NCBI GenBank assembly: GCA_024244705.1
Contig: JAAEOK010000085.1
Location: forward strand, 62,001-126,000
Length of the DNA: 64,000 nucleotides
Reading direction: 5' to 3'
From: Alphaproteobacteria bacterium
Lineage (GTDB): Bacteria; Pseudomonadota; Alphaproteobacteria; JAAEOK01
Positions within the stretch are counted from its first letter, which is position 1; every line of letters begins with the position of its first letter. The notes beneath the pieces were generated by a model. That model searched no databases. It was not told where the DNA came from and worked only from the letters and a program-made list of their open reading frames with translations. Positions 1 to 64,000 of the stretch are shown here, one piece after another. The translations under genes and the position numbers were made by a program.

Positions 1-1
1 C

Positions 2-517
2 GTGCCGATGGTTCGCGCGGCGCTCGACCGCCAGCCGATCGTGGTCATCGAATGGGCAGGGCGGCAACAAGGTCTCATCGTAGCGCGCGGCAAAGCGAAA
101 GGCGCGGCGGACCTGTCGGCCGCAACGCAGACAGGGATGCGTGTCATTCCACGTCAAAAGGGCGCCGGCAGCCAGATCCTGCTGGAGCATCTGTTGGTTC
201 GCGAGGGTATCGATCCGGCGCGGCTGGATTGGACCGACACGCCGGCGCGTACGGAGACCGATGTCGGCCTGGCGATCCAGGAAGGCCTTGCCGATGTCGG
301 GCTGGGTCTTGCCGCGGTCGCGGCGCAATACCAGCTCGACTTTGTACCACTGCACCGAGAACGCCTGGACTTGGTGATGACGCGCCACGACTATTTCGAA
401 CCCGAAATCCAGGCGCTTTTCGATTTCGCGCATTCGAAAGCCTTCCGCACGCGCGCGTCAAGTCTCAAGGGTTATGGCGTGGGCGGTCTCGGTCGCGTGC
501 ACTACAACGGGCCTTAA
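2..517 (+). CDS. Molybdate/tungstate-sensing regulator, C-terminal PBP-like domain (partial)
   Basis: The reading frame is already open at the window edge, so the N-terminus, where a helix-turn-helix would sit, is missing. The visible 171 residues match the PBP-like substrate-binding domain (COG1910/PF12727 type) found in molybdate-responsive regulators. Seen features are GLIVARGKAKG near residue 24, the segment MRVIPRQKGAGSQ, and an ETDVGLAIQEGLADVGLG stretch typical of ligand-binding lobes. The gene ends 3 bp from the end of the convergent tungstate transporter operon. Inference: it senses the oxyanion that the neighbouring operon imports. The DNA-binding half must be seen to confirm this. 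Confidence 0.6.
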   Translation: MPMVRAALDRQPIVVIEWAGRQQGLIVARGKAKGAADLSAATQTGMRVIPRQKGAGSQILLEHLLVREGIDPARLDWTDTPARTETDVGLAIQEGLADVGLGLAAVAAQYQLDFVPLHRERLDLVMTRHDYFEPEIQALFDFAHSKAFRTRASSLKGYGVGGLGRVHYNGP

Positions 518-520
518 GGG

Positions 521-1348
521 TTATTCCTCCCAATTCGATGCCGCCGGCCGGAAGGCAGGCGCGTCATCGATGCGATAGGCGGCGATCGCCTTCTGGCCCG
601 GTTCCGATAGAAGCCAGTCGGCGAGGCGACGCGCACCCGCCGCATTGATGCCGTCATGGCGGTCGGGGTCGACGAGAACCAACCCGTAGACGTTCTTAAG
701 CAACGGATCGCCGGCAAACAGGATGCGCAGCTGGTCCTTGTTGCGGAACGCCAGCCACGTGCCGCGATCGGTCAGGGCGTAAGCCAGCCGCGCCGATGCG
801 ATGTTGAGGGTCGCCCCTTGGCCGCTACCGCTTTCGAGGTACCAGGCGTCGCTGCGGCCCTGGGGATCTCGGCCCGCGATCGCCCATAGCTCGCGCTCGC
901 GCCGGTGGGTTCCGCTATTGTCGCCGCGAGAAATAAACATCGTACCGCTATCGGCGATCCGCTGCAGCGCCGTAGCGGCATCGGTGGCGGTTTTGACCGC
1001 GACCGGGTCGTCCCCCGGCCCGACAATGACGAAATCGTTGTACATCACATCGGCGCGGGCGCTTCCGCCGCCGTCGGCAACGAGATTTCTCTCCGCTTCC
1101 GTGTCATGGACCAGGATCAGGTCGACGTCGCCGCGGCGGGCGAGCGCAATCGCCTCGCCGGTGCCGCGCACGATCACCCTGACGGTCTCGCCGGAATCCC
1201 GAGCATAGGCTTCGAGCAGATTATCGAGCAGGCCGGATTCCTCGACCGTCGTCGTCGTCGCCAGGCGTACCGGGTCTTGTCCTGAAGCCTGTTCCGGCCC
1301 CCAGGCGATCGCCGCCGCCAGCAGGAGAATTCCGGCCAGTCTGTTCAT
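521..1348 (-). CDS. Second TupA-like tungstate-binding protein
   Basis: A 275-residue periplasmic solute-binding protein with a signal peptide (hydrophobic residues about 4-20, cleavage probably near ASGQ). It shows TupA-family signatures: LATTTTVEESGLLDNLL just after the signal, the segment GTGEAIALARRGDVDLILVHD, and DVMYNDFVIVGPGDDP. It is the last gene of the leftward tup operon and a paralogue of the TupA at 2996-3829, with the same motif order but clear sequence divergence. Inference: it binds tungstate or molybdate for the same permease, perhaps with a different affinity. A related oxyanion ligand cannot be excluded. Confidence 0.82.
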   Translation of the reverse strand: MNRLAGILLLAAAIAWGPEQASGQDPVRLATTTTVEESGLLDNLLEAYARDSGETVRVIVRGTGEAIALARRGDVDLILVHDTEAERNLVADGGGSARADVMYNDFVIVGPGDDPVAVKTATDAATALQRIADSGTMFISRGDNSGTHRRERELWAIAGRDPQGRSDAWYLESGSGQGATLNIASARLAYALTDRGTWLAFRNKDQLRILFAGDPLLKNVYGLVLVDPDRHDGINAAGARRLADWLLSEPGQKAIAAYRIDDAPAFRPAASNWEE

Positions 1349-1369
1349 CGGTTCCGCGGTCGCAGCCGA

Positions 1370-1525
1370 TCAATCATAGGGGATGGTGAAACTCACGACG
1401 CCGTCCTCGCCCGTGAACAGGCCAGGACCCGGCTTCATGCCATCCGGCTGCTCGTATTCGAAATCCTCACTGCCGGCGCAAGCCGCCAGCGACACCAGCA
1501 ATACCGCCACGATCAAATATCGCAT
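1370..1525 (-). CDS. Small lipoprotein (51 aa) in the tungstate operon
   Basis: A short ORF lying between the porin and the second TupA gene. It starts at ATG 1525 with an AGGAG ribosome site about 9 nt upstream. The protein begins MRYLIVAVLLVSLAACAGSE, a clear type II signal with lipobox LAAC, so mature lipidation at Cys16 is predicted. The remaining 35 residues are acidic and have no recognisable domain. Its place in the operon suggests a cell-envelope accessory to the porin or to TupA. Its function is unknown. Confidence 0.7.
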   Translation of the reverse strand: MRYLIVAVLLVSLAACAGSEDFEYEQPDGMKPGPGLFTGEDGVVSFTIPYD

Positions 1526-1558
1526 GCCAAGCGTCTCCTATATCTCCGTGCCGGTGAC

Positions 1559-2944
1559 CTAGAACTTCTGCCGCACACCGACCATGCCGGTCCAGATATC
1601 CTGAAAGTCGTCGCCGGGGTTCTCCACCTCGAACACGCGACCGCCCGCATAAAGCTCGGTGTTGCTGGCATCGATGTTCTGAACCAACTGGAAGCCATAG
1701 GCGTCGGACGTGCTCCCGTCCTGCTCGTAATCCTCGCCGATGAAGGCATCCGCCGACAGCGCGGTCTTGCCGAAATCGAAGAGGTTACCTTGCCAGCCGC
1801 CCTTGAGGTAATAGAAATGCGGCTCGGTATCGCCGTCTGTGTCGAGAACTTGGCCGTGCGCGCCGGAGATGTTGAGGCCGGTGGGCACGTGCAGGATCGA
1901 AGCCGAACCGCCAAAGCCTTCCTTGCCACTGCCCGCCGAGTCCGTCCCATCGTACCAGCCCGCCGCCGCTGCCACTTTGAGGCCGCCGAGAGCCGGATAT
2001 TTCTGCGTGTGCTGAACGCGCACGTCGTAGAACCCACCGTCGCTATAGCTCGTCGCCAGGGAAAACCCGGCAAACGTCGGAGTGTCGTAGCGGACGCGTT
2101 GCTTGCGACTCAGCCCATCGAGGTTGTTGAAGAAGTCGGCAACGTCGAGCAAACCGGCGTTGAGCATGCCGTTCGCGTCGCGGAAGATCAGCCCGCCGCC
2201 GACGGTCTGGACGTCCGATTTGGCGATGACTTTTGTGCCCGAGAGATCCTGCTCGGTGATACCGTTCGTTGCCGTATCACCCTGGCCGATCCAGAATTTT
2301 CCCCAGCTCTTGTTCTTGAGCCAGGCCTCACCCTTGCGAAGGTTGAAATCGAACGCCCGCGTCGATGCGTCGGTCTGGTTTACCTCGTTGCTGGCGTTTT
2401 GTTCGAGTTCGAGTTCTACGGTGGCGCCGGCGCTCCAGACATCGTCGATCGGCGCCTTGACGATGAAGCGGAACCGCGATGATGACGTGTCGTTGTCGAC
2501 GATCCAGACCTTGCGGTCATTGTCCGGCGTCGTTCCGATTGGGGTTCCCAGCGCCGGACCACTGCCGGTATCGGCGAACATGACGCCCATATTGACCTGG
2601 CCCGACAGTTCGAAGGTCATGCCCTTCTTGCCGCTGTTTACCAGCGAGCCCTGGTCGGGAATCCGGTCGGCATCGACCGCCCCGTCCGTGAGCTGGCCCA
2701 CCTTCTGGCCGATCTCCTCGGTCTGGCCTTGCTGAACCTGCAGGTTTTGAGTGTTGTTGCGGACCTACGATTCGAGCTCGTTGAGCCGCGGCAGGACGCT
2801 CTGAATGGCGTCCCACTGCTCCTTGGTCATGGTCACGGTGACCGTCTCGCCGGCGCCCGCGGTCCCGGCGACCGCCATCATCATTACGGCCCCGGCGACG
2901 ATTCCAGAGGCCTTGGCTGGTCTTGTTCCCGCTCTCACACCCAT
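1559..2944 (-). pseudogene. Outer-membrane porin interrupted by an in-frame TAG codon
   Basis: A 462-codon frame with one TAG at 2765-2767. The start at ATG 2944 has GGAGG 8 nt upstream. Before the TAG lies a signal peptide (MGVRAG..., cleavage probably near GTAGAGE) and the start of a helical, heptad-like segment (WDAIQSVLPRLNELES). After it the same frame continues with QNLQVQQGQTEEIGQKVGQL and a beta-rich porin barrel that ends in Phe (GVRQKF), the usual outer-membrane assembly signal. The join reads as one protein, and CAG to TAG would explain it. It lies between tupA and the small lipoprotein gene, so it probably serves oxyanion entry across the outer membrane. It could be a nonsense mutant, a sequencing error or a readthrough gene. 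Confidence 0.75.
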
Positions 2945-2995
2945 GGCCGTCCTCCGTATCGGATACGCGTTGGTGTCGATGGTTTCCCCCATGGC

Positions 2996-3829
2996 TCAAT
3001 CCGTGATCATGGCATTGGGGAAGAAAAGCGGCTTGCTGCCGATTCCGAAGCGACCGATCGCTTTCTGCCCCGCCGCCGAGGTGATCCAATCGACGAAGGC
3101 TTGGCCGTCTTCGGCTTTGACGTGCGGGTGCCTGACCGGATTGACGAGGATCACGCCGTACTGGTTGAACAGGCGCCGGTCGCCCTCGACCACGAGCTCC
3201 AGTTCGCCCGGGTTCTTGAAGCTGAGCCAGGTGGCGCGGTCGGTCAGCGTATAGGCGTTCATGCTCGACGCGGTGTTGAGCGTCGGCCCCATGCCCGACC
3301 CGGTCTCGCGGTACCAGGTACCGGAGGCGTCGGCCGGGTCGATTCCGGCTGCTTTCCACAGCCGCAATTCCGCTTTGTTGGTGCCGCTGTCGTCGCCGCG
3401 CGAGGCGAAGGGTGCGCCACTCGCTTCGATCCTGCGCAATGCCCTCACTGCATCGTCGCCGCCCTTAATGCCGGCAGGGTCGTTCGCCGGTCCGACGATC
3501 ACGAAGTCGTTGTACATCACGTCGCGCCGCTCGACGCCGAAGCCTTCGGCGACAAACGTTTCCTCCGAGGGCTTGTCATGGATCAGCAGCACATCGGCAT
3601 CGCCCGCCTTGGCCAGACGGATCGCTTGCCCGGTGCCGACGGCGACGACGTCGACCCGGATCCCGGATTCGGCTTCGAAGATCGGCAACAAATAGGCGAA
3701 CAGGCCGGAGTTGTCCGTCGACGTGGTCGACGCCAACGTGATCGATTTCTCTGCGCCGAACGCGGTGCCACTGGTGGCGACCAATAGGGCGGTGGCCATT
3801 TGGAGCATCAGACGGCGAAAGACGGACAT
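2996..3829 (-). CDS. tupA: Tungstate ABC transporter, substrate-binding protein TupA
   Basis: A 277-residue periplasmic protein that captures tungstate for the TupB/TupC importer. It has a signal peptide (residues about 1-25, ending TAFGAEK). The family signature ITLASTTSTDNSGL follows at the mature N-terminus, then VDVVAVGTGQAIRLAKAGDADVLLIHD and DVMYNDFVIVGPANDP. The TTST and GTGQA segments correspond to the oxyanion-binding loops of TupA. The gene lies 24 bp after the ATPase gene, in the same operon. TupA proteins prefer tungstate over molybdate; selectivity here is inferred from family membership. Confidence 0.88.
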   Translation of the reverse strand: MSVFRRLMLQMATALLVATSGTAFGAEKSITLASTTSTDNSGLFAYLLPIFEAESGIRVDVVAVGTGQAIRLAKAGDADVLLIHDKPSEETFVAEGFGVERRDVMYNDFVIVGPANDPAGIKGGDDAVRALRRIEASGAPFASRGDDSGTNKAELRLWKAAGIDPADASGTWYRETGSGMGPTLNTASSMNAYTLTDRATWLSFKNPGELELVVEGDRRLFNQYGVILVNPVRHPHVKAEDGQAFVDWITSAAGQKAIGRFGIGSKPLFFPNAMITD

Positions 3830-3853
3830 GATCGACTTCCTTTCGATTGGGGT

Positions 3854-4594
3854 TCAGGCCAGCAACTCGCCCCGCATGAAGGCTCCCGCTTCAGCCGTCG
3901 CGGGTTCGTCAAAAAAGGCCGCGGACGGCGAGCGCTCGAGGACGCGGCCCTGATGTAGAAACAAGACCTCGTCGGAGAGACGGCGCGCCTGGCCGAGGTC
4001 GTGAGTGGTCATGATGATCTTGCTGCCGGTCTCGTGAATGGCGTCGATGATGCGTTCGACTTGCCGGCTCGCCTGCGGATCGAGGTTCGCAGTCGGTTCG
4101 TCGAGGAAGACGACCTGTGGGTGCAGCGCCCAAACCCGGGCCAGCGCGAGCCGCTGCTGCTCGCCGCCGGACATGACGCGGGCATGCTGGTCGGCCAAGC
4201 GCGACAGGCCGGTATGGGCGAGGGCATCGAGCACGCGTTCGCGGCGCCTCTCGCGCGGCACGCCGCGCAGGCTGAGGGCATAGTCGACGTTGGCGTAGGC
4301 GGACCGCCGCAACATGACCGGACGTTGAAAGACCATCGCCTGTTCGTGCGCCGTGTTGGGGCGTCCGATCGCGCCTTCCCAGCGGACCGCACCGGAGGTC
4401 GGCTTGAGCAGACCGTGGCAAATCCGAAGCAGCACGCTTTTGCCTGCCCCGTTGGGACCGAGGATGACGGTGCGTTCGTCGGCACCGAACCGCGCGGTGA
4501 GCTCGTGAAGGATCGCTTTGCCGCCGGCATCGAAGGTCAGACGTTCCAGCGACAGCGGCAGGATCGTATGATTCGTGACCGGCCCGGCATCCAT
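3854..4594 (-). CDS. tupC: Tungstate ABC transporter, ATP-binding protein TupC
   Basis: A 246-residue ABC ATPase that powers tungstate import. Seen motifs are Walker A GPNGAGKS (46-53), Q-loop VFQRP (about 88-92), signature MSGGEQQRLALAR (about 141-153) and Walker B VVFLDEP (about 161-167), followed by a TTHD switch histidine. There is no C-terminal regulatory domain, which fits TupC better than the longer ModC. It follows the permease gene after 3 bp, so translational coupling is likely, and it precedes tupA. Confidence 0.86.
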   Translation of the reverse strand: MDAGPVTNHTILPLSLERLTFDAGGKAILHELTARFGADERTVILGPNGAGKSVLLRICHGLLKPTSGAVRWEGAIGRPNTAHEQAMVFQRPVMLRRSAYANVDYALSLRGVPRERRRERVLDALAHTGLSRLADQHARVMSGGEQQRLALARVWALHPQVVFLDEPTANLDPQASRQVERIIDAIHETGSKIIMTTHDLGQARRLSDEVLFLHQGRVLERSPSAAFFDEPATAEAGAFMRGELLA

Positions 4595-4597
4595 GGC

Positions 4598-5302
4598 TTA
4601 TCCGGTCCGCCGCTCGGCGAGGTCGCGGACCAGGTAGGCCGCGGCATTCACCGCCAACGCCAAGCACATCAGGATGATGCCAAGGCCGAGTGCCAGTTCC
4701 AAATTGCCCTTACGGGTCTCGAGCGCGATCGACGTGGTCATGACCCGGGTCAGATGGGCGATGTTGCCGCCGACGATGATGACCGCGCCGACCTCCGCGC
4801 TGGCGCGTCCGAATCCGGCGAGGATCACGGTCACGAGCGTGAATCGGCCGTCCCAAAGGAGGGTCCACAGCGCCCGGCTAGTCCGCGCCCCGAGAGAACG
4901 CAACTGCTCCTCGTATTCGAGCCACATGTCCTCGAGGACCTGCCGCGTGAGCGCGGCGATAATCGGGGCGATCAGTATGGTCTGGGCGATGACCATAGCG
5001 GTCGGCGTAAACAACAGGTCGAGGAAGCCGAGTGGCCCCGAGCGCGACAGGAAGAGATAGACGACCAAGCCAACGACGACCGGCGGCAGGCCCATCAAGG
5101 CGTTGAGAAGCACGATCACGACCTTGCGGGCGGGAAAACGGTAGAGGGCGACCGCGGCACCGATCGGCAGGCCGATGACCGACGCGACCGCCACCGCGCC
5201 GAGGCTGACGCGCAGCGACAGACCGACGATTTCGGCTAGATCGGCGTCCCAGGCGACGATCAGCGATACGGCGCTGCCGAATGCGGCAAATATCTCGGAC
5301 AT
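4598..5302 (-). CDS. tupB: Tungstate ABC transporter, permease TupB
   Basis: A 234-residue inner-membrane permease, first gene of the leftward tup operon. It has about five or six hydrophobic segments (for example SVIGLPIGAAVALY, VVGLVVYLFL, MVIAQTILIAPIIAAL). A permease EAA-like loop lies near EQLRSLGARTSRALWTLLWDGRFTLVTVILAGFGRASAEVGAVIIVGGN, which contacts the ATPase. ATG 5302 lies just downstream of the intergenic region shared with fdhD. Family and gene order (B-C-A) match known tungstate importers. Confidence 0.86.
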   Translation of the reverse strand: MSEIFAAFGSAVSLIVAWDADLAEIVGLSLRVSLGAVAVASVIGLPIGAAVALYRFPARKVVIVLLNALMGLPPVVVGLVVYLFLSRSGPLGFLDLLFTPTAMVIAQTILIAPIIAALTRQVLEDMWLEYEEQLRSLGARTSRALWTLLWDGRFTLVTVILAGFGRASAEVGAVIIVGGNIAHLTRVMTTSIALETRKGNLELALGLGIILMCLALAVNAAAYLVRDLAERRTG

Positions 5303-5315
5303 AGGGATTTTGACT

Positions 5316-5337
5316 GCATAATTACGTGATAATATGC
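5316..5337. promoter_or_regulatory. Imperfect inverted repeat between tupB and fdhD
   Basis: The 70-bp divergent gap is A+T-rich and holds GCATA at 5316-5320 and TATGC at 5333-5337, an inverted repeat with 12 bp between the arms. It sits 14 bp upstream of the tupB start. Inference: it is an operator for a molybdate- or tungstate-responsive regulator, such as the one encoded at the window start. It does not match the E. coli ModE box closely. Confidence 0.35.
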
Positions 5338-5372
5338 AAATTCTGTTGAATTTTACAATCCTTGTGTGACGG

Positions 5373-6305
5373 ATGCAGGCGCCGCCGCTTGCCCTTTCGG
5401 TGCCCGCTGGTCATATTCCGGCTATGGATGAATTCACCATTCGACCGGACCCCAAGGACCCGCGACTGACCCAGCGCGTGGCCGGTGTGGACCACGAGGG
5501 CACGGCGATCGAAACCTCGGTCATCATCGAGCGGCCGCTGACCCTGTTTCTCAACGGGCAGGAAATCGTCACCATGATGACGATCGGTGACTATCCCGAA
5601 TTCCTCGCCGTCGGCTACCTGGTCAATCAAAACATGTTGCGCGCCGATGACGTCGTAACCGGAGTCGACTACGACGACGAGCTCGAGGTCGTCGTGGTGC
5701 GGACCGAGCGCGAAACCGACTACGAGGAAAAGCTGAAAAAGAAAACCCGAACCTCGGGCTGCGCCCAGGGCACGGTATTCGGCGATTTGATGGAGAAGTT
5801 CGAGGACGTCGCGCTGCCCACGGACGTCGTTCTACACACCTCCTGGCTCTATGCCCTGACCAAGAAGATCAACACCGCGCCCAGCCTGTATCTCGAAGCG
5901 GGGGCGATTCACGGCTGCGTGTTGTGCGAGCAGGACCGTCCGTTGGTCTATATGGAAGACGTCGGCCGTCACAACGCGGTCGACAAGATCGCCGGCTACA
6001 TGTTCCTCAATGACGTCAGCCCCGACGACAAGATCTTTTACACCACGGGCCGGCTCACCAGCGAGATGGTGATCAAGACCGTCCAGATGGGAATCCCGAT
6101 CCTGATCTCGCGCTCGGGCTTTACGGCTTGGGGTGTCGACCTTGCCAAGCAGGCCCATCTCACACTGATCGGGCGTGCCCGCGGCAAGCGCTTCGTCGCG
6201 CTCGCCGGCGAGGACCGTATCGTCCACGATGCCGACATCAACCAGGTCGGAGAAGAATCCAGCCGTCACCAACGCAAGGGCGGACTCGCCGAAGATGCCG
6301 CCTAG
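5373..6305 (+). CDS. fdhD: Formate dehydrogenase accessory sulfurtransferase FdhD
   Basis: FdhD passes sulfur from a cysteine desulfurase to the molybdenum/tungsten bis-MGD cofactor, which formate dehydrogenase needs for activity. The 310-residue frame shows the family core ETSVIIERPLTLFLNGQEIVTMM, a GCAQG segment at Cys130, the paired cysteines GCVLCEQ (Cys182 and Cys185) that carry sulfur, and EDVGRHNAVDKIAGY. ATG 5424 (MDEFTIRP) is an alternative start; neither start has a strong ribosome site. It is divergent from tupB and followed by mobA, so metal uptake and cofactor maturation are linked here. Confidence 0.93.
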   Translation: MQAPPLALSVPAGHIPAMDEFTIRPDPKDPRLTQRVAGVDHEGTAIETSVIIERPLTLFLNGQEIVTMMTIGDYPEFLAVGYLVNQNMLRADDVVTGVDYDDELEVVVVRTERETDYEEKLKKKTRTSGCAQGTVFGDLMEKFEDVALPTDVVLHTSWLYALTKKINTAPSLYLEAGAIHGCVLCEQDRPLVYMEDVGRHNAVDKIAGYMFLNDVSPDDKIFYTTGRLTSEMVIKTVQMGIPILISRSGFTAWGVDLAKQAHLTLIGRARGKRFVALAGEDRIVHDADINQVGEESSRHQRKGGLAEDAA

Positions 6306-6445
6306 GGCAAATCGAAATCCGCCTCAACCTGCTTTCACTCCGCTGTGGTCAAGACTTCGCAATGCGCCGGATCGGTGCCGTGCCCGCTTGTCCCGCAGCC
6401 GGGCGGGAGAGCGCCGGGCCGGCTTGGACGTCGTGATCGGATAGC

Positions 6446-7114
6446 ATGCCGGCAACCGGGAATTTTCGCTCGCCGATCGTTGGTGTCTTGCTTGCCGGCG
6501 GCCGGTCGCGCCGCATGGGTGGCGGTGACAAATGTCTGCGTCCTCTCGGCGGCCGTCCGATCCTGGCCCACATCGGCGATCGGGTGTCGCCGCAGGTCGA
6601 CCGCCTGATCCTCAACGCCAACGGTGATCCCGCCCGGTTTGTCGATTTCGGCTGGCCGGTTGTGGCCGACGTCGTGGCGGACTTTGCCGGACCGCTCGCC
6701 GGCGTGCTGACCGGGATGACCTGGGCCGCCGAACACATGCCCGACGCCTCTCTGGTCGCCACGTTTCCGACCGATGCGCCGTTCATGCCGGTGGACTTGG
6801 TCGCCCGCCTGCGGGCTGCGGTCGAAGGCGAGGGCGGCGACATGGCTTGTGCCGCATCGGCCGAGCGCAGCCATCCGGTCGTTGGCTTGTGGCCGGTGGC
6901 GCTCCGCGACAACCTCCACCGCGCCATGGTCGACGAGCAGATCCGTAAGGTCGACGTCTGGACCGCCCGCCATCGCCACCTCACGGTCGCTTTCGACTGC
7001 GCGCCGGTCGATCCGTTCTTCAATACCAATCGGCCCGAGGATCTCGATGCGGCAGAAGATATTTTGCGGCAAATGGACCGCGGCCAGGATGGCTTTCAGG
7101 ATGGCGCCGAATAG
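6446..7114 (+). CDS. mobA: Molybdenum cofactor guanylyltransferase MobA
   Basis: MobA transfers GMP from GTP to Mo/W-molybdopterin to form the MGD cofactor. The 222-residue protein has the nucleotidyltransferase loop LLAGGRSRRMGGGDK (about residues 15-29), PLGGRPIL, an FPTDAPFMP metal/GTP segment, and the C-terminal FFNTNRPEDLDAAE typical of the family. It lies 140 bp after fdhD on the same strand. Its product is required by the formate dehydrogenase encoded at 11.7-16.2 kb. Confidence 0.93.
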   Translation: MPATGNFRSPIVGVLLAGGRSRRMGGGDKCLRPLGGRPILAHIGDRVSPQVDRLILNANGDPARFVDFGWPVVADVVADFAGPLAGVLTGMTWAAEHMPDASLVATFPTDAPFMPVDLVARLRAAVEGEGGDMACAASAERSHPVVGLWPVALRDNLHRAMVDEQIRKVDVWTARHRHLTVAFDCAPVDPFFNTNRPEDLDAAEDILRQMDRGQDGFQDGAE

Positions 7115-7151
7115 TCGTTGCTCCAGCCTTGGACCGGCACCGGAAGGCAGG

Positions 7152-7487
7152 GTGAGGGCTCGGTGCCGGCGCGTGGCCGGTGCCGCGACGGCGGTGTCGC
7201 TGCTTGTCCTGACCGGACCAGCCGTCGGCCAGATGCAGTGCCGCGGCGGCACCATCGATTTCTTTCCCGACGGGGCGATCCGGAGCTGTGAGATCGAAGC
7301 CGTCCATGAGGTCCACGTCGAAACCGGTTGGATCAAATGCGCACACAGCCAGACCATGATCCGGCATGCCAACGGCAAGCTGCAAAGCTGTACCCTTTTC
7401 GAGGCCGCGCATTTCGACGGTGTTATTTGCCCGGCGGACGCCCGTATCACCTTCGACGAAGACGGGAATCTCAGGCACTGCGATTAG
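7152..7487 (+). CDS. Secreted protein with repeated G-x-(L/I)-x-x-C units
   Basis: I do not recognise the family. GTG 7152 is preceded by GGAAGG and gives a normal signal peptide (VRARCRRVAGAATAVSLLVL..., cleavage near AVGQ). ATG 7101, overlapping mobA by 14 bp, is in frame but would give a very long N-region. The mature part of about 85 residues has three similar units: FFPDGAIRSCEI, RHANGKLQSCTL and FDEDGNLRHCD, each aromatic or charged, then turn-G, then C near the end. Extra cysteines (MQCRGG, IKCAHS, VICPAD) suggest disulfides. The repeats resemble MORN-like beta hairpins. Function is unknown. Confidence 0.6.
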   Translation: MRARCRRVAGAATAVSLLVLTGPAVGQMQCRGGTIDFFPDGAIRSCEIEAVHEVHVETGWIKCAHSQTMIRHANGKLQSCTLFEAAHFDGVICPADARITFDEDGNLRHCD

Positions 7488-7600
7488 GGCGCACATCCCA
7501 CTTGGCGCGGCTGGGCCATTCCGGGTTATCGAGATTTACGTGTCGATTCAGAGCGTTTGGTGCGAAGATTGCCGTTCAGGATTGAATCCAGACCGGAACC

Positions 7601-8947
7601 ATGAGCCACAATCCGACCCTGCCACCGGCGCTCCAGCGCCTCGTCGACGACTATCTGTGGGACGTCGACATCGCCGCCATGCCATGGTGGAAGTATTGGT
7701 CGGTCAAGGTCGTGCGCATCCTCTACGCCATCGTCCGCGACATCCTCGAGGGCCAGCTGTCCCTGCGTGCCATGGGTCTCGTCTATACGACGTTGCTGTC
7801 CATGGTGCCGCTCCTGGCAATCAGTTTCTCGGTCCTCAAGGCGTTCGGGGTGCACAACCAGATCGAGCCGATGCTGATGAACCTGCTCGCTCCGCTCGGC
7901 GAGAAGGGGACGGAGATCGCGCAACAGATCGTCGAATTCGTCGACAACGTGCAGGTCGGCGTGCTCGGCTTCGTCGGGTTGGTGTTCCTGTTCTATACGG
8001 TCGTATCGCTGATGCGGAAGATCGAGCGTGCCTTCAATTACGTCTGGCACATCGGCATCGAACGCTCCTTGGCCCAGCGCTTCCGCGATTATATCAGCGT
8101 CCTGATGATCGGACCGGTGCTGGTGTTTTCCTCGATCGGCATCACCGCTTCGGTGGTGTCGGCGCCGGTGGTCGAAAAGTACGTGCCGCACGAGGTGTCG
8201 GAGGGTTTGATCGCGGTGAGCGGTCTCGTCGTGCCCTATTTGATGATCATGGCGGCCTTCACATTCATCTACTTCTACATGCCGAATACCAAGGTCCGGC
8301 TGCGCTCGGCGTTCCTGGGCGGGGTCATCGCCGGCGTCCTGTGGAACACGGTCGGGTGGGGCTTCACATCTTTTGTCGTCGGCACGGCGAAATACGCCGC
8401 CATCTATTCGACCTTCGCGACCCTGGTCCTGTTCATGATCTGGATCTATCTCGGCTGGCTGATCCTTCTGATCGGCGCCTGTATCGCCTTTTACGACCAG
8501 TATCCGGAATACCTGCGCACCAGCGGCGACGGCGGTATCAGCAGCCGCATCAAGGAAAAACTCGCTCTGCTGACCGCGTTTTTTGTTACCGAAAATTACT
8601 ACAGCGGCGAGCCGGGGTGGAGCATCGACGGGTTGGCGCGGCGTATCGGCGTGCCGTCGAGCGTCCTCGAGCCGATTGCCGCACGCCTGGTGGCTTGCCA
8701 TTTGCTGGCGCGGACCGATGACAGCCCGCCGCTCTTCATGCCGGCCCATCCGCCGGAAAAGACCACGGTCGCGGAGATCATTGAGGCGGTGAGATCGGCT
8801 GATGAATCCGAACTGACGCCGGAGCGCCTGCCCGCGGCGGCGCCGGTCGAACGCGCGCTCGCCGGATTCGACAAGGCGCTGACCGAGGAACTTCAATCGG
8901 TGACCTTGAAGAGCCTGGTCGTGGATACCACGTCCGCCGCCCAATAA
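7601..8947 (+). CDS. YihY/BrkB-family inner-membrane protein
   Basis: A 448-residue integral membrane protein of the YihY/UPF0761 family. It has six hydrophobic segments between about residues 50 and 310, including the conserved LRAMGLVYTTLLSMVPLLAISFSVLKAFG, VGLVFLFYTVVSLMRKIERAFNYVWHI and IWIYLGWLILLIGACIAFYDQ. A C-terminal soluble part of about 130 residues (from residue 315) contains a winged-helix-like region (WSIDGLARRIGVPSSVLEPIAARLVACHLL). The family's transport role is unsettled. The gene stands alone after a gap of about 110 bp. Confidence 0.85.
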   Translation: MSHNPTLPPALQRLVDDYLWDVDIAAMPWWKYWSVKVVRILYAIVRDILEGQLSLRAMGLVYTTLLSMVPLLAISFSVLKAFGVHNQIEPMLMNLLAPLGEKGTEIAQQIVEFVDNVQVGVLGFVGLVFLFYTVVSLMRKIERAFNYVWHIGIERSLAQRFRDYISVLMIGPVLVFSSIGITASVVSAPVVEKYVPHEVSEGLIAVSGLVVPYLMIMAAFTFIYFYMPNTKVRLRSAFLGGVIAGVLWNTVGWGFTSFVVGTAKYAAIYSTFATLVLFMIWIYLGWLILLIGACIAFYDQYPEYLRTSGDGGISSRIKEKLALLTAFFVTENYYSGEPGWSIDGLARRIGVPSSVLEPIAARLVACHLLARTDDSPPLFMPAHPPEKTTVAEIIEAVRSADESELTPERLPAAAPVERALAGFDKALTEELQSVTLKSLVVDTTSAAQ

Positions 8948-9015
8948 TTCGGGCCGGCCATTCTTGTTGGCGACCCTGTCGACAGCGAACGGATATCGAA
9001 ACGGGAGAGACAATT

Positions 9016-9381
9016 ATGGCAGACACCGATCGTCACGCCCGCGGCCTCGCGGTGATGGAAAAGCTGTTCGGCAGCGCGCCGGTACCGAATGAGGCCAACG
9101 CCGAAATGCTCGGCGTTACCATCGAGCACCTGTTCGGCGATATTTGGACCCGGCCCGGCCTCGACCATCGCGACCGCGAGCTGATCACCGTTTCGGTCAT
9201 CGCTGCCCTTGGCTTCGAACGCCAGCTGCGCGTCCACGTCAGAGGCGCACTCAATGCCGGCGTCACCCGCGACGAGATCAAGGAGTTGATGCTCCACGTC
9301 GCCCACTACGCGGGCTGGCCGTCCGGCTTCAATGGGATTTCCGTTGCCCGTGAAGTGTTCGAAGAAATCGACGCCGCGTGA
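9016..9381 (+). CDS. Carboxymuconolactone decarboxylase-family protein
   Basis: A 121-residue all-helical AhpD-like protein. Seen segments are LDHRDRELITVSVIAALGFERQLRVHVRGALNAGVTRDEIKELMLHVAHYAGWP, the conserved core of the CMD family. The gamma-carboxymuconolactone decarboxylase subgroup lacks the CxxC peroxidase motif, as this protein does. A GGGAGAGAC ribosome site precedes ATG 9016. No aromatic-degradation genes are adjacent, so the substrate is unknown. Confidence 0.85.
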   Translation: MADTDRHARGLAVMEKLFGSAPVPNEANAEMLGVTIEHLFGDIWTRPGLDHRDRELITVSVIAALGFERQLRVHVRGALNAGVTRDEIKELMLHVAHYAGWPSGFNGISVAREVFEEIDAA

Positions 9382-9396
9382 TCGATCCTCCTATCG

Positions 9397-10276
9397 TCAT
9401 CCCTCGCGGCCGCCGACTATGATTTGGCGCAACAGGCGCCGGGTTCGCGGATAGTCGTCGAAGTCGTAAGGGTAGGGGGTGTGCATACAGGTCCGATTAT
9501 CGAACACGATCAGGTCGCCCGGCGCCCATCGATGTTTGTAGACGAGCTCGGGCATCGTGGCTTCCGCGACCGCCTGCATCACGAGTTCCATTCCTTGGGC
9601 GAAGTCCATGCCGGGAATCGACTTGATCATGGCATGCGAGACATAGAGATGCCGCGCGCCGGTCGCCGGATGAACCTGAACGGCGTCGTCGGATTGTATC
9701 CCGGTTTTGCGCCCGCAGCGCGGCCCCTTGGGCCGGCACCGTGCTGTCCCGATAGCCGGCGACGCGGTCATTGAAGGTATTGAAACTATGGATCAATTTG
9801 AGGTCGTCCATGCGGCGCTTCAGGGACTCTGACAATGCCTGATAGCCTGAAACGGACGATGCGAATCCGGTTTCGCCCCCACCGTCGGGCATGTCGCTTT
9901 CGAGGCAATAGAGCAAGCTGTAACCCGGCGGCCGCGATGAGCCCGGGCTGTCGGTGTGCCATTCGACGCCGCCGCGGTTGAGATAGGTTGCGACCGCACC
10001 GTCTTCGATGACATTGCCCACAGCGATAATCTCGGGGAACCCAGGCAGGCTGTATTGCGGCCGATAGGGCGGCAGCGGCACGCCGAGCGCGTCCCCCAAC
10101 CTCATCAGCGCCGGGGGCGGCATGTCCTGTTTCCGCAACAGAACACAGGCGTGGTGATGGGCAGCGTCGCGTACGGTTTCGACGGCCTGTTTCGAAAACC
10201 CTTCACCGAGATCGAGATCCCGGATTTCGACCCCGACGGCGTCATGCAGGGGCCTTCGTTCCACCTCTATCTTCAC
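9397..10276 (-). pseudogene. TauD/TfdA-family dioxygenase broken by a frameshift
   Basis: An Fe(II)/2-oxoglutarate-dependent dioxygenase split over two frames. The N-terminal part, from a GTG near 10276 (VKIEVERRPLHDAVGVEI), includes the metal motif EWHTD and runs to about GYRDSTVPAQG. The C-terminal part, in another frame, runs from about DDAVQVHPATGARHLYVS to VFDNRTCMHTPYPYDFDDYPRTRRLLRQ, supplying the distal metal His and the 2-oxoglutarate-binding Arg. The shift lies near 9715-9755 in a G/C-rich run. All catalytic residues survive, so this is either a recent loss or a sequencing indel. Confidence 0.75.
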
Positions 10277-10344
10277 CGCCCGCGGTCTCCGGAAATACTT
10301 GCTGAAAGGATCCTCCACATGGCCCGGGTCGAGATGTCCTCGAA

Positions 10345-11547
10345 CTACGAAACCCGAGCCGCGGATCGGCAATCGGCCTTCCCGGCGGCAACGAGCTCCT
10401 CGAACGTCGCGAGATAACGATCGATCATGTCTTCTACTCGATGGTGTTCGACGACATGCGCGCGGGCGGCGGCGCCAATGCGGCCGCACATTTCCGGGTC
10501 ACGGGCGGCGGAGACCAGTACGGCGGCGAGTGTCGCGGCGTCGCCACGGGGAAAAAGCAGGCCGCTGACACCCTCTTGGACGACCTCACGGGAGGCGAGA
10601 ATATCGCTCGCCACGAGCACTTTCGCGGAGGCCATCGTTTCCAGATAGACACGGCTTAGCGACTCGATTTCCGACGGCATCGCCACCGTATCGGAGATCC
10701 CGATGTAGTCGGGAACTTCAGCGTAAGGAATCATACCGGTGAAACGGAAATGCTCCGAAATACCGGCGTTATCGACGGCGCTCTTGACTCCGGCCAGCGA
10801 CGGACCGCCGCCGACGATGAGAAAGAGCAGGCGAGGTTCTTGCTCGACGGCGATCTTGGCGGCCGCGACGAGGTCCTCGACCCGTTTTACCGCTTTCATG
10901 TTCGAAACATGGGAGACGACGAAGCGACCGGGTGGGATCGCCAATCTTTCCAACACCGCCTTGTCCCCTCGGCCAGGGCGAAACCGGTCGACGTCGATGC
11001 CGTTCCAGATCGTGCGAACGCCCCTGAAACCGGCTTGGCGGAGACGCGCCGCGGAATGGTGGGACGGAACTATGGCGACGTCCATGGCGCGGAAATCTTC
11101 CAAATACTCCTCGGTCAGGGACGGCGGATAGTGGCCGGCGAGCATCCTATAGATGGACCCATGATGGATGATCAAAGTAGGGATGGCGTGGCGGCGCGCG
11201 AAGGCGGGCACGTCAAGCGCGAAGGAGCTGCGGCCGACGAAGATTGCATCCGGCCGATCGTTGGCGACCAACCGCTTCAGGCGGGCTAGGACGTGGCGGC
11301 GCTGGTTGCGATAATTGTCATTTCTGGGCACCAGGGCATCCGCTTCGAAGGCGTCGGTTGGGAAAGTGACGAATCGGACCCCCGGTGCGGCGCTTTGATA
11401 GGCGGCAGGCGGGTCGCCGACGGGGAGCGGGACGATTGCCGTTACTGACCAACCGCGCGTCACCATGCCCTTGAGAATTTCGTGGTTGCACAGCCCGCCG
11501 CCACCGATTTGAAGCGGCGGCAGATAACCGAGGAAGGCAATGTTCAT
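10345..11547 (-). CDS. Family 4 glycosyltransferase
   Basis: A 400-residue GT-B glycosyltransferase. ATG 11547 gives the typical start MNIAFLGYLPPLQIGGGGLCNHEILKGM, a Rossmann strand followed by a glycine-rich loop. The C-terminal lobe has VSHVSNMKAVKRVEDLV, the donor-binding stretch FTGMIPYAEVPDYIGISDTVAMPSEIESLSRVYLETMASAKVLVAS, and EGVSGLLFPRGD, the GT4 pattern with the E-x7-E-like motif. The likely role is sugar transfer in surface polysaccharide or glycolipid. No partner glycan genes are nearby, so the acceptor is unknown. Confidence 0.85.
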   Translation of the reverse strand: MNIAFLGYLPPLQIGGGGLCNHEILKGMVTRGWSVTAIVPLPVGDPPAAYQSAAPGVRFVTFPTDAFEADALVPRNDNYRNQRRHVLARLKRLVANDRPDAIFVGRSSFALDVPAFARRHAIPTLIIHHGSIYRMLAGHYPPSLTEEYLEDFRAMDVAIVPSHHSAARLRQAGFRGVRTIWNGIDVDRFRPGRGDKAVLERLAIPPGRFVVSHVSNMKAVKRVEDLVAAAKIAVEQEPRLLFLIVGGGPSLAGVKSAVDNAGISEHFRFTGMIPYAEVPDYIGISDTVAMPSEIESLSRVYLETMASAKVLVASDILASREVVQEGVSGLLFPRGDAATLAAVLVSAARDPEMCGRIGAAARAHVVEHHRVEDMIDRYLATFEELVAAGKADCRSAARVS

Positions 11548-11689
11548 AGAGCGTCCAATCCGCCGACCGCCAAACTTCCGTAACAGCGCCGAATTATGGC
11601 GATGATATCTGCCGAAATCCATAAGAGCACTGGACCGATTCGGCGTGCGCTCGGCCTGGGCAGCGACGGCGTTGCCGTGACGGCCCCGC

Positions 11690-14458
11690 CTATTCGGCCG
11701 CGCCGCGGTCTTCGAGCTTATCGACGCGGGCGGCGCAGAACTTGAACTCGGGGATCTTGCCGAACGGGTCGAGCTGAGGGTTGGTCAGCATATTGGCCGG
11801 TGCCTCGGCGTAGCAGAAGGGGATGAATACCATCCCCGGCGGCACCGCCATTTCGGCCCTGGCGCCGAGCACGATGTCGCCGCGCCGGGTCGCCACGCGG
11901 ACGCGCTCACCCGGCCGGATACCCATCCGTTCGAGGTCGGTCGGCGAGAAGCTCGCTATCGCCTCTGGCTCCAACGTGTCGAGCACCTCGGAGCGCCGCG
12001 TCATGGCGCCGGTATGCCAATGCTCGAGGCGGCGGCCGGTGGTCAAGATCATCGGGAAGTCATGGTCCGGCAATTCGTTCGGTGACGTCACCGCGGCCGG
12101 GGTGAATTTGCCGCGTCCGGACGCGGTCGGATAGGCGTCGCCGAAGACAATGTCCTGGCCCGGTTGATCCGGCGCCGCACAGGGATAGGTCACGGACGAT
12201 TCGCGGTCGACCCGGTCCCACGAGATGTTGTCGAGCGATGGCATCACGGTAGCCATCTCCGCGAAGGCATCACGGGGGTGGCTGTAATTCCAGTCGAGGC
12301 CGATGCGGCGCGCGATCTCCTGGATGATCCACCAATCCTGGCGCGCATCACCGGGCAGATTCAGGGCGCTGCGGCCCATCTGCACTTGGCGGTTGGTATT
12401 GGTGACGGTACCGTCTTTTTCAGGCCATGCGGAGGCCGGCAGGACGACGTCGGCATACATCGCGGTCTCGGTCAGGAACAGATCCTGGACGACGAGATGA
12501 TCGAGCATCGCCATCGCCTCGCGGGCGTGGTTGAGGTCGGGGTCCGACATCGCCGGGTTTTCGCCCATGATGTACATGCCCTTTATCTGTCCGGCATGGG
12601 CCGCGTTTATGATTTCGACCGCGGTCAGGCCGCGCTTGGGGTCGAGTTCGGCTTCCCAGGCCTGCTCGAAGCGTTTGCGGGCAGCCTCGTGCTCAACGCT
12701 CTGATAGTCGGGATAGACCATCGGGATCAAACCGGCGTCGGAAGCGCCTTGGACGTTGTTCTGGCCACGCAGCGGATGAAGCCCGGTCCCGGGCCGTCCG
12801 ACATGGCCGCAGAGCAGCGCCAAGGCGATCAGGCTGCGCGCGTTGTCGGTGCCGTGGGTGGACTGCGAGATACCCATGCCCCAGAATATGATCGCGCGCT
12901 CGGCGCGGGCATAGACGCGGGCGACGGTGCGCAGCGTATCGGCATCGATGCCGCAAATCTCCGCCATCGTTTCCGGCGTGAACGCGCCGATATGCGCCTT
13001 GAGCCCCTCGAACCCCTCGGTCATTGCCTCGACGTATTGCTGGTCGTAGAGTTCCTCCTCGATGATCACGTTGATCATCGCATTGAGAAGGGCGACGTCG
13101 TTGCCCGCGTTGAATTGAAGCATGTGGGTGGCATGGCGTTTCAGAGCCTGACCGCGCGGGTCTATGACGATCAGCGTCTTGCCCTTCCTGGCCTCGTTCT
13201 TGAAGAAAGTCGCCGCCACCGGGTGGTTGTTGGTCGGGTTGGCGCCGATGACGATGATGACGTCCGCGTCTTCGGCCGCCATGAACGGCGCGGTAACCGC
13301 GCCCGAGCCGATATTCTCCATCAGCGCCGCCACCGATGACGCGTGGCACAGCCGGGTGCAGTGATCGACATTGTTGCTGCCGAAGCCGGTACGGACCAGC
13401 TTCTGGAATAGGTAGGCCTCTTCGTTGGAGCATTTGGCCGAGCCGAAGCCGGCGAGTGCCTTGGGCCCGTCGCGGTCGCGAATCTTGACCAGGCCGGCGG
13501 CCGCAATGTCCAATGCTTCGTCCCACGATGCCTCGCGGAAATGGGTCCACGGGTTGGCCGGATCGATATAGATGTCGGCCGATTTGGGCGCGTCCTCGCG
13601 GCGCACCATCGGCACCTTCAAACGATCGGCATGGCCGACATAGTCGAAACCGAAGCGCCCCTTGACGCAGAGCCTGTTGTGATTGGACGGGCCGTCCCGG
13701 CCCTGTACGGCGACGATATCATCGCCGTCGATCTGATAGGTAATCTGGCAACCGACGCCACAATAGGGGCAGACGCTCTCGACCTCGCGAAGTTCGCGAT
13801 CGATATAGACACCCTTCTCATCGAGCAGCTTGGATTCCATCAGTGCGCCAGTCGGGCAGGCTTGGACGCATTCGCCGCAGGCGACGCAGGTGCTGTCACC
13901 CATCGGGTCGTTGAAGTCGAACACGATCTTGCTGTGGGCGCCGCGGCCGGCCATGCCGATGACGTCGTTGACCTGGACCTCGCGGCAGGCCCGGACACAC
14001 AAATTGCAATGAATGCAGGCATCGAGGTTGACCGCCATCGCGGGGTGGCTGACGTCCGGCGCCGGCGAATCGTCGCGCGGGAAACGGCTCGTCGCGACGC
14101 CCATGGAGTCCGCCCAGTGCCAGAACTTGGAATCCGGATCGTGGGCGGTGGCACGCTCGGGCTGATCCGCGATCAGCAATTCCATCACCATATCACGCGA
14201 TTTCTTGGCCCGGTCGGAGACCGAACTGACCTGCATCCCCGGCGTCGGCTTGCGGATGCACGACGCCGCCAGCACGCGCTCGCCGTCGATTTCGACCATG
14301 CAGGCGCGACAGTTGCCGTCGGGCCGGTAGCCCGGTTCCGGTGCATAGCAGAGATGGGGAATCTCGGTACCGAGCCGGTTGGCCACCTGCCAGATGGTTT
14401 CGCCGGCCTGAGCCTCGACCTCCGCCCCGTTCAGCGTGAAGGCGATCGGCTCGCTCAT
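11690..14458 (-). CDS. fdhA: NAD-type formate dehydrogenase, alpha (W/Mo bis-MGD) subunit
   Basis: A catalytic subunit of 922 residues. The N-terminus has a 2Fe-2S ferredoxin domain (HLC37, GNC50-RAC53, SC67). A double 4Fe-4S domain follows (HCNLCVRACREVQ; CVACGECVQACPTGAL), then the molybdopterin 4Fe-4S motif VCPYCGVGC and the active-site region DHCTRLCHASSV, where Cys replaces selenocysteine as metal ligand. The C-terminus is a molydopterin dinucleotide-binding domain (LTTGRRLEHWHTGAMTRRS). ATG 14458 overlaps the fdhB stop as ATGA; longer in-frame starts would run back into fdhB. Its pairing with a NuoE-NuoF fusion matches the tungsten enzyme FDH1 of Methylorubrum extorquens, and a tungstate importer lies in the same region. 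Confidence 0.93.
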   Translation of the reverse strand: MSEPIAFTLNGAEVEAQAGETIWQVANRLGTEIPHLCYAPEPGYRPDGNCRACMVEIDGERVLAASCIRKPTPGMQVSSVSDRAKKSRDMVMELLIADQPERATAHDPDSKFWHWADSMGVATSRFPRDDSPAPDVSHPAMAVNLDACIHCNLCVRACREVQVNDVIGMAGRGAHSKIVFDFNDPMGDSTCVACGECVQACPTGALMESKLLDEKGVYIDRELREVESVCPYCGVGCQITYQIDGDDIVAVQGRDGPSNHNRLCVKGRFGFDYVGHADRLKVPMVRREDAPKSADIYIDPANPWTHFREASWDEALDIAAAGLVKIRDRDGPKALAGFGSAKCSNEEAYLFQKLVRTGFGSNNVDHCTRLCHASSVAALMENIGSGAVTAPFMAAEDADVIIVIGANPTNNHPVAATFFKNEARKGKTLIVIDPRGQALKRHATHMLQFNAGNDVALLNAMINVIIEEELYDQQYVEAMTEGFEGLKAHIGAFTPETMAEICGIDADTLRTVARVYARAERAIIFWGMGISQSTHGTDNARSLIALALLCGHVGRPGTGLHPLRGQNNVQGASDAGLIPMVYPDYQSVEHEAARKRFEQAWEAELDPKRGLTAVEIINAAHAGQIKGMYIMGENPAMSDPDLNHAREAMAMLDHLVVQDLFLTETAMYADVVLPASAWPEKDGTVTNTNRQVQMGRSALNLPGDARQDWWIIQEIARRIGLDWNYSHPRDAFAEMATVMPSLDNISWDRVDRESSVTYPCAAPDQPGQDIVFGDAYPTASGRGKFTPAAVTSPNELPDHDFPMILTTGRRLEHWHTGAMTRRSEVLDTLEPEAIASFSPTDLERMGIRPGERVRVATRRGDIVLGARAEMAVPPGMVFIPFCYAEAPANMLTNPQLDPFGKIPEFKFCAARVDKLEDRGAAE

Positions 14459-16161
14459 TTCAGATCCTCGGGAAAATGCTTCAATACGCACATTAGCGGA
14501 TTGGACGCGGCCTGTCCGAGACCGCAGATCGACGCGTCGGCCATGGCGCCGCTGAGTTCCTCCAGCAACGGCGCATCCCAGGTCTGCTGCGACATCAATC
14601 GTACCGCCTTTTCGGTGCCGACGCGGCACGGCGTGCACTGGCCGCAGCTCTCGTCCTCGAAGAACCGCATCAGGTTGAGCGCCGCGGCCTTCGCGCTATC
14701 TTGATCGGAGAGCACGATCACCGCCGCCGAGCCGATGAGGCAGCCGTGCGGCTCGAGGGTGCCGAAATCGAGCGGGATGTCATCCATCGACGCCGGCAGA
14801 ATGCCACCCGAGGCGCCGCCGGGAAGATAGCCCATGAAGGTGTGGCCATCGGCTATCCCGCCGCAGAACTCGTCGATCAGCTCGCGGACTGTGACACCCG
14901 CCGGGGCGAGCTTGACCCCCGGCTCCTTGACCCGGCCGGAGACTGAGAAGCTGCGCAGGCCCTGGCGGCCGTTGCGGCCCTCTCCGGTGAGCCAGTCGGC
15001 GCCTTTCTCGACGATATCGCGGACCCAGAACAGAGTCTCGACGTTGTGAATGAGGGTCGGTTGCCCAAACAGGCCGACCTGGGACGGGTAGGGCGGCTTG
15101 TGGCGCGGCAGCCCTCTTTTGCCCTCGATGCTCTCGAGCATCGCCGATTCCTCGCCGCAAATATAGGCGCCGGCGCCGCGGCGGAGGTGGAGCTTGGTAT
15201 GGGGTGACAGGCCGGCCGCCTCGACGCGCTCGATTTCCTCCAGCAACACTTCGCGCACGCCGGGGTATTCGTCGCGCAGGTAGACATAAACGTCCGCGGC
15301 TTCCACTGCCCAGGCGCCGATCAGGGTCCCCTCCAGAAACCGGTGGGGATCGGTCTCCATGTAGTAGCGGTCCTTGAATGTGCCGGGCTCACCCTCGTCG
15401 GCATTGACCGCCATCAACCGCGGCGCCGGCTCTTTGCGCACGAGTTCCCATTTCATGCCGGCCGGAAATCCGGCCCCGCCGAGCCCGCGCAGGCCCGAAT
15501 CCTTCAAGATTTCGATCAACGCCGTGGCTTCGCGGGCACCATCGAGGCAGTCGTGGAGCAAGCTATAACCACCATCCGCACGATAGTCGTCGAACGACTC
15601 GTGGGGCGGGATCTCGGGATGGGTGTCGCCGTCCTCGACCGCCGCCACGATGCTGTCGAGGTTGGCTTGGTCGACATGGCGGTGGCCGATTTCGGCCGTC
15701 GGCGCCTTTTCGCAACGACCCATACACGGCGCCCTTACCACGCGCACCGGCCGGTCCGCGAACCGCGCGGCAAGCAACCCGATCAACTCCTGGGCGCCCA
15801 TCATCTCGCAGGTCAGGCTGTCGCAGACCCTGATCGTCAATTCCGCCACCGGACCGTCGTCGAGCACGACGTCGAAGTGGGCGTAGAATGTTGCGACTTC
15901 AAAGACCTCGGTCAGCGGCACGTTCATTTCGTGGGCCAAAGCGACCAGGTGGGGAGCCGAAAGACGGCGGTGGCGGTCCTGGATCAGGTGCAAATGCTCG
16001 ATCAAGAGATCGCGCCGCCGCGAGCGGTCGCCGAGCAGATCTTGGACCTCGGCAAGGGCCGCCAAATCGAGTTGCCGGCCCTTGGTATAGGGCAGCGCGT
16101 GACGCCGTCCGGCGCCCGGGTGAGGGCGTGTCGTCCCGATCGAATCTGCATCCGATACCAT
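14455..16161 (-). CDS. fdhB: Formate dehydrogenase beta subunit, NuoE-NuoF fusion
   Basis: A 568-residue diaphorase subunit. Residues about 35-185 are NuoE-like (thioredoxin-fold 2Fe-2S domain; VCDSLTC and APCMGRCEKAP supply the cluster cysteines). Residues about 215-560 are NuoF-like: FMN/NADH site SGLRGLGGAGFPAGMKW, NADEGEPGTFKDR, GAYICGEESAM, and the 4Fe-4S ligands SCGQCTPCRVGT plus a later Cys. It passes electrons between formate oxidation in FdhA and NAD, or the reverse for CO2 reduction. GGGGGAG precedes ATG 16161. The fused form distinguishes it from FdsG/FdsB enzymes, where these are separate genes. Confidence 0.93.
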   Translation of the reverse strand: MVSDADSIGTTRPHPGAGRRHALPYTKGRQLDLAALAEVQDLLGDRSRRRDLLIEHLHLIQDRHRRLSAPHLVALAHEMNVPLTEVFEVATFYAHFDVVLDDGPVAELTIRVCDSLTCEMMGAQELIGLLAARFADRPVRVVRAPCMGRCEKAPTAEIGHRHVDQANLDSIVAAVEDGDTHPEIPPHESFDDYRADGGYSLLHDCLDGAREATALIEILKDSGLRGLGGAGFPAGMKWELVRKEPAPRLMAVNADEGEPGTFKDRYYMETDPHRFLEGTLIGAWAVEAADVYVYLRDEYPGVREVLLEEIERVEAAGLSPHTKLHLRRGAGAYICGEESAMLESIEGKRGLPRHKPPYPSQVGLFGQPTLIHNVETLFWVRDIVEKGADWLTGEGRNGRQGLRSFSVSGRVKEPGVKLAPAGVTVRELIDEFCGGIADGHTFMGYLPGGASGGILPASMDDIPLDFGTLEPHGCLIGSAAVIVLSDQDSAKAAALNLMRFFEDESCGQCTPCRVGTEKAVRLMSQQTWDAPLLEELSGAMADASICGLGQAASNPLMCVLKHFPEDLK

Positions 16162-16228
16162 CCTGTCGCTCCCCCAATTTTTGGCGAATTTAGAGAGGTT
16201 CGCGGCTCATTGATAGTGCTTTGGGCAA

Positions 16229-16549
16229 CTAATTTTCATCTTCGTCAACATTGGCCGGATCGACCACGATCAAGCTGATATGGGCGATATTGATCACCAC
16301 CTTGCCGGCGTTTTCGAAGTTGACGGTGACCCGGTCGCCGATCGCCGATTGGACCTGGCCCAGGCCCCATTCGGTCTCGGTGGGATGGCGCACGTAGGCT
16401 CCGGGTGTCAATTCGGTATACAAAATCGCTGCCGCCGCCCCGTATTCATTCAACGTTATCGATTGGTGGTAAAGATAATCGGTTCGTGCAACAAGGAAAG
16501 AACAGGTCGCCAAGGCGGCAGATATTATCGAATATCGGACAAATGCCAT
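16229..16549 (-). CDS. DUF3553 protein with N-terminal hydrophobic segment
   Basis: A 106-residue protein with a DUF3553 domain (ELTPGAYVRHPTETEWGLGQVQSAIGDRVTVNFENAGKVV), a small SH3-like fold common in alphaproteobacteria. The N-terminus (VRYSIISAALATCSFLVA) looks like a membrane anchor or signal. The ATG at 16549 overlaps the ATG of chpT on the other strand (shared CATG); ATGs at 16564 and 16570 are also in frame. Its function is unknown, but divergence from chpT implies shared control. Confidence 0.75.
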   Translation of the reverse strand: MAFVRYSIISAALATCSFLVARTDYLYHQSITLNEYGAAAAILYTELTPGAYVRHPTETEWGLGQVQSAIGDRVTVNFENAGKVVINIAHISLIVVDPANVDEDEN

Positions 16550-17198
16550 GACCCCTCCGACCATCGACATTCGTATCGTCCAACTGCTTTTCTCTCGCGT
16601 GTGTCACGACCTCGCCGGTCCGATCGGCGCGGTCAACAATGGAATGGAATTGGTCTCCGAAATGCCCAGCGGCGACGATGCGGAAGCCCTCACGTTGATC
16701 GGCCAAAGCGCCCGTCAGGCCGCCGCGGAGTTGGAGTTCGCCCGTCTCGCCTTCGGTTTTGGCGGCGGCTCGGCGGGCACCTATCTCGCCGATGCGGAGC
16801 GGCTGTGCAAGGCGTTGTTCACCACCGAACGGGTTCGCGTCGCCTGGCAGGCAAACTTGGGCGACAGCGATTTGCCGAAAGATGTGGCGAAACTATTGGT
16901 CAATTTGGCGTTGGCCGGTCAGCAGGCGCTGCGCGGCCGGGGATCGCTTTCGATCAGCGTCGGCGAAGGCGACACCGGCATCGACATCTCGATTAGGGCG
17001 GAGGGCCCCGGCGCGGTGCTGCGGCCGGAATATCGGGAGACCTTGAGCGGATTTGCCAACCTACCCAACATGACGCCGGCGGCGGCGCAGGGCTATTATG
17101 CTTTCGGTCTGGCCCAGTTCGCTGGCGGTGCGATTACGATCGATGAATCGGAACCGGATCGCGTAGTGCTGCTGACGACCGCCCACATACGGCATTAA
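16548..17198 (+). CDS. chpT: Histidine phosphotransferase ChpT
   Basis: ChpT relays phosphate from CckA to CtrA and CpdR in the alphaproteobacterial cell-cycle circuit. The 216-residue protein begins like a DHp helix with the phospho-accepting His20 in FSRVCHDLAGPIGAVNNGMELV. A degenerate ATPase-like C-terminal domain follows (LPKDVAKLLVNLALAGQQAL...GYYAFGLAQFAGGAI). The family differs from kinases by lacking ATP-binding motifs, as here. It is convergent with ctrA. Confidence 0.92.
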   Translation: MTPPTIDIRIVQLLFSRVCHDLAGPIGAVNNGMELVSEMPSGDDAEALTLIGQSARQAAAELEFARLAFGFGGGSAGTYLADAERLCKALFTTERVRVAWQANLGDSDLPKDVAKLLVNLALAGQQALRGRGSLSISVGEGDTGIDISIRAEGPGAVLRPEYRETLSGFANLPNMTPAAAQGYYAFGLAQFAGGAITIDESEPDRVVLLTTAHIRH

Positions 17199-17210
17199 CG
17201 GCAAAAAGAA

Positions 17211-17227
17211 GGGCGCCAAAGGCGCCC
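17211..17227 (-). terminator. Terminator between chpT and ctrA
   Basis: A perfect hairpin, GGGCGCC-AAA-GGCGCCC on the plus strand. Read on the minus strand it is followed by CTTCTTTTTG, so it should end ctrA transcripts. The plus direction lacks a T tract. Confidence 0.75.
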
Positions 17228-17252
17228 CATTAGATCACGTGTAACTCGCTCG

Positions 17253-17966
17253 TCAGGCTGCTGAAATCGCCGGTTGCTCGGCCGGTGCACCGCGCGGGTC
17301 CCGCAACACGTAGCCGCGGCCCCAAACGGTTTCGATATAGTTATCGCTGCCGGTCGCCATGGTCAGCTTCTTGCGCAGCTTGCAGACGAAGACATCGATA
17401 ATCTTGAGCTCCGGCTCGTCGCGGCCGTTGTAGAGATGGTTGAGGAACATCTCCTTGGTCAGCGTCGTACCCTTTCGGAGCGACAGCAATTCGAGGATGC
17501 CGTATTCCTTGCCCGTGAGGTGGAGCGGTTCCTCGTCGACTTCCGCCGTCCGCGTATCCAGGTTGACGGTCAATCGGCCGGTCTGGATCACCGATTGGGC
17601 ATGGCCCTTGGAGCGCCGCACGATTGCCTGCAGCCGCGCGATGAGCTCACGCTTGTCGAATGGCTTGGTCAAGTAATCGTCGGCGCCGACGCCGAGACCC
17701 TTGATCTTGCTGTCCGGTTCGCTGAGGCCGGAGAGGATCAAGGTCGGTGTATTGACCCGCGCCGCCCGCAAGCGTCGCAAAACCTCGTACCCGTCCATGT
17801 CCGGCAGAACCAGATCAAGAATGATGATGTCGTAATCGTAGAGTTTACCAATCTCAAGCCCGTCCTCGCCCAGATCTGTCGTATCACAGACGTAACCCTC
17901 GGACTTGAGCATCAATTCGATCGTATTGGCCGTAGCCTGATCGTCTTCGACTAAGAGCACACGCAT
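17253..17966 (-). CDS. ctrA: Cell-cycle response regulator CtrA
   Basis: CtrA is the master transcription factor of the alphaproteobacterial cell cycle, motility and division. The 237-residue protein has a receiver domain ([10 protein letters not shown], phospho-acceptor Asp51 in [13 protein letters not shown], Lys in TKPFDKREL) and an OmpR-type winged helix ([52 protein letters not shown]), which is near-diagnostic for CtrA. ATG 17966 is chosen because of the AAAGG upstream and the exact family N-terminus. The C-terminus ends in AA, as in CtrA proteins degraded by ClpXP. Confidence 0.95.
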
Positions 17967-17996
17967 ACCTTTTACCCCGCGACTTGTCACCCGCCG

Positions 17997-18047
17997 TTAA
18001 CCATATATCTTAGCAAATTACCCATAAAGCTGTTAACAAATTCTTAC
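17997..18047. promoter_or_regulatory. CtrA-like sites upstream of ctrA
   Basis: TTAACCAT (half-site consensus) lies at 17997-18004, and TTAA-N7-TTAC at 18033-18047 differs from the full CtrA site by one base. Both are within 85 bp of the ctrA start, in an A+T-rich leader. Autoregulation of ctrA is known in Caulobacter; here it is inferred from the sites. Confidence 0.55.
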
Positions 18048-18203
18048 TATTCCTGAATAAAAAATTTCGCACTCGCAATAGGTTATCAGCCGCCCTTTGA
18101 GCTATATAACAAATAGTAGCCGATCCGGCACCCCAATCGTGGCCGGTATCGTCTCCGAATGCCCCAATACGGCCGATCGCCGCGCGCCTCGAACCGGTCC
18201 GAT

Positions 18204-18512
18204 CTAGGACGGAACCTCGATCGGACGGCGTAGCGGCCGATCCTGATATTTCTGCAATCGCGTGACACGCAGCCCTTTCTGTCCGTGCCGGCGCACCATC
18301 TCGTTCCACGATTCGAACTCTTCCATGGTCAGGTTGTAGCGCTCGCAGGCTTCCTCCGATGTCAGCACTCCCTTGTCGACGGCGGCCACGACTTCAGCCT
18401 TGCGGCGCGGCACCCACCGTCGGGTATTCGGGGAAGGTAAATCGGCGAGAGCCGATCGCGAGGCCATTATCTTGACCACCTTTCCTTTGCTCGATTTTGA
18501 GCCCTTGGACAT
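18204..18512 (-). CDS. sciP: SciP-like CtrA antagonist (DUF1153)
   Basis: A 102-residue DUF1153 helix-turn-helix protein. The core LPSPNTRRWVPRRKAEVVAAVDKGVLTSEEACERYNLTMEEFESW matches SciP, which binds CtrA or its targets and blocks transcription activation in Caulobacter. ATG 18512 has GGAGG 7 nt upstream. The N-terminal ~20 residues are Lys/Ser-rich. It lies upstream of ctrA on the same strand, with about 240 bp of regulatory DNA between. The role is inferred from the family. Confidence 0.85.
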   Translation of the reverse strand: MSKGSKSSKGKVVKIMASRSALADLPSPNTRRWVPRRKAEVVAAVDKGVLTSEEACERYNLTMEEFESWNEMVRRHGQKGLRVTRLQKYQDRPLRRPIEVPS

Positions 18513-18679
18513 GCGCAAACCTCCAACGCCGGATCGGCGACATTCAGTCTCTGTTCCACGGTCAAGCCCTTGTAACCGTGGATTTTTAAGAAAGGCCTAA
18601 TATCGGTTTCGGTCGGCATTGGCTGCGTGCGTTCCTGTGTAATCTGCCTATAGTTAACCTGTGGTTTGGGGAGCGCGCT

Positions 18680-19225
18680 ATGACGGCTATCACATCAATC
18701 CTCGATTTCTGGATCGACGACGTCGGGCCTCGGGGCTGGTACGAAAAGAACCCCGACGTCGACCGCGAGATCGGCCGCCGCTTCGGATCGGTCTATTGGC
18801 AGGCCGCGGCCGGCATTTTCGACGGCTGGCGGCGCGACGCCAGGTCTTGCCTGGCCCTGGTCATCGTGCTCGACCAATTCCCGCGCAACATGTTCCGCGG
18901 TTCCTGTCGGTCCTACGCCACCGATGCCAAGGCACGCAGCCTGACCCGCCACGCCCTGTCCCAGAATTACGATGCGGCGGTGCCGGAGATCTTGCGGCCG
19001 TTCTTTTATATGCCCCTTCAGCACAGCGAAGTTCTTGCCGATCAGGAATTGTGCGTTGCCATCGCCGAGCGCCGCAAACCGGGCTCCGACTTTCACGACT
19101 ACGCCGTGCAGCACCTCGAAGTCGTGCGGCGTTATGGCCGCTTTCCGCACCGAAACGAGGTGCTCGGCCGCCGCTCGACCGTTGAGGAGGAGGCCTTTCT
19201 CGGCAAGCCCGGATCATCGTTCTAA
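18680..19225 (+). CDS. DUF924 family protein
   Basis: A 181-residue all-helical protein of the DUF924 (TPR-like) family. Seen are ILDFWIDDVGPRGWYEKNPDVDREIGRRFGS at the N-terminus, ALVIVLDQFPRNMFRGSCRSYATDAKA, FFYMPLQHSEVLADQE and FPHRNEVLGR, all conserved family blocks. Function is not established. A TTAACC half-site lies about 25 bp upstream. Confidence 0.85.
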   Translation: MTAITSILDFWIDDVGPRGWYEKNPDVDREIGRRFGSVYWQAAAGIFDGWRRDARSCLALVIVLDQFPRNMFRGSCRSYATDAKARSLTRHALSQNYDAAVPEILRPFFYMPLQHSEVLADQELCVAIAERRKPGSDFHDYAVQHLEVVRRYGRFPHRNEVLGRRSTVEEEAFLGKPGSSF

Positions 19226-19264
19226 GCGGTCCGGTCGCGCTGGTTCGCCGTTAGCGGGCCTCAA

Positions 19265-19286
19265 TTCGGCCGGCCGAAATATTTTT
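19265..19286 (+). terminator. Terminator after the DUF924 gene
   Basis: Stem TTCGG-CCGG-CCGAA followed by ATATTTTT, 40 bp after the stop codon. It is short but followed by a clear T run. Confidence 0.6.
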
Positions 19287-19373
19287 GCCGGCGGTGCTTT
19301 CGCGGACTTGCCGCCGTCATACGTTGTCCGTATATTGCGCGCCGTCCGACCACCACCGATGTGCTAAAGGGCG

Positions 19374-19793
19374 ATGTCATCACCTTTTTTGTCTCCGGAC
19401 TACAAGCCGAAACGCCGAGAGAAGTTCATGAACTCGATGATGCGGGAGTACTTCCGACGGAAGCTCCTGCGTTGGCGAGAGGAACTGTTGCAGGAGTCGA
19501 ACGAGACTTTGCAGCACCTTCAGGATGGCGGCTTGCAGGAGCCTGACCTTGCCGACCGTGCGTCGGCGGAGACCGATACGTCGTTGGAGCTCCGCACCCG
19601 CGACCGCATGCGCAAGTTGATCGCCAAGATCGACGCCGCTTTGCAGAGGATAGAAGACGGCTCCTACGGCTACTGCCAGGAGACCGACGAGCCGATCGCG
19701 ATTTCGCGCCTCGAGGCGCGACCGATCGCGACGCTCAGCCTGGAAGCGCAGGAACGCCACGAACGGCTCGAAAAGACCCAGCGCGAAACGTGA
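19374..19793 (+). CDS. dksA: RNA polymerase-binding factor DksA
   Basis: DksA enters the RNA polymerase secondary channel and works with ppGpp on stringent-response promoters. The 139-residue protein has the coiled-coil region (REYFRRKLLRWREELLQES...LELRTRDRMRKLIAKIDAALQRIEDGSYGYC) and the globular tail EPIAISRLEARPIATLSLEAQERHE. Of the four zinc cysteines of E. coli DksA only one remains (YGYC), a form known in other alphaproteobacteria. The start at 19374 matches family N-termini. Confidence 0.9.
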   Translation: MSSPFLSPDYKPKRREKFMNSMMREYFRRKLLRWREELLQESNETLQHLQDGGLQEPDLADRASAETDTSLELRTRDRMRKLIAKIDAALQRIEDGSYGYCQETDEPIAISRLEARPIATLSLEAQERHERLEKTQRET

Positions 19794-19824
19794 CCGGTGC
19801 GCGGCCCGGTACGGGCCGTCGCGC

Positions 19825-19843
19825 TTAACCTTTCATTAACCAT
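19825..19843. promoter_or_regulatory. Full CtrA-binding site upstream of cckA
   Basis: TTAA-CCTTTCA-TTAACCAT is an exact TTAA-N7-TTAA site extended by CCAT. It lies about 120 bp before the cckA start and 32 bp after the dksA stop. It suggests that CtrA feeds back on cckA. Confidence 0.65.
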
Positions 19844-19942
19844 CTTTCACCCATCATCGGTCCATGCGGATGCACCGACGGGCAGATATTGCCTTCACCG
19901 ACTTATGCTACACTGCGCGTCGCTCAGTCAGCGCGGCACGCC

Positions 19943-21979
<2,037 letters not shown>

Positions 21980-22089
21980 ACGACGGTTCCGCGCGGCCGC
22001 CGAATGCGGCCGGTTGGGCGCCGCGATCGCCCGCGTTATAGTCGTCGCCGGCGGGGCCGATTCGGGCCGCGCATGGCCTCGGATTTCCC

Positions 22090-22854
22090 ATGCAGAACCG
22101 TTACGCTCTCACGCCCTATTTCCTCGACCGCCGGGTTCCGCATTTCCTCACCCTGGCCGGTGCCGGCTGGGAAATCATCGATCCCGAGCTTCCCGATGGC
22201 GACCAGCAGGAGCGGGTGTCCTGCCTCCATCGCCCGCTGGCCGCCTTCGTCGAGCGTGTCGCGGCAGCCGGCGAGCGGCCGGTCTGCTTCGGTGGCGATT
22301 GCTGTTCGGCGATCGGTGTCCTGGCCGGTCTGCAGCGCGCCGGCGTCGCCCCGACCCTGATCTGGTTCGACGCCCACGGCGATTTCAACACCTGGGAGAC
22401 GACGCCGAGCGGCTTCCTCGGCGGCATGCCGCTGGCGATGATCGTCGGCCGCGGCGAGCCGCGGCTGGGTGAGGCGGTCGGGCTCGCCGCCCACGCGGAG
22501 GAGGCGGTCGTGCTGACCGACGCCCGCGACCTCGATCCCGGGGAGCGGATCGCGTTGGCCGGCTCGCGCATGGTCCACGTCGCGGACGTGAATGCGTTGG
22601 CCGACGGGCCGCTGCCCGACGGTCCGCTCTATGTCCATGTCGATACCGACGTCATCAATCCCGACGAGGCGCCGGCGCAGAACTATCCGGCGCCGGGCGG
22701 GCCGGGGGCGGCCGAGCTCGGCGCCGTGTTTCGCCGCCTCGCCGCCGGCGGCCGCGTGATCGCGGTCTCGATCTGCGGCTGGAGCCCGGACCGCGATCCC
22801 GACCGGACGACGGAAAAGGTCTGTCTGGAAACCCTCGCTCCGCTGCTGGATTGA
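22090..22854 (+). CDS. Arginase/agmatinase-fold protein with altered metal site
   Basis: A 254-residue ureohydrolase-fold protein. The metal motifs WFDAHGDFNT and VHVDTDVINPDEAP are present and give most of the binuclear Mn ligands. The first motif reads GGDCCSAIG where arginases have GGDHS, so the first His ligand is replaced by Cys. The protein is about 50 residues shorter than typical arginases. It may be a hydrolase with a different metal, or a catalytically altered member. No polyamine or arginine genes adjoin it. Confidence 0.75.
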   Translation: MQNRYALTPYFLDRRVPHFLTLAGAGWEIIDPELPDGDQQERVSCLHRPLAAFVERVAAAGERPVCFGGDCCSAIGVLAGLQRAGVAPTLIWFDAHGDFNTWETTPSGFLGGMPLAMIVGRGEPRLGEAVGLAAHAEEAVVLTDARDLDPGERIALAGSRMVHVADVNALADGPLPDGPLYVHVDTDVINPDEAPAQNYPAPGGPGAAELGAVFRRLAAGGRVIAVSICGWSPDRDPDRTTEKVCLETLAPLLD

Positions 22855-22929
22855 CCGGCGCAGCGTGTGGTGGGCGCATTGGATGGGCTTTCTCAAATCA
22901 ATGGTCGCGATCAAGAATGGTCGCTTATT

Positions 22930-22977
22930 GCAACATAAGTGTTGCGCAACAGAAATGTTGCGCAACAGAAATGTTGC
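22930..22977. promoter_or_regulatory. Triple tandem palindrome, hicAB operator
   Basis: Three 16-bp palindromes abut without spacers: GCAACATAAGTGTTGC (22930-22945), then GCAACAGAAATGTTGC twice (22946-22961, 22962-22977). Each has 6-bp arms GCAACA/TGTTGC and a 4-bp centre. They end 16 bp before hicA, where no ribosome site is visible. HicB has a C-terminal helix-turn-helix and is the likely binder. Confidence 0.75.
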
Positions 22978-22993
22978 GCTATTTATACATTCG

Positions 22994-23182
22994 ATGAACG
23001 CGCGTGAATTCCGCCGTTGGCTCAGAAAGCAGGGTTGCACCTTTCAAAACCACAGGGGCGGAAGCGGGCATGTCACGGTCTATCGCGGGGACGGGAAAGC
23101 GCAATTGCCGATGCACGGGAAAGGCAAGGAGCTCGGCACGGGCCTGGTCGCCAAGATCAAGAAGGACTTAGGATTGAAATGA
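22994..23182 (+). CDS. hicA: HicA family mRNA interferase toxin
   Basis: A 62-residue dsRBD-like toxin that cleaves mRNA. It shows MNAREFRRWLRKQGCTFQNHRGGSGHVTVYRG, with the catalytic His26 in the conserved GGSGH context, and the basic tail KGKELGTGLVAKIKKDLGL. It overlaps hicB by 4 bp (ATGA). There is no Shine-Dalgarno upstream of ATG 22994; a TATACA-like element lies just before it, so a leaderless or weakly translated mRNA is possible. Confidence 0.92.
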   Translation: MNAREFRRWLRKQGCTFQNHRGGSGHVTVYRGDGKAQLPMHGKGKELGTGLVAKIKKDLGLK

Positions 23183-23601
23183 TCTCGTATCGTGTGAAAC
23201 TCGAAGCCGACGACAACGGAACATTGCTCGTCACCTGCCCCGATTTGCCGGAGGTGACGACCCACGGTGAGGACGAGGCCGACGCACGCTCGCGCGCGCT
23301 GGACGCCATCGAAGAGGCGATCGCCGCGCGTATCGCCGACCGCGAGCCCATTCCCCCAGCGCGCCGGAAGGGCGAACCGCGGGTTTTCCTGCCGACCCAG
23401 ACCACGCTCAAGGTTCGCCTCTATAACCGCATGCTGGCGGAAGGCGTGAACAAGGCGCAGCTTGCCGAGCGCCTGCACGTCCACCGGCCGCAGGTTGATC
23501 GGCTGCTTGACCTCCGCCACGCGTCTCGTCTCGATCAGTTGGACGCCGCGTTCGGCGCTCTTGGATCCAGAATCGCCGTCGAGGAAGAACAGGTGGCATG
23601 A
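23179..23601 (+). CDS. hicB: HicB family antitoxin
   Basis: A 140-residue antitoxin. The N-terminal RNase H-like HicB domain is seen in ISYRVKLEADDNGTLLVTCPDLPEVTTHGEDEADARSRALDAIEEAI. The C-terminal helix-turn-helix (NKAQLAERLHVHRPQVDRLLDLRHASRLDQLDAAFGAL) should bind the upstream palindromes. The start overlaps the hicA stop, so the two are translationally coupled. It neutralises HicA and represses the operon. Confidence 0.92.
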   Translation: MISYRVKLEADDNGTLLVTCPDLPEVTTHGEDEADARSRALDAIEEAIAARIADREPIPPARRKGEPRVFLPTQTTLKVRLYNRMLAEGVNKAQLAERLHVHRPQVDRLLDLRHASRLDQLDAAFGALGSRIAVEEEQVA

Positions 23602-23783
23602 AATGGGCTCGACGCTTGGATGCCAGGGTCGGCGCCGCGACTCTCGCAGATCTCAATCTGTTGGGATTTGACCCGCACTCATTTCACATAACGCCCGCCA
23701 GGCACTCGATTTAAGTCAATTGCCCGTAGTGCCTAATCTTTGAATGGGATGTCCGAGACGCCCCTTAAAAGGCGATAGTATAC

Positions 23784-23981
23784 TTGACTGAACAAAGCGG
23801 CGTATTATCTAAGGTGGGACAGGCTGGCGCTAGGATTGAGGACCAAGCGATTGCTATCTTCCGCGATTGGGAGGACGGTGTGGATTACAATGGGGGCTCT
23901 GCGGCGTTGGAGCCCGACATTAGACGGTTAGTGAGGCGTCTTCTGGATTTGCGTCAGGAACCATCCCCAAATGTTTCTTAG
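23784..23981 (+). CDS. Element A terminal small ORF (65 aa)
   Basis: This frame begins inside the left terminal repeat (TTG 23784; the upstream codons ATA-GTA-TAC also belong to the open frame). It converges on the HEPN-like gene and overlaps its 3' end by 62 bp. The N-terminal part (VYLTEQSGVLSKVGQAGA, counting from the repeat) matches the equivalent ORF of element B (VYLTNTDQHIPEKGQAGA). This is the main evidence that it is translated. The start codon is uncertain. No known domain. Confidence 0.45.
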   Translation: MTEQSGVLSKVGQAGARIEDQAIAIFRDWEDGVDYNGGSAALEPDIRRLVRRLLDLRQEPSPNVS

Positions 23982-24438
23982 CGAACATGATGAAGTCTTC
24001 CGTGAGTCTCGTGATTTTAGAGGCTTCTGCTGCCAATCGTTCTGGGGTGAACTTTTCCTCCTTCAAATTCACGCCGGATAATTTGATCTTACCCCTTGCC
24101 TTCATCACCTGAGGCACGATCGAGTTTGGTTCGTCACCCTTGGCCCATACAGAGTGAGCAATTGTATTTCTTAAGCTGTAGGCTGCGTTCATTCGTACGA
24201 TTAAACACTCAAATTCTTTTGCGGCTTCTTCATCAAGCTCCGCCAGCTGCACGAATGTACGCATTACGTCTCTGCGGTCGTTGTAACCAATATGCCAAAA
24301 AGCGACCATTGCACGTTCTTCATCTGTTTTGAGTAGGGGCGCTAAAGCGTATAGGATTAAGGTTTCTAGTATCGCCCAGTACATTATGACTGAGCCAAAG
24401 CCTTTAAGGTGATCTTCTGTTACGTGATGTTGGGGCAT
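23920..24438 (-). CDS. HEPN-like protein of element A
   Basis: A 172-residue mostly helical protein. A helix with WAILETLILYALAPLL (21-36) is followed, after about 55 residues, by SLRNTIAHSVW, which contains R90-N91-x3-H95, the Rx4H signature of HEPN ribonucleases. The C-terminus is a further helical segment (ITRLTEDFIMFAKKHLG). The start ATG 24438 shares its bases with the opposite-strand 55-aa gene (CATG), the same geometry as in element B. Only the general fold and active-site motif are recognisable. Inference: an RNA-cleaving or RNA-binding cargo protein. Confidence 0.65.
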   Translation of the reverse strand: MPQHHVTEDHLKGFGSVIMYWAILETLILYALAPLLKTDEERAMVAFWHIGYNDRRDVMRTFVQLAELDEEAAKEFECLIVRMNAAYSLRNTIAHSVWAKGDEPNSIVPQVMKARGKIKLSGVNLKEEKFTPERLAAEASKITRLTEDFIMFAKKHLGMVPDANPEDASLTV

Positions 24439-24604
24439 GGCTAAAATCCCGAGAGACCAAGACGAATACAGCGACAAAGAGGCTGCGAAGCGCCGCGACA
24501 GGGTGTTGGAGCGGATGCTAACGACGCCGCCGAAGCCTCATAAGCAAGACCGGGGGACAAAAGCCCCCCGGTCCACTTCAGGCCAAAAGAAGAAACAAGA
24601 CTAA
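24437..24604 (+). CDS. 55-aa basic protein of element A
   Basis: The protein begins MAKIPRDQDEYSDKEAAK, carries VLERMLTTPPKPHK at about 24-37 and ends in a Lys-rich tail (GQKKKQD). Element B encodes a 55-aa homologue with the same MAK-x-P-x-DQ start and VLRRMLNTPPKPHK core, in the same position and orientation. The two ATGs of the divergent pair overlap. The net charge is strongly positive, so RNA or DNA binding is plausible. The family is not known to me. Confidence 0.6.
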   Translation: MAKIPRDQDEYSDKEAAKRRDRVLERMLTTPPKPHKQDRGTKAPRSTSGQKKKQD

Positions 24605-24620
24605 GGCTATTTTCATAGCC
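24605..24620 (-). terminator. Terminator of the element A transposase/ncRNA transcript
   Basis: Read on the minus strand: GGCTAT-GAAA-ATAGCC, a 6-bp stem with a GNRA-type loop, then TTAGTCTTGTTTCTTCTTTT. The hairpin starts one base after the stop codon of the convergent 55-aa gene, so it may serve as the end of both transcripts. Confidence 0.6.
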
Positions 24621-25021
24621 GTTGCACTGTCCACTTCGACCGTCACACGAAACCTAACCATCGAGTTGCCTCACGGTTAAGCCCGTGGCCACGGGCGCTA
24701 AACCCGAACTGTTTGTATTCGCGCCGTGGCTAGCGCTAGCCCGCTCCTATGCAGCACCTTGGAGTGGGCATCGGCCAAGATTGCCAACCCGCCTTGCTCT
24801 CCTCCCGTTGGGCTGGGCCAATCCTCATTGGCCGCCCTCAGGGTGGCCGAGAGACTGAGCCGGGTCTCGACCTTAAGCCCCCTCGGTTCAGGGGGCCCAG
24901 GGCGCAACCTACGCCCCTAATGCGGTGGAGGTTACCGCCGCAGCGGACCCTTCCCGCACCTAGTTAAATTATGACTCTGGATTATCGTTTGAGTCGAGTC
25001 AGCAAGCGGCGCGTAACGTCT
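24621..25021 (-). ncRNA. Structured non-coding RNA candidate, element A
   Basis: About 400 bases follow the transposase stop with no convincing ORF. In the sense direction a GACTC/GAGTC stem comes first, then an outer stem (arms 24954-24959 and 24920-24925) around a conserved CCGC-TGCG-GCGG hairpin. Two adjacent hairpins follow: 24900-24916 (stem GGGCG/CGCCC) and 24877-24896 (stem GCCCCCT/AGGGGGC). Their loops hold complementary GGTT and AACC. Further downstream are GGCCAAT-GAGG-ATTGGCC, GGCTAGCGCTAGCC and GCCCGTGGCCACGGGC. Element B keeps the first part with compensatory changes. Confidence 0.65.
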
Positions 25022-25990
25022 TTAATTGTAAGCCTTTTGCTGGCTCTCTTGCCCGCTGTTAGTCCGCCGATATGTAAGGCGCTTGCCGGTAATGCCACGG
25101 ATCGCGTCGGCGGCGCGTTCGTCGTCCTCGATGCCGAGTGACGAGCGGCGGTTGTAACGAAAGTCGTATTCGGCAAGGTAGCGGTCCAGGTGCTTTTCTT
25201 GGCAATGCTGATAGACGCCCTTCATGCCGCGCTTGAAGATCGAGAAGTAGCCTTCGATGGTGTTGGTGTGGGCTTCGCCGCGCACGTACTCTTTCTTGCC
25301 GTGGTTGACTCTCAGGTGGCGCGAGAACTCACGCCCGACACGGCGATAGTGATTGGCCTCGTCGGTGGACAGGATGCTTTCACGCCAAACGTTTGTAACC
25401 ACGATATCGCGGATTTCCTTGGTGCCGACTTTATCGACTTTGAAGGAGCGGACGGAACCGCCGCGCTCTACGAGGGAAACGACTTTCTTCATGTCGCCGT
25501 AGCCACGCTTGCGAAGCCATTTACCTTTTTCCGAGTCGTATTCGTAGGGCTGTTTGCCGAGAAAAGTTTCGTCGGCCTCAACAACGCTTCCAGGCCCGCC
25601 CATCGAGCGGTCAAAAAGGGGGCCTTCACGCATGGACTCACGGATGCGATGAGCCATGAACCACGCGGTCTTGTAGGTGACGCCCAACATGCGATGGAGT
25701 TGGTGGGCGCTAATACCTTTTTTGGAGGCGGCCATGAGGTGTGTTGCGAGAACCCATTTATGCAAGGGAACCTTGGAGCGCTCATAGAGGGTGCCGACAC
25801 GGACGGTAAACTTCTTGCGGCAGTCGCCACAGTGATACCAGCCCGGCCCCATCGATTTGCCGCCGAGAACCTTAACCTTGTCCATAGCGCCGCAGTACGG
25901 GCAATAGGGACCATCGGGCCAGCGGATGGCCTCGATATGCTTACGGGCGGCGGTCTCGTTGGTGAATATGGGCTTGGAAAGGTCGGTCAT
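25022..25990 (-). CDS. IS1595-family (ISXO2-like) transposase of element A
   Basis: A 322-residue DDE transposase. An N-terminal zinc ribbon (CPYCG...CGDC, about 31-57) is followed by the KVPLHKWVLATHLMAASKKGISAHQLHRMLGVTYKTAW helix-turn-helix region. The catalytic domain has VEADETFLG, STDEANHY and NTIEGYFSIFKRG. AAGGAG precedes the ATG. A TTGACT-N17-TATCTT promoter candidate starts inside the terminal repeat. Residues from about 75 on are almost identical to the element B enzyme, while many synonymous sites differ. Both are intact. Confidence 0.95.
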   Translation of the reverse strand: MTDLSKPIFTNETAARKHIEAIRWPDGPYCPYCGAMDKVKVLGGKSMGPGWYHCGDCRKKFTVRVGTLYERSKVPLHKWVLATHLMAASKKGISAHQLHRMLGVTYKTAWFMAHRIRESMREGPLFDRSMGGPGSVVEADETFLGKQPYEYDSEKGKWLRKRGYGDMKKVVSLVERGGSVRSFKVDKVGTKEIRDIVVTNVWRESILSTDEANHYRRVGREFSRHLRVNHGKKEYVRGEAHTNTIEGYFSIFKRGMKGVYQHCQEKHLDRYLAEYDFRYNRRSSLGIEDDERAADAIRGITGKRLTYRRTNSGQESQQKAYN

Positions 25991-26050
25991 CGTCTATCTC
26001 CTTGATACTAAAGATAGGTAGTGACTGCCGTTCAGTCAAGTATATAATCA

Positions 26051-26064
26051 CCCCTTAAAAAGGC
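26051..26064. repeat. Junction of the two transposons with overlapping target duplications
   Basis: The right end of element A (...CACC) is followed by CCTTAAAAA and then the left end of element B (GGCGATTG). Bases 26053-26060 are the right target copy of A (CCTTAAAA), and 26054-26061 are the left copy of B (CTTAAAAA). The two duplications overlap by 7 bp, so one element inserted into the target copy of the other, one base out of register. Confidence 0.9.
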
Positions 26065-26123
26065 GATTGTATACTTGACAAATACACGGCTGCTCCCCAT
26101 CTATAGGTTACAAGGAGTTAGCC

Positions 26124-27092
26124 ATGACCAACATTACAGCCGCACGTTACAAGTCAGAGGCCGCAGCCAGGAAGCACCTCGAAGCCATACGCTGGCCCGA
26201 TGGTCCTATCTGCCCGCACTGCGGTTCTGTAGACAACTCGACGCGCATCAAGGGCAAGACCGCACGCCCCGGCCTGTGGTCCTGTAGCGATTGCCGCCAG
26301 CAATTTACGGTGACGGTCGGTACCCTGTTCGAACGCTCCAAGGTGCCCCTGCACAAATGGCTGTTGGCTAATCACCTGATCTGTTCCAGCAAGAAGGGCA
26401 TAAGCTCGCACCAATTGGCCCGCATGTTGGGCGTCACTTACAAAACCGCGTGGTTCATGGCCCATCGTATCCGTGAGTCCATGCGCGAAGGCCCTATGTT
26501 CGATCGCAGCATGGGCGGTCCCGGTAGCGTCGTGGAAGCAGATGAAACCTTTCTCGGCAAACAGCCCTACGAATACGACTCCGACAAGGGTAAATGGCTT
26601 CGCAAACGTGGCTACGGTGACATGAAGAAGGTCGTTTCGCTGGTCGAGCGCGGCGGGTCCGTCCGTTCCTTCAAGGTCGATAAGGTCGGCACCAAGGAAA
26701 TCCGCGATATCGTCGTGACCAACGTCTGGCGTGAAAGCGTCCTCTCGACCGATGAAGCCAATCACTATCGCAATGTGGGCCGTGAATTCTCACGTCACCT
26801 AAGAGTCAACCACGGCAAGAAAGAGTACGTGCGCGGCGAGGCACACACCAACACCATCGAGGGCTATTTCTCGATCTTCAAACGCGGCATGAAGGGCGTC
26901 TATCAGCACTGCCAGGAAAAGCATCTGGACCGCTACCTTGCCGAGTTCGATTTCCGCTACAACCGCCGCTCCGCCCTTGGCATCGAAGATGACCAGCGCG
27001 CCGACGAAGCCCTAAAGGGCATTGAGGGCAAGCGCCTCACCTATCGGCGGACTAACAGCGGGCAAGAAAGCCAGCAAAAGGCTTACAATTAA
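26124..27092 (+). CDS. IS1595-family (ISXO2-like) transposase of element B
   Basis: A 322-residue DDE transposase with a zinc ribbon (CPHCG...CSDC) and catalytic blocks VEADETFLG, STDEANHY and NTIEGYF. AAGGAG precedes ATG 26124. The first 75 residues differ from the element A enzyme (MTNITAARYKSEAAARKHLEAI against MTDLSKPIFTNETAARKHIEAI); the rest is nearly the same. A TTGACA hexamer lies in the terminal repeat. The N-terminal divergence, which includes the zinc ribbon, parallels the different inner repeat sequences. Confidence 0.95.
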   Translation: MTNITAARYKSEAAARKHLEAIRWPDGPICPHCGSVDNSTRIKGKTARPGLWSCSDCRQQFTVTVGTLFERSKVPLHKWLLANHLICSSKKGISSHQLARMLGVTYKTAWFMAHRIRESMREGPMFDRSMGGPGSVVEADETFLGKQPYEYDSDKGKWLRKRGYGDMKKVVSLVERGGSVRSFKVDKVGTKEIRDIVVTNVWRESVLSTDEANHYRNVGREFSRHLRVNHGKKEYVRGEAHTNTIEGYFSIFKRGMKGVYQHCQEKHLDRYLAEFDFRYNRRSALGIEDDQRADEALKGIEGKRLTYRRTNSGQESQQKAYN

Positions 27093-27536
27093 AGAAGTTA
27101 CACAACGCTTGCTGACTCGACTCAAATGATAAACCCGAGTCATAATCCGGCCAGACGTGCAAAGACCCGCTGCGGCGGCAATCTCTGCACGCCTAGGCGC
27201 GGTCCAACCCGCGCCGGGCCGCTTTGTTGGAAGCGGCTCAAGGTTTGGGTGCCTCAACCTCCCCTCAACCCGTTCAGTAGGCTGAACCCAAGTTGGGCGG
27301 ATTGGGACAACACCCCTGCCGACGCACTCACGGATCAGGCCAATTCGTGGGCGCACCCTCCTAGTGGGGTCAATCACTGGGAAACCGGGCACCAAGAACC
27401 TTTTCCGGTTCATGGCGTCATGGGCCGAGAAAGGCTATCGAGAGATGGTTTTCTCGGTAAGCGTGGCGGTCAGGGTCGATGTGGCCGCCATCCTTAGGTG
27501 GATTGCGGTCGCGCTTATCGTCTTGACTTAGACGCA
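27093..27536 (+). ncRNA. Structured non-coding RNA candidate, element B
   Basis: Follows the transposase stop. It keeps the element A plan: GACTCG/CGAGTC stem, outer stem 27156-27161/27186-27191 (CGTGCA/TGCACG), inner CCGC-TGCG-GCGG, hairpin 27196-27215 (GGCGCGG-TCCAAC-CCGCGCC) and hairpin 27216-27239 (GGGCCGCTT-TGTTGG-AAGCGGCTC). Loop bases CCAAC (27204-27208) and GTTGG (27226-27230) are complementary, a predicted kissing contact. More hairpins follow: GTTCAG-TAGG-CTGAAC, the CCGAGAAA/TTTTCTCGG pair, and the GGCGGTC/GGCCGCC pair near the end. The 3' end runs antisense into the 55-aa gene. Confidence 0.65.
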
Positions 27537-27682
27537 GGGGCGGTCTTCGGGCCGCCCCTTCCCTTATCGCCCTTATCGAGCGGCTTATGCGGCTTCGGGG
27601 GCGTGTTCAGCATCCGCCGCAACACCGCATCTTCGCGCGCGCTGTCATTACTTTTGCCTTGATCTTTTGGGGGCTTTGCCAT
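27515..27682 (-). CDS. 55-aa basic protein of element B
   Basis: A homologue of the element A 55-aa protein and exactly the same length. Start MAKPPKDQGKSNDSARED, core VLRRMLNTPPKPHK at about 20-33, tail rich in Gly, Lys and Arg (KGDKGRGGPKTAPASKSRR). ATG 27682 overlaps the ATG of the HEPN-like gene (CATG). The basic, low-complexity tail suggests nucleic-acid binding. Conservation between two diverged elements supports that it is translated. Confidence 0.6.
   Translation of the reverse strand: MAKPPKDQGKSNDSAREDAVLRRMLNTPPKPHKPLDKGDKGRGGPKTAPASKSRR
27537..27558 (+). terminator. UUCG-capped hairpin at the end of the element B ncRNA
   Basis: A 9-bp stem from GGGGCGGTC and GGCCGCCCC around TTCG, followed by TTCCCTTATC. 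It lies inside the 3' end of the opposite-strand 55-aa gene. It is a likely 3' end or stability element of the non-coding RNA; the T tract is weak. Confidence 0.5.
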
Positions 27683-28211
27683 GCCTGAAACAATCATAAA
27701 CCTAGAGCCGATAAACGAAATTCCGACCTATGCCGAACCAATCATTCGCGCCATTGGGATCGGACACCTCAGTTGGGGAAAACTCGAACAGCATTTAGAC
27801 ATCCTTCTTAACGCTGTCAGCAATGAGCGCTATGTAACCGGCGCAACGCAATTGCCCAAAACCTCTTTTCGCCTGAAAGCCAAACTATTCAAACAGATTT
27901 ATGCAGAACATCCGAATTTTAAGGTTGTGCACCAAATAGCTGGGCCGGTTTGTGATGGGCTAAAGAAGGCGAACACCAGCCGCGTTCGGCTAACGCACTC
28001 CAATGTCCAAGGATTCTCACCCGGCCCTCCAGCAGCCATCAGCGTCAGGATAACAGATTTCAATGGCCCTGATTTACGAACCAAAGACGGCTCATGGACA
28101 CTTCAGGATATCGAAGATTTTGTCTCGCTTCTGTCTCACTTGAGCACGGATTTTGGCAAAATTAGCAAACTGACTATGAACGAAGCCTTCCGGAAATCTC
28201 TCGAAATATAG
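27681..28211 (+). CDS. HEPN-like protein of element B
   Basis: A 176-residue helical protein. GIGHLSWGKLEQHLDILLNAV (26-46) corresponds to the W-x2-LE-x2-L helix of the element A protein. TSRVRLTHSNV supplies R101-x4-H106, matching the HEPN Rx4H pattern in spacing though not with the usual Asn after Arg. LQDIEDFVSLLSHLS near the C-terminus matches the final helix of the A protein. Overall identity is low, so the two are distant homologues. A GGGGGC ribosome-site candidate precedes ATG 27681. Confidence 0.6.
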   Translation: MPETIINLEPINEIPTYAEPIIRAIGIGHLSWGKLEQHLDILLNAVSNERYVTGATQLPKTSFRLKAKLFKQIYAEHPNFKVVHQIAGPVCDGLKKANTSRVRLTHSNVQGFSPGPPAAISVRITDFNGPDLRTKDGSWTLQDIEDFVSLLSHLSTDFGKISKLTMNEAFRKSLEI

Positions 28212-28410
28212 CTATCCCAAACTCAAGGGGTAAGGCTATGGGTGCGTGATCGTCTACGCCGTTTGCCGCGTCCACGTATTGACAGATCATTCTCTCGATT
28301 TTAGCCGCTAGCTCAGGAGTCATTCCCTCAGGAAGCGGGACTTCCCTAAACTGTGCGCCGGCCTGTCCCTTTTCAGGTATGTGTTGGTCTGTATTTGTCA
28401 AGTATACCAT
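28174..28410 (-). CDS. Element B terminal small ORF (78 aa)
   Basis: It starts at ATG 28410, inside the right terminal repeat (MVYLTNTDQ is encoded by it). It runs inward and overlaps the HEPN-like gene end by 38 bp. The N-terminus shares VYLT and K-GQAGA with the element A counterpart. The rest (FREVPLPEGMTPELAAKIERMICQYVDAANGV...) has normal protein composition. Transcription would have to start outside the element, that is, from the recA side. Confidence 0.5.
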   Translation of the reverse strand: MVYLTNTDQHIPEKGQAGAQFREVPLPEGMTPELAAKIERMICQYVDAANGVDDHAPIALPLEFGIAIFREISGRLRS

Positions 28411-28422
28411 CCCCCTTAAAAA

Positions 28423-28437
28423 GAACATTTACAGAAC
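28423..28437. promoter_or_regulatory. LexA (SOS) box of recA
   Basis: GAAC-ATTTACA-GAAC is an exact alphaproteobacterial LexA site (GAAC-N7-GAAC). It begins on the base after the right target duplication of transposon B and lies 66 bp before the recA start. Binding by LexA and induction on DNA damage follow from established knowledge of this motif. Confidence 0.8.
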
Positions 28438-28503
28438 AGAACAAAACGTGTACATTGCGCCGATTGCAGATTCAGAACCCGTATGGAATAAGGGGGATCC
28501 CCG

Positions 28504-29598
<1,095 letters not shown>

Positions 29599-29631
29599 AC
29601 CCACCCCTCCTCCCTTCCCCAAGCGACCTCA

Positions 29632-29670
29632 GGGGCGCGCGCCGGAAATTCGGCCCGCGCCCTCTCTTTT
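29632..29670 (+). terminator. Terminator after recA
   Basis: GGGCGCG...CCG, loop AAATT, CGG...CGCGCCC, then TCTCTTTT. It lies about 35 bp after the recA stop. Confidence 0.75.
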
Positions 29671-29792
29671 GGCCCCCGCCGGGGCAGTTGCGCTTCCTGG
29701 ACAGGCCGCCGAGGCCACGGTAAAAGCAGCCGCGGGGCCGCCTTTCGCGCGTCCCGGCTTGGGATTCGGGTGCGGAGGACTAGATAAGCGTC

Positions 29793-32459
29793 ATGGCGAC
29801 GGCAAACGACATACGCAAGGCGTTCCTCGACTATTTCGAGCGCCACGATCACCGCATCGAGGCGTCGGGCCCGCTGGTGCCGCACAACGATCCGTCGCTG
29901 CTGTTCACCAGCGCCGGCATGGTCCAGTTCAAGAACGTCTTTACCGGGGCCGAGAAGCGCGACTACAGCCGCGCCGTGACGGCGCAGAAATGCCTCCGCG
30001 CCGGCGGCAAGCACAACGATCTCGAGAATGTCGGCTATACCGCCCGCCACCACACCTTTTTCGAGATGCTCGGAAATTTCTCCTTCGGCGATTACTTCAA
30101 GGACCGCGCCATCGAGCTGGCCTGGAACCTGGTCACCAAGGAGTTCGGCCTGCCCGCCGAGCGGCTGCTGGCCACGGTCTATGCCGAAGATGACGACGCC
30201 TTCGAGCTATGGCGCAAGATCGCCGGCCTGCCCGAGGACCGCATCCTGCGCATCGCGACCAGCGATAACTTTTGGTCGATGGGCGATACCGGCCCCTGCG
30301 GCCCGTGTTCCGAGATCTTCTACGACCACGGCGAAGGCCTTGCCGGCGGTCCGCCGGGCAGCCCGGACGAAGACGGCGACCGCTTCATCGAGATCTGGAA
30401 CCTTGTGTTCATGCAGTTCGAGCAGGTCTCCGCCGATGAGCGCATAGACCTGCCGCGGCCGTCGATCGACACCGGCATGGGGCTCGAGCGCATCACCGCC
30501 GTGCTCCAGGGCAAGCACGACAATTACGACATCGAGCTCATGCGCCGCTTGATCGAGGCCTCGGCCGAGCTGTCGAAGACCGCCGCCGACGGCGAGCACG
30601 CGGTCTCGCACCGGGTCATCGCCGACCACCTGCGGGCGAGCGCGTTCCTGATGGCCGACGGCGTGCTGCCGTCGAACGAGGGCCGCGGCTACGTGTTGCG
30701 CCGGATCATGCGCCGCGGCATGCGCCACGCCCATCTGCTCGGCTGCCGCGAAACCCATCTCCACCGCCTGGTGCCGACCCTGATCGACGAGATGGGCCAC
30801 GCCTATCCGGAGTTGCTGCGCGCCGAGGCGCTGGTCACCGAAACCCTCGACCTCGAAGAGAGCCGGTTCAAGGATACCCTGGGCCGCGGCCTTCGCCTGC
30901 TGGCCGAGGAGACCGACAGGCTCGGCGCCGGCGGCACGCTGGCCGGCGAGGTCGCGTTCAAGCTCTACGATACCTACGGCTTCCCTTTCGATCTCACCCA
31001 GGATGTGCTGCGCGGTCAGGGACGGACCGTCGACGTCGACGGCTTCAACGTCGCCATGGAGCGCCAGCGGGCGGAAGCCCGCAAGGCATGGGCCGGCTCC
31101 GGCGACGCGACGACCGATCACATCTGGTACGACCTGCGCGAGCGGGTCGGCGCCACCGAGTTCCTCGGCTATGCATCGGACACCGCCGAGGGCCGCGTGC
31201 AGGGGATTGTCGTCGCCGGCCGGGAAGTCGATCACGCGGAGACCGGTACCGAGGTCGCAATCGTCGTCAACCAGACCCCGTTCTATGGCGAATCGGGCGG
31301 CCAGGTCGGCGATACCGGTGTCATGTTCAACGGCGGCGGTCTCGACATCGCGGTCCGCGACACGCTGAAGAAGCTCGGCGACCTCCATGTCCATATCGGC
31401 GTCGTCGACCACGGCGCGATCGCGGTCGGCGACGTCGTCGAAATGCGCATCGACCGCGACCGGCGCCGGGCGTTGCGCGCCAACCATTCGGTGACCCACT
31501 TGCTCCATGAGGCATTGCGCCGCCGCCTCGGCGACCACGTCATCCAGAAGGGCTCGCTGGTCGCGCCAGACCGGCTGCGCTTCGATTTCAGCCAGCCGCG
31601 CGCCGTCGAGCGTGCCGAGCTCCGCGCCATCGAGGCCGAGGTCAACGACCGCATCCGCCGCAACGCATCGGTGGCGACCCGGCTGATGACGCCCGACGAG
31701 GCGATCGCGGCCGGGGCCTTGGCACTGTTCGGCGAAAAATACGGTGACGAAGTGCGCGTGGTGTCGATGGGCGGCGCCGACGACGGCCGGGAATTCTCGA
31801 CCGAGCTCTGTGGCGGCACCCATGTCGCGCGGACCGGCGAAATCGGGCTCTTCAAGATCATCGGCGAAGGCGCGGTGGCGGCCGGCGTGCGCCGCATCGA
31901 AGCGTTGACCGGGCGGGCCGCCGAGGCCCATGTCGAGGCCGAGGAAGAGGTGCTCGAACGGACTGCTGCGGCGCTCAAGGCCAGCCCCGGCGACGTGCCC
32001 GACCGGGTCCTCGGCCTGCTCGACGAGCGGCGCCGGCTCGAGCGCGAACTGACCGAGGCGCGCAAGGCGATGGCGGCCGGCGGCGCCGGCACCGCGTCGG
32101 GCGGCGAGGCCAAGGATATCGATGGCGTCAAGTTCACCGCCCGCCGGGTGAGCGAAGTGCCGGCCAAGGAACTCAAGGGCATGGTCGACGAGATCAAGAA
32201 GCGGCTCGGCTCGGCGGTGGTAGCCCTGGCCGGCGTTGCCGACGGCAAGGCGTCGCTGGTGGTCGGTGTGACCGAGGACCTGACCGATCGCTTCGATGCG
32301 GTCGCCCTGGTTCGTGTCGGTTGCGCCGCGCTCGGCGGCAAGGGCGGCGGCGGCCGTCCGGATATGGCGCAGGCCGGCGGGCCCGACGGAGACAAGGCCG
32401 ATGCGGCGCTGGTGGCGATCGAAGAGGCGGTGGCGTTGCGGGCCAAAGATGTCGCCTGA
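29793..32459 (+). CDS. alaS: Alanyl-tRNA synthetase
   Basis: An 888-residue class II synthetase that charges tRNA-Ala. Motifs: [40 protein letters not shown] at the N-terminus, [18 protein letters not shown] (motif 2), [12 protein letters not shown] (motif 3), and an editing domain with [11 protein letters not shown] (about 563) and [10 protein letters not shown] (about 673) for zinc. The C-Ala domain contains a coiled coil and [16 protein letters not shown]. The recA-alaS order is common in alphaproteobacteria. Confidence 0.97.
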
Positions 32460-32468
32460 CGCCCGCGC

Positions 32469-33668
32469 GTGAAATCCACCTTGATGCACGTCTGTGGTGG
32501 GAACGTTGGCCGTCGCCTCTTCGCGGCGGTCCTCGGCCTCGCTTGGCTCGGTGCGGTACCAGGCGCCGCTGCCGCCGAATTGCGGGTTGTCGACGACCTC
32601 TCCGCCGGCGGCTCGGCTTACGATCAGCTGGCCGACGTGGCGGTGCTGCCGGACGGCGCTGTGGTCGCCGTCGGCTCGACCTTTCTCGAGGGCCGGGACA
32701 CGCTGAAGGCGTGGGCGGTGCGGGTCGCGCCCGACCGTACGATCGCCTGGGAGTTGGTGTTCCTCGAACATTTCCGCTCGCGCCTGCGCGCGGTGTCGCC
32801 GCTGCCGGGCGGCGACGTGCTGGTGGCCGGGACCTATTGGCCGGACGCGACGCAAAGCTCGCTCGCCTTCGTCGCCCGCCTCGACCCGAACGGCCGGACG
32901 GTCTGGGCCAAGGCCTTCGGCGGCCCCGGCAACGACGAGGCGTTCGCAATCGCGGCCCTCGGCGACGGCGGCGCGGTGGTTACCGGTTTTACCTCGCTCG
33001 AAGGCGAATCGCGGCCGGTCGGTTGGGCATTCCGCGTCGACGCCGCCGGCGACCGCCGGTGGGAGGCCACCTTCGATGCCGAAATCGTCACCGACGCGTC
33101 TCTGCTCGCGGATGGCGACGTTGCCCTGGCCGGCCTGGTCAGGGTTGGCGGCAACGCACCCGATTTGTGGCTGGCGCGGCTCGGGCCCGGCGGTGAGCGG
33201 CGCTGGGAGAAGGTCTTCGGCGGCGCGGCTCACGATTCCGCCAATGCCGTCGCGGCGACGCCGGATAACGGCATGGTAGTTGGCGGCGAAACCTTGTCGA
33301 GTGGCAGCGGCGGTGCCGATGCCTGGCTCTTGCGCGTCGACGGCGGCGGAAATCTGGTATGGGACCGCGCCCTGGGCGGAACCGCCACCGACCGCATCAT
33401 GGCACTCGACCTGTTCGACGACGGCCGGATCGCAGCCACCGGCACCACCCAGATCGCGGGCACCGATAATTTTGATCTCTGGACGCTGGTCCTCGATGCC
33501 GACGGCAAGCCGCTCGCCGCCACCACCACCGGCGGCAACCGCGACGACCGCGGCCTCGGGGTGGTGGTGACCGGCGCGAAGGGCGTCGTTGTTTCCGGCA
33601 TGGCCCAGCCGGCCGACGCGAAGCAGCTGATCGCCAATGGCCGCATACTTTTTTTCGAACTGCCCTGA
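32469..33668 (+). CDS. Secreted beta-propeller-like protein
   Basis: A 399-residue protein with a signal peptide (cleavage near AAAAEL). The mature part is a series of about seven similar blades of about 50 residues, each with a motif like D(P/A)xGxxxWxKxFGG-x-D(E/S)A-x-A(I/V)A-x-x-DGGxVVxGxT. Clear copies are LDPNGRTVWAKAFGGPGNDEAF, LGPGGERRWEKVFGGAAHDSAN and VDGGGNLVWDRALGGTATDRI. This resembles SBBP/PQQ-like propellers. A binding or scaffolding role outside the cytoplasm is plausible; the ligand is unknown. Confidence 0.7.
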   Translation: MKSTLMHVCGGNVGRRLFAAVLGLAWLGAVPGAAAAELRVVDDLSAGGSAYDQLADVAVLPDGAVVAVGSTFLEGRDTLKAWAVRVAPDRTIAWELVFLEHFRSRLRAVSPLPGGDVLVAGTYWPDATQSSLAFVARLDPNGRTVWAKAFGGPGNDEAFAIAALGDGGAVVTGFTSLEGESRPVGWAFRVDAAGDRRWEATFDAEIVTDASLLADGDVALAGLVRVGGNAPDLWLARLGPGGERRWEKVFGGAAHDSANAVAATPDNGMVVGGETLSSGSGGADAWLLRVDGGGNLVWDRALGGTATDRIMALDLFDDGRIAATGTTQIAGTDNFDLWTLVLDADGKPLAATTTGGNRDDRGLGVVVTGAKGVVVSGMAQPADAKQLIANGRILFFELP

Positions 33669-33727
33669 CAAGCGTGGCGACATAAACTATGTCTATCGGC
33701 TGACATCGAAACCATAGCGGCGGAAAC

Positions 33728-34585
33728 ATGACGGCACGATTCGAAGGCACGGATACCTACGTCGCGACCGAGGATTTGATGGTCGCGGTCAACGCGGCGG
33801 TGACGCTCGAGCGGCCGCTCCTGATCAAGGGCGAGCCGGGCACCGGTAAGACCATCCTCGCCCAGGAGGTTGCCAAGGCGCTGGGCCGCGACCTGATCGA
33901 GTGGCACATCAAGTCGACGACCAAGGCGCAGCACGGCCTCTACGAGTATGACGCGGTATCGCGGCTTCGCGATTCGCAGCTCGGCCTGGAATCGGTTCAC
34001 GACATCGCCAACTATATCGTCCGCGGCAAGCTGTGGGACGCCTTCGAGGCGGAAGAGCGGCCGATTCTCCTGATCGACGAGGTCGACAAGGCCGATATCG
34101 AGTTCCCCAACGACCTGCTGCTCGAACTCGACCGCATGGAGTTCTATGTCTACGAGACGCGGAGCCGAATCGTCGCCCGCCAGCGGCCGATCGTCATTAT
34201 CACATCGAACAACGAGAAGGAGCTGCCCGACGCATTCCTGCGCCGCTGTTTCTTCCACTACATTCGGTTTCCCGAGCGCGAAACCATGGAACGCATCGTC
34301 GACGTCCATTACCCGGACATTCATCGCAGCCTGGTGCGCGACGCGCTGAATATCTTCTACGAAGTGCGCGAAGTGCCGGGTCTGAAGAAAAAGCCGTCGA
34401 CCTCCGAACTGCTCGATTGGATCAAGCTCCTGATGGCCGAGGATATCGCTCCCGAGATTCTGCGCGCGCGCGATCCCAAGAAGCTGATCCCGCCGCTCCA
34501 CGGCGCCCTGCTCAAGAACGAGCAGGATGTGCAGCTGTTCGAGCGCCTCGCCTTCCTCGCCCGTCGCGAGCAGAGCGGGCACTAG
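33728..34585 (+). CDS. MoxR-family AAA+ ATPase
   Basis: A 285-residue MoxR-type AAA+ protein. Walker A is GEPGTGKT (35-42), Walker B LLIDEVDKAD, sensor 1 IITSNNEKELPDAFLRRC with the arginine finger region, and sensor 2 in the helical lid. It is followed after 20 bp by a VWA-domain gene; such pairs act together in metal-centre insertion or complex assembly, as in MoxR/CoxD systems. The client here is not obvious. Confidence 0.88.
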   Translation: MTARFEGTDTYVATEDLMVAVNAAVTLERPLLIKGEPGTGKTILAQEVAKALGRDLIEWHIKSTTKAQHGLYEYDAVSRLRDSQLGLESVHDIANYIVRGKLWDAFEAEERPILLIDEVDKADIEFPNDLLLELDRMEFYVYETRSRIVARQRPIVIITSNNEKELPDAFLRRCFFHYIRFPERETMERIVDVHYPDIHRSLVRDALNIFYEVREVPGLKKKPSTSELLDWIKLLMAEDIAPEILRARDPKKLIPPLHGALLKNEQDVQLFERLAFLARREQSGH

Positions 34586-34605
34586 CGCGTTCGCGGGCGC
34601 GCGCG

Positions 34606-35784
34606 GTGTTCATCGATTTTTTTCTTTCCCTGCGCCAGGCCGGCGTGCCGGCGTCGCTGCGCGAATATCTCACCCTGATGGCGGCGATGGAGCACAACAT
34701 CGCGGCCTACCGGGTCGACGACTTCTACTATCTCAGCCGCTCCTGCCTGGTGAAGGACGAACGCAACCTGGACAAGTTCGACCGCGTCTTCGGCCATGTC
34801 TTCAAGGGGCTCGAGCTGCCCGAGGACGGCGTCACCGCCGAAGTCCCCGGAGACTGGCTGCGCGCTCTCGGCGAGCGGGTCTTGACCGAAGAGGAGAAGG
34901 CCGAGATCGAGGCCCTGGGCGGTTGGGACAAGCTGATGGAAACCCTGCGCGAGCGTTTGGCCGAGCAGCAGGGCCGCCACGAGGGCGGAAGCAAGTGGAT
35001 CGGCACCGCCGGTACCTCACCGTTCGGCGCCTACGGCTACAACCCCGAAGGCGTCCGCATCGGCCAGGACAAGAACCGGCACAATCGCGCGGTCAAGGTG
35101 TGGGACAAGCGCGAATTCAAGAACCTCGACGACAGCGTCGAGATCGGCACCCGCAACATCAAGGTCGCCTTGCGCCGTCTGCGCCGCTTCGCCCGCGAGG
35201 GGGCGGCGACCGAGCTCGACCTCGAGGACACCATACGCTCGACCGCCCACCGCGGCGGGCTGCTCGACCTCAAGATGGTGCCGGAACGCCATAACGCGGT
35301 GAAAGTGCTGCTGTTTCTCGATGTCGGCGGCTCGATGTACCCCTATGTCCGTACCTGCGAGGAGCTGTTCTCGGCCGCCCGCAGCGAATTCAAACATCTC
35401 GAATACTATTACTTCCACAACTGCCTTTACGAGGGCGTGTGGCGGGACAACCGGCGCCGCCGTGGCGAACAGATCCCGACCTGGGACGTGCTCCATACCT
35501 ACCCCGCGGACTACAAGCTCATCTTCGTCGGCGATGCGTCGATGAGCCCCTACGAGATCGCGTTTCCCGGCGGCAGCGTCGAGCACTGGAACGAGGAGGC
35601 GGGATCGGTGTGGCTGGAGCGCATTCTCGACGTCTACGCGGCGGCGGTATGGCTCAACCCGGTACCCGAGAAGCACTGGTCCTATACACCGTCGATCGAG
35701 ATGATCTCGCAGCTCGTGGGTGACCGCATGTATGGGCTGACGCTCGACGGGCTCGACCGGGCGATGCGCGAACTGACGCGGTAG
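34606..35784 (+). CDS. VWA-domain (CoxE-like) partner of MoxR ATPase
   Basis: A 392-residue protein from GTG 34606 (VFIDFFLSLRQAGVPASLREYLTLMAAM, the family N-terminus). The middle part has a conserved region with FGAYGYNPEGVRIGQ and a basic linker. The von Willebrand A domain begins near residue 230, with MIDAS motif DVGGSMYPY (D-x-G-x-S), then FHNCLYEGVW and LIFVGDASMSPYEI. It is presumed to recruit a substrate for the upstream ATPase. Confidence 0.85.
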   Translation: MFIDFFLSLRQAGVPASLREYLTLMAAMEHNIAAYRVDDFYYLSRSCLVKDERNLDKFDRVFGHVFKGLELPEDGVTAEVPGDWLRALGERVLTEEEKAEIEALGGWDKLMETLRERLAEQQGRHEGGSKWIGTAGTSPFGAYGYNPEGVRIGQDKNRHNRAVKVWDKREFKNLDDSVEIGTRNIKVALRRLRRFAREGAATELDLEDTIRSTAHRGGLLDLKMVPERHNAVKVLLFLDVGGSMYPYVRTCEELFSAARSEFKHLEYYYFHNCLYEGVWRDNRRRRGEQIPTWDVLHTYPADYKLIFVGDASMSPYEIAFPGGSVEHWNEEAGSVWLERILDVYAAAVWLNPVPEKHWSYTPSIEMISQLVGDRMYGLTLDGLDRAMRELTR

Positions 35785-35874
35785 ACCGTTTCCGGATTCC
35801 GCCGAAGCCAAAATCGAATCAAGGCTCACGTAGTCTGCAAGAAACAGTCCGGCGCTCCGGATGCGACCGGATTG

Positions 35875-36633
35875 CTAATGGCAAAACAGGCACCCGTATC
35901 CGTCGATCCGGTCGTCGATGCCGGCGAGGCGCAGGCAATGCCACAGGCTCGCCTGATTGCTGGTGATGACGGGTTTGCCGGTTGCCGCCTCGACTTGATC
36001 CACGATTTCGACGGCGCGCAGAGCGCCGCAACTGATGAAAACGGCATCGACGTCGCGGCCGTCGAGCGCCAGGGTGAACTCGGCCAGGCTTGCGGTCGAG
36101 ACGCGGTTCATCTCCATGTCCGTCATCAAGCCCATGCCGCGAAGCCGTACGACGTCGAAGCCGTGCTCGGCAAAATAGGTGTGCTCGAGGGCATTGATGT
36201 CGTCGGTATAGGCGGTGCCGATCGCGATCCGGCGGGCGCCGACCGCATTCAGCGCGACGACGACGCCGGTCAACAGGGTCGTCGCCGCGACCTCGGGCCG
36301 CGCCGCCGCGATGGTATCGATAATCTTGTCCTCGCCGATGACGAAGCTGCCCGAGGTGCAATTGTAGCAAATCACGTCGAGGTCGCTTCGCGCCGGCATC
36401 AGCGTCGCGACTGCGGTGTCGAGGCCATCTTCCATGGCCGCCAACCCGACTACCGTGCAGTCGCGCGGCATCGCGATACGGGCGAAATGAACGCCGACCC
36501 CGGGCGGCCGCATGCGGAACATGTCGGCCTCCGTGAGATCGGCATTGGCGACGCAAATGAATCCGATCTGACCACGGCCATGCGGGCCGTCGTCGAATGT
36601 CGGCGCCCAGTAGGGGTTCGCGGGCTCGGTCAT
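35875..36633 (-). CDS. Asp/Glu racemase-superfamily enzyme (maleate isomerase/AMDase-like)
   Basis: A 252-residue enzyme with two catalytic cysteines in typical places: VICYNCTSGSFVIG (about residue 90) and VFISCGALRAVEIVD (about 200). The context TTLLTGVVVALNAVGARRIAIGTAYTDDIN matches maleate cis-trans isomerases and arylmalonate decarboxylases. It lies 10 bp after the TRAP large permease gene, so the imported compound is probably its substrate or a precursor. The actual reaction is unknown. Confidence 0.75.
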   Translation of the reverse strand: MTEPANPYWAPTFDDGPHGRGQIGFICVANADLTEADMFRMRPPGVGVHFARIAMPRDCTVVGLAAMEDGLDTAVATLMPARSDLDVICYNCTSGSFVIGEDKIIDTIAAARPEVAATTLLTGVVVALNAVGARRIAIGTAYTDDINALEHTYFAEHGFDVVRLRGMGLMTDMEMNRVSTASLAEFTLALDGRDVDAVFISCGALRAVEIVDQVEAATGKPVITSNQASLWHCLRLAGIDDRIDGYGCLFCH

Positions 36634-36643
36634 GGCGCCCTCA

Positions 36644-37951
36644 CTATTGACGCCGCGACATGATCTCGGGCAGCCACAGCGCGATCTCCGGAAAAACGGT
36701 CAGGATCACGATCGCAACGATCATCAACAGAAACATCGGCAGCGCGGCGCGGGCGACGAAGCCGATATGGCGGTCGGTCATGCCCTGGACGAGGAACAGG
36801 TTGAAGCCGATCGGCGGCGTGATCATCGCCATCTCGCCAACCATGACGACGAAGATGCCGAACCAGATCATGTCGAACCCGGCGGCGCGAATCAGCGGCT
36901 CGATCAGCGCCATCGTCAACACGATAGATGAGATGCCGTCGAGGAAGCAGCCAAGGATGATATAGAAGATCGTCAAGGCGGCGATCAACATCCACGGCGA
37001 GAGTTCCATCGCGCCGATCCATTCGGCCAGCGCCCGCGGCAGACCGGTAAAGCCCATCGCCAGGGTGAGGAAGGCCGATCCGGCAAGCAGCAGCATGATC
37101 ATCGAGGTCGTGCGGACCGCTCCGAGTAGCGAGGCGCGGAGTGATTCGCGGGTTAACGAGCCCTGAATCGCCGACAGAACGAGCGACCCGACGACGCCGA
37201 GGGTCGCGGCCTCGGTCGGCGAGGCGATGCCGAAATAGATCGAGCCGATGACGGCCGCGATCAACGCGACGACTGGCGTGAGTTCGATCAGTCCGGCCAG
37301 TTTTTCGGACCACGGCGCGACCGCTTCCCGGTGGGTGCGTCCTTCGGCCGAGAACAGGCCCCAACAGGCAATGTAGCCCGAGAACAGGACGGCGAGCATG
37401 AGGCCCGGCAATATCCCGGCGATAAAGAGCCGGCCGATCGATTCCTGTACCGTGACGCCATAGACGATCATCGTGATTGAGGGTGGTATCAGCAGCCCGA
37501 GAGTTCCCGCCCCGGCCAGGGTACCGAGCGAGATCGATTCCGGATAGTTGCGCTTGCGCAGTTCGGGAACGGTGATCTTGCCGACCGTTATCAGGGTCGC
37601 GGCCGACGAGCCCGAGATTGCGGCGAAAACGGAGCATCCGGCCACGTTGACGTGGAGGAGGCCGCCGGGCAGGCGGCGCATCAACGGTGCCAAGCCGCTG
37701 AACAGGCTCTCCGATAGCCGGGTCCGGAATAGGATCTCGCCCATCCAAATGAACAGCGGCAGGGACGAGAGTCCCCACAACGATGTGTGCGACCAGATCG
37801 TCGTCGCCATCGCGTCGCCGATCGGCCGCCCCGTAAACGCCGCCATCGCGAACACACCGACGCCGAGCAGGCTGATACCGATAAAGACGCCGCTGCCGAG
37901 TAGGGCGAGCAGAACGCAAATGAACAGAATGGCGAGATAGGTCTCGTCCAT
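36644..37951 (-). CDS. TRAP transporter large permease (DctM)
   Basis: A 435-residue membrane protein with about 11-12 hydrophobic segments and DctM signatures: ISGSSAATLITVGKITVPELRKRNYPESISLGTLAGAGTLGLLIPPSI and a late TPPIGFNLFLVQGM. ATG 37951 is chosen, since upstream in-frame ATGs overlap dctQ. It forms the cation-coupled channel with the DctQ protein encoded 4 bp upstream. Confidence 0.93.
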   Translation of the reverse strand: MDETYLAILFICVLLALLGSGVFIGISLLGVGVFAMAAFTGRPIGDAMATTIWSHTSLWGLSSLPLFIWMGEILFRTRLSESLFSGLAPLMRRLPGGLLHVNVAGCSVFAAISGSSAATLITVGKITVPELRKRNYPESISLGTLAGAGTLGLLIPPSITMIVYGVTVQESIGRLFIAGILPGLMLAVLFSGYIACWGLFSAEGRTHREAVAPWSEKLAGLIELTPVVALIAAVIGSIYFGIASPTEAATLGVVGSLVLSAIQGSLTRESLRASLLGAVRTTSMIMLLLAGSAFLTLAMGFTGLPRALAEWIGAMELSPWMLIAALTIFYIILGCFLDGISSIVLTMALIEPLIRAAGFDMIWFGIFVVMVGEMAMITPPIGFNLFLVQGMTDRHIGFVARAALPMFLLMIVAIVILTVFPEIALWLPEIMSRRQ

Positions 37952-37955
37952 GCCC

Positions 37956-38474
37956 TTAGTGTCCCGTTGTCGCCGGTCCGCCGTCGTCGACCTTGCCGGC
38001 GGCCACCGCCTTGACGGTCGCGTGGACAAGGCAGATGGCGAAGACGACGAAGCCGATTGCGGTCGGGACCTGCGGAATCCAGATCAGGAGTTCATCCGAA
38101 CCGTCGCTGCGGTCATCGAAAAGCCACGAGACGTAAACCATGCGGACGAAGAACACGGCGAGGTAGACGGCGAGGATCGTGGCAATACCGAGTGACCACA
38201 ACTCGACGTAGAAGCGGCCCCGGCCGCGCAAAACATCGATCACCATGGTGACTCGGATATGACCGCGTTCGCCGAAGGTATAGGCGAGGCCGAACGCACC
38301 GGCCGCGGCCATCGCGTAGCCCGCCATTTCGGTCATGCCGGGGACGAAGGTGCCGACCACGCGGCTGCCGATATTGATCAGCACCAGCAGGACGATGACG
38401 GAAATGAACGCAGCCGCAATCAGCCCGCAGGCGTGGTAGAGCCAATTGAGGCAACGATCGAGGCGGGTGAACAT
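37956..38474 (-). CDS. TRAP transporter small permease (DctQ)
   Basis: A 172-residue protein with four transmembrane helices (AAAFISVIVLLVLINIGSRVV; GYAMAAAGAFGLAYTFG; LWSLGIATILAVYLAVFFVRM; VPTAIGFVVFAICLVHATVK). The motif FGERGHIRVTMVIDVL is typical of DctQ. It pairs with the large permease encoded immediately downstream. Confidence 0.9.
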   Translation of the reverse strand: MFTRLDRCLNWLYHACGLIAAAFISVIVLLVLINIGSRVVGTFVPGMTEMAGYAMAAAGAFGLAYTFGERGHIRVTMVIDVLRGRGRFYVELWSLGIATILAVYLAVFFVRMVYVSWLFDDRSDGSDELLIWIPQVPTAIGFVVFAICLVHATVKAVAAGKVDDGGPATTGH

Positions 38475-38558
38475 TGGCGTGAACTCGTTCCGCTGGATGG
38501 CGACGGAAATCGGGGCCGGACGCGCCGCGCGAACCGGCCCCGGGCTCTCCTCGGCGTC

Positions 38559-39557
38559 CTACATCGCGCGATAGGATTCGATGATCTCGGCACCCGAATC
38601 ACCGGCCTCCGCACTCCATTCCTTGGTCATCGTCTGACCGATGGCGATAAGGTCGGACATCAACTGTTCGTTCGGCTCGGCGACGTTCATTCCATTTTCG
38701 GCCAGCGTCTTCTTGTAACCGTCGTTGACCGAGTCGACCGCATTCCAGACATCGGCCTCCGCCTTTGCCGCCGCCGCCATCACGACTTGCTTCGTCTCGT
38801 CGCTGAGCGAATCCCAGGAATCTTGATTGACGATGACGACGCTTTTCGGAATCCAAGCATTGACCGTGTAGAAGTTGTCGACATAGTCCCAGATCTTCTG
38901 GAACACGCCGATCGCACCCGAAGCGATCATGCTTTCGGCGACCCCGGTCGAAAACGCCTGCGAGATTTCCGTGGCCTCGGTCTTGGTGGGGACTGCCCCC
39001 ATCAACTCGGCCAGCCGCACGGTATTCGCGTCATAGGCGCGGAATTTGACCCCTTCCATATCGGCGGCACCGGTGATCTCTTTGTTCGCGAACAGGCCCT
39101 GCGGGGGCCAGGCCGCAGCGTAGATAAGCTTCAGCCCGCGATCCGCGAGTGCCGCGTCAAGCGCCGGCTTGGACGCCTGATAGAGGTCCCAGGCCTCGTC
39201 CATATTGGTCGCCAGGAAGGGCACCGTATCGACGCCGAAGACCGGGTCCTCGGTGGCGTGGGCGCCGATATACCGGGCGCCGATCGGAACCTGGCCGGAG
39301 CGCACCGCGCGCAAGATCTCGGCGCCTTTGTAGAGCGAGCCGGCGGGATGGACGACGATCTCGAGCTCACCGTTCGAGTTCTTGGTGACCTCCTCGGCGA
39401 AGGCGATATAGCTCTGCGAGATGAAGTTCTTCGCGGAGTAGGCCGCCGGCATATCCCATTTTTCGGCCGATTGGGCCGATCCGGCAGTACCGAAATAACC
39501 GATTGAGCCTGCCAACATGGCAATGGTGACGGCGTGTCGTGCTGTTCGAATAGTCAT
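38559..39557 (-). CDS. TRAP transporter substrate-binding protein (DctP family)
   Basis: A 332-residue periplasmic protein with a signal peptide (cleavage near GSAQSAEK). Family features: FAEEVTKNSNGELEIVVHPAGSLYKGAEILRAVRSGQVPIGARYI and the DctP segment GVKFRAYDANTVRLAELMGAVPTKTEATEISQAFSTGVAESMI, with the conserved substrate-binding Arg (FRAYD). The ligand is probably a carboxylate, but the sequence does not tell which one. Confidence 0.92.
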   Translation of the reverse strand: MTIRTARHAVTIAMLAGSIGYFGTAGSAQSAEKWDMPAAYSAKNFISQSYIAFAEEVTKNSNGELEIVVHPAGSLYKGAEILRAVRSGQVPIGARYIGAHATEDPVFGVDTVPFLATNMDEAWDLYQASKPALDAALADRGLKLIYAAAWPPQGLFANKEITGAADMEGVKFRAYDANTVRLAELMGAVPTKTEATEISQAFSTGVAESMIASGAIGVFQKIWDYVDNFYTVNAWIPKSVVIVNQDSWDSLSDETKQVVMAAAAKAEADVWNAVDSVNDGYKKTLAENGMNVAEPNEQLMSDLIAIGQTMTKEWSAEAGDSGAEIIESYRAM

Positions 39558-39594
39558 TTTGACCTCCCTTAGGTGTCGATGCCGCGGTCGACGT

Positions 39595-40761
39595 TCAATC
39601 GTCGATCACGACCAACTTTCGCGGATGAGTGGTGATCGGCTCGCAGCCGTCTTCGGTGACCAGTATGCTGTCGGAGAAAAGAACGCCGTAATCCTCGAGG
39701 AATAGGGCGCCGCCGACGATGTGAAAGACCATGCCCGGCTCGAGCACCGTAGCGTCGCCGGCGCGCAACGACAGGAACCGGCCCTCGGCCCAGTTCGGCG
39801 GAAACCCGATGCCAATGGCATAGGCGGTGCGGTTGAAAGAATAGCGCGCCAGCCCGGCCGCTTCGGCGACGCGATGGCAGGCGGCGTCGACCGTGTCCGA
39901 GGTCACGCCAGGCCGGATCGCGTCGATGGCGGCGTCAAGCATGCCGATCGAGGTGTCGGCGGCGCGCTTCTGTTCGGCGGTCGGCGGGCCGATGACCGCG
40001 GTCCGTGACAGCATGGCATGGTAGCGGTCGACGCAGCCGGCGTTCTCAAGCAGAACGATATCGCCGCGCTTGAGCGGCCGCCGTCGCCACATGGCAAAGC
40101 ACAGCGCGCTGCGCTCGCCGGCGACGACCAAGGGCGGGTGGCCGAGATACTCGCTGCCGGCGGCGATTGTGGCCTGATGCATGGCGGCCGCGATATCGTT
40201 CTCGGTGCGGCCCGGCGAAATCGCGGTCAACGCCGCCGCCATCCCCGCTTCGGCGGCCCGCGCCGCCTGCCGGATGCGGTCGAGCTGATCGACGGATTTG
40301 CGTTTGCGTTGTTCCTCGATGGTGCCGTTCCAGGGCCGGAACGCTCTTCCAACACGGTCCTGCAACGCTAGATAGGTGTCCACGGTTAGATACCAAGCCG
40401 CGGTCTCGAGCCCAATGATAGCTTTGTCGTCGGTCGCGGCGGTCAAGACATCGGCGATGATAGCGACCGGTTCGGCGGTGTCGCTGATCCCCGCGAAGGA
40501 GCCGATCGTCGGCGTCGCTTCGGCCAGCCGCTGGTTGACCATTCGCGAGATCAGGACCGGCGCGCCGGCGCGCGGCACCCACAGGCATTGCAGTGTGAAA
40601 TAGCCAATCGTCTGAAATCCGGTCAGCCAAAAAATGTTCTCGGGGTCGAACAGGAGCGCGCCAGCCAGCCCGTCGGCCGCCAGCGCCTCTTGGACGACAG
40701 CCAGAGGTGCGTCATAGCTCGCTTCGGGAAACGGTAGGATTGATTCGACCGTGTCGAGCAT
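39595..40761 (-). CDS. M24-fold (creatinase/ectoine hydrolase-like) protein without metal ligands
   Basis: A 388-residue pita-bread-fold protein with an N-terminal creatinase domain (GALLFDPENIFWLTGFQTIGYFTLQ) and a C-terminal M24 domain. The metal-binding positions of Xaa-Pro peptidases are replaced: LLENAGCVDRYHAMLSRT instead of D-x-G...D-x-T-R-T, RTAYAIGIGF instead of H-x-x-G-H, and no E in GMVFHIVGG. Metal-free members include creatinase and ectoine hydrolase. It is the first gene of the TRAP cluster, so it probably hydrolyses a C-N bond in the imported compound. Confidence 0.8.
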   Translation of the reverse strand: MLDTVESILPFPEASYDAPLAVVQEALAADGLAGALLFDPENIFWLTGFQTIGYFTLQCLWVPRAGAPVLISRMVNQRLAEATPTIGSFAGISDTAEPVAIIADVLTAATDDKAIIGLETAAWYLTVDTYLALQDRVGRAFRPWNGTIEEQRKRKSVDQLDRIRQAARAAEAGMAAALTAISPGRTENDIAAAMHQATIAAGSEYLGHPPLVVAGERSALCFAMWRRRPLKRGDIVLLENAGCVDRYHAMLSRTAVIGPPTAEQKRAADTSIGMLDAAIDAIRPGVTSDTVDAACHRVAEAAGLARYSFNRTAYAIGIGFPPNWAEGRFLSLRAGDATVLEPGMVFHIVGGALFLEDYGVLFSDSILVTEDGCEPITTHPRKLVVIDD

Positions 40762-40851
40762 GGCGGCGGACCTCGATCCGATTGGGCGAACTGCGATATG
40801 CGGATCACAGCGTTCGGTTGATCGACGTTACCGCGCCCGCGATATAACCTC

Positions 40852-40878
40852 GAATACATTTATTTGTTAAGAGTATTC
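40852..40878. promoter_or_regulatory. Inverted repeat in the LysR/TRAP divergent region
   Basis: GAATAC (40852-40857) and GTATTC (40873-40878) form a 6-bp inverted repeat separated by 15 bp, within an A+T-rich stretch between the divergent M24 and LysR genes. The geometry suits a LysR-type tetramer site. Inference only. Confidence 0.4.
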
Positions 40879-40953
40879 AGTTTGGTTATGATGGTGATCC
40901 ATGGCCGTCGACCCTAACCCGATGCCGGGCGCGTCAACTGACCGGAGGCCGCG

Positions 40954-41877
40954 GTGAATATTCGCCAAGTCGAGATTTTTCGCGCCGTGATGGAGGCCGG
41001 TTCGGTGACCGAAGCGGCGCGCCGTCTCTCCGTCTCTCAACCCGCTGTCAGCAAGCATCTGCGCCGTCTCGAAGACGAGCTCGGGTTTGCCTTGTTCCGG
41101 CGCGCCGGCAGCCGAATCGAACCGTTGCCCGAGGCGCACGCCTTGTTCGATCAGGTCGAGCGGGTCTATGTCGGTCTTGACGGCCTCAATCGGTTTTCCG
41201 ACGATCTGCGGGAATCGCGCCGCGGTCACGTCGTCGTCGGCACCCTGCCGCTGCTGTCGAATTCCTGGCTTCCCGGCATGTTGCGCCACTTTCTCGATGG
41301 CCGCCCCGAGGTCTCTGTCTCGCTGCCGGTGCGGAGTTCGGCAAGGATCGCCGAATGGGTGGCGGCGCGACAGGTCGATGTCGGCCTCGCCATGCTCCCC
41401 GGCGAGATGGCCGGAATCGTCAGCGAGCCGTTGATGGATCTGGAACTGCTATGTGTCGCCCCGCCCGGCCACCCTCTCGCGGCAAAGGCGGAGGTCGGTC
41501 CCGATGATTTCAACGGTCAGGATCTTATTACGCTGACCAATTTCGATCGCTGGCGGCTTTCTGTCGAAGCCACGCTCGAGCGATCACAGGTGCGCCCGCG
41601 GCGGCGAGTGGACACCTTCACCACGACGGCGGCCTGTGCGCTCGTCGCGCAAGGGATTGGCATCTGCCTGCTCGACCCGGTGACGGTGTCGGAACATGCC
41701 GGCGGCGGACTCGTCGTTCGTCCGTTCCGGCCCCGCATCGGCTTCGACATCTCGTTGATCCGGCCCAGCCACTGGCCGGGAACGCGCCTTGCCGACGCCT
41801 TCGTCTCGGATCTCAAGTCCTATTTTGCCGAGACGCGACCCGACGATCCGACTCGGTCGCTTGCGAATTCCTGCTAA
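40954..41877 (+). CDS. LysR-family transcriptional regulator
   Basis: A 307-residue regulator with an N-terminal winged helix (MNIRQVEIFRAVMEAGSVTEAARRLSVSQPAVSKHLRRLEDELGFALFRR) and a C-terminal effector domain from about residue 90. It is divergent from the M24-TRAP-racemase operon and is its likely regulator. The effector is presumably the transported compound or its product. Confidence 0.92.
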   Translation: MNIRQVEIFRAVMEAGSVTEAARRLSVSQPAVSKHLRRLEDELGFALFRRAGSRIEPLPEAHALFDQVERVYVGLDGLNRFSDDLRESRRGHVVVGTLPLLSNSWLPGMLRHFLDGRPEVSVSLPVRSSARIAEWVAARQVDVGLAMLPGEMAGIVSEPLMDLELLCVAPPGHPLAAKAEVGPDDFNGQDLITLTNFDRWRLSVEATLERSQVRPRRRVDTFTTTAACALVAQGIGICLLDPVTVSEHAGGGLVVRPFRPRIGFDISLIRPSHWPGTRLADAFVSDLKSYFAETRPDDPTRSLANSC

Positions 41878-41909
41878 TTTCACCGCGCCCTTACACCGAT
41901 CACGAGACG

Positions 41910-42950
41910 CTACACCGTCGCCACCGGCGTCACCGGCGAGCCGAATGCGCCCGGCAGCCGCAGGGGTGGCGCGGTCAGCAGAAAACTGTGGCGGCCGTTT
42001 TCGCGCAGCCAAGCCGCGAGCTCGGCTAGAAACCAAAGCTCCGCCAGCGGCAAACCGAGCTTGAACAGGCAGTGATGGTGGAGGGGCAGGGCAGGGCGCG
42101 GACCCTTCGCGACGCGGGCCGGGTAGGCCTCCACCGCATAATTGTCGGCGCAGATGGCAGCGATGCCGCGGTCGGTGATCCATCGCAAGAGCCCCTCGTC
42201 ACGACCGTCGAGGACCGCGCACGACTCGTTGAGAACGGCAATATCGGGTTGGCGATTCATCTCCAATAGCACCTCGGCAAATCCGGTCCGAAGCACGAGA
42301 ATGTCGCCGGTTTCGATCTCGACACCGTCCGCCGCCATCACCTTTTCGAGGGTCTCGAGATCGACCAATTTGCGCGCGCGGCCGAAATGGGCGGCGAGGT
42401 CGACAAGGACCCCCCGACCCTGGACCGGCTTGACCGCAAGGCGGTCGACGGCCAGCGCGCGGGCACCGGTGGCACCCTCTTCGACGCTGCCTTCGCCGTC
42501 ATAGTCGATCGGCCCGTGGACGTCGCTGCCGGCGCGAAATCCGTTGTAATAGACTTTCTCCGCGACGCCATCGCCATCGGCGTCGAACCACGCCCCGACA
42601 TGGGCCAGCGAATCCCATTGGGTCGAATACTGGCACCACAGCAGGACTTGATCGTCGCTGACGACATCGGTATTTTCGGGGTCGAGCCGCGCCATCGGGA
42701 AATTGATGTAGGCGTCGTCACCAAGCAGTGTCGGCGCCAAGCGCGGCGGGTGGCGGCGCGGGTTGAGGACGTTGCCGCCGGGGAAATCGAGCGGCAGGCT
42801 GAGGCAGAAGGCGAGGCCGGTGCGAACCTCCCGCGCCGCATTGCGAACGCGTTCGGGGGTCAGCAAATTGAGCCGGCCGTATTGATCGTCGGCACCGAAG
42901 TCGCCCCAGTTCGAACCTTCCGGGCGCCGCGTCCACCGTGGCCCCGCCAT
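41910..42950 (-). CDS. Cyclase-family metal hydrolase
   Basis: A 346-residue protein of the cyclase/kynurenine-formamidase superfamily (PF04199). Features: LNLLTPERVRNAAREVRTGLAFCLSLPLD, the metal motif region STQWDSLAHVGAWFD, GRGVLVDLAAHFG, GDILVLRTGF and a C-terminal LPLHHHCLFKLGLPLAELWFL. It is on the same strand as the TRAP operon but separated from it by the LysR gene. It may take part in the same pathway; the substrate is unknown. Confidence 0.85.
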   Translation of the reverse strand: MAGPRWTRRPEGSNWGDFGADDQYGRLNLLTPERVRNAAREVRTGLAFCLSLPLDFPGGNVLNPRRHPPRLAPTLLGDDAYINFPMARLDPENTDVVSDDQVLLWCQYSTQWDSLAHVGAWFDADGDGVAEKVYYNGFRAGSDVHGPIDYDGEGSVEEGATGARALAVDRLAVKPVQGRGVLVDLAAHFGRARKLVDLETLEKVMAADGVEIETGDILVLRTGFAEVLLEMNRQPDIAVLNESCAVLDGRDEGLLRWITDRGIAAICADNYAVEAYPARVAKGPRPALPLHHHCLFKLGLPLAELWFLAELAAWLRENGRHSFLLTAPPLRLPGAFGSPVTPVATV

Positions 42951-42956
42951 CGATCC

Positions 42957-43511
42957 CTAGTCGACGTCGGCGGCGATCCGGGCGCGGATGATCTTGTCGC
43001 GTTCGCCCTCGACGATGCCGTTGTTCGATTGCTCGCCGGCCTTGATAAGGTCGACCGCCTCCATCCCTTCGACGACGTTGCCCCACACGGTGTATTTGCC
43101 GTCGAGGAAATTGGCATCGGCATAGACGATGAAGAACTGGCTGTCGGCGCTGTCCGGGCTCGACGCGCGGGCCATCGAAACGGTTCCGCGGACGTGGGGC
43201 TCCAGCGAGAACTCGGCATTGAGGTTCTGTCCCGAACCGCCGGTTCCGGTTCCGGTGGGGTCGCCAGTCTGCGCCATGAATCCCGGCATTACGCGGTGGA
43301 ACACGATGCCGTCATAGAAGCCCTGGCGGACCAGCTCCTTGATGCGGGCCACGTGACCGGGCGCCAGATCGGGCCGCAATTCGATTACCACGCGACCGTT
43401 TTCAAGATCGAGATAGAGCGTATTTTCGGGATCGAGCGCTTGCGCGGAATCCGTCGAAGTCATAATCGTCACCAATAGTAGTGCGCCGATGAGGCGGCTG
43501 AGAATTTTCAT
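42957..43511 (-). CDS. Exported cyclophilin-type peptidyl-prolyl isomerase
   Basis: A 184-residue cyclophilin with a signal peptide (LIGALLLVTIMTSTDSAQA). The core has GFYDGIVFHRVMPGFMAQTGDPTGTGTGG (catalytic Arg in FHRV), GTVSMARASSPDSADSQFFI and VWGNVVEGMEAVDLI. It should catalyse proline isomerisation in the periplasm. It lies 22 bp after icd on the same strand. Confidence 0.92.
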   Translation of the reverse strand: MKILSRLIGALLLVTIMTSTDSAQALDPENTLYLDLENGRVVIELRPDLAPGHVARIKELVRQGFYDGIVFHRVMPGFMAQTGDPTGTGTGGSGQNLNAEFSLEPHVRGTVSMARASSPDSADSQFFIVYADANFLDGKYTVWGNVVEGMEAVDLIKAGEQSNNGIVEGERDKIIRARIAADVD

Positions 43512-43533
43512 CTGTAAGTCTCCACGAAGCGTT

Positions 43534-44748
43534 CTAGGCCATGGCCTGCTTGAGGTTGTCGTCGAGTTTGTCGAGGAATTGTTGCGTCGTCAGCCAACCT
43601 TGGTCGGGGCCGACCAACAATGCCAGGTCCTTGGTCATGAACCCGGATTCGACGGTTTCGACGCAGACCCGCTCAAGGGTTTCGGCGAAGCCGGTCACAT
43701 CCGGCGTGTCGTCGAATTGGCCGCGGTATTTGAGGCCGCGCGTCCAGGCGAAGATCGACGCGATCGGGTTGGTCGACGTTTCGCGACCCTTCTCATGTTC
43801 GCGGAAGTGCCGGGTCACCGTACCGTGCGCCGCCTCGGCCTCGACCGTCTTGCCGTCGGGCGCCATCAACACCGAGGTCATCAGGCCCAGCGAGCCGAAA
43901 CCCTGGGCGACGGTGTCCGATTGCACGTCGCCGTCATAGTTCTTGCACGCCCAGATGAAACCACCGTTCCATTTCAGGGCGGCCGCGACCATGTCGTCGA
44001 TCAGGCGGTGCTCGTAGGTGACGCCTTTTTCGCGATATCGGTCGGCGAATTCCGTGTCGAAGACCTCCTGGAACAAATCCTTGAAGCGGCCGTCATAGGC
44101 CTTGAGGATCGTGTTCTTGGTCGAGAGATAGACCGGCCAGCCGCGGTTGAGACCGTAATTCAGGCACGATCGTGCGAAACCGCGGATCGAATCGTCGAGA
44201 TTGTACATCGCCATGGCGACACCGCCGCCGGGGAAATCGAAGACTTCGCGTTCGATCGGCGCGCCGCCGTCGTCGGGGTGGAAGGTGATGGTCAGCTTGC
44301 CGGTACTCGGTACGACGAAGTCGGTGGCCCGGTATTGATCGCCGAACGCGTGGCGGCCGATGACGATCGGTTCGGTCCAGCCCGGAACCAGGCGCGGCAC
44401 GTTGCGGCAGATGATCGGCTCGCGGAAAACGGTGCCGCCGAGGATGTTGCGGATGGTGCCGTTGGGCGATCGCCACATCTCCTTGAGCCCGAATTCGGCC
44501 ACCCGCGCTTCGTCGGGCGTGATCGTCGCACATTTGACGCCGACGCCATGCTGCTTGATCGCGTTGGCCGAATCGACGGTGATCTGATCGTCGCTGGCGT
44601 CGCGGCTTTGGATGCCGAGATCGAAATAGATCAAATCGACATCGAGGTAAGGCAGGACAAGTTTGTCCTTGATGAACTGCCAGATGATGCGCGTCATCTC
44701 GTCGCCATCGAGTTCGACGATGGGGTTCTTGACCTGAATCTTGCTCAT
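43534..44748 (-). CDS. icd: NADP-dependent isocitrate dehydrogenase
   Basis: A 404-residue TCA-cycle enzyme of the eukaryote-like dimeric type. The start [36 protein letters not shown] at ATG 44748 has AGGAG upstream. Further blocks are [21 protein letters not shown]-like [46 protein letters not shown] and [18 protein letters not shown]. It converts isocitrate to 2-oxoglutarate. Confidence 0.96.
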
Positions 44749-44838
44749 CGATTCTCCTGGTGGCGGTAATTTGCGACGGCGGGAATTGCGCCGCGAAAAT
44801 AGCACCCGTGTGGCCGAGCGCAAGGACGGAATGGAACT

Positions 44839-45423
44839 CTACAGACGGTCGGCTCGTGCGCGCACGGCACTCTCGCGATGACGGGCGATGGTCGGCAGAA
44901 TTGTGTCGACAGTGTCGGCGAATTCGTAGAGCACGCCGCGCGGTTGACTCGCGAATCCGGCGCCGACGATGGATGCGATCATATCCTGCAGCGGTTGCCA
45001 ATAGCCGTCGAGGTTGGCGAACACGATCGGTTTGTCGTGGAGCCCCAGCTGGTGCCAGCTGATGACCTCGAACATCTCGTCGAGAGTGCCGATACCGCCG
45101 GGAAGGGCGACGAATGCGTCGCTCCGTTCGAACATGACGTGTTTCCGCGCGTGCATATTGTCGGTCTTGATCAACTCGGTGACCCCCTTGTGGCCGCGTT
45201 CGCGATCGTCAAGGAAATAGGGGATGATACCGGTCACGGCCCCGCCCGTCGCGAGTACGGCATCGGCGACGATCCCCATCAGCCCCACCTTGCCGCCGCC
45301 ATAGACCAGGCGAATCTCGTTTTCGGCGAGAATTCGGCCGAAATCCGCCACTTGATCGCGCAACTCCTGGCTATGACCGTCGGAGGAACCACAATAGACA
45401 CAGATCGAAGAAATGCCGTTCAT
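44839..45423 (-). CDS. LOG-family nucleotide phosphoribohydrolase (TIGR00730)
   Basis: A 194-residue Rossmann-fold protein with the LOG motif LPGGIGTLDEMFEV (PGGxGTxxE) and GGGKVGLMGIVADAVLATGGAVTGIIP. The family releases the base from nucleoside 5'-monophosphates (cytokinin-activating enzyme in plants). In bacteria the role is often nucleotide salvage or clearance. Confidence 0.92.
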   Translation of the reverse strand: MNGISSICVYCGSSDGHSQELRDQVADFGRILAENEIRLVYGGGKVGLMGIVADAVLATGGAVTGIIPYFLDDRERGHKGVTELIKTDNMHARKHVMFERSDAFVALPGGIGTLDEMFEVISWHQLGLHDKPIVFANLDGYWQPLQDMIASIVGAGFASQPRGVLYEFADTVDTILPTIARHRESAVRARADRL

Positions 45424-45577
45424 TTCATCTCGCTCACAATAGGTTCATGCATGTTTCTTGTGAATCCGCATAGTATTTGTCCGTGACTGGCCTGTCGCCT
45501 GCGAAGTGCGAAATTCGCCGGTGTATGACGGGAAGGCTTCGTGCGTTGATTTCGAACGAGTGGATGGAGATTCTTCG

Positions 45578-46057
45578 ATGCAGAAAAAGACGGCGTCCTA
45601 TGGCGTAATTGGTATTCTTGCGATCGGCCTCGGTCTTGGAATGGTATTCCCCGCCGGTGCCGCCGATGACCCCGCAAATGTGATCAAGTATCGCCAGCTC
45701 CTGATGAAATCGATCGGCGCCCATATGGGATCGATCGCGATGGTCGTAAAAGGTGAGGTCAGCGCGGGGGCGGCGCCGATCGAGGACCGTGCGGCGAGTA
45801 TCGTCGTGATGTCGACGCTTATTACGTCCGTGTTTCAGGAGAATCCCGGCAATACCGCCGCGGAGACGACCGCCAAGCCGGATATCTGGACCGACTGGTC
45901 CGGGTTCGAGGGCAAGGCCAATGGTTTGCGCGATGCCGCCGAAAAATTGGTCGCAGCGGCCCAGGGCGGTGATATGGCCGCGATCGGGGCCGCCGTAGGG
46001 GTAACCGGCAAAGCCTGTGGCGCGTGTCACGACACCTATCGCGTGAAGAAGGACTAG
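45578..46057 (+). CDS. Cytochrome c'-type protein
   Basis: A 159-residue periplasmic cytochrome. ATG 45578 with GGAGA upstream gives a signal peptide (YGVIGILAIGLGLGMVFPAGA). The mature part is a four-helix bundle with one heme site near the C-terminus, CGACHDTYR, as in cytochromes c' and c-556. It probably binds small gases or acts as an electron carrier. It lies 43 bp before a diheme cytochrome. Confidence 0.88.
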   Translation: MQKKTASYGVIGILAIGLGLGMVFPAGAADDPANVIKYRQLLMKSIGAHMGSIAMVVKGEVSAGAAPIEDRAASIVVMSTLITSVFQENPGNTAAETTAKPDIWTDWSGFEGKANGLRDAAEKLVAAAQGGDMAAIGAAVGVTGKACGACHDTYRVKKD

Positions 46058-46100
46058 CCCGCGTCCGGGGATCGATGCGGTTTACTCGCCTGCGAGATCG

Positions 46101-47006
46101 ATGAGCATGACGGGGCGGCGATCGGTTGTCGTCGCCCTCCTCGCCCTTGCCGCGTTCGCATTTGCGGGGCCGGCTTTCGCTGCCGGTTCCGCCGAGCGCG
46201 GCGCCTATATATTCCAGGCCGCCGGATGCAAGGCCTGCCATACCGATGAGAAGGGCGGCGGCGGGTTGCTCGCCGGCGGGGCGCCTCTGATCACGCCTTT
46301 CGGCACATTCTATCCGCCGAACATCACCCCCGATCCGAACCACGGGATAGGAGCGTGGTCTGAGGCCGATTTCGTCACCGCGGTCACCGCAGGCGTTTCG
46401 CCCGATGGCAGCAACTACTACCCTGCGTTTCCCTACACGTCCTATACCAAAATGGCGCCGCAGGACGCGATCGACCTGTGGGCCTATATCCAGACCGTCC
46501 CGGCGGCCGACGTGCCGGATCGACCCCACGAACTCGATTTTCCGTTTTCGTGGCGGTTCCTGCTGACGTTTTGGCGCTGGCTCTATTTCGACCCCGGAGC
46601 CTTCGTTCCCGACCCCGGGCAAAGCGAGGCTTGGAATCGCGGCGCCTATCTCGTCCAGGCCCTCGCCCATTGCAGCGAATGCCATACCCCACGGGGATTT
46701 CTCGGCGGTTTCGAGAGCGACAAATATCTCGCCGGAAATCGCGATGGTCCCGAAGGCGAGCGGGTGCCGAACATCACGCCCGATCCGGAGACGGGGATTG
46801 GCGACTGGAGCACGGTCGACATTACTTTCATGCTTCGGACCGGCATCCTGCCCGATGGCGATGTCGTCGGATCGGTCATGAGCAGGGTCGTTCGCGACGA
46901 TACCAGCAAGCTTACCGATGACGACCTCAAGGCCATTGCCGCCTACCTGATGGCGGTGCCGCCGGTCGTAAACGTCATCGCAGCCGAGCCGAGCGCGACC
47001 GAGTAA
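46101..47006 (+). CDS. Diheme cytochrome c
   Basis: A 301-residue exported protein (signal RSVVVALLALAAFAFAGPAFA) with two heme sites, GCKACHTDEKGGG (about 45) and HCSECHTPRG (about 195). Each is followed by a methionine-containing segment and an NITPDP motif. It resembles the cytochrome subunits of membrane alcohol/aldehyde dehydrogenases but has two hemes, not three. No dehydrogenase gene adjoins. Confidence 0.88.
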   Translation: MSMTGRRSVVVALLALAAFAFAGPAFAAGSAERGAYIFQAAGCKACHTDEKGGGGLLAGGAPLITPFGTFYPPNITPDPNHGIGAWSEADFVTAVTAGVSPDGSNYYPAFPYTSYTKMAPQDAIDLWAYIQTVPAADVPDRPHELDFPFSWRFLLTFWRWLYFDPGAFVPDPGQSEAWNRGAYLVQALAHCSECHTPRGFLGGFESDKYLAGNRDGPEGERVPNITPDPETGIGDWSTVDITFMLRTGILPDGDVVGSVMSRVVRDDTSKLTDDDLKAIAAYLMAVPPVVNVIAAEPSATE

Positions 47007-47115
47007 AGTGCTTTCAGGTTTGGCCGAATCGCGCTAGACCGAAATTCCCACAACTTTGTATCTGACGTTCGTGTCCTCACAAGACGACGATTCGCGGTCC
47101 CGTGTGATCGCCGAC

Positions 47116-47769
47116 ATGCTAAAGACGGTGTTCGTTCCCGTCCATCGCGAGGGCTGGCCGTTCATCGGATTGTTTGTGCTGGCTTCCGTCGTATTGGCCA
47201 TCATTTACGGTCCGCTGGGCTGGCTCGGGGCGATCGCAACGGCGTGGTGCGTCTATTTCTTTCGCGATCCGGATCGCGTGCCGCCGCCCTTGGAAAAAGT
47301 CGTCCTGTCGCCGGGCGACGGTGTGGTTCAGGCTGTTGCTATGGCGGCCCCGCCGGCCGATCTCGAGCTCGGGTCCGATCCGATGCCGCGCGTCAGCGTC
47401 TTTCTCAATGTCTTCGACGTTCATGTAAACCGTGTTCCGGCCGACGGACAGGTCATCAAGACCGCCTATCATGCCGGCAAGTTCCTGAATGCCTCACTAG
47501 ACAAGGCGAGCGAGGAAAACGAGCGCATGGCCGTGTCGCTGCGCCTCCCCGACGACCGAGAGTTGGCGTTTGTCCAAATTGCCGGACTGGTTGCGCGGCG
47601 GATAAAATGCGATCTTAGCGATGGGCAATATGTCCGCGCCGGAGACCGCTATGGGATCATCCGCTTCGGCAGCCGGGTCGACCTCTATCTTCCTCCGGGG
47701 GTCACGCCGGTGGTCTCGAAAGGTCAGCGAATGATCGGTGGCGAGACGGTCGTGGCGTATCTTTCCTGA
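47116..47769 (+). CDS. psd: Phosphatidylserine decarboxylase
   Basis: A 217-residue enzyme that makes phosphatidylethanolamine. The start MLKTVFVPVHREGWPFIGLF at ATG 47116 matches the alphaproteobacterial short form; the open frame extends upstream. DRVPPPLEKVVLSPGDGVVQ, NVFDVHVNRVPADGQV and the self-cleavage site IIRFGSRVDLYLPPGV (Gly-Ser, pyruvoyl formation at Ser) are present. pssA follows after 22 bp, so the two steps of PE synthesis form one operon. Confidence 0.93.
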   Translation: MLKTVFVPVHREGWPFIGLFVLASVVLAIIYGPLGWLGAIATAWCVYFFRDPDRVPPPLEKVVLSPGDGVVQAVAMAAPPADLELGSDPMPRVSVFLNVFDVHVNRVPADGQVIKTAYHAGKFLNASLDKASEENERMAVSLRLPDDRELAFVQIAGLVARRIKCDLSDGQYVRAGDRYGIIRFGSRVDLYLPPGVTPVVSKGQRMIGGETVVAYLS

Positions 47770-47791
47770 CGCGGTGGATTGAGGAGGGCCG

Positions 47792-48652
47792 GTGACGATC
47801 GACGAAAAGAAACGAGTGATGCAGCGCCGTCCGCGTCTTCGCGACCTGCCGATCAACCGGATGATCCCCAACGTCCTGACCATCCTGGCGCTGTGCGCGG
47901 GATTGACCGCCATTCGCTTCGGATTGCAGGAACGGTGGGAGGCCGCGGTCATCGCCATCGTGGTGGCGGGAATATTCGACGGCCTCGATGGCCGTATCGC
48001 ACGGATGCTCGGCCAGACCAGCAAGTTCGGCGCCGAGCTCGATTCGCTTTCCGATATCGTCTGCTTCGGCGTCGCGCCGGCCGTCCTGGTCTTCTTTTGG
48101 AGCCTGCATGAGGCAGGCAGCGTGGGCTGGGCCGCGGTCATGCTATTCGCGGTCTGTTGTGCTTTGCGCCTGGCGCGCTTCAATACCCGTCTCGAAAAGC
48201 CGGACCGGCCGGTTTGGGCCAATCGCTTTTTCACCGGGGCACCGGCGCCGGCCGGGGCGGGCTTGGCGATTTGGCCGATGATCATGTCGTTCGGCTTTCA
48301 GTCCGAGGTGTTCCGTTCGCCGATCATCACCGGAATCGTGCTGGTCGCGGTCGCCGCCTTGATGGTCAGCCAGTTGCCGACGTTTTCGCTCAAGCACGAC
48401 CGGATTCCGCGCCACTTCGTGCTGCCGATCCTCCTTGCGGTGGGGCTGCTGGCCGGGTTTTTCGCCAGCGCTCCGTGGCTGACCCTGACCGCGGTCGGGC
48501 TCGCCTATATCGTCAGCATTCCGTTCAGTTATCGCATGTACCGGCGGTTGCGGGCGGCGAGCCAAATGATCGACGACGAGGAAGAAGACGGCGCCTTCAT
48601 CAGTGTCGGTGACGAAAGCGACGTTCACGACCGACGTGGTCCGAAGATCTAG
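47792..48652 (+). CDS. pssA: CDP-diacylglycerol-serine O-phosphatidyltransferase
   Basis: A 286-residue integral membrane enzyme that makes phosphatidylserine. It has the CDP-alcohol phosphatidyltransferase motif DGLDGRIARMLGQTSKFGAELDSLSD (about 64-89) and about seven to eight hydrophobic helices. GTG 47792 is preceded by GAGGAGG; ATG 47819 is an alternative. It acts immediately before Psd in the pathway. Confidence 0.93.
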   Translation: MTIDEKKRVMQRRPRLRDLPINRMIPNVLTILALCAGLTAIRFGLQERWEAAVIAIVVAGIFDGLDGRIARMLGQTSKFGAELDSLSDIVCFGVAPAVLVFFWSLHEAGSVGWAAVMLFAVCCALRLARFNTRLEKPDRPVWANRFFTGAPAPAGAGLAIWPMIMSFGFQSEVFRSPIITGIVLVAVAALMVSQLPTFSLKHDRIPRHFVLPILLAVGLLAGFFASAPWLTLTAVGLAYIVSIPFSYRMYRRLRAASQMIDDEEEDGAFISVGDESDVHDRRGPKI

Positions 48653-48686
48653 AGCGAATGGAGTTCCAGGGCTCCTAATCCGGTGC

Positions 48687-48832
48687 CCGCTTAGCTCGTC
48701 GCGGGGCGGTCGAAAGTTGGGTCCACCACTGGGTCGACGGGGCGCCGACCGCGATCTCTCGGGTGACGAAATCCACGTTCATCCGCAACGCCATCGGCAT
48801 CAACCCGAGGACGGTCGTTACCGTGGTCAGGT
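48687..48832 (-). pseudogene. Fragment of a second RND transporter gene (3' end)
   Basis: These 146 bp match the 3' end of the RND gene downstream: 48687-48712 equals 50092-50117, and 48713-48832 matches 50244-50363 with only a few substitutions. The 126 bp in between are missing, and the missing part is bounded by the direct repeat CGGTCG (50111-50116 and 50238-50243). It is a duplicated and then internally deleted remnant. Confidence 0.85.
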
Positions 48833-49115
48833 GCGGCGCGATCGAGGCAGACGCGCCGACCCTCTGGTCGTCTGGATGACGTCATTCCGCTCGGCGACAC
48901 CTATCGGCGAGTAATTGAGGTCCAAAGAGTTGTGATCCTGCATCGCTAATCAAACCGCGATGGGGTCGCATCAAATTGAAATCACTCTATTTTTTTCGGG
49001 TCAAGACTGGAAACCCCGTGGATCAATGGTACCACTTATGGTAACTTGGACTGAATAGTCTTGGTGTGACGCAACGAGCACGGTGTCCTTCGGATAACAC
49101 CAAAGGGAGGCCAGA
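48833..49115. other. Non-coding stretch in a decayed region
   Basis: This stretch holds no ORF that I can support. It is less GC-rich than its surroundings, with a run of T at about 48990-48996, and ends with the GGGAGG ribosome site of the DUF1090 gene. It lies between two copies of the RND 3' end. Confidence 0.5.
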
Positions 49116-49565
49116 ATGAATTTGGGGAAATTGATACCTATCGCATCGGCGGCACTTTTTTTCTCCGGCCCTAGTATTGCGTCGATGGATCGATGTATGG
49201 ATTTGACCGGCTGTGAAAGAAGAATGTGTATTCTCGAGGTGCAAAGAGAGTACGCACAACAATATGGCAATCAATATCGGGATGCCGGCCTGCAATAGGC
49301 GTTGTCAGCCGTGAATCAGTATTGTGATGACGGCGATTTGAGGGATCAACAGGAAGAAAAAATCGCGGAACGAGGGCGTGCTGTTTGGTTCTATCAAGAC
49401 GAGGTTGAAGCAGCCGAAGCTAATCTAACCGCAGTGAAAGCGAGTGGAAATGAAAAAGAGATAAGAAAAGCGGAAAAGAATTTAGAAAAAACCCAGGGCA
49501 AACTTCAAAAAGCAAAAGAAAAATTGGAAAAAGACATAGAAAAATACTCTAGCATTTGGCAGTAA
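49116..49565 (+). pseudogene. DUF1090 (YqjC-like) gene with in-frame TAG
   Basis: One frame of 150 codons split by TAG at 49296-49298. Before it: a signal peptide and DRCMDLTGCERRMCILEVQREYAQQYGNQYRDAGLQ. After it: ALSAVNQYCDDGDLRDQQEEKIAERGRAVWFYQDEVEAAEANLTAVKASGNEKEIRKAEKNLEKTQ. Together they match DUF1090 periplasmic coiled-coil proteins (paired cysteines, GL-x-x-AL-x-V-x-x-C-x-D, heptads). A GGGAGG site precedes ATG 49116. The DNA is A-rich, unlike the region, which points to transfer. It is probably a nonsense mutant. Confidence 0.75.
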
Positions 49566-49724
49566 TTTGATTGCCTGGAATCTGACGCAAACCGAATACG
49601 TTCCATCACGCTCTTGTAAGCCCGCGGATGACGAGACGGATGCTCGCGACGGTGGTTCAAGGCTCGGCGGTGGCATCGTGGCTCGACGCGCACCCACCGC
49701 CAGGTGACGGTTGAGGGGATGCCA

Positions 49725-49930
49725 GTATTATCGACGCGCCGCCGGTATAAATTCCGCTGCGCTATTGCGTAAGGTGGAAATACCCGCCGCAACATCCGCA
49801 ATTGGCCGTCGATGGCGCCATATTGTACAGGGTGTTCACTGCATTTCGCTCGGCCGCCGTCGGCGGTCGACCCCGCGCCGACTGGGTCGGGTATGTGCGG
49901 CGGCGCTGGCGCCCATTCTTCGTAGGTCAT
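49725..49930 (-). pseudogene. IS5-family transposase relic, N-terminal part
   Basis: Read from ATG 49930: TYEEWAPAPPHIPDP in one frame, then GRPPTAAERNAVNTLYNMA in the next frame, then VFPPYAIAQRNLYRRRVDNTG back in the first. This is the order of conserved blocks of IS5/IS1031-type transposases (EEW...PHIP, GRP-x-T...R-x-V(V/L)NA-x-x-Y, FPP...V-x-x-x-(F/Y)-x-x-W). At least two frameshifts and the missing catalytic part show that it is dead. Confidence 0.6.
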
Positions 49931-50094
49931 ATCACTTGCGACGGGCGGGCCTAAATAGTCTCACTCGGCATGGGCGGTCCCGAGCCCTATCTTGCGTCCG
50001 CCTCGCTATCTGGGCGCATGGAAGGAACCGCAGTCAGCAGATTCCACTCAATTCATCTGCGGTCGGATTCTAAAGCCGTACGCCTGGTGGCCGC

Positions 50095-53000
50095 TTAGCT
50101 CGTCGCGGGGCGGTCGCGGCCGATCCTGCGCCGACGCCGGTCTTGCCGCCATTCCGCGACATTGGTGCGGAGCATCAGCGCGGACGGGGTCACGATCAAC
50201 GTCAGCACGGTGGCGAAGCTTAGGCCGAACACAATGGCGGTCGAGAGTTGGGTCCACCATTGGGTCGACGGGGCGCCGATCGCGACCTCTCGGGTAGCGA
50301 AGTCCACGTTCATCCGCAACACCATCGGCATCAACCCGAGGACGGTCGTTACCGTGGTCAGGAGAACCGGCCTGAGGCGCTGTGCGCCGGTGCGCAAGAT
50401 CGCCTGACGGGCGGACGAGGTTCCGTGTTTGAGGCGGTCGAAAGTATCGATCAGGACGATGTTGTTGTTGACCACGATCCCGGCCAGCGCAATAACCCCG
50501 ACCCCAGACATGACGATGCCGAACGGCTCGCCGATAACCATCAGCCCAATCATCACGCCGATGGTCGACATGACGACCGCGGTCAGGATGAGGAACGCGC
50601 TGTAGAACGAATTGAATTGGGTCACCAGAATTATCGCCATGATAAACAGGGCGATGCCGAAGGCTTTCAGGAGGAAGTCCTGCGCTTCTTTCTGCTCTTC
50701 GTCTTCGCCCTTGAACGCGATGTCGACCCGGGGGTCGATGTCGACGGTTTCGAGCCAAGCCTGGATTTCCTTGAGCTTGGTGTCCGCGAGAACGCCTTCG
50801 CGCACATCCGATTTGACCGTCAGCACGCGGTGGCCGTCGATGCGATTGATTGTGCCGACCTTCGGTTGGGCGGTCCGCGTTACGAAATTGCTGATCGGCA
50901 CCAAACCGGATTCGGTGGCGACGCGGATCTGGTCGAGCTGGTCCATGGTCCGGTACGCTTCGGGATAGCGCACCACGATATCGATCTCATCGCGGCTGTC
51001 GTCGGGCCGATAGGTACTGATTTCGAAACCGTTGGTGACCAACTTGATCGAGTCGCCGATTGTCGTGACGTCGGCGCCGAATTTTGCCGCCTGCGACCGG
51101 TCGACGGCGATCTCCCACTCGATTCCGGGTATCGGGCGGCTGTCCTCGATGTTGGTCAGGCCGGACATCTCATCGAGTCGTGCGCGGATGAGGCCGACGG
51201 TGTCGTCGAGCAATTCCGTGTCGCGTCCGCTGACCTCGATCTGGATCGCCTTGCCCACCGGGGGGCCCGCTTCTTCCTCCCGGGTTTCGACGGAAATTCC
51301 CGCGATACCGGCGGTTTCCGAAAGTATCTCATCGAGGATCTGGACGGCCGGCCGGCGCTGATCCCAGGGAACGAATTGTAACTGGATAACTCCGATAATG
51401 TCCTCGGCATCCTCCGACGGGCCTTCGCTTTGTCCGGTCGTCGCGTAGATCGTTTCGATCTCGCCATGCTCGCGGTTGAGGTTCAGGACGACGACCTCGA
51501 CTTCGCGCACCAATCCGTCTTGCTCGTCGATCGACAGATTGCCGCGCGCATGGATTTGCAAAGCCGCCCGCTCCGGTTCGACGTTGGGGAAAAATTCGAT
51601 GCCGTGGCCAAATTTCGCATAGGCCCATTGCACGCCGATCAGGACAAGCGCGGCCGCGATCAGAATCTTGCCGGGGTGATCCAGGGCACGGTCGAGCAAC
51701 CGCAGATATCGCCCCGTCAATCCCCGTACCTTGGCAAGGTCGGCGTCGCCATCGGCCGCCAACGCCTTCATCGTGTCTTCGTCAACGGCGCCGCCGGGCC
51801 GGCCCATGATCGATCCCAGCGTCGGCACGAAAATCAACGCCATCAAGAGGGAGGCCGACAGCGTCGCGATCAGCGTGATCGGCAAGAATTTCATGAACTC
51901 GCCGACCACGCCCGGCCAGAACAGGAGTGGCAGGAAAGCGGCCAAAGTGGTGGCGGTCGACGCCGTGATCGGCCATGCCATACGTTTGGCCGCCAACCCG
52001 TAAGCCTCGCGCCGATCGACGCCCTCGGTCATCTTGCGGTCGGCGTATTCGGTGACGACGATCGCACCGTCGACCAGCATACCGACAGCAAGGATGAGGC
52101 TGAAAAGGACGACGATGTTAATGGTCAAACCCATCACCGAAAGCAGCAGGATAGCGGCCAGAAACGAGCCCGGTACGGCGATGCCGACGAGGGTTGCGGT
52201 GCGCAGGCCGAGCGCGGCGACGACCACGATCATCACCAGCAGCACCGCGCTGATGACATTGTTCTGGAGGTCGCGCAGCATGTCGCGGATCTGCGTCGAG
52301 CGGTCCTGGGAATAGCTGATATCGATGACATCGGGCCAGTTCCCGCGCTCATCCTCGACCGCGGCACGAACCAACTCGATGGTTTCAATGATGTTTTCGC
52401 CGGTCCGCTTGGAGACCGCGAGCGTCACCGCATTCTGCCCGTTGAGGCGTGAATAGCCCTCGGCGTCCTCGTAACCGCGCCGCGCGGTGGCGATATCCTG
52501 AAGCGTGACGGCCGCATCGCCGTTGACCTTGATCGGCATGTCCAATATTTGCCGGACGTCCTCGAACAGGCCCGGCACCTTGATCGCAAAGCGCCCGTGG
52601 CCGGTATCGAGGTTGCCGGCCGCAATGAGCCGGTTGCTGCGATCCACCGCACCGGTAATTTCCCCTTCCGACAGGCCGTAGCTTTCGACCAGCAGCGGAT
52701 CGATGATGATCTCGACTTGCTCCTCGCGATCGCCGGGAATGGTCGCCTCGAGCACGCTCGAGATCGTCTCCAGGCGGTCCTGAAGCTCTCTTGCGAGGCG
52801 GCGCAAGGTTCGCTCGGGCACTTCGCCGGAGAGGGTCACGAGAATGATCGGGAACAGGCTGAAATTGACTTCGTTGACGGTCGGTTCCTCGGCCTCCTCG
52901 GGGAGGTCCGGTTCCGCGTCGTCGACTTTTTCGCGGACGTCGTCGAGCGCGGCATCGACGTCGAACCCGGCCTCGAATTCGAGGATCACGTTGGCGCCAC

Positions 53001-53262
53001 CCTGATAGGCGTTGGAGCGCATCTCCTTGACGCCTTCCACGGTGCGAAGTTCCTGTTCCAGCGGCCGGATTAGAAGACGCTCGGAGTCCTCCGGCGAGAT
53101 GCCGGTCAGCGTCGCCGAGACGTAGATGATCGGAATGTTGATATCGGGATCGGATTCCTTGGGAATCTCGATATAGGCCACGGTTCCCGATACGAGAATC
53201 AGAAACAGACCGGCGAGAACCGTCCGCGATCGGCTCAGCGCGGCGTCGATGATTGCATTCAT
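50095..53262 (-). CDS. RND efflux transporter, inner-membrane pump
   Basis: A 1055-residue AcrB/HAE-1-class transporter. The N-terminal helix (VLAGLFLILVSGTVAYIEIPKESDPDINIP), two large periplasmic loops and 12 transmembrane helices are visible. In TM4 the proton-relay region reads LAVGMLVDGAIVVTEYADR, with a single Asp where AcrB has Asp-Asp. The second half contains LLKAFGIALFIMAIILVTQFNSFYSAFLILTAVVMSTIGVMIGL. It overlaps the adaptor gene by 4 bp (ATGA). Substrates are unknown; the PadR regulator suggests induction by a phenolic or lipophilic compound. Confidence 0.93.
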   Translation of the reverse strand: MNAIIDAALSRSRTVLAGLFLILVSGTVAYIEIPKESDPDINIPIIYVSATLTGISPEDSERLLIRPLEQELRTVEGVKEMRSNAYQGGANVILEFEAGFDVDAALDDVREKVDDAEPDLPEEAEEPTVNEVNFSLFPIILVTLSGEVPERTLRRLARELQDRLETISSVLEATIPGDREEQVEIIIDPLLVESYGLSEGEITGAVDRSNRLIAAGNLDTGHGRFAIKVPGLFEDVRQILDMPIKVNGDAAVTLQDIATARRGYEDAEGYSRLNGQNAVTLAVSKRTGENIIETIELVRAAVEDERGNWPDVIDISYSQDRSTQIRDMLRDLQNNVISAVLLVMIVVVAALGLRTATLVGIAVPGSFLAAILLLSVMGLTINIVVLFSLILAVGMLVDGAIVVTEYADRKMTEGVDRREAYGLAAKRMAWPITASTATTLAAFLPLLFWPGVVGEFMKFLPITLIATLSASLLMALIFVPTLGSIMGRPGGAVDEDTMKALAADGDADLAKVRGLTGRYLRLLDRALDHPGKILIAAALVLIGVQWAYAKFGHGIEFFPNVEPERAALQIHARGNLSIDEQDGLVREVEVVVLNLNREHGEIETIYATTGQSEGPSEDAEDIIGVIQLQFVPWDQRRPAVQILDEILSETAGIAGISVETREEEAGPPVGKAIQIEVSGRDTELLDDTVGLIRARLDEMSGLTNIEDSRPIPGIEWEIAVDRSQAAKFGADVTTIGDSIKLVTNGFEISTYRPDDSRDEIDIVVRYPEAYRTMDQLDQIRVATESGLVPISNFVTRTAQPKVGTINRIDGHRVLTVKSDVREGVLADTKLKEIQAWLETVDIDPRVDIAFKGEDEEQKEAQDFLLKAFGIALFIMAIILVTQFNSFYSAFLILTAVVMSTIGVMIGLMVIGEPFGIVMSGVGVIALAGIVVNNNIVLIDTFDRLKHGTSSARQAILRTGAQRLRPVLLTTVTTVLGLMPMVLRMNVDFATREVAIGAPSTQWWTQLSTAIVFGLSFATVLTLIVTPSALMLRTNVAEWRQDRRRRRIGRDRPATS

Positions 53263-54368
53263 TGCGCGGCTGCGGCCGGGACGTAGACCGGTTCGACGAC
53301 TTGGTCCGGCTTGACGAATTCCTGACCGACGGTAATCAGGTCGATCGTATCGGGAAGTCCCGCCAGCCAGATACCGTCCGTCTGGTCGGAAGCGATTTCG
53401 ACGATATGAAATTCGACAATATTATCGCCGTTCACCGTCTTGATGCCGACATTGCCGAGATCGTCGAGCGTCAGAACCGCTGGCGACACAAGATGTGCGC
53501 GGACCTGATCAATGGAGAGCCGCACTTCCGTCGACACCCCGTCGGCCAGCTTCAGATCCTGGTTCAGCACCTCGATCTCAACGCGGAAGGTGCGGGTTTC
53601 GGCATCCGCGGAGGCGCCGACATAGGTCACAAAGCCTTCGACCTCCTGACCCGAGAGAAGCCGTGCCGTGGCGACGTCGCCACGCTCGACCTGGCCGATA
53701 TCGCGTTCCGAGACCTGTGCCACGACATACAGGGGGTCGAGGTCCATGACCTGGGCCACCGGATCGCCGACATCGAGGAAATCGCCGGTCTCGACGTAGC
53801 GCCGCTCGAGGACCCCGTCGAAGGGCGCTTCGATCGTGACGTCCTCGAGATCGACCTCGATCGACTTCAGTGCCGCTCGCGCGGCATCGAGCAAGGCTCG
53901 GGTTTCGGCGAGCCGAGTCTCGGCGGTAAAACCCTTCTTGGCGAGTTTCGAGGCGGCGGCGAAATCGACTTCACGCTGGCGAACCAGCGCCCGCGCCTCG
54001 GCGAGGCGCGCATCACGATGGTCACGCGCCAATTCGATGATGACCTGGCCCTCTTTGACCCGGCTGCCTTCCTTCGCGGTGATGGTTTCGACGACACTGC
54101 TGGTCTCGGCCTTGAGCTCGACCGAACGCGAGGCCTCGGTTTGGCCGCGCAACACCAGTTCCTGTTTGTGGGTTTCGGCGACGAGTCGGCGGACCCGGAC
54201 CTTGACCGCCGGTTTCTTCGTCTCCGCCGCTAATTCGTTGGCCGCCGGCGCGGTCGCCGGACTTTCCGAGCCGCCGATGACGCCCGACAAAATCCAAGTT
54301 GCGGCAACCAATGCGAGTACGCCCGCGATCAGGTACGACGTCGGCAACTTCGCCTTTCCAGCCTGCAT
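53259..54368 (-). CDS. RND periplasmic adaptor (HlyD/MFP family)
   Basis: A 369-residue membrane-fusion protein. It has an N-terminal anchor (YLIAGVLALVAATWILSGVIG), a lipoyl half-motif (SRSVELKAETSSVVETITAKEGSRVKEGQVIIEL), a coiled-coil hairpin (AEARALVRQREVDFAAASKLAKKGFTAETRLAETRALLDAARAAL) and the second lipoyl half (IEAPFDGVLERRYVETGDFLDVGDPV). It links the RND pump to an outer-membrane channel that is not encoded here. Confidence 0.93.
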   Translation of the reverse strand: MQAGKAKLPTSYLIAGVLALVAATWILSGVIGGSESPATAPAANELAAETKKPAVKVRVRRLVAETHKQELVLRGQTEASRSVELKAETSSVVETITAKEGSRVKEGQVIIELARDHRDARLAEARALVRQREVDFAAASKLAKKGFTAETRLAETRALLDAARAALKSIEVDLEDVTIEAPFDGVLERRYVETGDFLDVGDPVAQVMDLDPLYVVAQVSERDIGQVERGDVATARLLSGQEVEGFVTYVGASADAETRTFRVEIEVLNQDLKLADGVSTEVRLSIDQVRAHLVSPAVLTLDDLGNVGIKTVNGDNIVEFHIVEIASDQTDGIWLAGLPDTIDLITVGQEFVKPDQVVEPVYVPAAAAQ

Positions 54369-54389
54369 CTTCGTCTTTCCGTGTTGCTG

Positions 54390-54962
54390 CTATTCCGCTG
54401 CGGATACAGCGGGCTCGGTTTCCTTGGCGCCCAATTCCGCGCGCGAGGCCTGATCAATCAGAATGTGCTTGTTTTCTTCCATGTAGGTGGCGATTGCGCG
54501 ATAGAGCGCAAGTCCATAACCGTGAACGAATTGCCTGCAGGGGTCGCCGGTCTTGCCGCAGTCGTTGGATTCCATACGCGCGACCTGGGCTTTGATTTCG
54601 GCGATTCGGTCATCGACGACACGCTCGACATGCCGCGACGGCAGCAGGTCGGCAAAAAATAGGAAAAACAAGAACTCCGAGCGCAACTTGTCGCGCGTGA
54701 GCGGTTCCATGAGCGAATTGGTAAACGCCAGTCGGCCTTCCTCGGTGATCGAATAAACCTTCTTGTCCGGCCGCTTTTCCTGAGATTCGGCGCGGCACGA
54801 AACCAGACCCTCCTCGGCCAGCCGGTTGAGGGCGGGATAGATCGATCCGTAGCCGACATCGAAGAAGTGGTGGAACGGCCCTTCCTCGAAGGCTTTGCGA
54901 ATTTCGTATCCGGAGGCCTCGCGGTGGGTGAGAATCCCGAGGCACAGGGTCTTGGCGTCCAT
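54390..54962 (-). CDS. PadR-family transcriptional regulator
   Basis: A 190-residue regulator with a PadR winged helix (TLCLGILTHREASGYEIRKAFEEG...GYGSIYPALNRLAEEGLVSCR...DKKVYSITEEGRLAF) and a C-terminal dimerisation region with VARMESNDCGKTGDPC. ATG 54962 has GGAGG 5 nt upstream. It is the first gene of the RND operon and probably represses it through the upstream palindromes. Confidence 0.92.
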   Translation of the reverse strand: MDAKTLCLGILTHREASGYEIRKAFEEGPFHHFFDVGYGSIYPALNRLAEEGLVSCRAESQEKRPDKKVYSITEEGRLAFTNSLMEPLTRDKLRSEFLFFLFFADLLPSRHVERVVDDRIAEIKAQVARMESNDCGKTGDPCRQFVHGYGLALYRAIATYMEENKHILIDQASRAELGAKETEPAVSAAE

Positions 54963-54981
54963 GGCAACCTCCACGGACGCC

Positions 54982-55032
54982 TATATACCTAACCGTTATA
55001 TACTGTCAAGATATATATCGAACCAATATATC
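54982..55032. promoter_or_regulatory. Two palindromes upstream of padR
   Basis: TATATA-N9-TATATA (54982-55002) and GATATAT-N9-ATATATC (55010-55032) share the same 9-bp spacer and A+T-rich arms. They lie 20-70 bp before the padR start and overlap the end of the methyltransferase gene. They are likely PadR operators and a promoter region. Confidence 0.6.
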
Positions 55033-55882
55033 AATCGGCGTTCTTGTCGCCGGTGACGATCTTGACCTGCGCCTGAAGCCGATAGACGGCACCGTCAAGA
55101 TTGGGCGCGAAGGCGCGCCGAATCGCCTTGTCGAGGTCGGATTTTTCGGATTCGGTCGCGGTGCGCAGCCGCGGGCCCATCGACAGTTGCAGCTGGGGCG
55201 CCCAGAACGCCCGGTCGGCCGGCGCTTCCGGGGTGAATCGAACATCGTGCTCGGCCACGCTGTGGAATCCGGCGGTGCGGAACAATTCGGCGAGGACGCC
55301 ATCGTCGCCGAATCGAAAGGGCGTCTCAAAATCGAAGCTGGGATCGTCCCCGAATACCCGCCGTCCGGCGTCGGCCAGCGCGGTGAACATGGTCGTCGCG
55401 GCTATCGGTCCCCAAACCAACACAGCAGTCCTGCCGCCCGGCTTGAGCACGCGGAGCATTTCCTTGAGCGCAATATCGGCCCGGGGCACGAACATGATCC
55501 CGAACCGGCTGGTCACCCGGTCGAAACGGCCGTCCGAGAAGGGCAGCATCTCCATGTCCGCGATCTGAAAGGACATATTGCCGATCCCGGCCGCGGCGGC
55601 CCGGCGGCGGCAACCTTCGAGCATTTCCTCGACCAAGTCGGTGGCCATCACGGATCCGCCGCCGCCGACCAGGCGGGCGATGGTGAGCGCCGGCTCGCCG
55701 GCCCCGGAGGCGAGGTCGAGAACGTTCTGACCCGGCGTAATCCCCGCCTTTTCAATGAACGGGCGATTCATCCGGTCGGCCATCTCCGCCAGACGGTCGG
55801 CCTGGCCGTCCCAGTGCGGCCCGCGCGCCTTCCACTGAGCGCGCATCGCGTACTTGTCGGGTGTCGGGTGGGATTGGCTCAC
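55031..55882 (-). CDS. Class I SAM-dependent methyltransferase (UbiE-like)
   Basis: A 283-residue methyltransferase. Motif I is NVLDLASGAGEPALTIARLVG (about 53-73), followed by an acidic loop (VMATDLVEEML), FQIADMEMLPFSDGRFDRVTSRFGIMFV and an LRVLKPGGRTAVLVWGP post-motif. This is the UbiE/COQ5-like Methyltransf_11 fold. The substrate is not evident. It is upstream of and on the same strand as the padR-RND operon. Confidence 0.88.
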   Translation of the reverse strand: MSQSHPTPDKYAMRAQWKARGPHWDGQADRLAEMADRMNRPFIEKAGITPGQNVLDLASGAGEPALTIARLVGGGGSVMATDLVEEMLEGCRRRAAAAGIGNMSFQIADMEMLPFSDGRFDRVTSRFGIMFVPRADIALKEMLRVLKPGGRTAVLVWGPIAATTMFTALADAGRRVFGDDPSFDFETPFRFGDDGVLAELFRTAGFHSVAEHDVRFTPEAPADRAFWAPQLQLSMGPRLRTATESEKSDLDKAIRRAFAPNLDGAVYRLQAQVKIVTGDKNAD

Positions 55883-55907
55883 GACCGGATACCCTTGACC
55901 CGCCGGC

Positions 55908-56279
55908 CTATTCAGACCCGGTGATCGTCGTACGGTATTGCTGTTCGCACTGCTGCCGGCGCTTGATCATCGCCCGCATGTCGCCGTCGACCTCGATCAT
56001 CGCGACCTGAAGGCATTCGAGCATGTCGGCCAGCGGGACTACCGGGCACTGCAGCGAACTGTAGAGCTGAACCGCGGTGGCGAAACGTCCGACCAACGGG
56101 TCGGGCGCCCGATCCGTGCGCCGCGGGGCACCGGACAGCAGCTGCACCGCATACCGCGACGACAGGTCTTTGGCCAACGAATCACAGAGGTTGGGGGTTC
56201 GCGAAACCTGGGCCGATGCCGGGCCCATCTGGCTCATGATACTCGCGACCGCAATCGCACCTATCGACAGTCGATGCAT
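55908..56279 (-). CDS. Exported hypothetical protein
   Basis: 123 residues from ATG 56279, beginning with a signal peptide (MHRLSIGAIAVASIMSQMGPASAQ). The mature protein is about 100 residues with four cysteines (PNLCDSL, LQCPVV, LECLQV, QQCEQQ) and mostly helical character. The longer in-frame ORF upstream is probably not translated. I do not recognise the family. Confidence 0.55.
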   Translation of the reverse strand: MHRLSIGAIAVASIMSQMGPASAQVSRTPNLCDSLAKDLSSRYAVQLLSGAPRRTDRAPDPLVGRFATAVQLYSSLQCPVVPLADMLECLQVAMIEVDGDMRAMIKRRQQCEQQYRTTITGSE

Positions 56280-56427
56280 TTTCACGCGCCAACGTCTCCT
56301 CGAACGGGGGGCAGGAACGACGAACGCCAGAAACTGCCTGCAAAGTGCTGAAATGACAAGGCAGGTCGCAACCTTGTCACGGCACCGAATGTCCAAGCCA
56401 GCCGGCAGGATATGCCGGTGCGACCGG

Positions 56428-57339
56428 TCACAGCGTAAGCGCGATAAGACTCCCTCCCCAGATCGCAAGGCCGACACCCGTAACGATACCGAGCCAATGT
56501 CCATGGGGCATGGTTTTCTCCAGCAAGACATACAACGCCAGCCCGATGATCCAATAGAGGTTCATCACGCCGCCATAGAACAATAGACCCATCAGAAACC
56601 AGCAGCAGCCGAGGCAGAACACGCCGTGCTCGGCCCCCATACGGAACGCGCCCATCCGCCCGCTGCGCCAGTGATGGGAAATGAACTGCAATGGCGACCG
56701 GCAGTGCTTGAGACAGGCATGCTTGAGCGGCGTCAGCTGCCAGACCCCGGCCGCGATCAGCAAGACGCCGCCGAGGACCAGGCTTGTGCTCTGCATCATC
56801 CCGGTCAGAAATCCGGTAACGTCGAGCACCCAGTGCAAGGCAACCGCGACGACACTGAACATCGCCCACGTCACCAAATAGCTGAAGGCAAATATTCCGG
56901 TCGGAATAAAAGGTGCGTCGCGCTCCCGCTGTTTGCGGTTGATGGCGGCGAAAAGCAGGATCATCGGTGCCGCGCTCGGCAGCATCATGGCGATCATCAT
57001 GATCCACCACATGAAAAACATGAGGACCGCGTAATCGAGCGTCCAGACCGCGGGCTGCATCATTCCCGCCATTTCCATGCTCATTTCCGACGGCGGCGTG
57101 TCGGGCTCCATGGTCATCGTGTCGGGGGGCGTCTTTTGGCCGTTTTGCTCAGCCATTTCGGACGGCATCGAGCCGCTCGGTGACGGAAATGGCTCGGTGG
57201 TCATCTCGAAGGCGGTCATTCCCATGCCGCCGCCGAGCAATATGTAAATCCACGACAAAACAATGACGACGGCCAGACCGCCGATCACGACGAACCGATC
57301 ATTTTTCAAGATTGTTTCGAGCGTGGATGAGGAATTCAT
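56428..57339 (-). CDS. DUF2182 membrane protein with Met-rich loop
   Basis: A 303-residue DUF2182 protein from ATG 57339. It has about seven transmembrane helices with the family motif MFFMWWIMMIAMMLPSAAPMILLFA and C-terminal GCCWFLMGLLFYGGVMNLYWIIGLALYVLLEK. Between the first two helices is a periplasmic loop rich in Met and acidic residues (EMTTEPFPS...SEMSMEMAGMMQ). Met, His and Cys placement suggests copper handling. It is 146 bp downstream of the DUF1326 gene, a frequent partner. Confidence 0.88.
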   Translation of the reverse strand: MNSSSTLETILKNDRFVVIGGLAVVIVLSWIYILLGGGMGMTAFEMTTEPFPSPSGSMPSEMAEQNGQKTPPDTMTMEPDTPPSEMSMEMAGMMQPAVWTLDYAVLMFFMWWIMMIAMMLPSAAPMILLFAAINRKQRERDAPFIPTGIFAFSYLVTWAMFSVVAVALHWVLDVTGFLTGMMQSTSLVLGGVLLIAAGVWQLTPLKHACLKHCRSPLQFISHHWRSGRMGAFRMGAEHGVFCLGCCWFLMGLLFYGGVMNLYWIIGLALYVLLEKTMPHGHWLGIVTGVGLAIWGGSLIALTL

Positions 57340-57485
57340 TCCTGCGGGCTCCTGTTTAGACCGCCGGTGTTCGGAATCTGCCGAGGCCTCGGCGCGCGGC
57401 AATCAACCGCGCTGACCGGATGGCGAGCGCAGACCTAGTCACGGCGCGACGTCGACTGCCGCGACGGCTACCGAGTGCCGCACGC

Positions 57486-58121
57486 TCAGTGAACGACGCC
57501 CGAACCGGAGTGGCGTATTTTGTTGAACTGGCCATAGCGGTCGTCGATGTCCAACTTGATCGCCGCACCGGCCTTGGTCGTGGCGCTGCCGACTTCGGCC
57601 AATTCGAACTCGATCCCGTTGGGGATGTCGATGCGGACGCGGTGTTCTTCGCCCGTCGCCGGACTCTTGATCGGCCGCCCGGTCGATTCGAGAACGCCAG
57701 GAATAGAGACCCGCGCCGTTCGCGCTTCGACATCGATTTCGAACTCGATCGGTTTGACCAGGTGTTTGTGCGCCGTGCTCGACATGGCCCGGAAGACCCA
57801 CCAGTGGGTCGCCTCATCAAGAGTTTCCTCGCCGTGGAGCACCTTGATCAACGCATCCCTCTGGCTTTCGTCCGCGCGTTCGTCGACGATCACCAGCATT
57901 TCACCATTGCCTTCGAATATGGGTCCTGGCCAGGCATAGAGAATGGCGGCACAGAGACCGTCCAGCTTGACGTCGCCAAAGTGGCCTTTGTCGATGCGCA
58001 GAACTTCGAAGCCGCGGCAATGACCCTCCGATGGTAGGCTCTCGAACTGACACGGGCAGCCGTAATCGCAGTTGCAATTGCCAAATTCGACGCCTTCGAT
58101 ATACCAGTCGACATTCGCCAT
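57486..58121 (-). CDS. DUF1326 protein
   Basis: 211 residues from ATG 58121 (MANVDWYIEGVEFGNCNCDYGCPCQFE). The N-terminal cysteine cluster C-x-C-x3-C-x-C is the family hallmark and looks like a soft-metal site. DUF1326 genes commonly sit with DUF2182 genes, as here. A joint role in metal (perhaps copper) binding or transport is inferred. Confidence 0.88.
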   Translation of the reverse strand: MANVDWYIEGVEFGNCNCDYGCPCQFESLPSEGHCRGFEVLRIDKGHFGDVKLDGLCAAILYAWPGPIFEGNGEMLVIVDERADESQRDALIKVLHGEETLDEATHWWVFRAMSSTAHKHLVKPIEFEIDVEARTARVSIPGVLESTGRPIKSPATGEEHRVRIDIPNGIEFELAEVGSATTKAGAAIKLDIDDRYGQFNKIRHSGSGVVH

Positions 58122-58289
58122 GATGATCTCCAGAGTGCGTTGATTTTGATACAAGGCGCGCCGCTACCGGGCACGTTCCGGCGCCTATTCTAGTAAATAA
58201 CATCGTCGGTTTGAACCGGCGCAACAATCACCGGTTCGATAGTTTCCGATCAAATCGGATGATCGCCACCGGGCGCTGCCCGATTGGGG

Positions 58290-59252
58290 CTATTCACCCA
58301 GTTGCTGCTGGATCGACCGGAGGCCCGTCACCGCCTGTTCGAGCTCCTTGGCCGTTGCCGCGACCAGGCCACTCAGGTCGGCGCGCTGCTTTTCGAGCTC
58401 CTCGATTTGCGCACTGAGATCGGTGACTTTTTGTTCCAGTGCCGTCGCCTTTTCCTGCTCCGCCATCAGCTCTTCGACGTCGGTCTGAAAGACTGTCAAT
58501 TCCTTCTCAACGGCGTCGAGCACATCGCGGCTCGCCGCGATCTGTTCACGGGTCGTCGACAACTCGGTTTCGGCAAGCGCTTTCTGTTCGCTCAGGCCAG
58601 TGATTGCCGCGGTCACTTCTTCGTGCTGCGTCTTGGCGTCGGCGATCTCCTGCTTGATCGCCTCTAGCGCGGCGACCGCGCTGCCCGATTCGCCGGCGGC
58701 CGAATGTTCGTCCTCGAGCTGCTGCGTCAGGTTCGCGACCGCTTCGGTCAGGCGTTGCTGCTCGGACCGGAGGGCAGCGGAGCGCGAATCATAAATCCCA
58801 ACCAGAACGACGATGACGATGACGAGGATAACTGCCATAAGGCCAGAGACGAGCCACGGTGAGCGCAACCCATTTGGCAGGCTCCAATCGACCCCGGACG
58901 AAGTCGTTCCGGCGGCCGAGCCCGAGGTCGGGCGTAACGGTTTTTCGCCGCCGGGCCGCGCCGTCGCCGCAGGCTTCGACTGCACCGGCGGTTTTGTCGA
59001 CCCGCCGCTCGCCGTCGTTTGTTTGGCGGCACTCTTTTCGGTCGCTGACGACGCGGCCGGCTTTTCGGGCTTCGGTGTCGGTTTTGGTGTCTCCGGCGAC
59101 GGCGCAGCCGGAGCGGGCTTTTTTACCTCGGCTGAAATAGCCTCTCCCTTCGCCGGGCCCGTATCCGAGGTTGGGGCTCCGGATTGAGGTTTTTTTGAAG
59201 CCGCATCGGATTTGGCCGATTTGCTCTCCGTCTTATCGTTCTTATCCACCAT
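58290..59252 (-). CDS. Membrane-anchored coiled-coil protein
   Basis: 320 residues from ATG 59252 (GGGAGGG upstream). Residues 1-130 are low-complexity, rich in Lys, Ala, Pro and Ser. A single transmembrane segment (LVSGLMAVILVIVIVVLVGIY) follows at about 145-165. The remainder is one long coiled coil (for example RSEQQRLTEAVANLTQQLEDEHS and LEQKVTDLSAQIEELEKQRADL). A structural or envelope-tethering role is plausible; no known family. Confidence 0.7.
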   Translation of the reverse strand: MVDKNDKTESKSAKSDAASKKPQSGAPTSDTGPAKGEAISAEVKKPAPAAPSPETPKPTPKPEKPAASSATEKSAAKQTTASGGSTKPPVQSKPAATARPGGEKPLRPTSGSAAGTTSSGVDWSLPNGLRSPWLVSGLMAVILVIVIVVLVGIYDSRSAALRSEQQRLTEAVANLTQQLEDEHSAAGESGSAVAALEAIKQEIADAKTQHEEVTAAITGLSEQKALAETELSTTREQIAASRDVLDAVEKELTVFQTDVEELMAEQEKATALEQKVTDLSAQIEELEKQRADLSGLVAATAKELEQAVTGLRSIQQQLGE

Positions 59253-59497
59253 TTTGTGCCCTCCCTGACCGGTGCCGGACGTGGTCGTTTTGGGCCTCAA
59301 CAGCCGCCCGCGCGGAGTGCCGAACCGTCCACGACCATTGCCCGACAACAGAGGATAAGACGGGCGCCAAACACTCACAAGCCGGTTTCGATATCCCCGT
59401 CACCTGGATGACGGCCGCGACGGACTACGAAAGTTCGTGTATTTGGTATATGAAATCGGCACGCGGTGACGCGTGTCCAGGAGATTGAGGGCGTATC

Positions 59498-59692
59498 GTG
59501 ACCATGGCCGATAGTCCCAACCGTCGCGAACGGCGTCGCCGGGATCGGCTGGCCAAAGAATCGGGCCGCCGAACCGGTGACGGACGGCCGCCGGGCGACG
59601 ATATCCAAATCCCATTTGCGTGCGCGGTAAGGGAGCATCGGCGGATCAACGTGACGCTTCTTTATGGCCGCCGCAAAGGCCGGATCGATTAG
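59498..59692 (+). CDS. Possible small basic protein (64 aa)
   Basis: GTG 59498 or ATG 59504 opens a frame with an Arg-rich start (NRRERRRRDRLAKESGRR) and a C-terminal part (IQIPFACAVREHRRINVTLLYGRRKG). No clear ribosome site. The composition is compatible with a small nucleic-acid-binding protein, but this could be a chance ORF. Confidence 0.3.
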   Translation: MTMADSPNRRERRRRDRLAKESGRRTGDGRPPGDDIQIPFACAVREHRRINVTLLYGRRKGRID

Positions 59693-59780
59693 TTATAAAT
59701 TCCCCTCTGTCTATGCTTGACGGCACATCGACGATCCCCGATGTTAGCGCCCTTTTCGCCAGCTAGGGGAAGTTCGGAAC

Positions 59781-60614
59781 GTGTGTCCTGCGATGGCGCC
59801 CGACCACGGGCAGCGGGGATGGATCATCCCGATTGGTGGCGGTGAGCGCAAAGTTCGATCGTCTGAGATTTTGTCGCGATTCGCTGAACTCAGCGGTGGT
59901 CCGGACGGACGGATCGTCGTGATTCCAGCCGCGTCGCGGCTCAAGACGGCGGGGTCCCAGCACAAGAAAGTCTTTCGCCAGCTTGGTGTGCCACGGGTCG
60001 ACATCGTCAGGATAGAAAGCCGAAGCGATTGCGAAATCGAATCGGTGCACGAGCAGATCACCGCGGCGACCGGGGTCTTCTTAACCGGTGGTAACCAGTT
60101 GCGCTTGTCGACCAATATCGGCGGCACCTCGGTGGCCCGAATTCTGCGCCGCCGCAACGCCGACGGGGTTCCAATCGCAGGAACCTCCGCCGGCGCGGCC
60201 TTTCTGTGTGAGCACATGATCGCCCACGGCGCGGATGGCGCCACGCCGCGCAGCGGGATGGTACACCTCGCCCCCGGCCTCGGCCTGACCAACAAGATCA
60301 TCATCGATCAACATTTCAGGCAACGCGATCGGTTGGGACGATTGCTGACCGCGCTGGCCTATAATCCGTTCGCCGTCGGCATTGGTCTCGATGAGGACAC
60401 GGCGGCGTTTATCGATCCCGAGGATCGGATCGAAGTGTTGGGCAGCGGGGGATTGACGGTCATCGATCCCAGCCATATCGATCGCTCCTCGATGGATTCG
60501 GCACGGCTCGGCGATCCAATTGGCCTAATCGGCGTCAGGTTGCATATAATGCTTCAGGGTGATCGTTACGATTTGACGACCCGAGCGGCAAATCCTGCGG
60601 ACCAACGCAGCTAA
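59781..60614 (+). CDS. cphB: Cyanophycinase
   Basis: A 277-residue serine exopeptidase of family S51 that degrades cyanophycin to beta-Asp-Arg dipeptides. Seen motifs are GWIIPIGGGERK, the catalytic Ser in AGTSAGAAFL (about 133-142) and DQHFRQRDRLGRLL. GTG 59781 or ATG 59793 could be the start. It lies 19 bp before cphA. Confidence 0.93.
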   Translation: MCPAMAPDHGQRGWIIPIGGGERKVRSSEILSRFAELSGGPDGRIVVIPAASRLKTAGSQHKKVFRQLGVPRVDIVRIESRSDCEIESVHEQITAATGVFLTGGNQLRLSTNIGGTSVARILRRRNADGVPIAGTSAGAAFLCEHMIAHGADGATPRSGMVHLAPGLGLTNKIIIDQHFRQRDRLGRLLTALAYNPFAVGIGLDEDTAAFIDPEDRIEVLGSGGLTVIDPSHIDRSSMDSARLGDPIGLIGVRLHIMLQGDRYDLTTRAANPADQRS

Positions 60615-60633
60615 AGGCAGGGAGAACTGGGTC

Positions 60634-63480
60634 ATGCGGATCCTCGACACATCGGTCTATCGAGGACCGAACATCTATGCGCTCTTCCCGATGATCCGAC
60701 ATCTTGTCGATATCGGGATCCTCGAAGAATGGCCGACAGGCCGTTTGGGCGAGGGTTTCATCGGCCCTCTGCTGGAAACGCTGCCCGGCCTGCACGAACA
60801 CGGGTGCTCCTATGGCGAGCCGGGCGGATTCGTCCGCCGCCTGCGCGATGAAGAGGGCACTTGGATGGGCCATGTCTGGGAGCATGCGGCGATCGAGTTG
60901 CAGAACGTCGCCGGGGCCGAAGTCAGCTTCGGCAAGACCCGCGGCGCCGGCGAGGCCGGCGTCTACAACATGGTTTACGAATACGAACAGGAGGAAGTCG
61001 GACTTCAGGCCGGACAGCTGGCGCTCGACCTGATCCACCATCTCCTGCCGCAGGACCTGGTCGACGAAGATCTCCGGCGGCCTGATTTCGTATTCGACGA
61101 AGAGCGTGACGCGTTTATTCGCTTTGCTCAGCGCCGTGCGCTCGGCCCCAGCACGGCCTCGCTGGTCAAGGCAGCGCGGGAACGCGACATTCCCTGGATC
61201 CGGCTGAACGCGCAGAGCCTGGTCCAGCTCGGTCACGGACGGTTCCAACGCCGTATCCAGGCGACGGTAACCAGCGAGACCCATCACATCGCCGTCGAAT
61301 TGGCCTCCGACAAGGAGGAAACGAACAGGATTCTCGCCGACCTCGGCTTGCCGGTGCCGAAGCAGCGCCTCGTCTACGGTGCGGAGGATGCCGTGCGCGC
61401 GGCGGGACGAATCGGATATCCGGTCGTCGTCAAGCCGCTCAACGCGAACCACGGTCGCGGCATCTCCATCGGGGTCGCCGACGCCGAGGCGGTGGGCGCC
61501 GCCTTCGAGCATGCGCAATCCAACAATCGCAGCAGCCAAGCAGTCATCATCGAGTCGTTCATTCAAGGCCTCGACCACCGCATGCTGGTGGTGAACGGAG
61601 AGCTGATCGCCGTGTCGAAGCGGGTTCCGGGCCATGTCATCGGTGACGGCACCCAAACCGTCAAAGAGCTGGTCGCGGAGGTCAACAGCGACCCTCGGCG
61701 CGGCGTCGGCCATGAGAAGGTCTTGACCCGCATCGAGCTCGACCGTCAGGCGAACCAGATGCTCGAGAAGCTGGGCTACACCAAGGACAGCGTTCCGCCC
61801 GCCGGCGAAGTCGTCCATCTGCGGTCGACGGCCAACCTTTCGACCGGCGGCACCGCGATTGACGTCACCGACATCGTTCATCCGGACAACCGGGACATGG
61901 CGGTACGCGCGGTGAAGGCGGTGGGGCTCGATGTCGGCGGTGTCGATTTCCTGTGCTCGGACATCAGCAAGTCATTCAAGGAAACCGGCGCGGCGATCTG
62001 CGAAGTCAACGCGGCACCCGGATTCCGCATGCATGTGGCGCCCAGCGAAGGCCAATCACGGGACGTGGCCGGGCCGGTCATGGACATGCTGTTTCCGCCG
62101 GGGATGCCGTCGCGGATTCCGATCGCGACGATCACCGGGACCAACGGCAAAACGACCACCGCAAGGATGGTCGCGCACATCTTCAAGATGTCCGGCAACA
62201 CGGTGGGATTGGCGACCACCGATGGCGTCTATATAGACGGCAATTTGACGGTAAAGGGGGATATGACCGGGCCGGTGGCGGCGCAGATGATCCTGCGCGA
62301 TCCGTCGATCGATGCCGCCGTCCTCGAATCGGCGCGTGGCGGCTTGTTGCGGCGCGGCCTAGGCTATGAACGGTGCGACGTCGGTGCCGTGCTCAACATC
62401 GCCGCCGACCACCTCGGATTGAAGGGCATCGAGACGCTGGAGGACATGGCGAAGGTCAAGCGCATCGTCGTCGAAGTCGCCAAGAATACCGCGGTCCTTA
62501 ACGCGGATGACGAGTTATGCCTCAAGATGGCCGAACACACCGAGGCCGAAAATCTCTGCTACATCACCATGAATGCCACCCATCCCCTGGTCCGCGAGCA
62601 CGTCCGCGCCGGCGGCCGCGCGGTTGTCCTCGAGCAGGGCATGAACGGGCATATGGTCACCATCTACGACAATGGCGCCCATATCCCGCTGATGTGGACG
62701 CACCTCATTCCTGCCACGCTTGAAGGCCGGGCCATGTTCAACGTTCAGAACGCGATGTGTGCGGTGGCCATCGCCTACAGCCTGGACCAAAACCTGGAAG
62801 ACATCCGGCACGGGCTGCGGACGTTTACGACCTCCTATTTCCAGGCGCCCGGTCGCATGAACGTATTCGACGAGCATCCGTTCAAGGTCATCCTCGATTA
62901 TGGCCACAATCCCAGCGCGATGGCCGCGATGTGCCGGCTTGTCGAACAACTGGACCCTCCGGGCCGCCGCATCTGCGTCGTGGCATTGCCGGGCGACCGC
63001 CGCGACGAAGACATCGTCGAGGCGGCACGTACACTGGCCGGCGTGTTCGATCATTATATCTGCCGTCGCGATGACAATACCCGCGGACGGGGGCCGGACG
63101 AGGTGCCGCAGATCATGCGCCGGGCCCTGATCGAGAATGGCGTGGCGGAATCCGCTATCGAGGTAATCCCGGAAGAAGAAAAGGCCGTTGCCACCGCGCT
63201 CGAAATGGCCGAGGCGGGAGACCTCGTCCTTATCTTTGGCGACAACATCGGGCGCAGCTGGAAACAGATCATCTACTTCAACCGGCCGCACGAGAATGGT
63301 GAAGACGAAGTGGAGGCCACTGCTTCGGCCGTGGCCGAAGCGGTACCCGATCCACTGGCCGACGCACGGCCGGTGGTCGATGCGCCCGAAGTGCCCGACC
63401 TCGCCCGGATCGGCAGCCTGCAACTGGTCCGCGACAAACGCGGCGTGCGCCTCGCGGTGGAACCGGAAGAGGCAGATTGA
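60634..63480 (+). CDS. cphA: Cyanophycin synthetase
   Basis: A 948-residue enzyme that polymerises Asp and Arg into cyanophycin without a ribosome. The N-terminal domain begins MRILDTSVYRGPNIYALFPMIRHLVDIG. An ATP-grasp domain (about 220-470; VVKPLNANHGRGISIGV, AAICEVNAAPGFRMHV) adds Asp. A Mur-ligase-like domain with ITGTNGKTTTARMV (about 500) adds Arg, ending in a MurC-like lobe (VILDYGHNPSAMAAMC). It forms an operon with cphB for nitrogen storage and reuse. Confidence 0.95.
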   Translation: MRILDTSVYRGPNIYALFPMIRHLVDIGILEEWPTGRLGEGFIGPLLETLPGLHEHGCSYGEPGGFVRRLRDEEGTWMGHVWEHAAIELQNVAGAEVSFGKTRGAGEAGVYNMVYEYEQEEVGLQAGQLALDLIHHLLPQDLVDEDLRRPDFVFDEERDAFIRFAQRRALGPSTASLVKAARERDIPWIRLNAQSLVQLGHGRFQRRIQATVTSETHHIAVELASDKEETNRILADLGLPVPKQRLVYGAEDAVRAAGRIGYPVVVKPLNANHGRGISIGVADAEAVGAAFEHAQSNNRSSQAVIIESFIQGLDHRMLVVNGELIAVSKRVPGHVIGDGTQTVKELVAEVNSDPRRGVGHEKVLTRIELDRQANQMLEKLGYTKDSVPPAGEVVHLRSTANLSTGGTAIDVTDIVHPDNRDMAVRAVKAVGLDVGGVDFLCSDISKSFKETGAAICEVNAAPGFRMHVAPSEGQSRDVAGPVMDMLFPPGMPSRIPIATITGTNGKTTTARMVAHIFKMSGNTVGLATTDGVYIDGNLTVKGDMTGPVAAQMILRDPSIDAAVLESARGGLLRRGLGYERCDVGAVLNIAADHLGLKGIETLEDMAKVKRIVVEVAKNTAVLNADDELCLKMAEHTEAENLCYITMNATHPLVREHVRAGGRAVVLEQGMNGHMVTIYDNGAHIPLMWTHLIPATLEGRAMFNVQNAMCAVAIAYSLDQNLEDIRHGLRTFTTSYFQAPGRMNVFDEHPFKVILDYGHNPSAMAAMCRLVEQLDPPGRRICVVALPGDRRDEDIVEAARTLAGVFDHYICRRDDNTRGRGPDEVPQIMRRALIENGVAESAIEVIPEEEKAVATALEMAEAGDLVLIFGDNIGRSWKQIIYFNRPHENGEDEVEATASAVAEAVPDPLADARPVVDAPEVPDLARIGSLQLVRDKRGVRLAVEPEEAD

Positions 63481-63506
63481 TACTTTCCGCCGCGGTGGGT
63501 GGGGCC

Positions 63507-64000
63507 ATGGAATTATCCGACATACGCCGGCTGACCGGTGCCAATCTGATCATGAACCGACCGGGCGCGGCGGGTGAGGCCGACTTGCCGCCCGGTGACG
63601 AAGGATATATCGCGGCGCTGTGGCGGCGCCAGGCGCGCCGGATGTTGGATGCGGTGGGCTGGAGCCAATCGATTACGGCGATACGGCCGTTCCAGGGTGG
63701 CGCGAGCCTCGCCGTCAGTGCGCCGATCGATGGCCTCTACGCGGCGACGGAGATCGTCGAATGGGCCTGGGAGGAGGCGCGGGCGCTATGGGACGGTGCC
63801 GCGGTGTCCGAGCTGGAGCCGGCTGCCGTTGCAATACGCGCGAATATCGCGGAAGAGCGAAATCCCGCTCTGGTCGCCATCGAGGCAGCCGCCCGTGCCC
63901 GGGGTGTGGTCTTTCTTCACGGTGAAGACAGGGCATCGGTGGGGCTCGGCACTGGATGCCAGGCCTGGCCCGACGATGCCTTGCCGACGGTCGACGACAT
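63507..64000 (+). CDS. Cyanophycin synthetase-like protein (partial, N-terminal)
   Basis: The frame starts at ATG 63507, 26 bp after cphA, and runs off the window. The N-terminus, MELSDIRRLTGANLIMNRPGAAGE, resembles the R-x-x-x-GPN start of cyanophycin-synthetase-type N-domains, and the following region has a similar length and layout. It may be a second synthetase or a Mur-ligase-type paralogue. Only 164 residues are visible, so the identity is tentative. Confidence 0.5.
   Translation, partial: MELSDIRRLTGANLIMNRPGAAGEADLPPGDEGYIAALWRRQARRMLDAVGWSQSITAIRPFQGGASLAVSAPIDGLYAATEIVEWAWEEARALWDGAAVSELEPAAVAIRANIAEERNPALVAIEAAARARGVVFLHGEDRASVGLGTGCQAWPDDALPTVDD

Follow-up and report, generated by a model that had tools for sequence, protein, structure and literature searches.

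Paired IS1595-type transposons with a probably HEPN-like cargo family in a slot that sister elements fill with known defence genes

The 64,000-nucleotide stretch of alphaproteobacterial DNA analysed here (contig JAAEOK010000085.1; referred to as the window) contains a pair of abutting IS1595-type transposons, element A at 23771-26052 and element B at 26062-28414, which lie head to head and each comprise an open transposase gene, TIRs, and 8-bp target duplications (TSDs) that are typical of the IS1595 family. Element A is a transporter IS of 2282 bp with its transposase on the minus strand, bounded by TIRs at 23771-23793 (cargo end, plus strand) and 26030-26052 (transposase end, minus strand) and by the TSD CCTTAAAA at 23763-23770 with a second copy at 26053-26060. 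Element B is a second transporter IS of this type (2353 bp, plus strand) with TIRs of its own and the TSD CTTAAAAA at 26054-26061 and 28415-28422. The right TSD of element A overlaps the left TSD of element B at the junction, so that one of the two elements has landed next to, or within, the target duplication of its neighbour. The transposases of element A (25022-25990, minus strand) and element B (26124-27092, plus strand) are each 322 aa long, 84% identical to each other, and score above the cut-offs of PF12762 (114 and 116.6 bits; cut-off 27), PF12760 (37.8 and 57.2 bits; cut-off 25.4), and NF033547 (195.5 and 196.4 bits; cut-off 75). Their residues D140, D210, and E246, which we take to be the catalytic DDE/DDN residues of IS1595 transposases, belong to the columns that are invariant in an alignment of 9 transposases.

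Just left of element A lie two small plus-strand ORFs (22980-23601) that look to us like a HicA/HicB toxin-antitoxin pair. On the other side (28423-29598), around 90 bp separate the end of element B from an ORF that we presume to be recA, so that the double insertion sits in the upstream region of this gene and may affect its expression.

Between transposase and cargo-end TIR, each element carries two further genes that are read divergently from a common CATG. In element A, the cargo gene (P0001, 172 aa; 23920-24438, minus strand) and a small gene for a conserved basic protein (P0003, 55 aa with an RMLTTPPKPHK motif; 24437-24604, plus strand) overlap with their start codons inside the CATG at 24436-24439. 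Element B has the same arrangement, with the CATG at 27680-27683, the cargo gene (P0002, 176 aa) at 27681-28211 on the plus strand, and the small gene (55 aa counted from the CATG start) at 27515-27682 on the minus strand. An earlier note on this DNA had proposed cargo A to be a helical HEPN-like protein with an RNxxxH motif and a distant homologue in element B. The stretch SLRNTIAHSVW with R90 and H95 is indeed present in cargo A (RNTIAH codons at 24154-24171, minus strand), its counterpart in cargo B is RVRLTH (R101 to H106), and both proteins are detected as members of one family by leave-one-out HMMs (E 4.3e-22 for cargo A and 5.7e-13 for cargo B).

Relatives were collected by a search with a transposase alignment, from which we took the best 80 of 573 confirmed candidates in named genomes and the best 80 of 264 confirmed candidates in viral contigs; together with elements A and B, these form a set of 162 loci. 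HMMs of the cargo and the small gene, trained on 37 pairs and then rebuilt, recognise the HEPN-like gene in 77 of these loci, the small gene in 117, and both in 70. The viral-classed contigs (L107 to L186) hold many such transposons, with HEPN-like cargo in 37 of the best 80 of 264 candidates, and these may be true phage insertions or misbinned host DNA.

The cargo proteins are extremely diverse. We aligned 68 of 76 of them (46 of the 68 in a further alignment) and left out 8 that are truncated or short (L039, L045, L109, and L175), duplicates (L126, L130, and L145), or weak and on the other strand (L095). At a mean column identity of 10%, the only columns invariant in all 68 are M1, R90, and H95. 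A lone R-x4-H in a single protein might be accidental, but the motif of this family is not. In the form R[NDHGV]xxxH, it is present in 76 of the 77 family members from transposase loci, and R-x4-H was found at all 30 independent loci of a class-wide profile search. Leave-one-out profiles detect 68 of 68 members at E<1e-6, while at a threshold of 1e-3 only 1 of 68 reversed and none of 68 shuffled sequences pass. As single sequences, cargo A and cargo B have no match in Pfam, NCBIfam, and PADLOC (E 1 for all three) or in PHROGs; cargo A also has none in viral contigs, genome contigs, or plasmids, and within its own order it matches in its own genome only. Searches with the 68 members gave isolated weak PADLOC matches of 1/68 each and none that was consistent, and the family profile, run against PDB sequences, returned coiled-coil-like noise only. 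The Pfam HEPN models, PF18735 included, match none of the 68 at E 0.01, and we therefore regard the proteins as an unlisted RNxxxH HEPN-like family.

With the family profile, members were found in 48 of the 385 class genomes and in 42 of 398 genomes drawn from the phylum, with 12 of those 42 lying outside the class. Among the 30 independent class-wide loci, 15 have the small gene, 10 have the transposase, and 14 have neither within about 1.5 kb, so that the family also occurs outside these elements.

The assignment to the HEPN fold draws on structure models and profile comparison. The single-chain AlphaFold2 models of cargo A (pLDDT 89.0, pTM 0.82) and cargo B (pLDDT 87.1, pTM 0.81) are confident and mainly helical, as the earlier note had stated for cargo A, and the motif of model A closes a long helix (residues 70-95). 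A structure comparison, which this note had suggested as a check, lists HEPN proteins for model A and none for model B. For model A, HEPN proteins make up 6 of the top 8 VIA-align rows, namely 2hsb (Z 7.8), 4rgp (Csm6; 7.3), 7ae9 (HEPN toxin; 7.0), 6tug (6.6), 7ae8 (6.3), and 7ae6 (6.2), all with Z below 8 and hence in the middling range of this program for bundles, which is not decisive alone. The matches to Csm6 presumably fall on its HEPN domain. The 50 VIA-align rows of model B contain generic bundles and no HEPN protein, and Foldseek gave no match under E 0.001 for either model; these rows do not exclude an HEPN fold for cargo B, which would be HEPN-like only through its homology to cargo A. 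In profile-profile comparison, the family aligns on the motif with five RiboL-PSP HEPN proteins of PF18735 (E 1.6e-4, probability 50.6%), while reversed and unrelated decoys in the same orientation reach at most 0.4%; comparisons with 6 PF18734 and 15 PF05168 proteins were not significant. Since the structural neighbours of model A and the profile match come together with the invariant R/H pair, we consider it very probable that the family is HEPN-like, and its members are likely to be catalytically active.

The small gene encodes a basic-tailed protein of about 50 aa with the motif RMLxTPPKPHK, lies between transposase and cargo on the opposite strand, and is read against the transposase in 109 of 117 loci. 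Among 101 unique homologues, the mean entropy at codon positions 1 to 3 is 1.45, 1.25, and 1.78 bits, and at 8 conserved residues it is 0.82, 0.47, and 1.58 bits. Third positions vary across the T-P-P-x-P residues with positions 1 and 2 fixed, which shows that the small gene is coding; the same codon pattern rules out that the ORF is a mere shadow of another signal. No Pfam family matches the small proteins of elements A and B above its cut-off. Searching with the small gene alone gave 30 loci with a transposase nearby in 16 and an HEPN-like gene in 14, and the weakest rows of this search are probably due to chance. At one locus (L090:7609), a second small TPP-type gene lies around 2.6 kb beyond the transposase and has its CATG in common with a 256-aa ORF that runs divergently and is of a different kind.

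Overlap of the divergent starts inside CATG, as in elements A and B, is found in 54 of 63 unique adjacent pairs of HEPN-like and small gene, and the next commonest ATG/ATG offset accounts for 5 of 63. In 59 of the 63 pairs, the two genes share their relative frame where about a third would be expected. The misses in this count include L029 and L031, which fell to a limit of the start search and have the CATG by an earlier count (50 of 58 pairs), and six two-gene loci that are duplicates or not adjacent divergent pairs stand outside the 63. A selection artefact can be ruled out, as among the 27 pairs outside the first HMM training 20 have the CATG and 23 the same frame. An SD-like sequence, located inside the first codons of the small gene, precedes the start codon of the HEPN-like gene in 24 of 48 unique contexts; control windows show one in 20 of 240 cases. 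Before the small gene itself, such a sequence is seen in 14 of 48 contexts compared to 33 of 240 controls, and before transposases in 18 of 22.

Cargo identity does not follow chassis identity in these elements. Transposases that are 80-86% identical carry HEPN-like proteins of 11-19% identity, with random pairs averaging 16%, and identities are uncorrelated between transposase and HEPN-like protein (r 0.07), transposase and small protein (0.11), or small and HEPN-like protein (-0.03; n=48 throughout). In most related pairs, DNA homology ends within around 100 bp of the transposase stop codon and often picks up again within the small gene and near the far TIR. Median identities across 82 related element pairs, which include repeats of duplicate loci, are 0.78 for the transposase, 0.43 for the gap, 0.74 for the small-gene core, 0.42 for the cargo, and 0.63 for the far end, compared to 0.35 (gap), 0.58 (core), 0.48 (cargo), and 0.56 (far end) in background pairs. 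We take these alignments to mean that the cargo is replaced and the small gene retained, though very fast cargo divergence would strictly be a conceivable alternative.

In line with an exchangeable slot, other genes occupy this position in sister elements. Of 47 loci with the small gene and no HEPN-like gene, 26 have an ORF on the same strand that ends at or near the small-gene start, and several of these codirectional ORFs overlap the small gene by 1 or 4 nt. Pfam searches with 106 other ORFs found DUF3800 (4), GmrSD_N (3), SocA_Panacea (3), DUF1828 (3), and PIN (3) besides methylases, AIPR, HEPN_MAE_28990, and RiboL-PSP HEPN (1 each), and loci on plasmids have PIN/VapC cargo. PADLOC identified NsnA (3), PDC-M24B (3), AbiU, BstA, PD-Lambda-5, and others. 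Several PADLOC matches, known defence genes among them, lie in TIR-bounded elements, as for AbiU (L112, E 2.9e-145), BstA (L092, E 5.8e-119), NsnA (L054, and also found at L032), PD-Lambda-2_C (L101), MTase_II (L123), PDC-M04A (L137), and PDC-M24B (L128). In Sphingomonas flavalba, one IS1595 element with TIRs at its ends (L102:5086-7363) has adjacent PD-Lambda-5 A and B genes and thus a complete two-gene PD-Lambda-5-like system. In the two Mesorhizobium elements L092 and L101, the transposase DNA is 85% identical while the defence genes, BstA and PD-Lambda-2_C, are unrelated. PADLOC matches were obtained for 9 of 20 individually placed proteins, a share that is not an unbiased estimate because these proteins were picked mainly for length.

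Taken as a whole, these elements are with moderate probability defence-carrying transporter ISs with a swappable slot, the commonest cargo of which would be a toxic HEPN ribonuclease. The chassis would consist of two TIRs, a DDE transposase, and the basic protein of about 50 aa read against the transposase, together with one interchangeable slot, and the transposase and TIRs would serve to spread a single defence gene. We infer that the HEPN-like cargo is most likely an RNase and serves as an effector against phages, of the abortive-infection or toxin type, which would arrest or kill the infected cell. Because both starts share the palindrome CATG, the 5' end of each gene's message is antisense to the start of the other; the overlap may thereby silence the cargo, limiting HEPN translation until transcription shifts, and HEPN expression would be low and tied to transcription of the small gene or to read-through.

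The role of the small protein is where this reading parts from a dedicated toxin-antitoxin pair, in which the small protein would be the specific antitoxin of an HEPN toxin and the module would stabilise the transposon, comparable to the TA pairs of Tn3 transposons (one of them HEPN-MNT; PMC7157771). Such pairing would fit the exact abutment of the genes and the presence of the small gene in 70 of 77 HEPN-like loci. However, the small gene is also found in 47 of 85 loci that lack the HEPN-like gene, often right behind a cargo gene of another family, which makes a specific partnership doubtful; its core stays alike during cargo exchange, its identities do not follow those of the HEPN-like proteins, and it is not recognisable at 15 of the 30 independent HEPN-like loci. 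We therefore consider this alternative unlikely, and the small protein, retained as it is alongside unrelated cargo, is more likely to serve the chassis, regulating cargo or transposition, than to be an HEPN-specific antitoxin.

It seems even less probable that the R-x4-H motif is kept for folding or nucleic-acid binding in a catalytically silent helical protein. While the middling fold match of model A and the failure of model B to match HEPN proteins would agree with that, R and H are the sole invariant residues besides the initiator at such low column identity, as would be expected of active-site residues. Least probable of all appears to us that the HEPN-like protein targets the transposon itself, e.g., by cutting transposase mRNA to dampen transposition. 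At 75 of the 77 loci, cargo gene and transposase share a strand, so that read-through would couple the two, but 85 of the 162 loci do without it and have unrelated genes in its place, several of them known defence genes, and its sequence varies independently of the transposase. Beyond defence-carrying transporter ISs as such, we tentatively put forward a wider picture of chassis and cartridges, in which a large clade of IS1595 elements would spread single anti-phage genes by swapping them at the small-gene start, with the small protein locking or licensing the expression of dangerous cargo of any kind and a fast-turning, undescribed HEPN RNase family as the commonest cartridge. Divergent cargo would be joined by the CATG and codirectional cargo by a stop/start junction that often overlaps.

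IS1595 elements with passenger genes are called transporter ISs (tIS) in excerpts of PMC8496243 and PMC3129680, which cite Siguier, Gagnevin and Chandler 2009. Elements A and B share with these the IS1595-type transposase, the TIRs, and passenger genes between the transposase and one TIR, whereas the HEPN-like family, the small gene, the CATG overlap, and the defence content of relatives go beyond the passenger genes that these excerpts mention. Tn3-family transposons carry TA modules including one HEPN-MNT in TnSod9 and thus likewise an HEPN-type gene on a DDE transposon (PMC7157771, in excerpts). This case concerns another transposon family with an MNT nucleotidyltransferase partner and placement at res, as far as these excerpts go, unlike the small basic protein, divergent start overlap, and exchanged cargo of elements A and B. 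The HEPN-MNT toxin (7ae9, 7ae8, and 7ae6) resembles model A (Z 6.2-7.0) at 8-9% identity, but elements A and B have no MNT gene and the 55-aa basic protein as partner instead. RiboL-PSP HEPN (PF18735) aligns with the family at RNxxxH and the preceding helix, yet none of the 68 members reaches this model at E 0.01. AbiU, BstA, NsnA, and PD-Lambda-5 occupy the same slot in sister elements, though these proteins are unrelated to the HEPN-like cargo. In the open-access literature searched, we found neither the HEPN-like family nor the small gene described, and nothing on the overlapping starts or the defence content; excerpts of PMC3942029 and PMC12561309 contain nothing on HEPN cargo.

If our reading is true, a large unannotated family of HEPN ribonucleases would travel together with known anti-phage genes on elements of 2-3 kb that are among the smallest mobile carriers known, and new defence genes could be found by using the small TPPKPH protein and the CATG junction next to it as a marker. 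As a gene architecture, the start-codon overlap is unusual; 54 of 63 pairs retain it despite their strong divergence, and its regulatory meaning can be put to a direct test.

The genome of elements A and B holds further traces of this transposon group: a third IS1595 transposase is accompanied by a small TPPQP gene and other cargo on contig C108 (L018:4420-5855), and contig C33 (L019) has a fragment of a transposase. Elsewhere in the window, direct repeats of 127 nt (94% identical) and 31 nt are spaced around 1.4-1.5 kb apart at 48682-50362.

What the first reader, a model, noticed from the sequence alone, without database searches (positions are those of the whole stretch)
24621..25021. Element A non-coding region: hairpins with complementary loops
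Two adjacent hairpins (24900-24916 and 24877-24896) have loops containing GGTT and AACC. Element B has the same two hairpins at the same relative place, with different stems that still pair and loops CCAAC and GTTGG that are also complementary. Stem and loop-loop compensatory changes in both hairpins support a real RNA with a kissing interaction.
Basis: seen in the sequence. Interest (0 to 1): 0.88.

Follow-up and report, generated by a model that had tools for sequence, protein, structure and literature searches.

The report
Kissing-hairpin RNA inside a jumping gene
Two neighbouring bacterial transposons carry, just after their transposase gene, a stretch of DNA that encodes a folded RNA whose two adjacent hairpins pair through their loops; the same fold recurs with quite different letters in four other transposons, so it looks like a real and undescribed RNA, probably the switch-like leader of a tiny membrane peptide.

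Summary
A and B are IS1595-family transposons; the relevant strand is the transposase-sense strand (minus for A). Between transposase and a 27-28 aa membrane micro-ORF lie about 350 nt. I found the same layout in four more IS1595 elements (L070, L108, L346, L170), always between transposase and a similar micro-ORF. The six members carry six different loop pairs, all complementary: 99% of cells paired, covariation 0.82 versus 0.24 shuffled (0/500), true loop partners the best of 720 permutations. No Rfam family matches, and I found no paper on it. All 11 elements with the micro-ORF keep it 325-401 nt after the transposase stop, and most have competing hairpins just upstream of it. The best reading is therefore a cis-acting, switch-like leader. 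No transcript was seen and no function was tested. The modules usually also encode a HEPN-like (RNase-like) protein.

The parts
23763..23778 (.). A: left 8-bp target duplication CCTTAAAA (23763-23770) and start of the left inverted repeat
   Evidence: repeats; coordinates
26037..26060 (.). A: right inverted repeat end and right target duplication CCTTAAAA (26053-26060)
   Evidence: sequence read directly
25022..25990 (-). A: IS1595-family transposase (322 aa)
   Evidence: Pfam DDE_Tnp_IS1595 8e-33, NCBIfam transpos_IS1595 1e-57
24972..25001 (-). A: P0 hairpin UGACUC...GAGUCA; stem and loop start carry the GACTCGACTC motif
   Evidence: motif shared with other IS1595 elements
24919..24961 (-). 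A: Pa hairpin (covarying outer helix; inner CCGC[UGCG]GCGG with unpaired AA)
24899..24917 (-). A: kissing hairpin hp1, loop UAGGUUG
24877..24896 (-). A: kissing hairpin hp2, loop GAACCG
24870..24882 (-). A: conserved 3' end of hp2 plus tail, GGGGGC-UUAAGGU
   Evidence: conserved columns; specificity
24681..24706 (-). A: competing hairpins CGGG-UUUAGCG-CCCG-UGGCCA-CGGG; 16-nt perfect palindrome GCCCGUGGCCACGGGC at 24681-24696
   Evidence: palindrome; coordinates; layout read directly (one search scores other overlapping hairpins of A best)
24578..24661 (-). A: micro-ORF MVRFRVTVEVDSATAMKIALVLFLLLA, RBS-like GAGG just upstream
24437..24604 (+). A: antisense 55-aa ORF MAKIPRDQ...TPPKPHK..., start codon shares CATG with the passenger start
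23920..24438 (-). A: passenger protein (172 aa) with R-N-T-I-A-H motif, HEPN-like
26054..26069 (.). B: left target duplication CTTAAAAA (26054-26061, overlapping A's right one) and start of the left inverted repeat
26124..27092 (+). B: IS1595-family transposase (322 aa, 84% identical to A)
27113..27142 (+). B: P0 hairpin
27153..27194 (+). B: Pa hairpin
27196..27215 (+). B: kissing hairpin hp1, loop GUCCAACC
27218..27237 (+). B: kissing hairpin hp2, loop UGUUGG, followed by tail UCAAGGU 27238-27244
27396..27434 (+). B: competing hairpins GAACC-UUUUCC-GGUUC versus CGGUUC-...-GGGCCG; 3' end GAGAAAGG includes a candidate RBS
27445..27531 (+). B: micro-ORF MVFSVSVAVRVDVAAILRWIAVALIVLT
27515..27682 (-). 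B: antisense 55-aa ORF MAKPPKDQ...TPPKPHK...
27681..28211 (+). B: passenger (176 aa) with R-V-R-L-T-H motif
28399..28423 (.). B: right inverted repeat end and right target duplication CTTAAAAA
   Evidence: sequence read directly

Best explanation
The region is the leader of a small cargo unit inside IS1595-family transposons. Shown by sequence evidence: RNA-like sequences of about 330-400 nt on the transposase-sense strand, beginning at the transposase stop codon and ending at a 27-34 aa predicted membrane micro-ORF. In six elements the 5' half folds into P0, Pa and two adjacent hairpins joined by a loop-loop (kissing) helix, followed by a conserved GGCUnAAGG-like single strand. In most of the 11 elements that have the micro-ORF, the 3' end offers competing hairpins next to the micro-ORF's ribosome-binding site. 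Inferred: the RNA is co-transcribed (from the transposase promoter or its own), the kissing-loop domain is a rigid sensor or scaffold, and its state decides which 3' hairpin forms and so whether the micro-ORF is translated. The HEPN-like passenger further on would belong to the same cargo. The structure is close to certain; the switch function is a working hypothesis.
For: Six members, six different kissing sequences, all complementary: GGUU/AACC, CCAAC/GUUGG, GCGG/CCGC, UACCG/CGGUA, UGGCG/CGCCA, GAGAU/AUCUC; true partners are the single best of 720 permutations, off-diagonal maximum 3 bp. Covariation over hp1, hp2 and the kissing helix 0.818 vs 0.237 shuffled, 0/500. Pa outer helix 38/40 cells paired, reached by 1 of 720 permutations. 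A descriptor with the tail learned from A and B alone finds, in 4.8 Mb of both strands, A, B and one other place, L170, between an IS1595 transposase and a micro-ORF. The 2-sequence model R1, run unfiltered on 21.7 kb, ranks the homologous sites of L070 and L108 next after A and B. Among 217 non-redundant IS1595 downstream regions the kissing RNA occurs in 6, all among the 11 whose micro-ORF I judge similar (Fisher 3e-9). The micro-ORF sits 325-401 nt after the stop in all 11. Competing-hairpin score before the start codon beats shuffles, combined p 1.6e-8, though relatives are not independent. Inverted repeats enclose eight of the nine other elements, several with clear 8-bp duplications.
Against: No transcript, start site or probing data. 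The competing-hairpin score is not significant in L032 (0.27) and L090 (0.43), and in A, L032 and L041 the best-scoring hairpins are not the ones I describe. Five elements with the same micro-ORF and spacing (L032, L041, L072, L094, L090) have a different layout without the adjacent kissing pair, so that core is not obligatory for the micro-ORF. No ligand is suggested. Folding energy alone is not exceptional in every member and is similar on the opposite strand.
Confidence: 0.55

Rival explanations
1. A trans-acting structured RNA: it binds the transposase or a host protein, or guides or stimulates transposition, in the manner of IS110 bridge RNAs or IS200/605 omega RNAs. The micro-ORF is merely downstream.
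For: Sits in a transposon directly after the transposase gene, on its strand; fold kept while sequence changes; the 5' half is a compact domain ending in a conserved tail.
Against: 206 of 217 related IS1595 elements have neither the RNA nor the micro-ORF and carry other cargo, so transposition does not seem to need it. The RNA goes with the micro-ORF. The known RNA-guided IS types have other enzymes. The variable loops pair with each other, leaving no exposed guide.
Confidence: 0.13
2. An RNA partner (antitoxin-like or substrate) of the HEPN-like passenger, i.e. a toxin-antitoxin or defence module carried as cargo.
For: 8 of 11 module elements versus 28 of 202 other IS1595 elements have a HEPN-like passenger by one motif rule (Fisher 4e-5); invariant R-x4-H in 8 aligned passengers; HEPN fold resemblance.
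Against: HEPN-like passengers also occur without the RNA (28/202). The micro-ORF and an antisense ORF lie between RNA and passenger, and the RNA is not a repeat array like type III antitoxins.
Confidence: 0.13
3. A 3' untranslated structure of the transposase mRNA (stability, termination or insulation) with no sensing role.
For: Begins at the stop codon; strong helices.
Against: Loop-loop covariation and a near-fixed distance to a recurring micro-ORF are more than a protective hairpin needs; in A the terminator-like hairpin lies after the micro-ORF, not before it (24552-24568).
Confidence: 0.12
4. A homo-oligomeric ornate RNA: palindromic GC loops near the 3' end mediate RNA dimers, as in OLE and GOLLD.
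For: Perfect 14-18 nt palindromes start 28-39 nt before the micro-ORF in A, L032, L041, L070, L346 and L170; across members the centres are GGCC, CCGG, GCGC or CGCG. Switching between palindromes was used as covariation evidence for OLE and GOLLD (PMC12286853).
Against: B has no palindrome there and L090's longest lies elsewhere; a DNA operator or overlapping hairpin arms would also give palindromes.
Confidence: 0.07

Closest known systems
IS1595 family insertion sequences with passenger genes
   Same: Transposase family, terminal inverted repeats, 8-bp target duplications and cargo genes; 8-bp AT-rich duplications also reported for ISApl4 (PMC12561309).
   Different: No structured RNA or micro-ORF module was found described for the family in the library searched; the defining review (Siguier 2009) was not read.
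Translational leaders and riboswitch-type expression platforms with mutually exclusive hairpins
   Same: Structured domain upstream, alternative hairpins next to a ribosome-binding site, short ORF downstream.
   Different: No known class matches (Rfam); ligand unknown; sits between two genes of a transposon.
OLE, GOLLD and ROOL large ornate RNAs
   Same: Structured bacterial RNAs stabilised by kissing loops, with palindromic loops that covary (PMC12286853).
   Different: No Rfam match; this one is about 350 nt and embedded in a DDE transposon; oligomer state unknown.
IS110 bridge RNA and IS605/IS607/IscB omega RNA (HEARO)
   Same: Structured RNA encoded next to a mobile-element gene.
   Different: Different enzyme class, RNA absent from most relatives, no guide loops seen, no HEARO match in Rfam.

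Membership tests
IS1595 family element | IS1595/ISXO2-like DDE transposase | tested here: met
   PF12762 8e-33 and 1e-33; NF033547 1e-57 and 5e-58
IS1595 family element | Terminal inverted repeats and 8-bp target duplications | tested here: met
   A CCTTAAAA; B CTTAAAAA; relatives e.g. L346 ACTATTTT, L094 AAAATAAT
Any Rfam 15 family | Score at or above the gathering threshold | tested here: not met
   No hit in the window or in the nc regions of six related loci; best sub-threshold hit ar35, 17.3 of 45 bits, in B's antisense ORF
Riboswitch / structured translational leader | Structured RNA domain upstream of an ORF, supported by covariation | tested here: met
   micro-ORF position
Riboswitch / structured translational leader | Mutually exclusive hairpins controlling the ribosome-binding site | tested here: inconclusive
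   Predicted in most members, combined p 1.6e-8, but weak in L032 and L090, and members are related
Riboswitch / structured translational leader | Binds a ligand and changes expression | not testable with these tools
   needs binding and reporter assays
OLE/GOLLD/ROOL-type oligomeric RNA | Homo-oligomer in solution | not testable with these tools
   only the palindromic loops hint at it
IS110 bridge RNA / omega RNA system | IS110 recombinase, or TnpB/IscB effector, with the RNA | tested here: not met
   the enzyme is an IS1595 DDE transposase; no HEARO hit
HEPN superfamily (passenger protein) | R-x4-6-H motif | tested here: met
   R and H invariant in 8 aligned passengers; HEPN_RiboL-PSP hit in 2 of 8, best 8.8e-6
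HEPN superfamily (passenger protein) | HEPN fold | tested here: inconclusive
   HEPN chains 2hsb, 4rgp, 7bxo rank at the top (Z 7.1-8.0, rmsd 3.2-3.6, 98-105 aligned), but such Z is only suggestive for a helical bundle; Foldseek nothing below 0.001

The most novel reading that the evidence does not exclude
IS1595 transposons carry an undescribed class of large kissing-loop RNAs that senses something (a ligand, an ion, or RNA dimerisation through the varying palindromic loops) and switches translation of a membrane micropeptide, together with a HEPN RNase forming a mobile toxin, defence or addiction module.
Probability: 0.3. Interest if true: 0.88.

Novelty: new variant of a known kind. Interest (0 to 1): 0.74.

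Why it matters
Structured RNAs built into transposons have repeatedly turned out to be important, as with omega and bridge RNAs. None was found in the searches here for IS1595, a widespread DDE family. This RNA keeps its fold while its sequence changes almost completely, so ordinary similarity searches miss it, which may be why it is in no database. It always goes with a tiny membrane peptide and usually with a HEPN-like protein, so it offers a defined, testable system: a mobile cargo unit with an RNA switch.

Tried and rejected
Known RNA family: rejected, no Rfam hit with gathering or permissive thresholds. Homologues by plain DNA similarity: none useful. Two-sequence model R1 with default filters over 385 genomes and 170 loci: only A and B above noise, although its best noise-level hit was L170, later recognised as a member; an unfiltered run put L070 and L108 next. 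An exact 19-mer with one open position in viral contigs: none; a 14-mer gave 80 stretches, not examined one by one and taken to be mostly chance. Model R2 found no members beyond the six. Folding-energy z-scores: not decisive, similar on both strands. A coding explanation was not tested on its own; single-base indels between A and B (in loop 1 and in Pa) speak against it. Alignment: gap positions were padded with N so that MAFFT keeps the columns; the tail pattern was relaxed after seeing L108, so the strict A/B pattern is the cleaner specificity test. GANTC methylation control of the RNA: set aside, as the site cluster also occurs in elements without the RNA. HEPN was not listed by Foldseek below E 0.001.

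Full report
What is there. The finding lies in element A, an IS1595-family transposon (transposase 25022-25990 minus; Pfam and NCBIfam) bounded by inverted repeats and an 8-bp duplication CCTTAAAA. Element B (transposase 26124-27092 plus, 84% identical) is inserted next to it in inverted orientation, its target overlapping A's right duplication. The two hairpins exist as described; the strand that matters is the transposase-sense strand, minus for A and plus for B.

A versus B. Aligned by structure, a 136-nt stretch in each (A 25005-24870 minus, B 27109-27244 plus) folds as P0, Pa (outer and inner helix, cUGCGg loop), hp1, hp2 and a tail. One search counts 7 double-compensated stem pairs and 2 broken ones in the outer part of Pa; all four loop-loop pairs of A are also doubly changed once the 1-nt loop gap is placed at the front of loop 1 (read from the sequence). 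A kissing pair by itself is not rare (6% and 11% of dinucleotide shuffles), so homologues were needed.

Finding homologues. Transposase relatives were collected from genomes, viral contigs and plasmids. DNA similarity to the nc region was practically nil. The key was a 27-28 aa micro-ORF ending in a hydrophobic stretch, which follows the nc region in A and B and recurs 325-401 nt after the transposase stop in nine other elements (similarity judged by eye from pattern hits). Looking in those nc regions for adjacent hairpins with complementary loops gave L070 and L108, then L346 and L170, the last two found through the transposase and micro-ORF before their loops were inspected. All six have a Pa-like hairpin directly before hp1 and a GGCU(n)AA(G/U)G tail after hp2.

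Is it real. The kissing segments differ in all six and are always complementary; matching each hp1 loop to its own hp2 loop is the unique best of 720 pairings. On the six-row alignment 99% of 104 cells are standard pairs, 12 of 19 pairs change on both sides, covariation is 0.818 against 0.237 in shuffles (0/500), and sliding the partners by 1-3 columns drops it to 0.12 or less. The Pa outer helix has 38 of 40 cells paired, reached by 1 of 720 permutations. The descriptor with the strict tail of A and B finds, in 4.8 Mb of both strands, A, B and L170 only; with the relaxed tail, only the six members and their duplicate loci. Limits: columns were padded by hand, L108 and L346 are close relatives, L070 needs one closing pair to open, and relatedness inflates permutation tests.

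The company it keeps. Of 217 non-redundant IS1595 downstream regions, 6 have the kissing RNA and all 6 are among the 11 with the micro-ORF. Others have unrelated cargo, for example a VapC or PIN-domain protein. In five micro-ORF elements (L032, L041, L072, L094, L090) the nc region has another layout; four of them align and covary (22 of 70 predicted pairs with double changes). After the micro-ORF often comes an antisense ORF of about 50 aa (...RMLxTPPKPH...) and then a passenger gene. Eight passengers align with invariant R and H spaced as in HEPN nucleases; the predicted structure of A's passenger (pLDDT 82) resembles HEPN chains, though only suggestively for a helical bundle, and Pfam finds HEPN_RiboL-PSP in two members.

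The 3' end. In most members a middle segment can pair either with an upstream partner across a U-rich loop or with a downstream partner next to the ribosome-binding site, for example L346 CGUAGG-UUUUCACAG-CCUACG-GCGC-CGUAGG and B GAACC-UUUUCC-GGUUC versus CGGUUC-...-GGGCCG (combined p 1.6e-8, with L032 and L090 not significant on their own, and relatives not independent). Six members have perfect palindromes of 14-18 nt there.

How it most likely works. Shown: fold, strand, position, linkage to the micro-ORF. Inferred: a leader RNA in which the kissing-loop domain senses or scaffolds, and the competing hairpins gate translation of the micropeptide. Alternatives are a trans-acting RNA, an RNA partner of the HEPN-like passenger, a plain 3' UTR, or an oligomeric RNA. 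OLE and GOLLD dimers were supported by loops switching between palindromes (PMC12286853), which the centres here (GGCC, CCGG, GCGC, CGCG) resemble.

Novelty. Not in Rfam 15; no paper on an IS1595 RNA was found in the open library. Subscription papers, including the IS1595 family review, could not be read, so novelty is provisional.

Noticed in passing
0-200 nt downstream of the transposase stop in 80 IS1595 loci (L001-L080); A 24972-25001, B 27113-27142: GANTC sites (the CcrM methylation site of alphaproteobacteria) cluster after the transposase stop (0.65 per 54 nt at +50 to +100, against 0.16 for control palindromes) and are almost absent inside the transposase gene.
   Followed up: partly
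window 24437-24604 (+), 27515-27682 (-): An antisense ORF of about 50 aa with a motif like RxxMLxTPPKPH recurs downstream of dozens of IS1595 transposases; in A and B its start codon shares a CATG with the passenger start.
   Followed up: partly
window 23920-24438 (-), 27681-28211 (+), and passengers of L032, L072, L090, L094, L108, L346, L170: Passengers are HEPN-like proteins with R-x4-H; a similar motif occurs in 28 of 202 IS1595 elements without the module.
   Followed up: partly
window 26053-26061: A and B sit in inverted orientation with overlapping target duplications (CCTTAAAA / CTTAAAAA): two relatives inserted at practically the same site, next to a recA-like gene (read by eye).
   Followed up: partly
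L032, L041, L072, L094 nc regions: A second layout of the nc RNA with a long closing helix and three arms covaries but lacks the adjacent kissing pair; L094 and L090 share a hairpin like GAACRG(CGGSUUAU)CYGUU.
   Followed up: partly
window about 22990-23601: Two ORFs just left of A read like a HicA/HicB toxin-antitoxin pair, preceded by GTTGCGCAACA-type repeats (read by eye, not searched).
   Followed up: no
L108 973-1039 (-): Rfam int-alpA RNA (RF02996) on the same viral contig as the L108 element.
   Followed up: no
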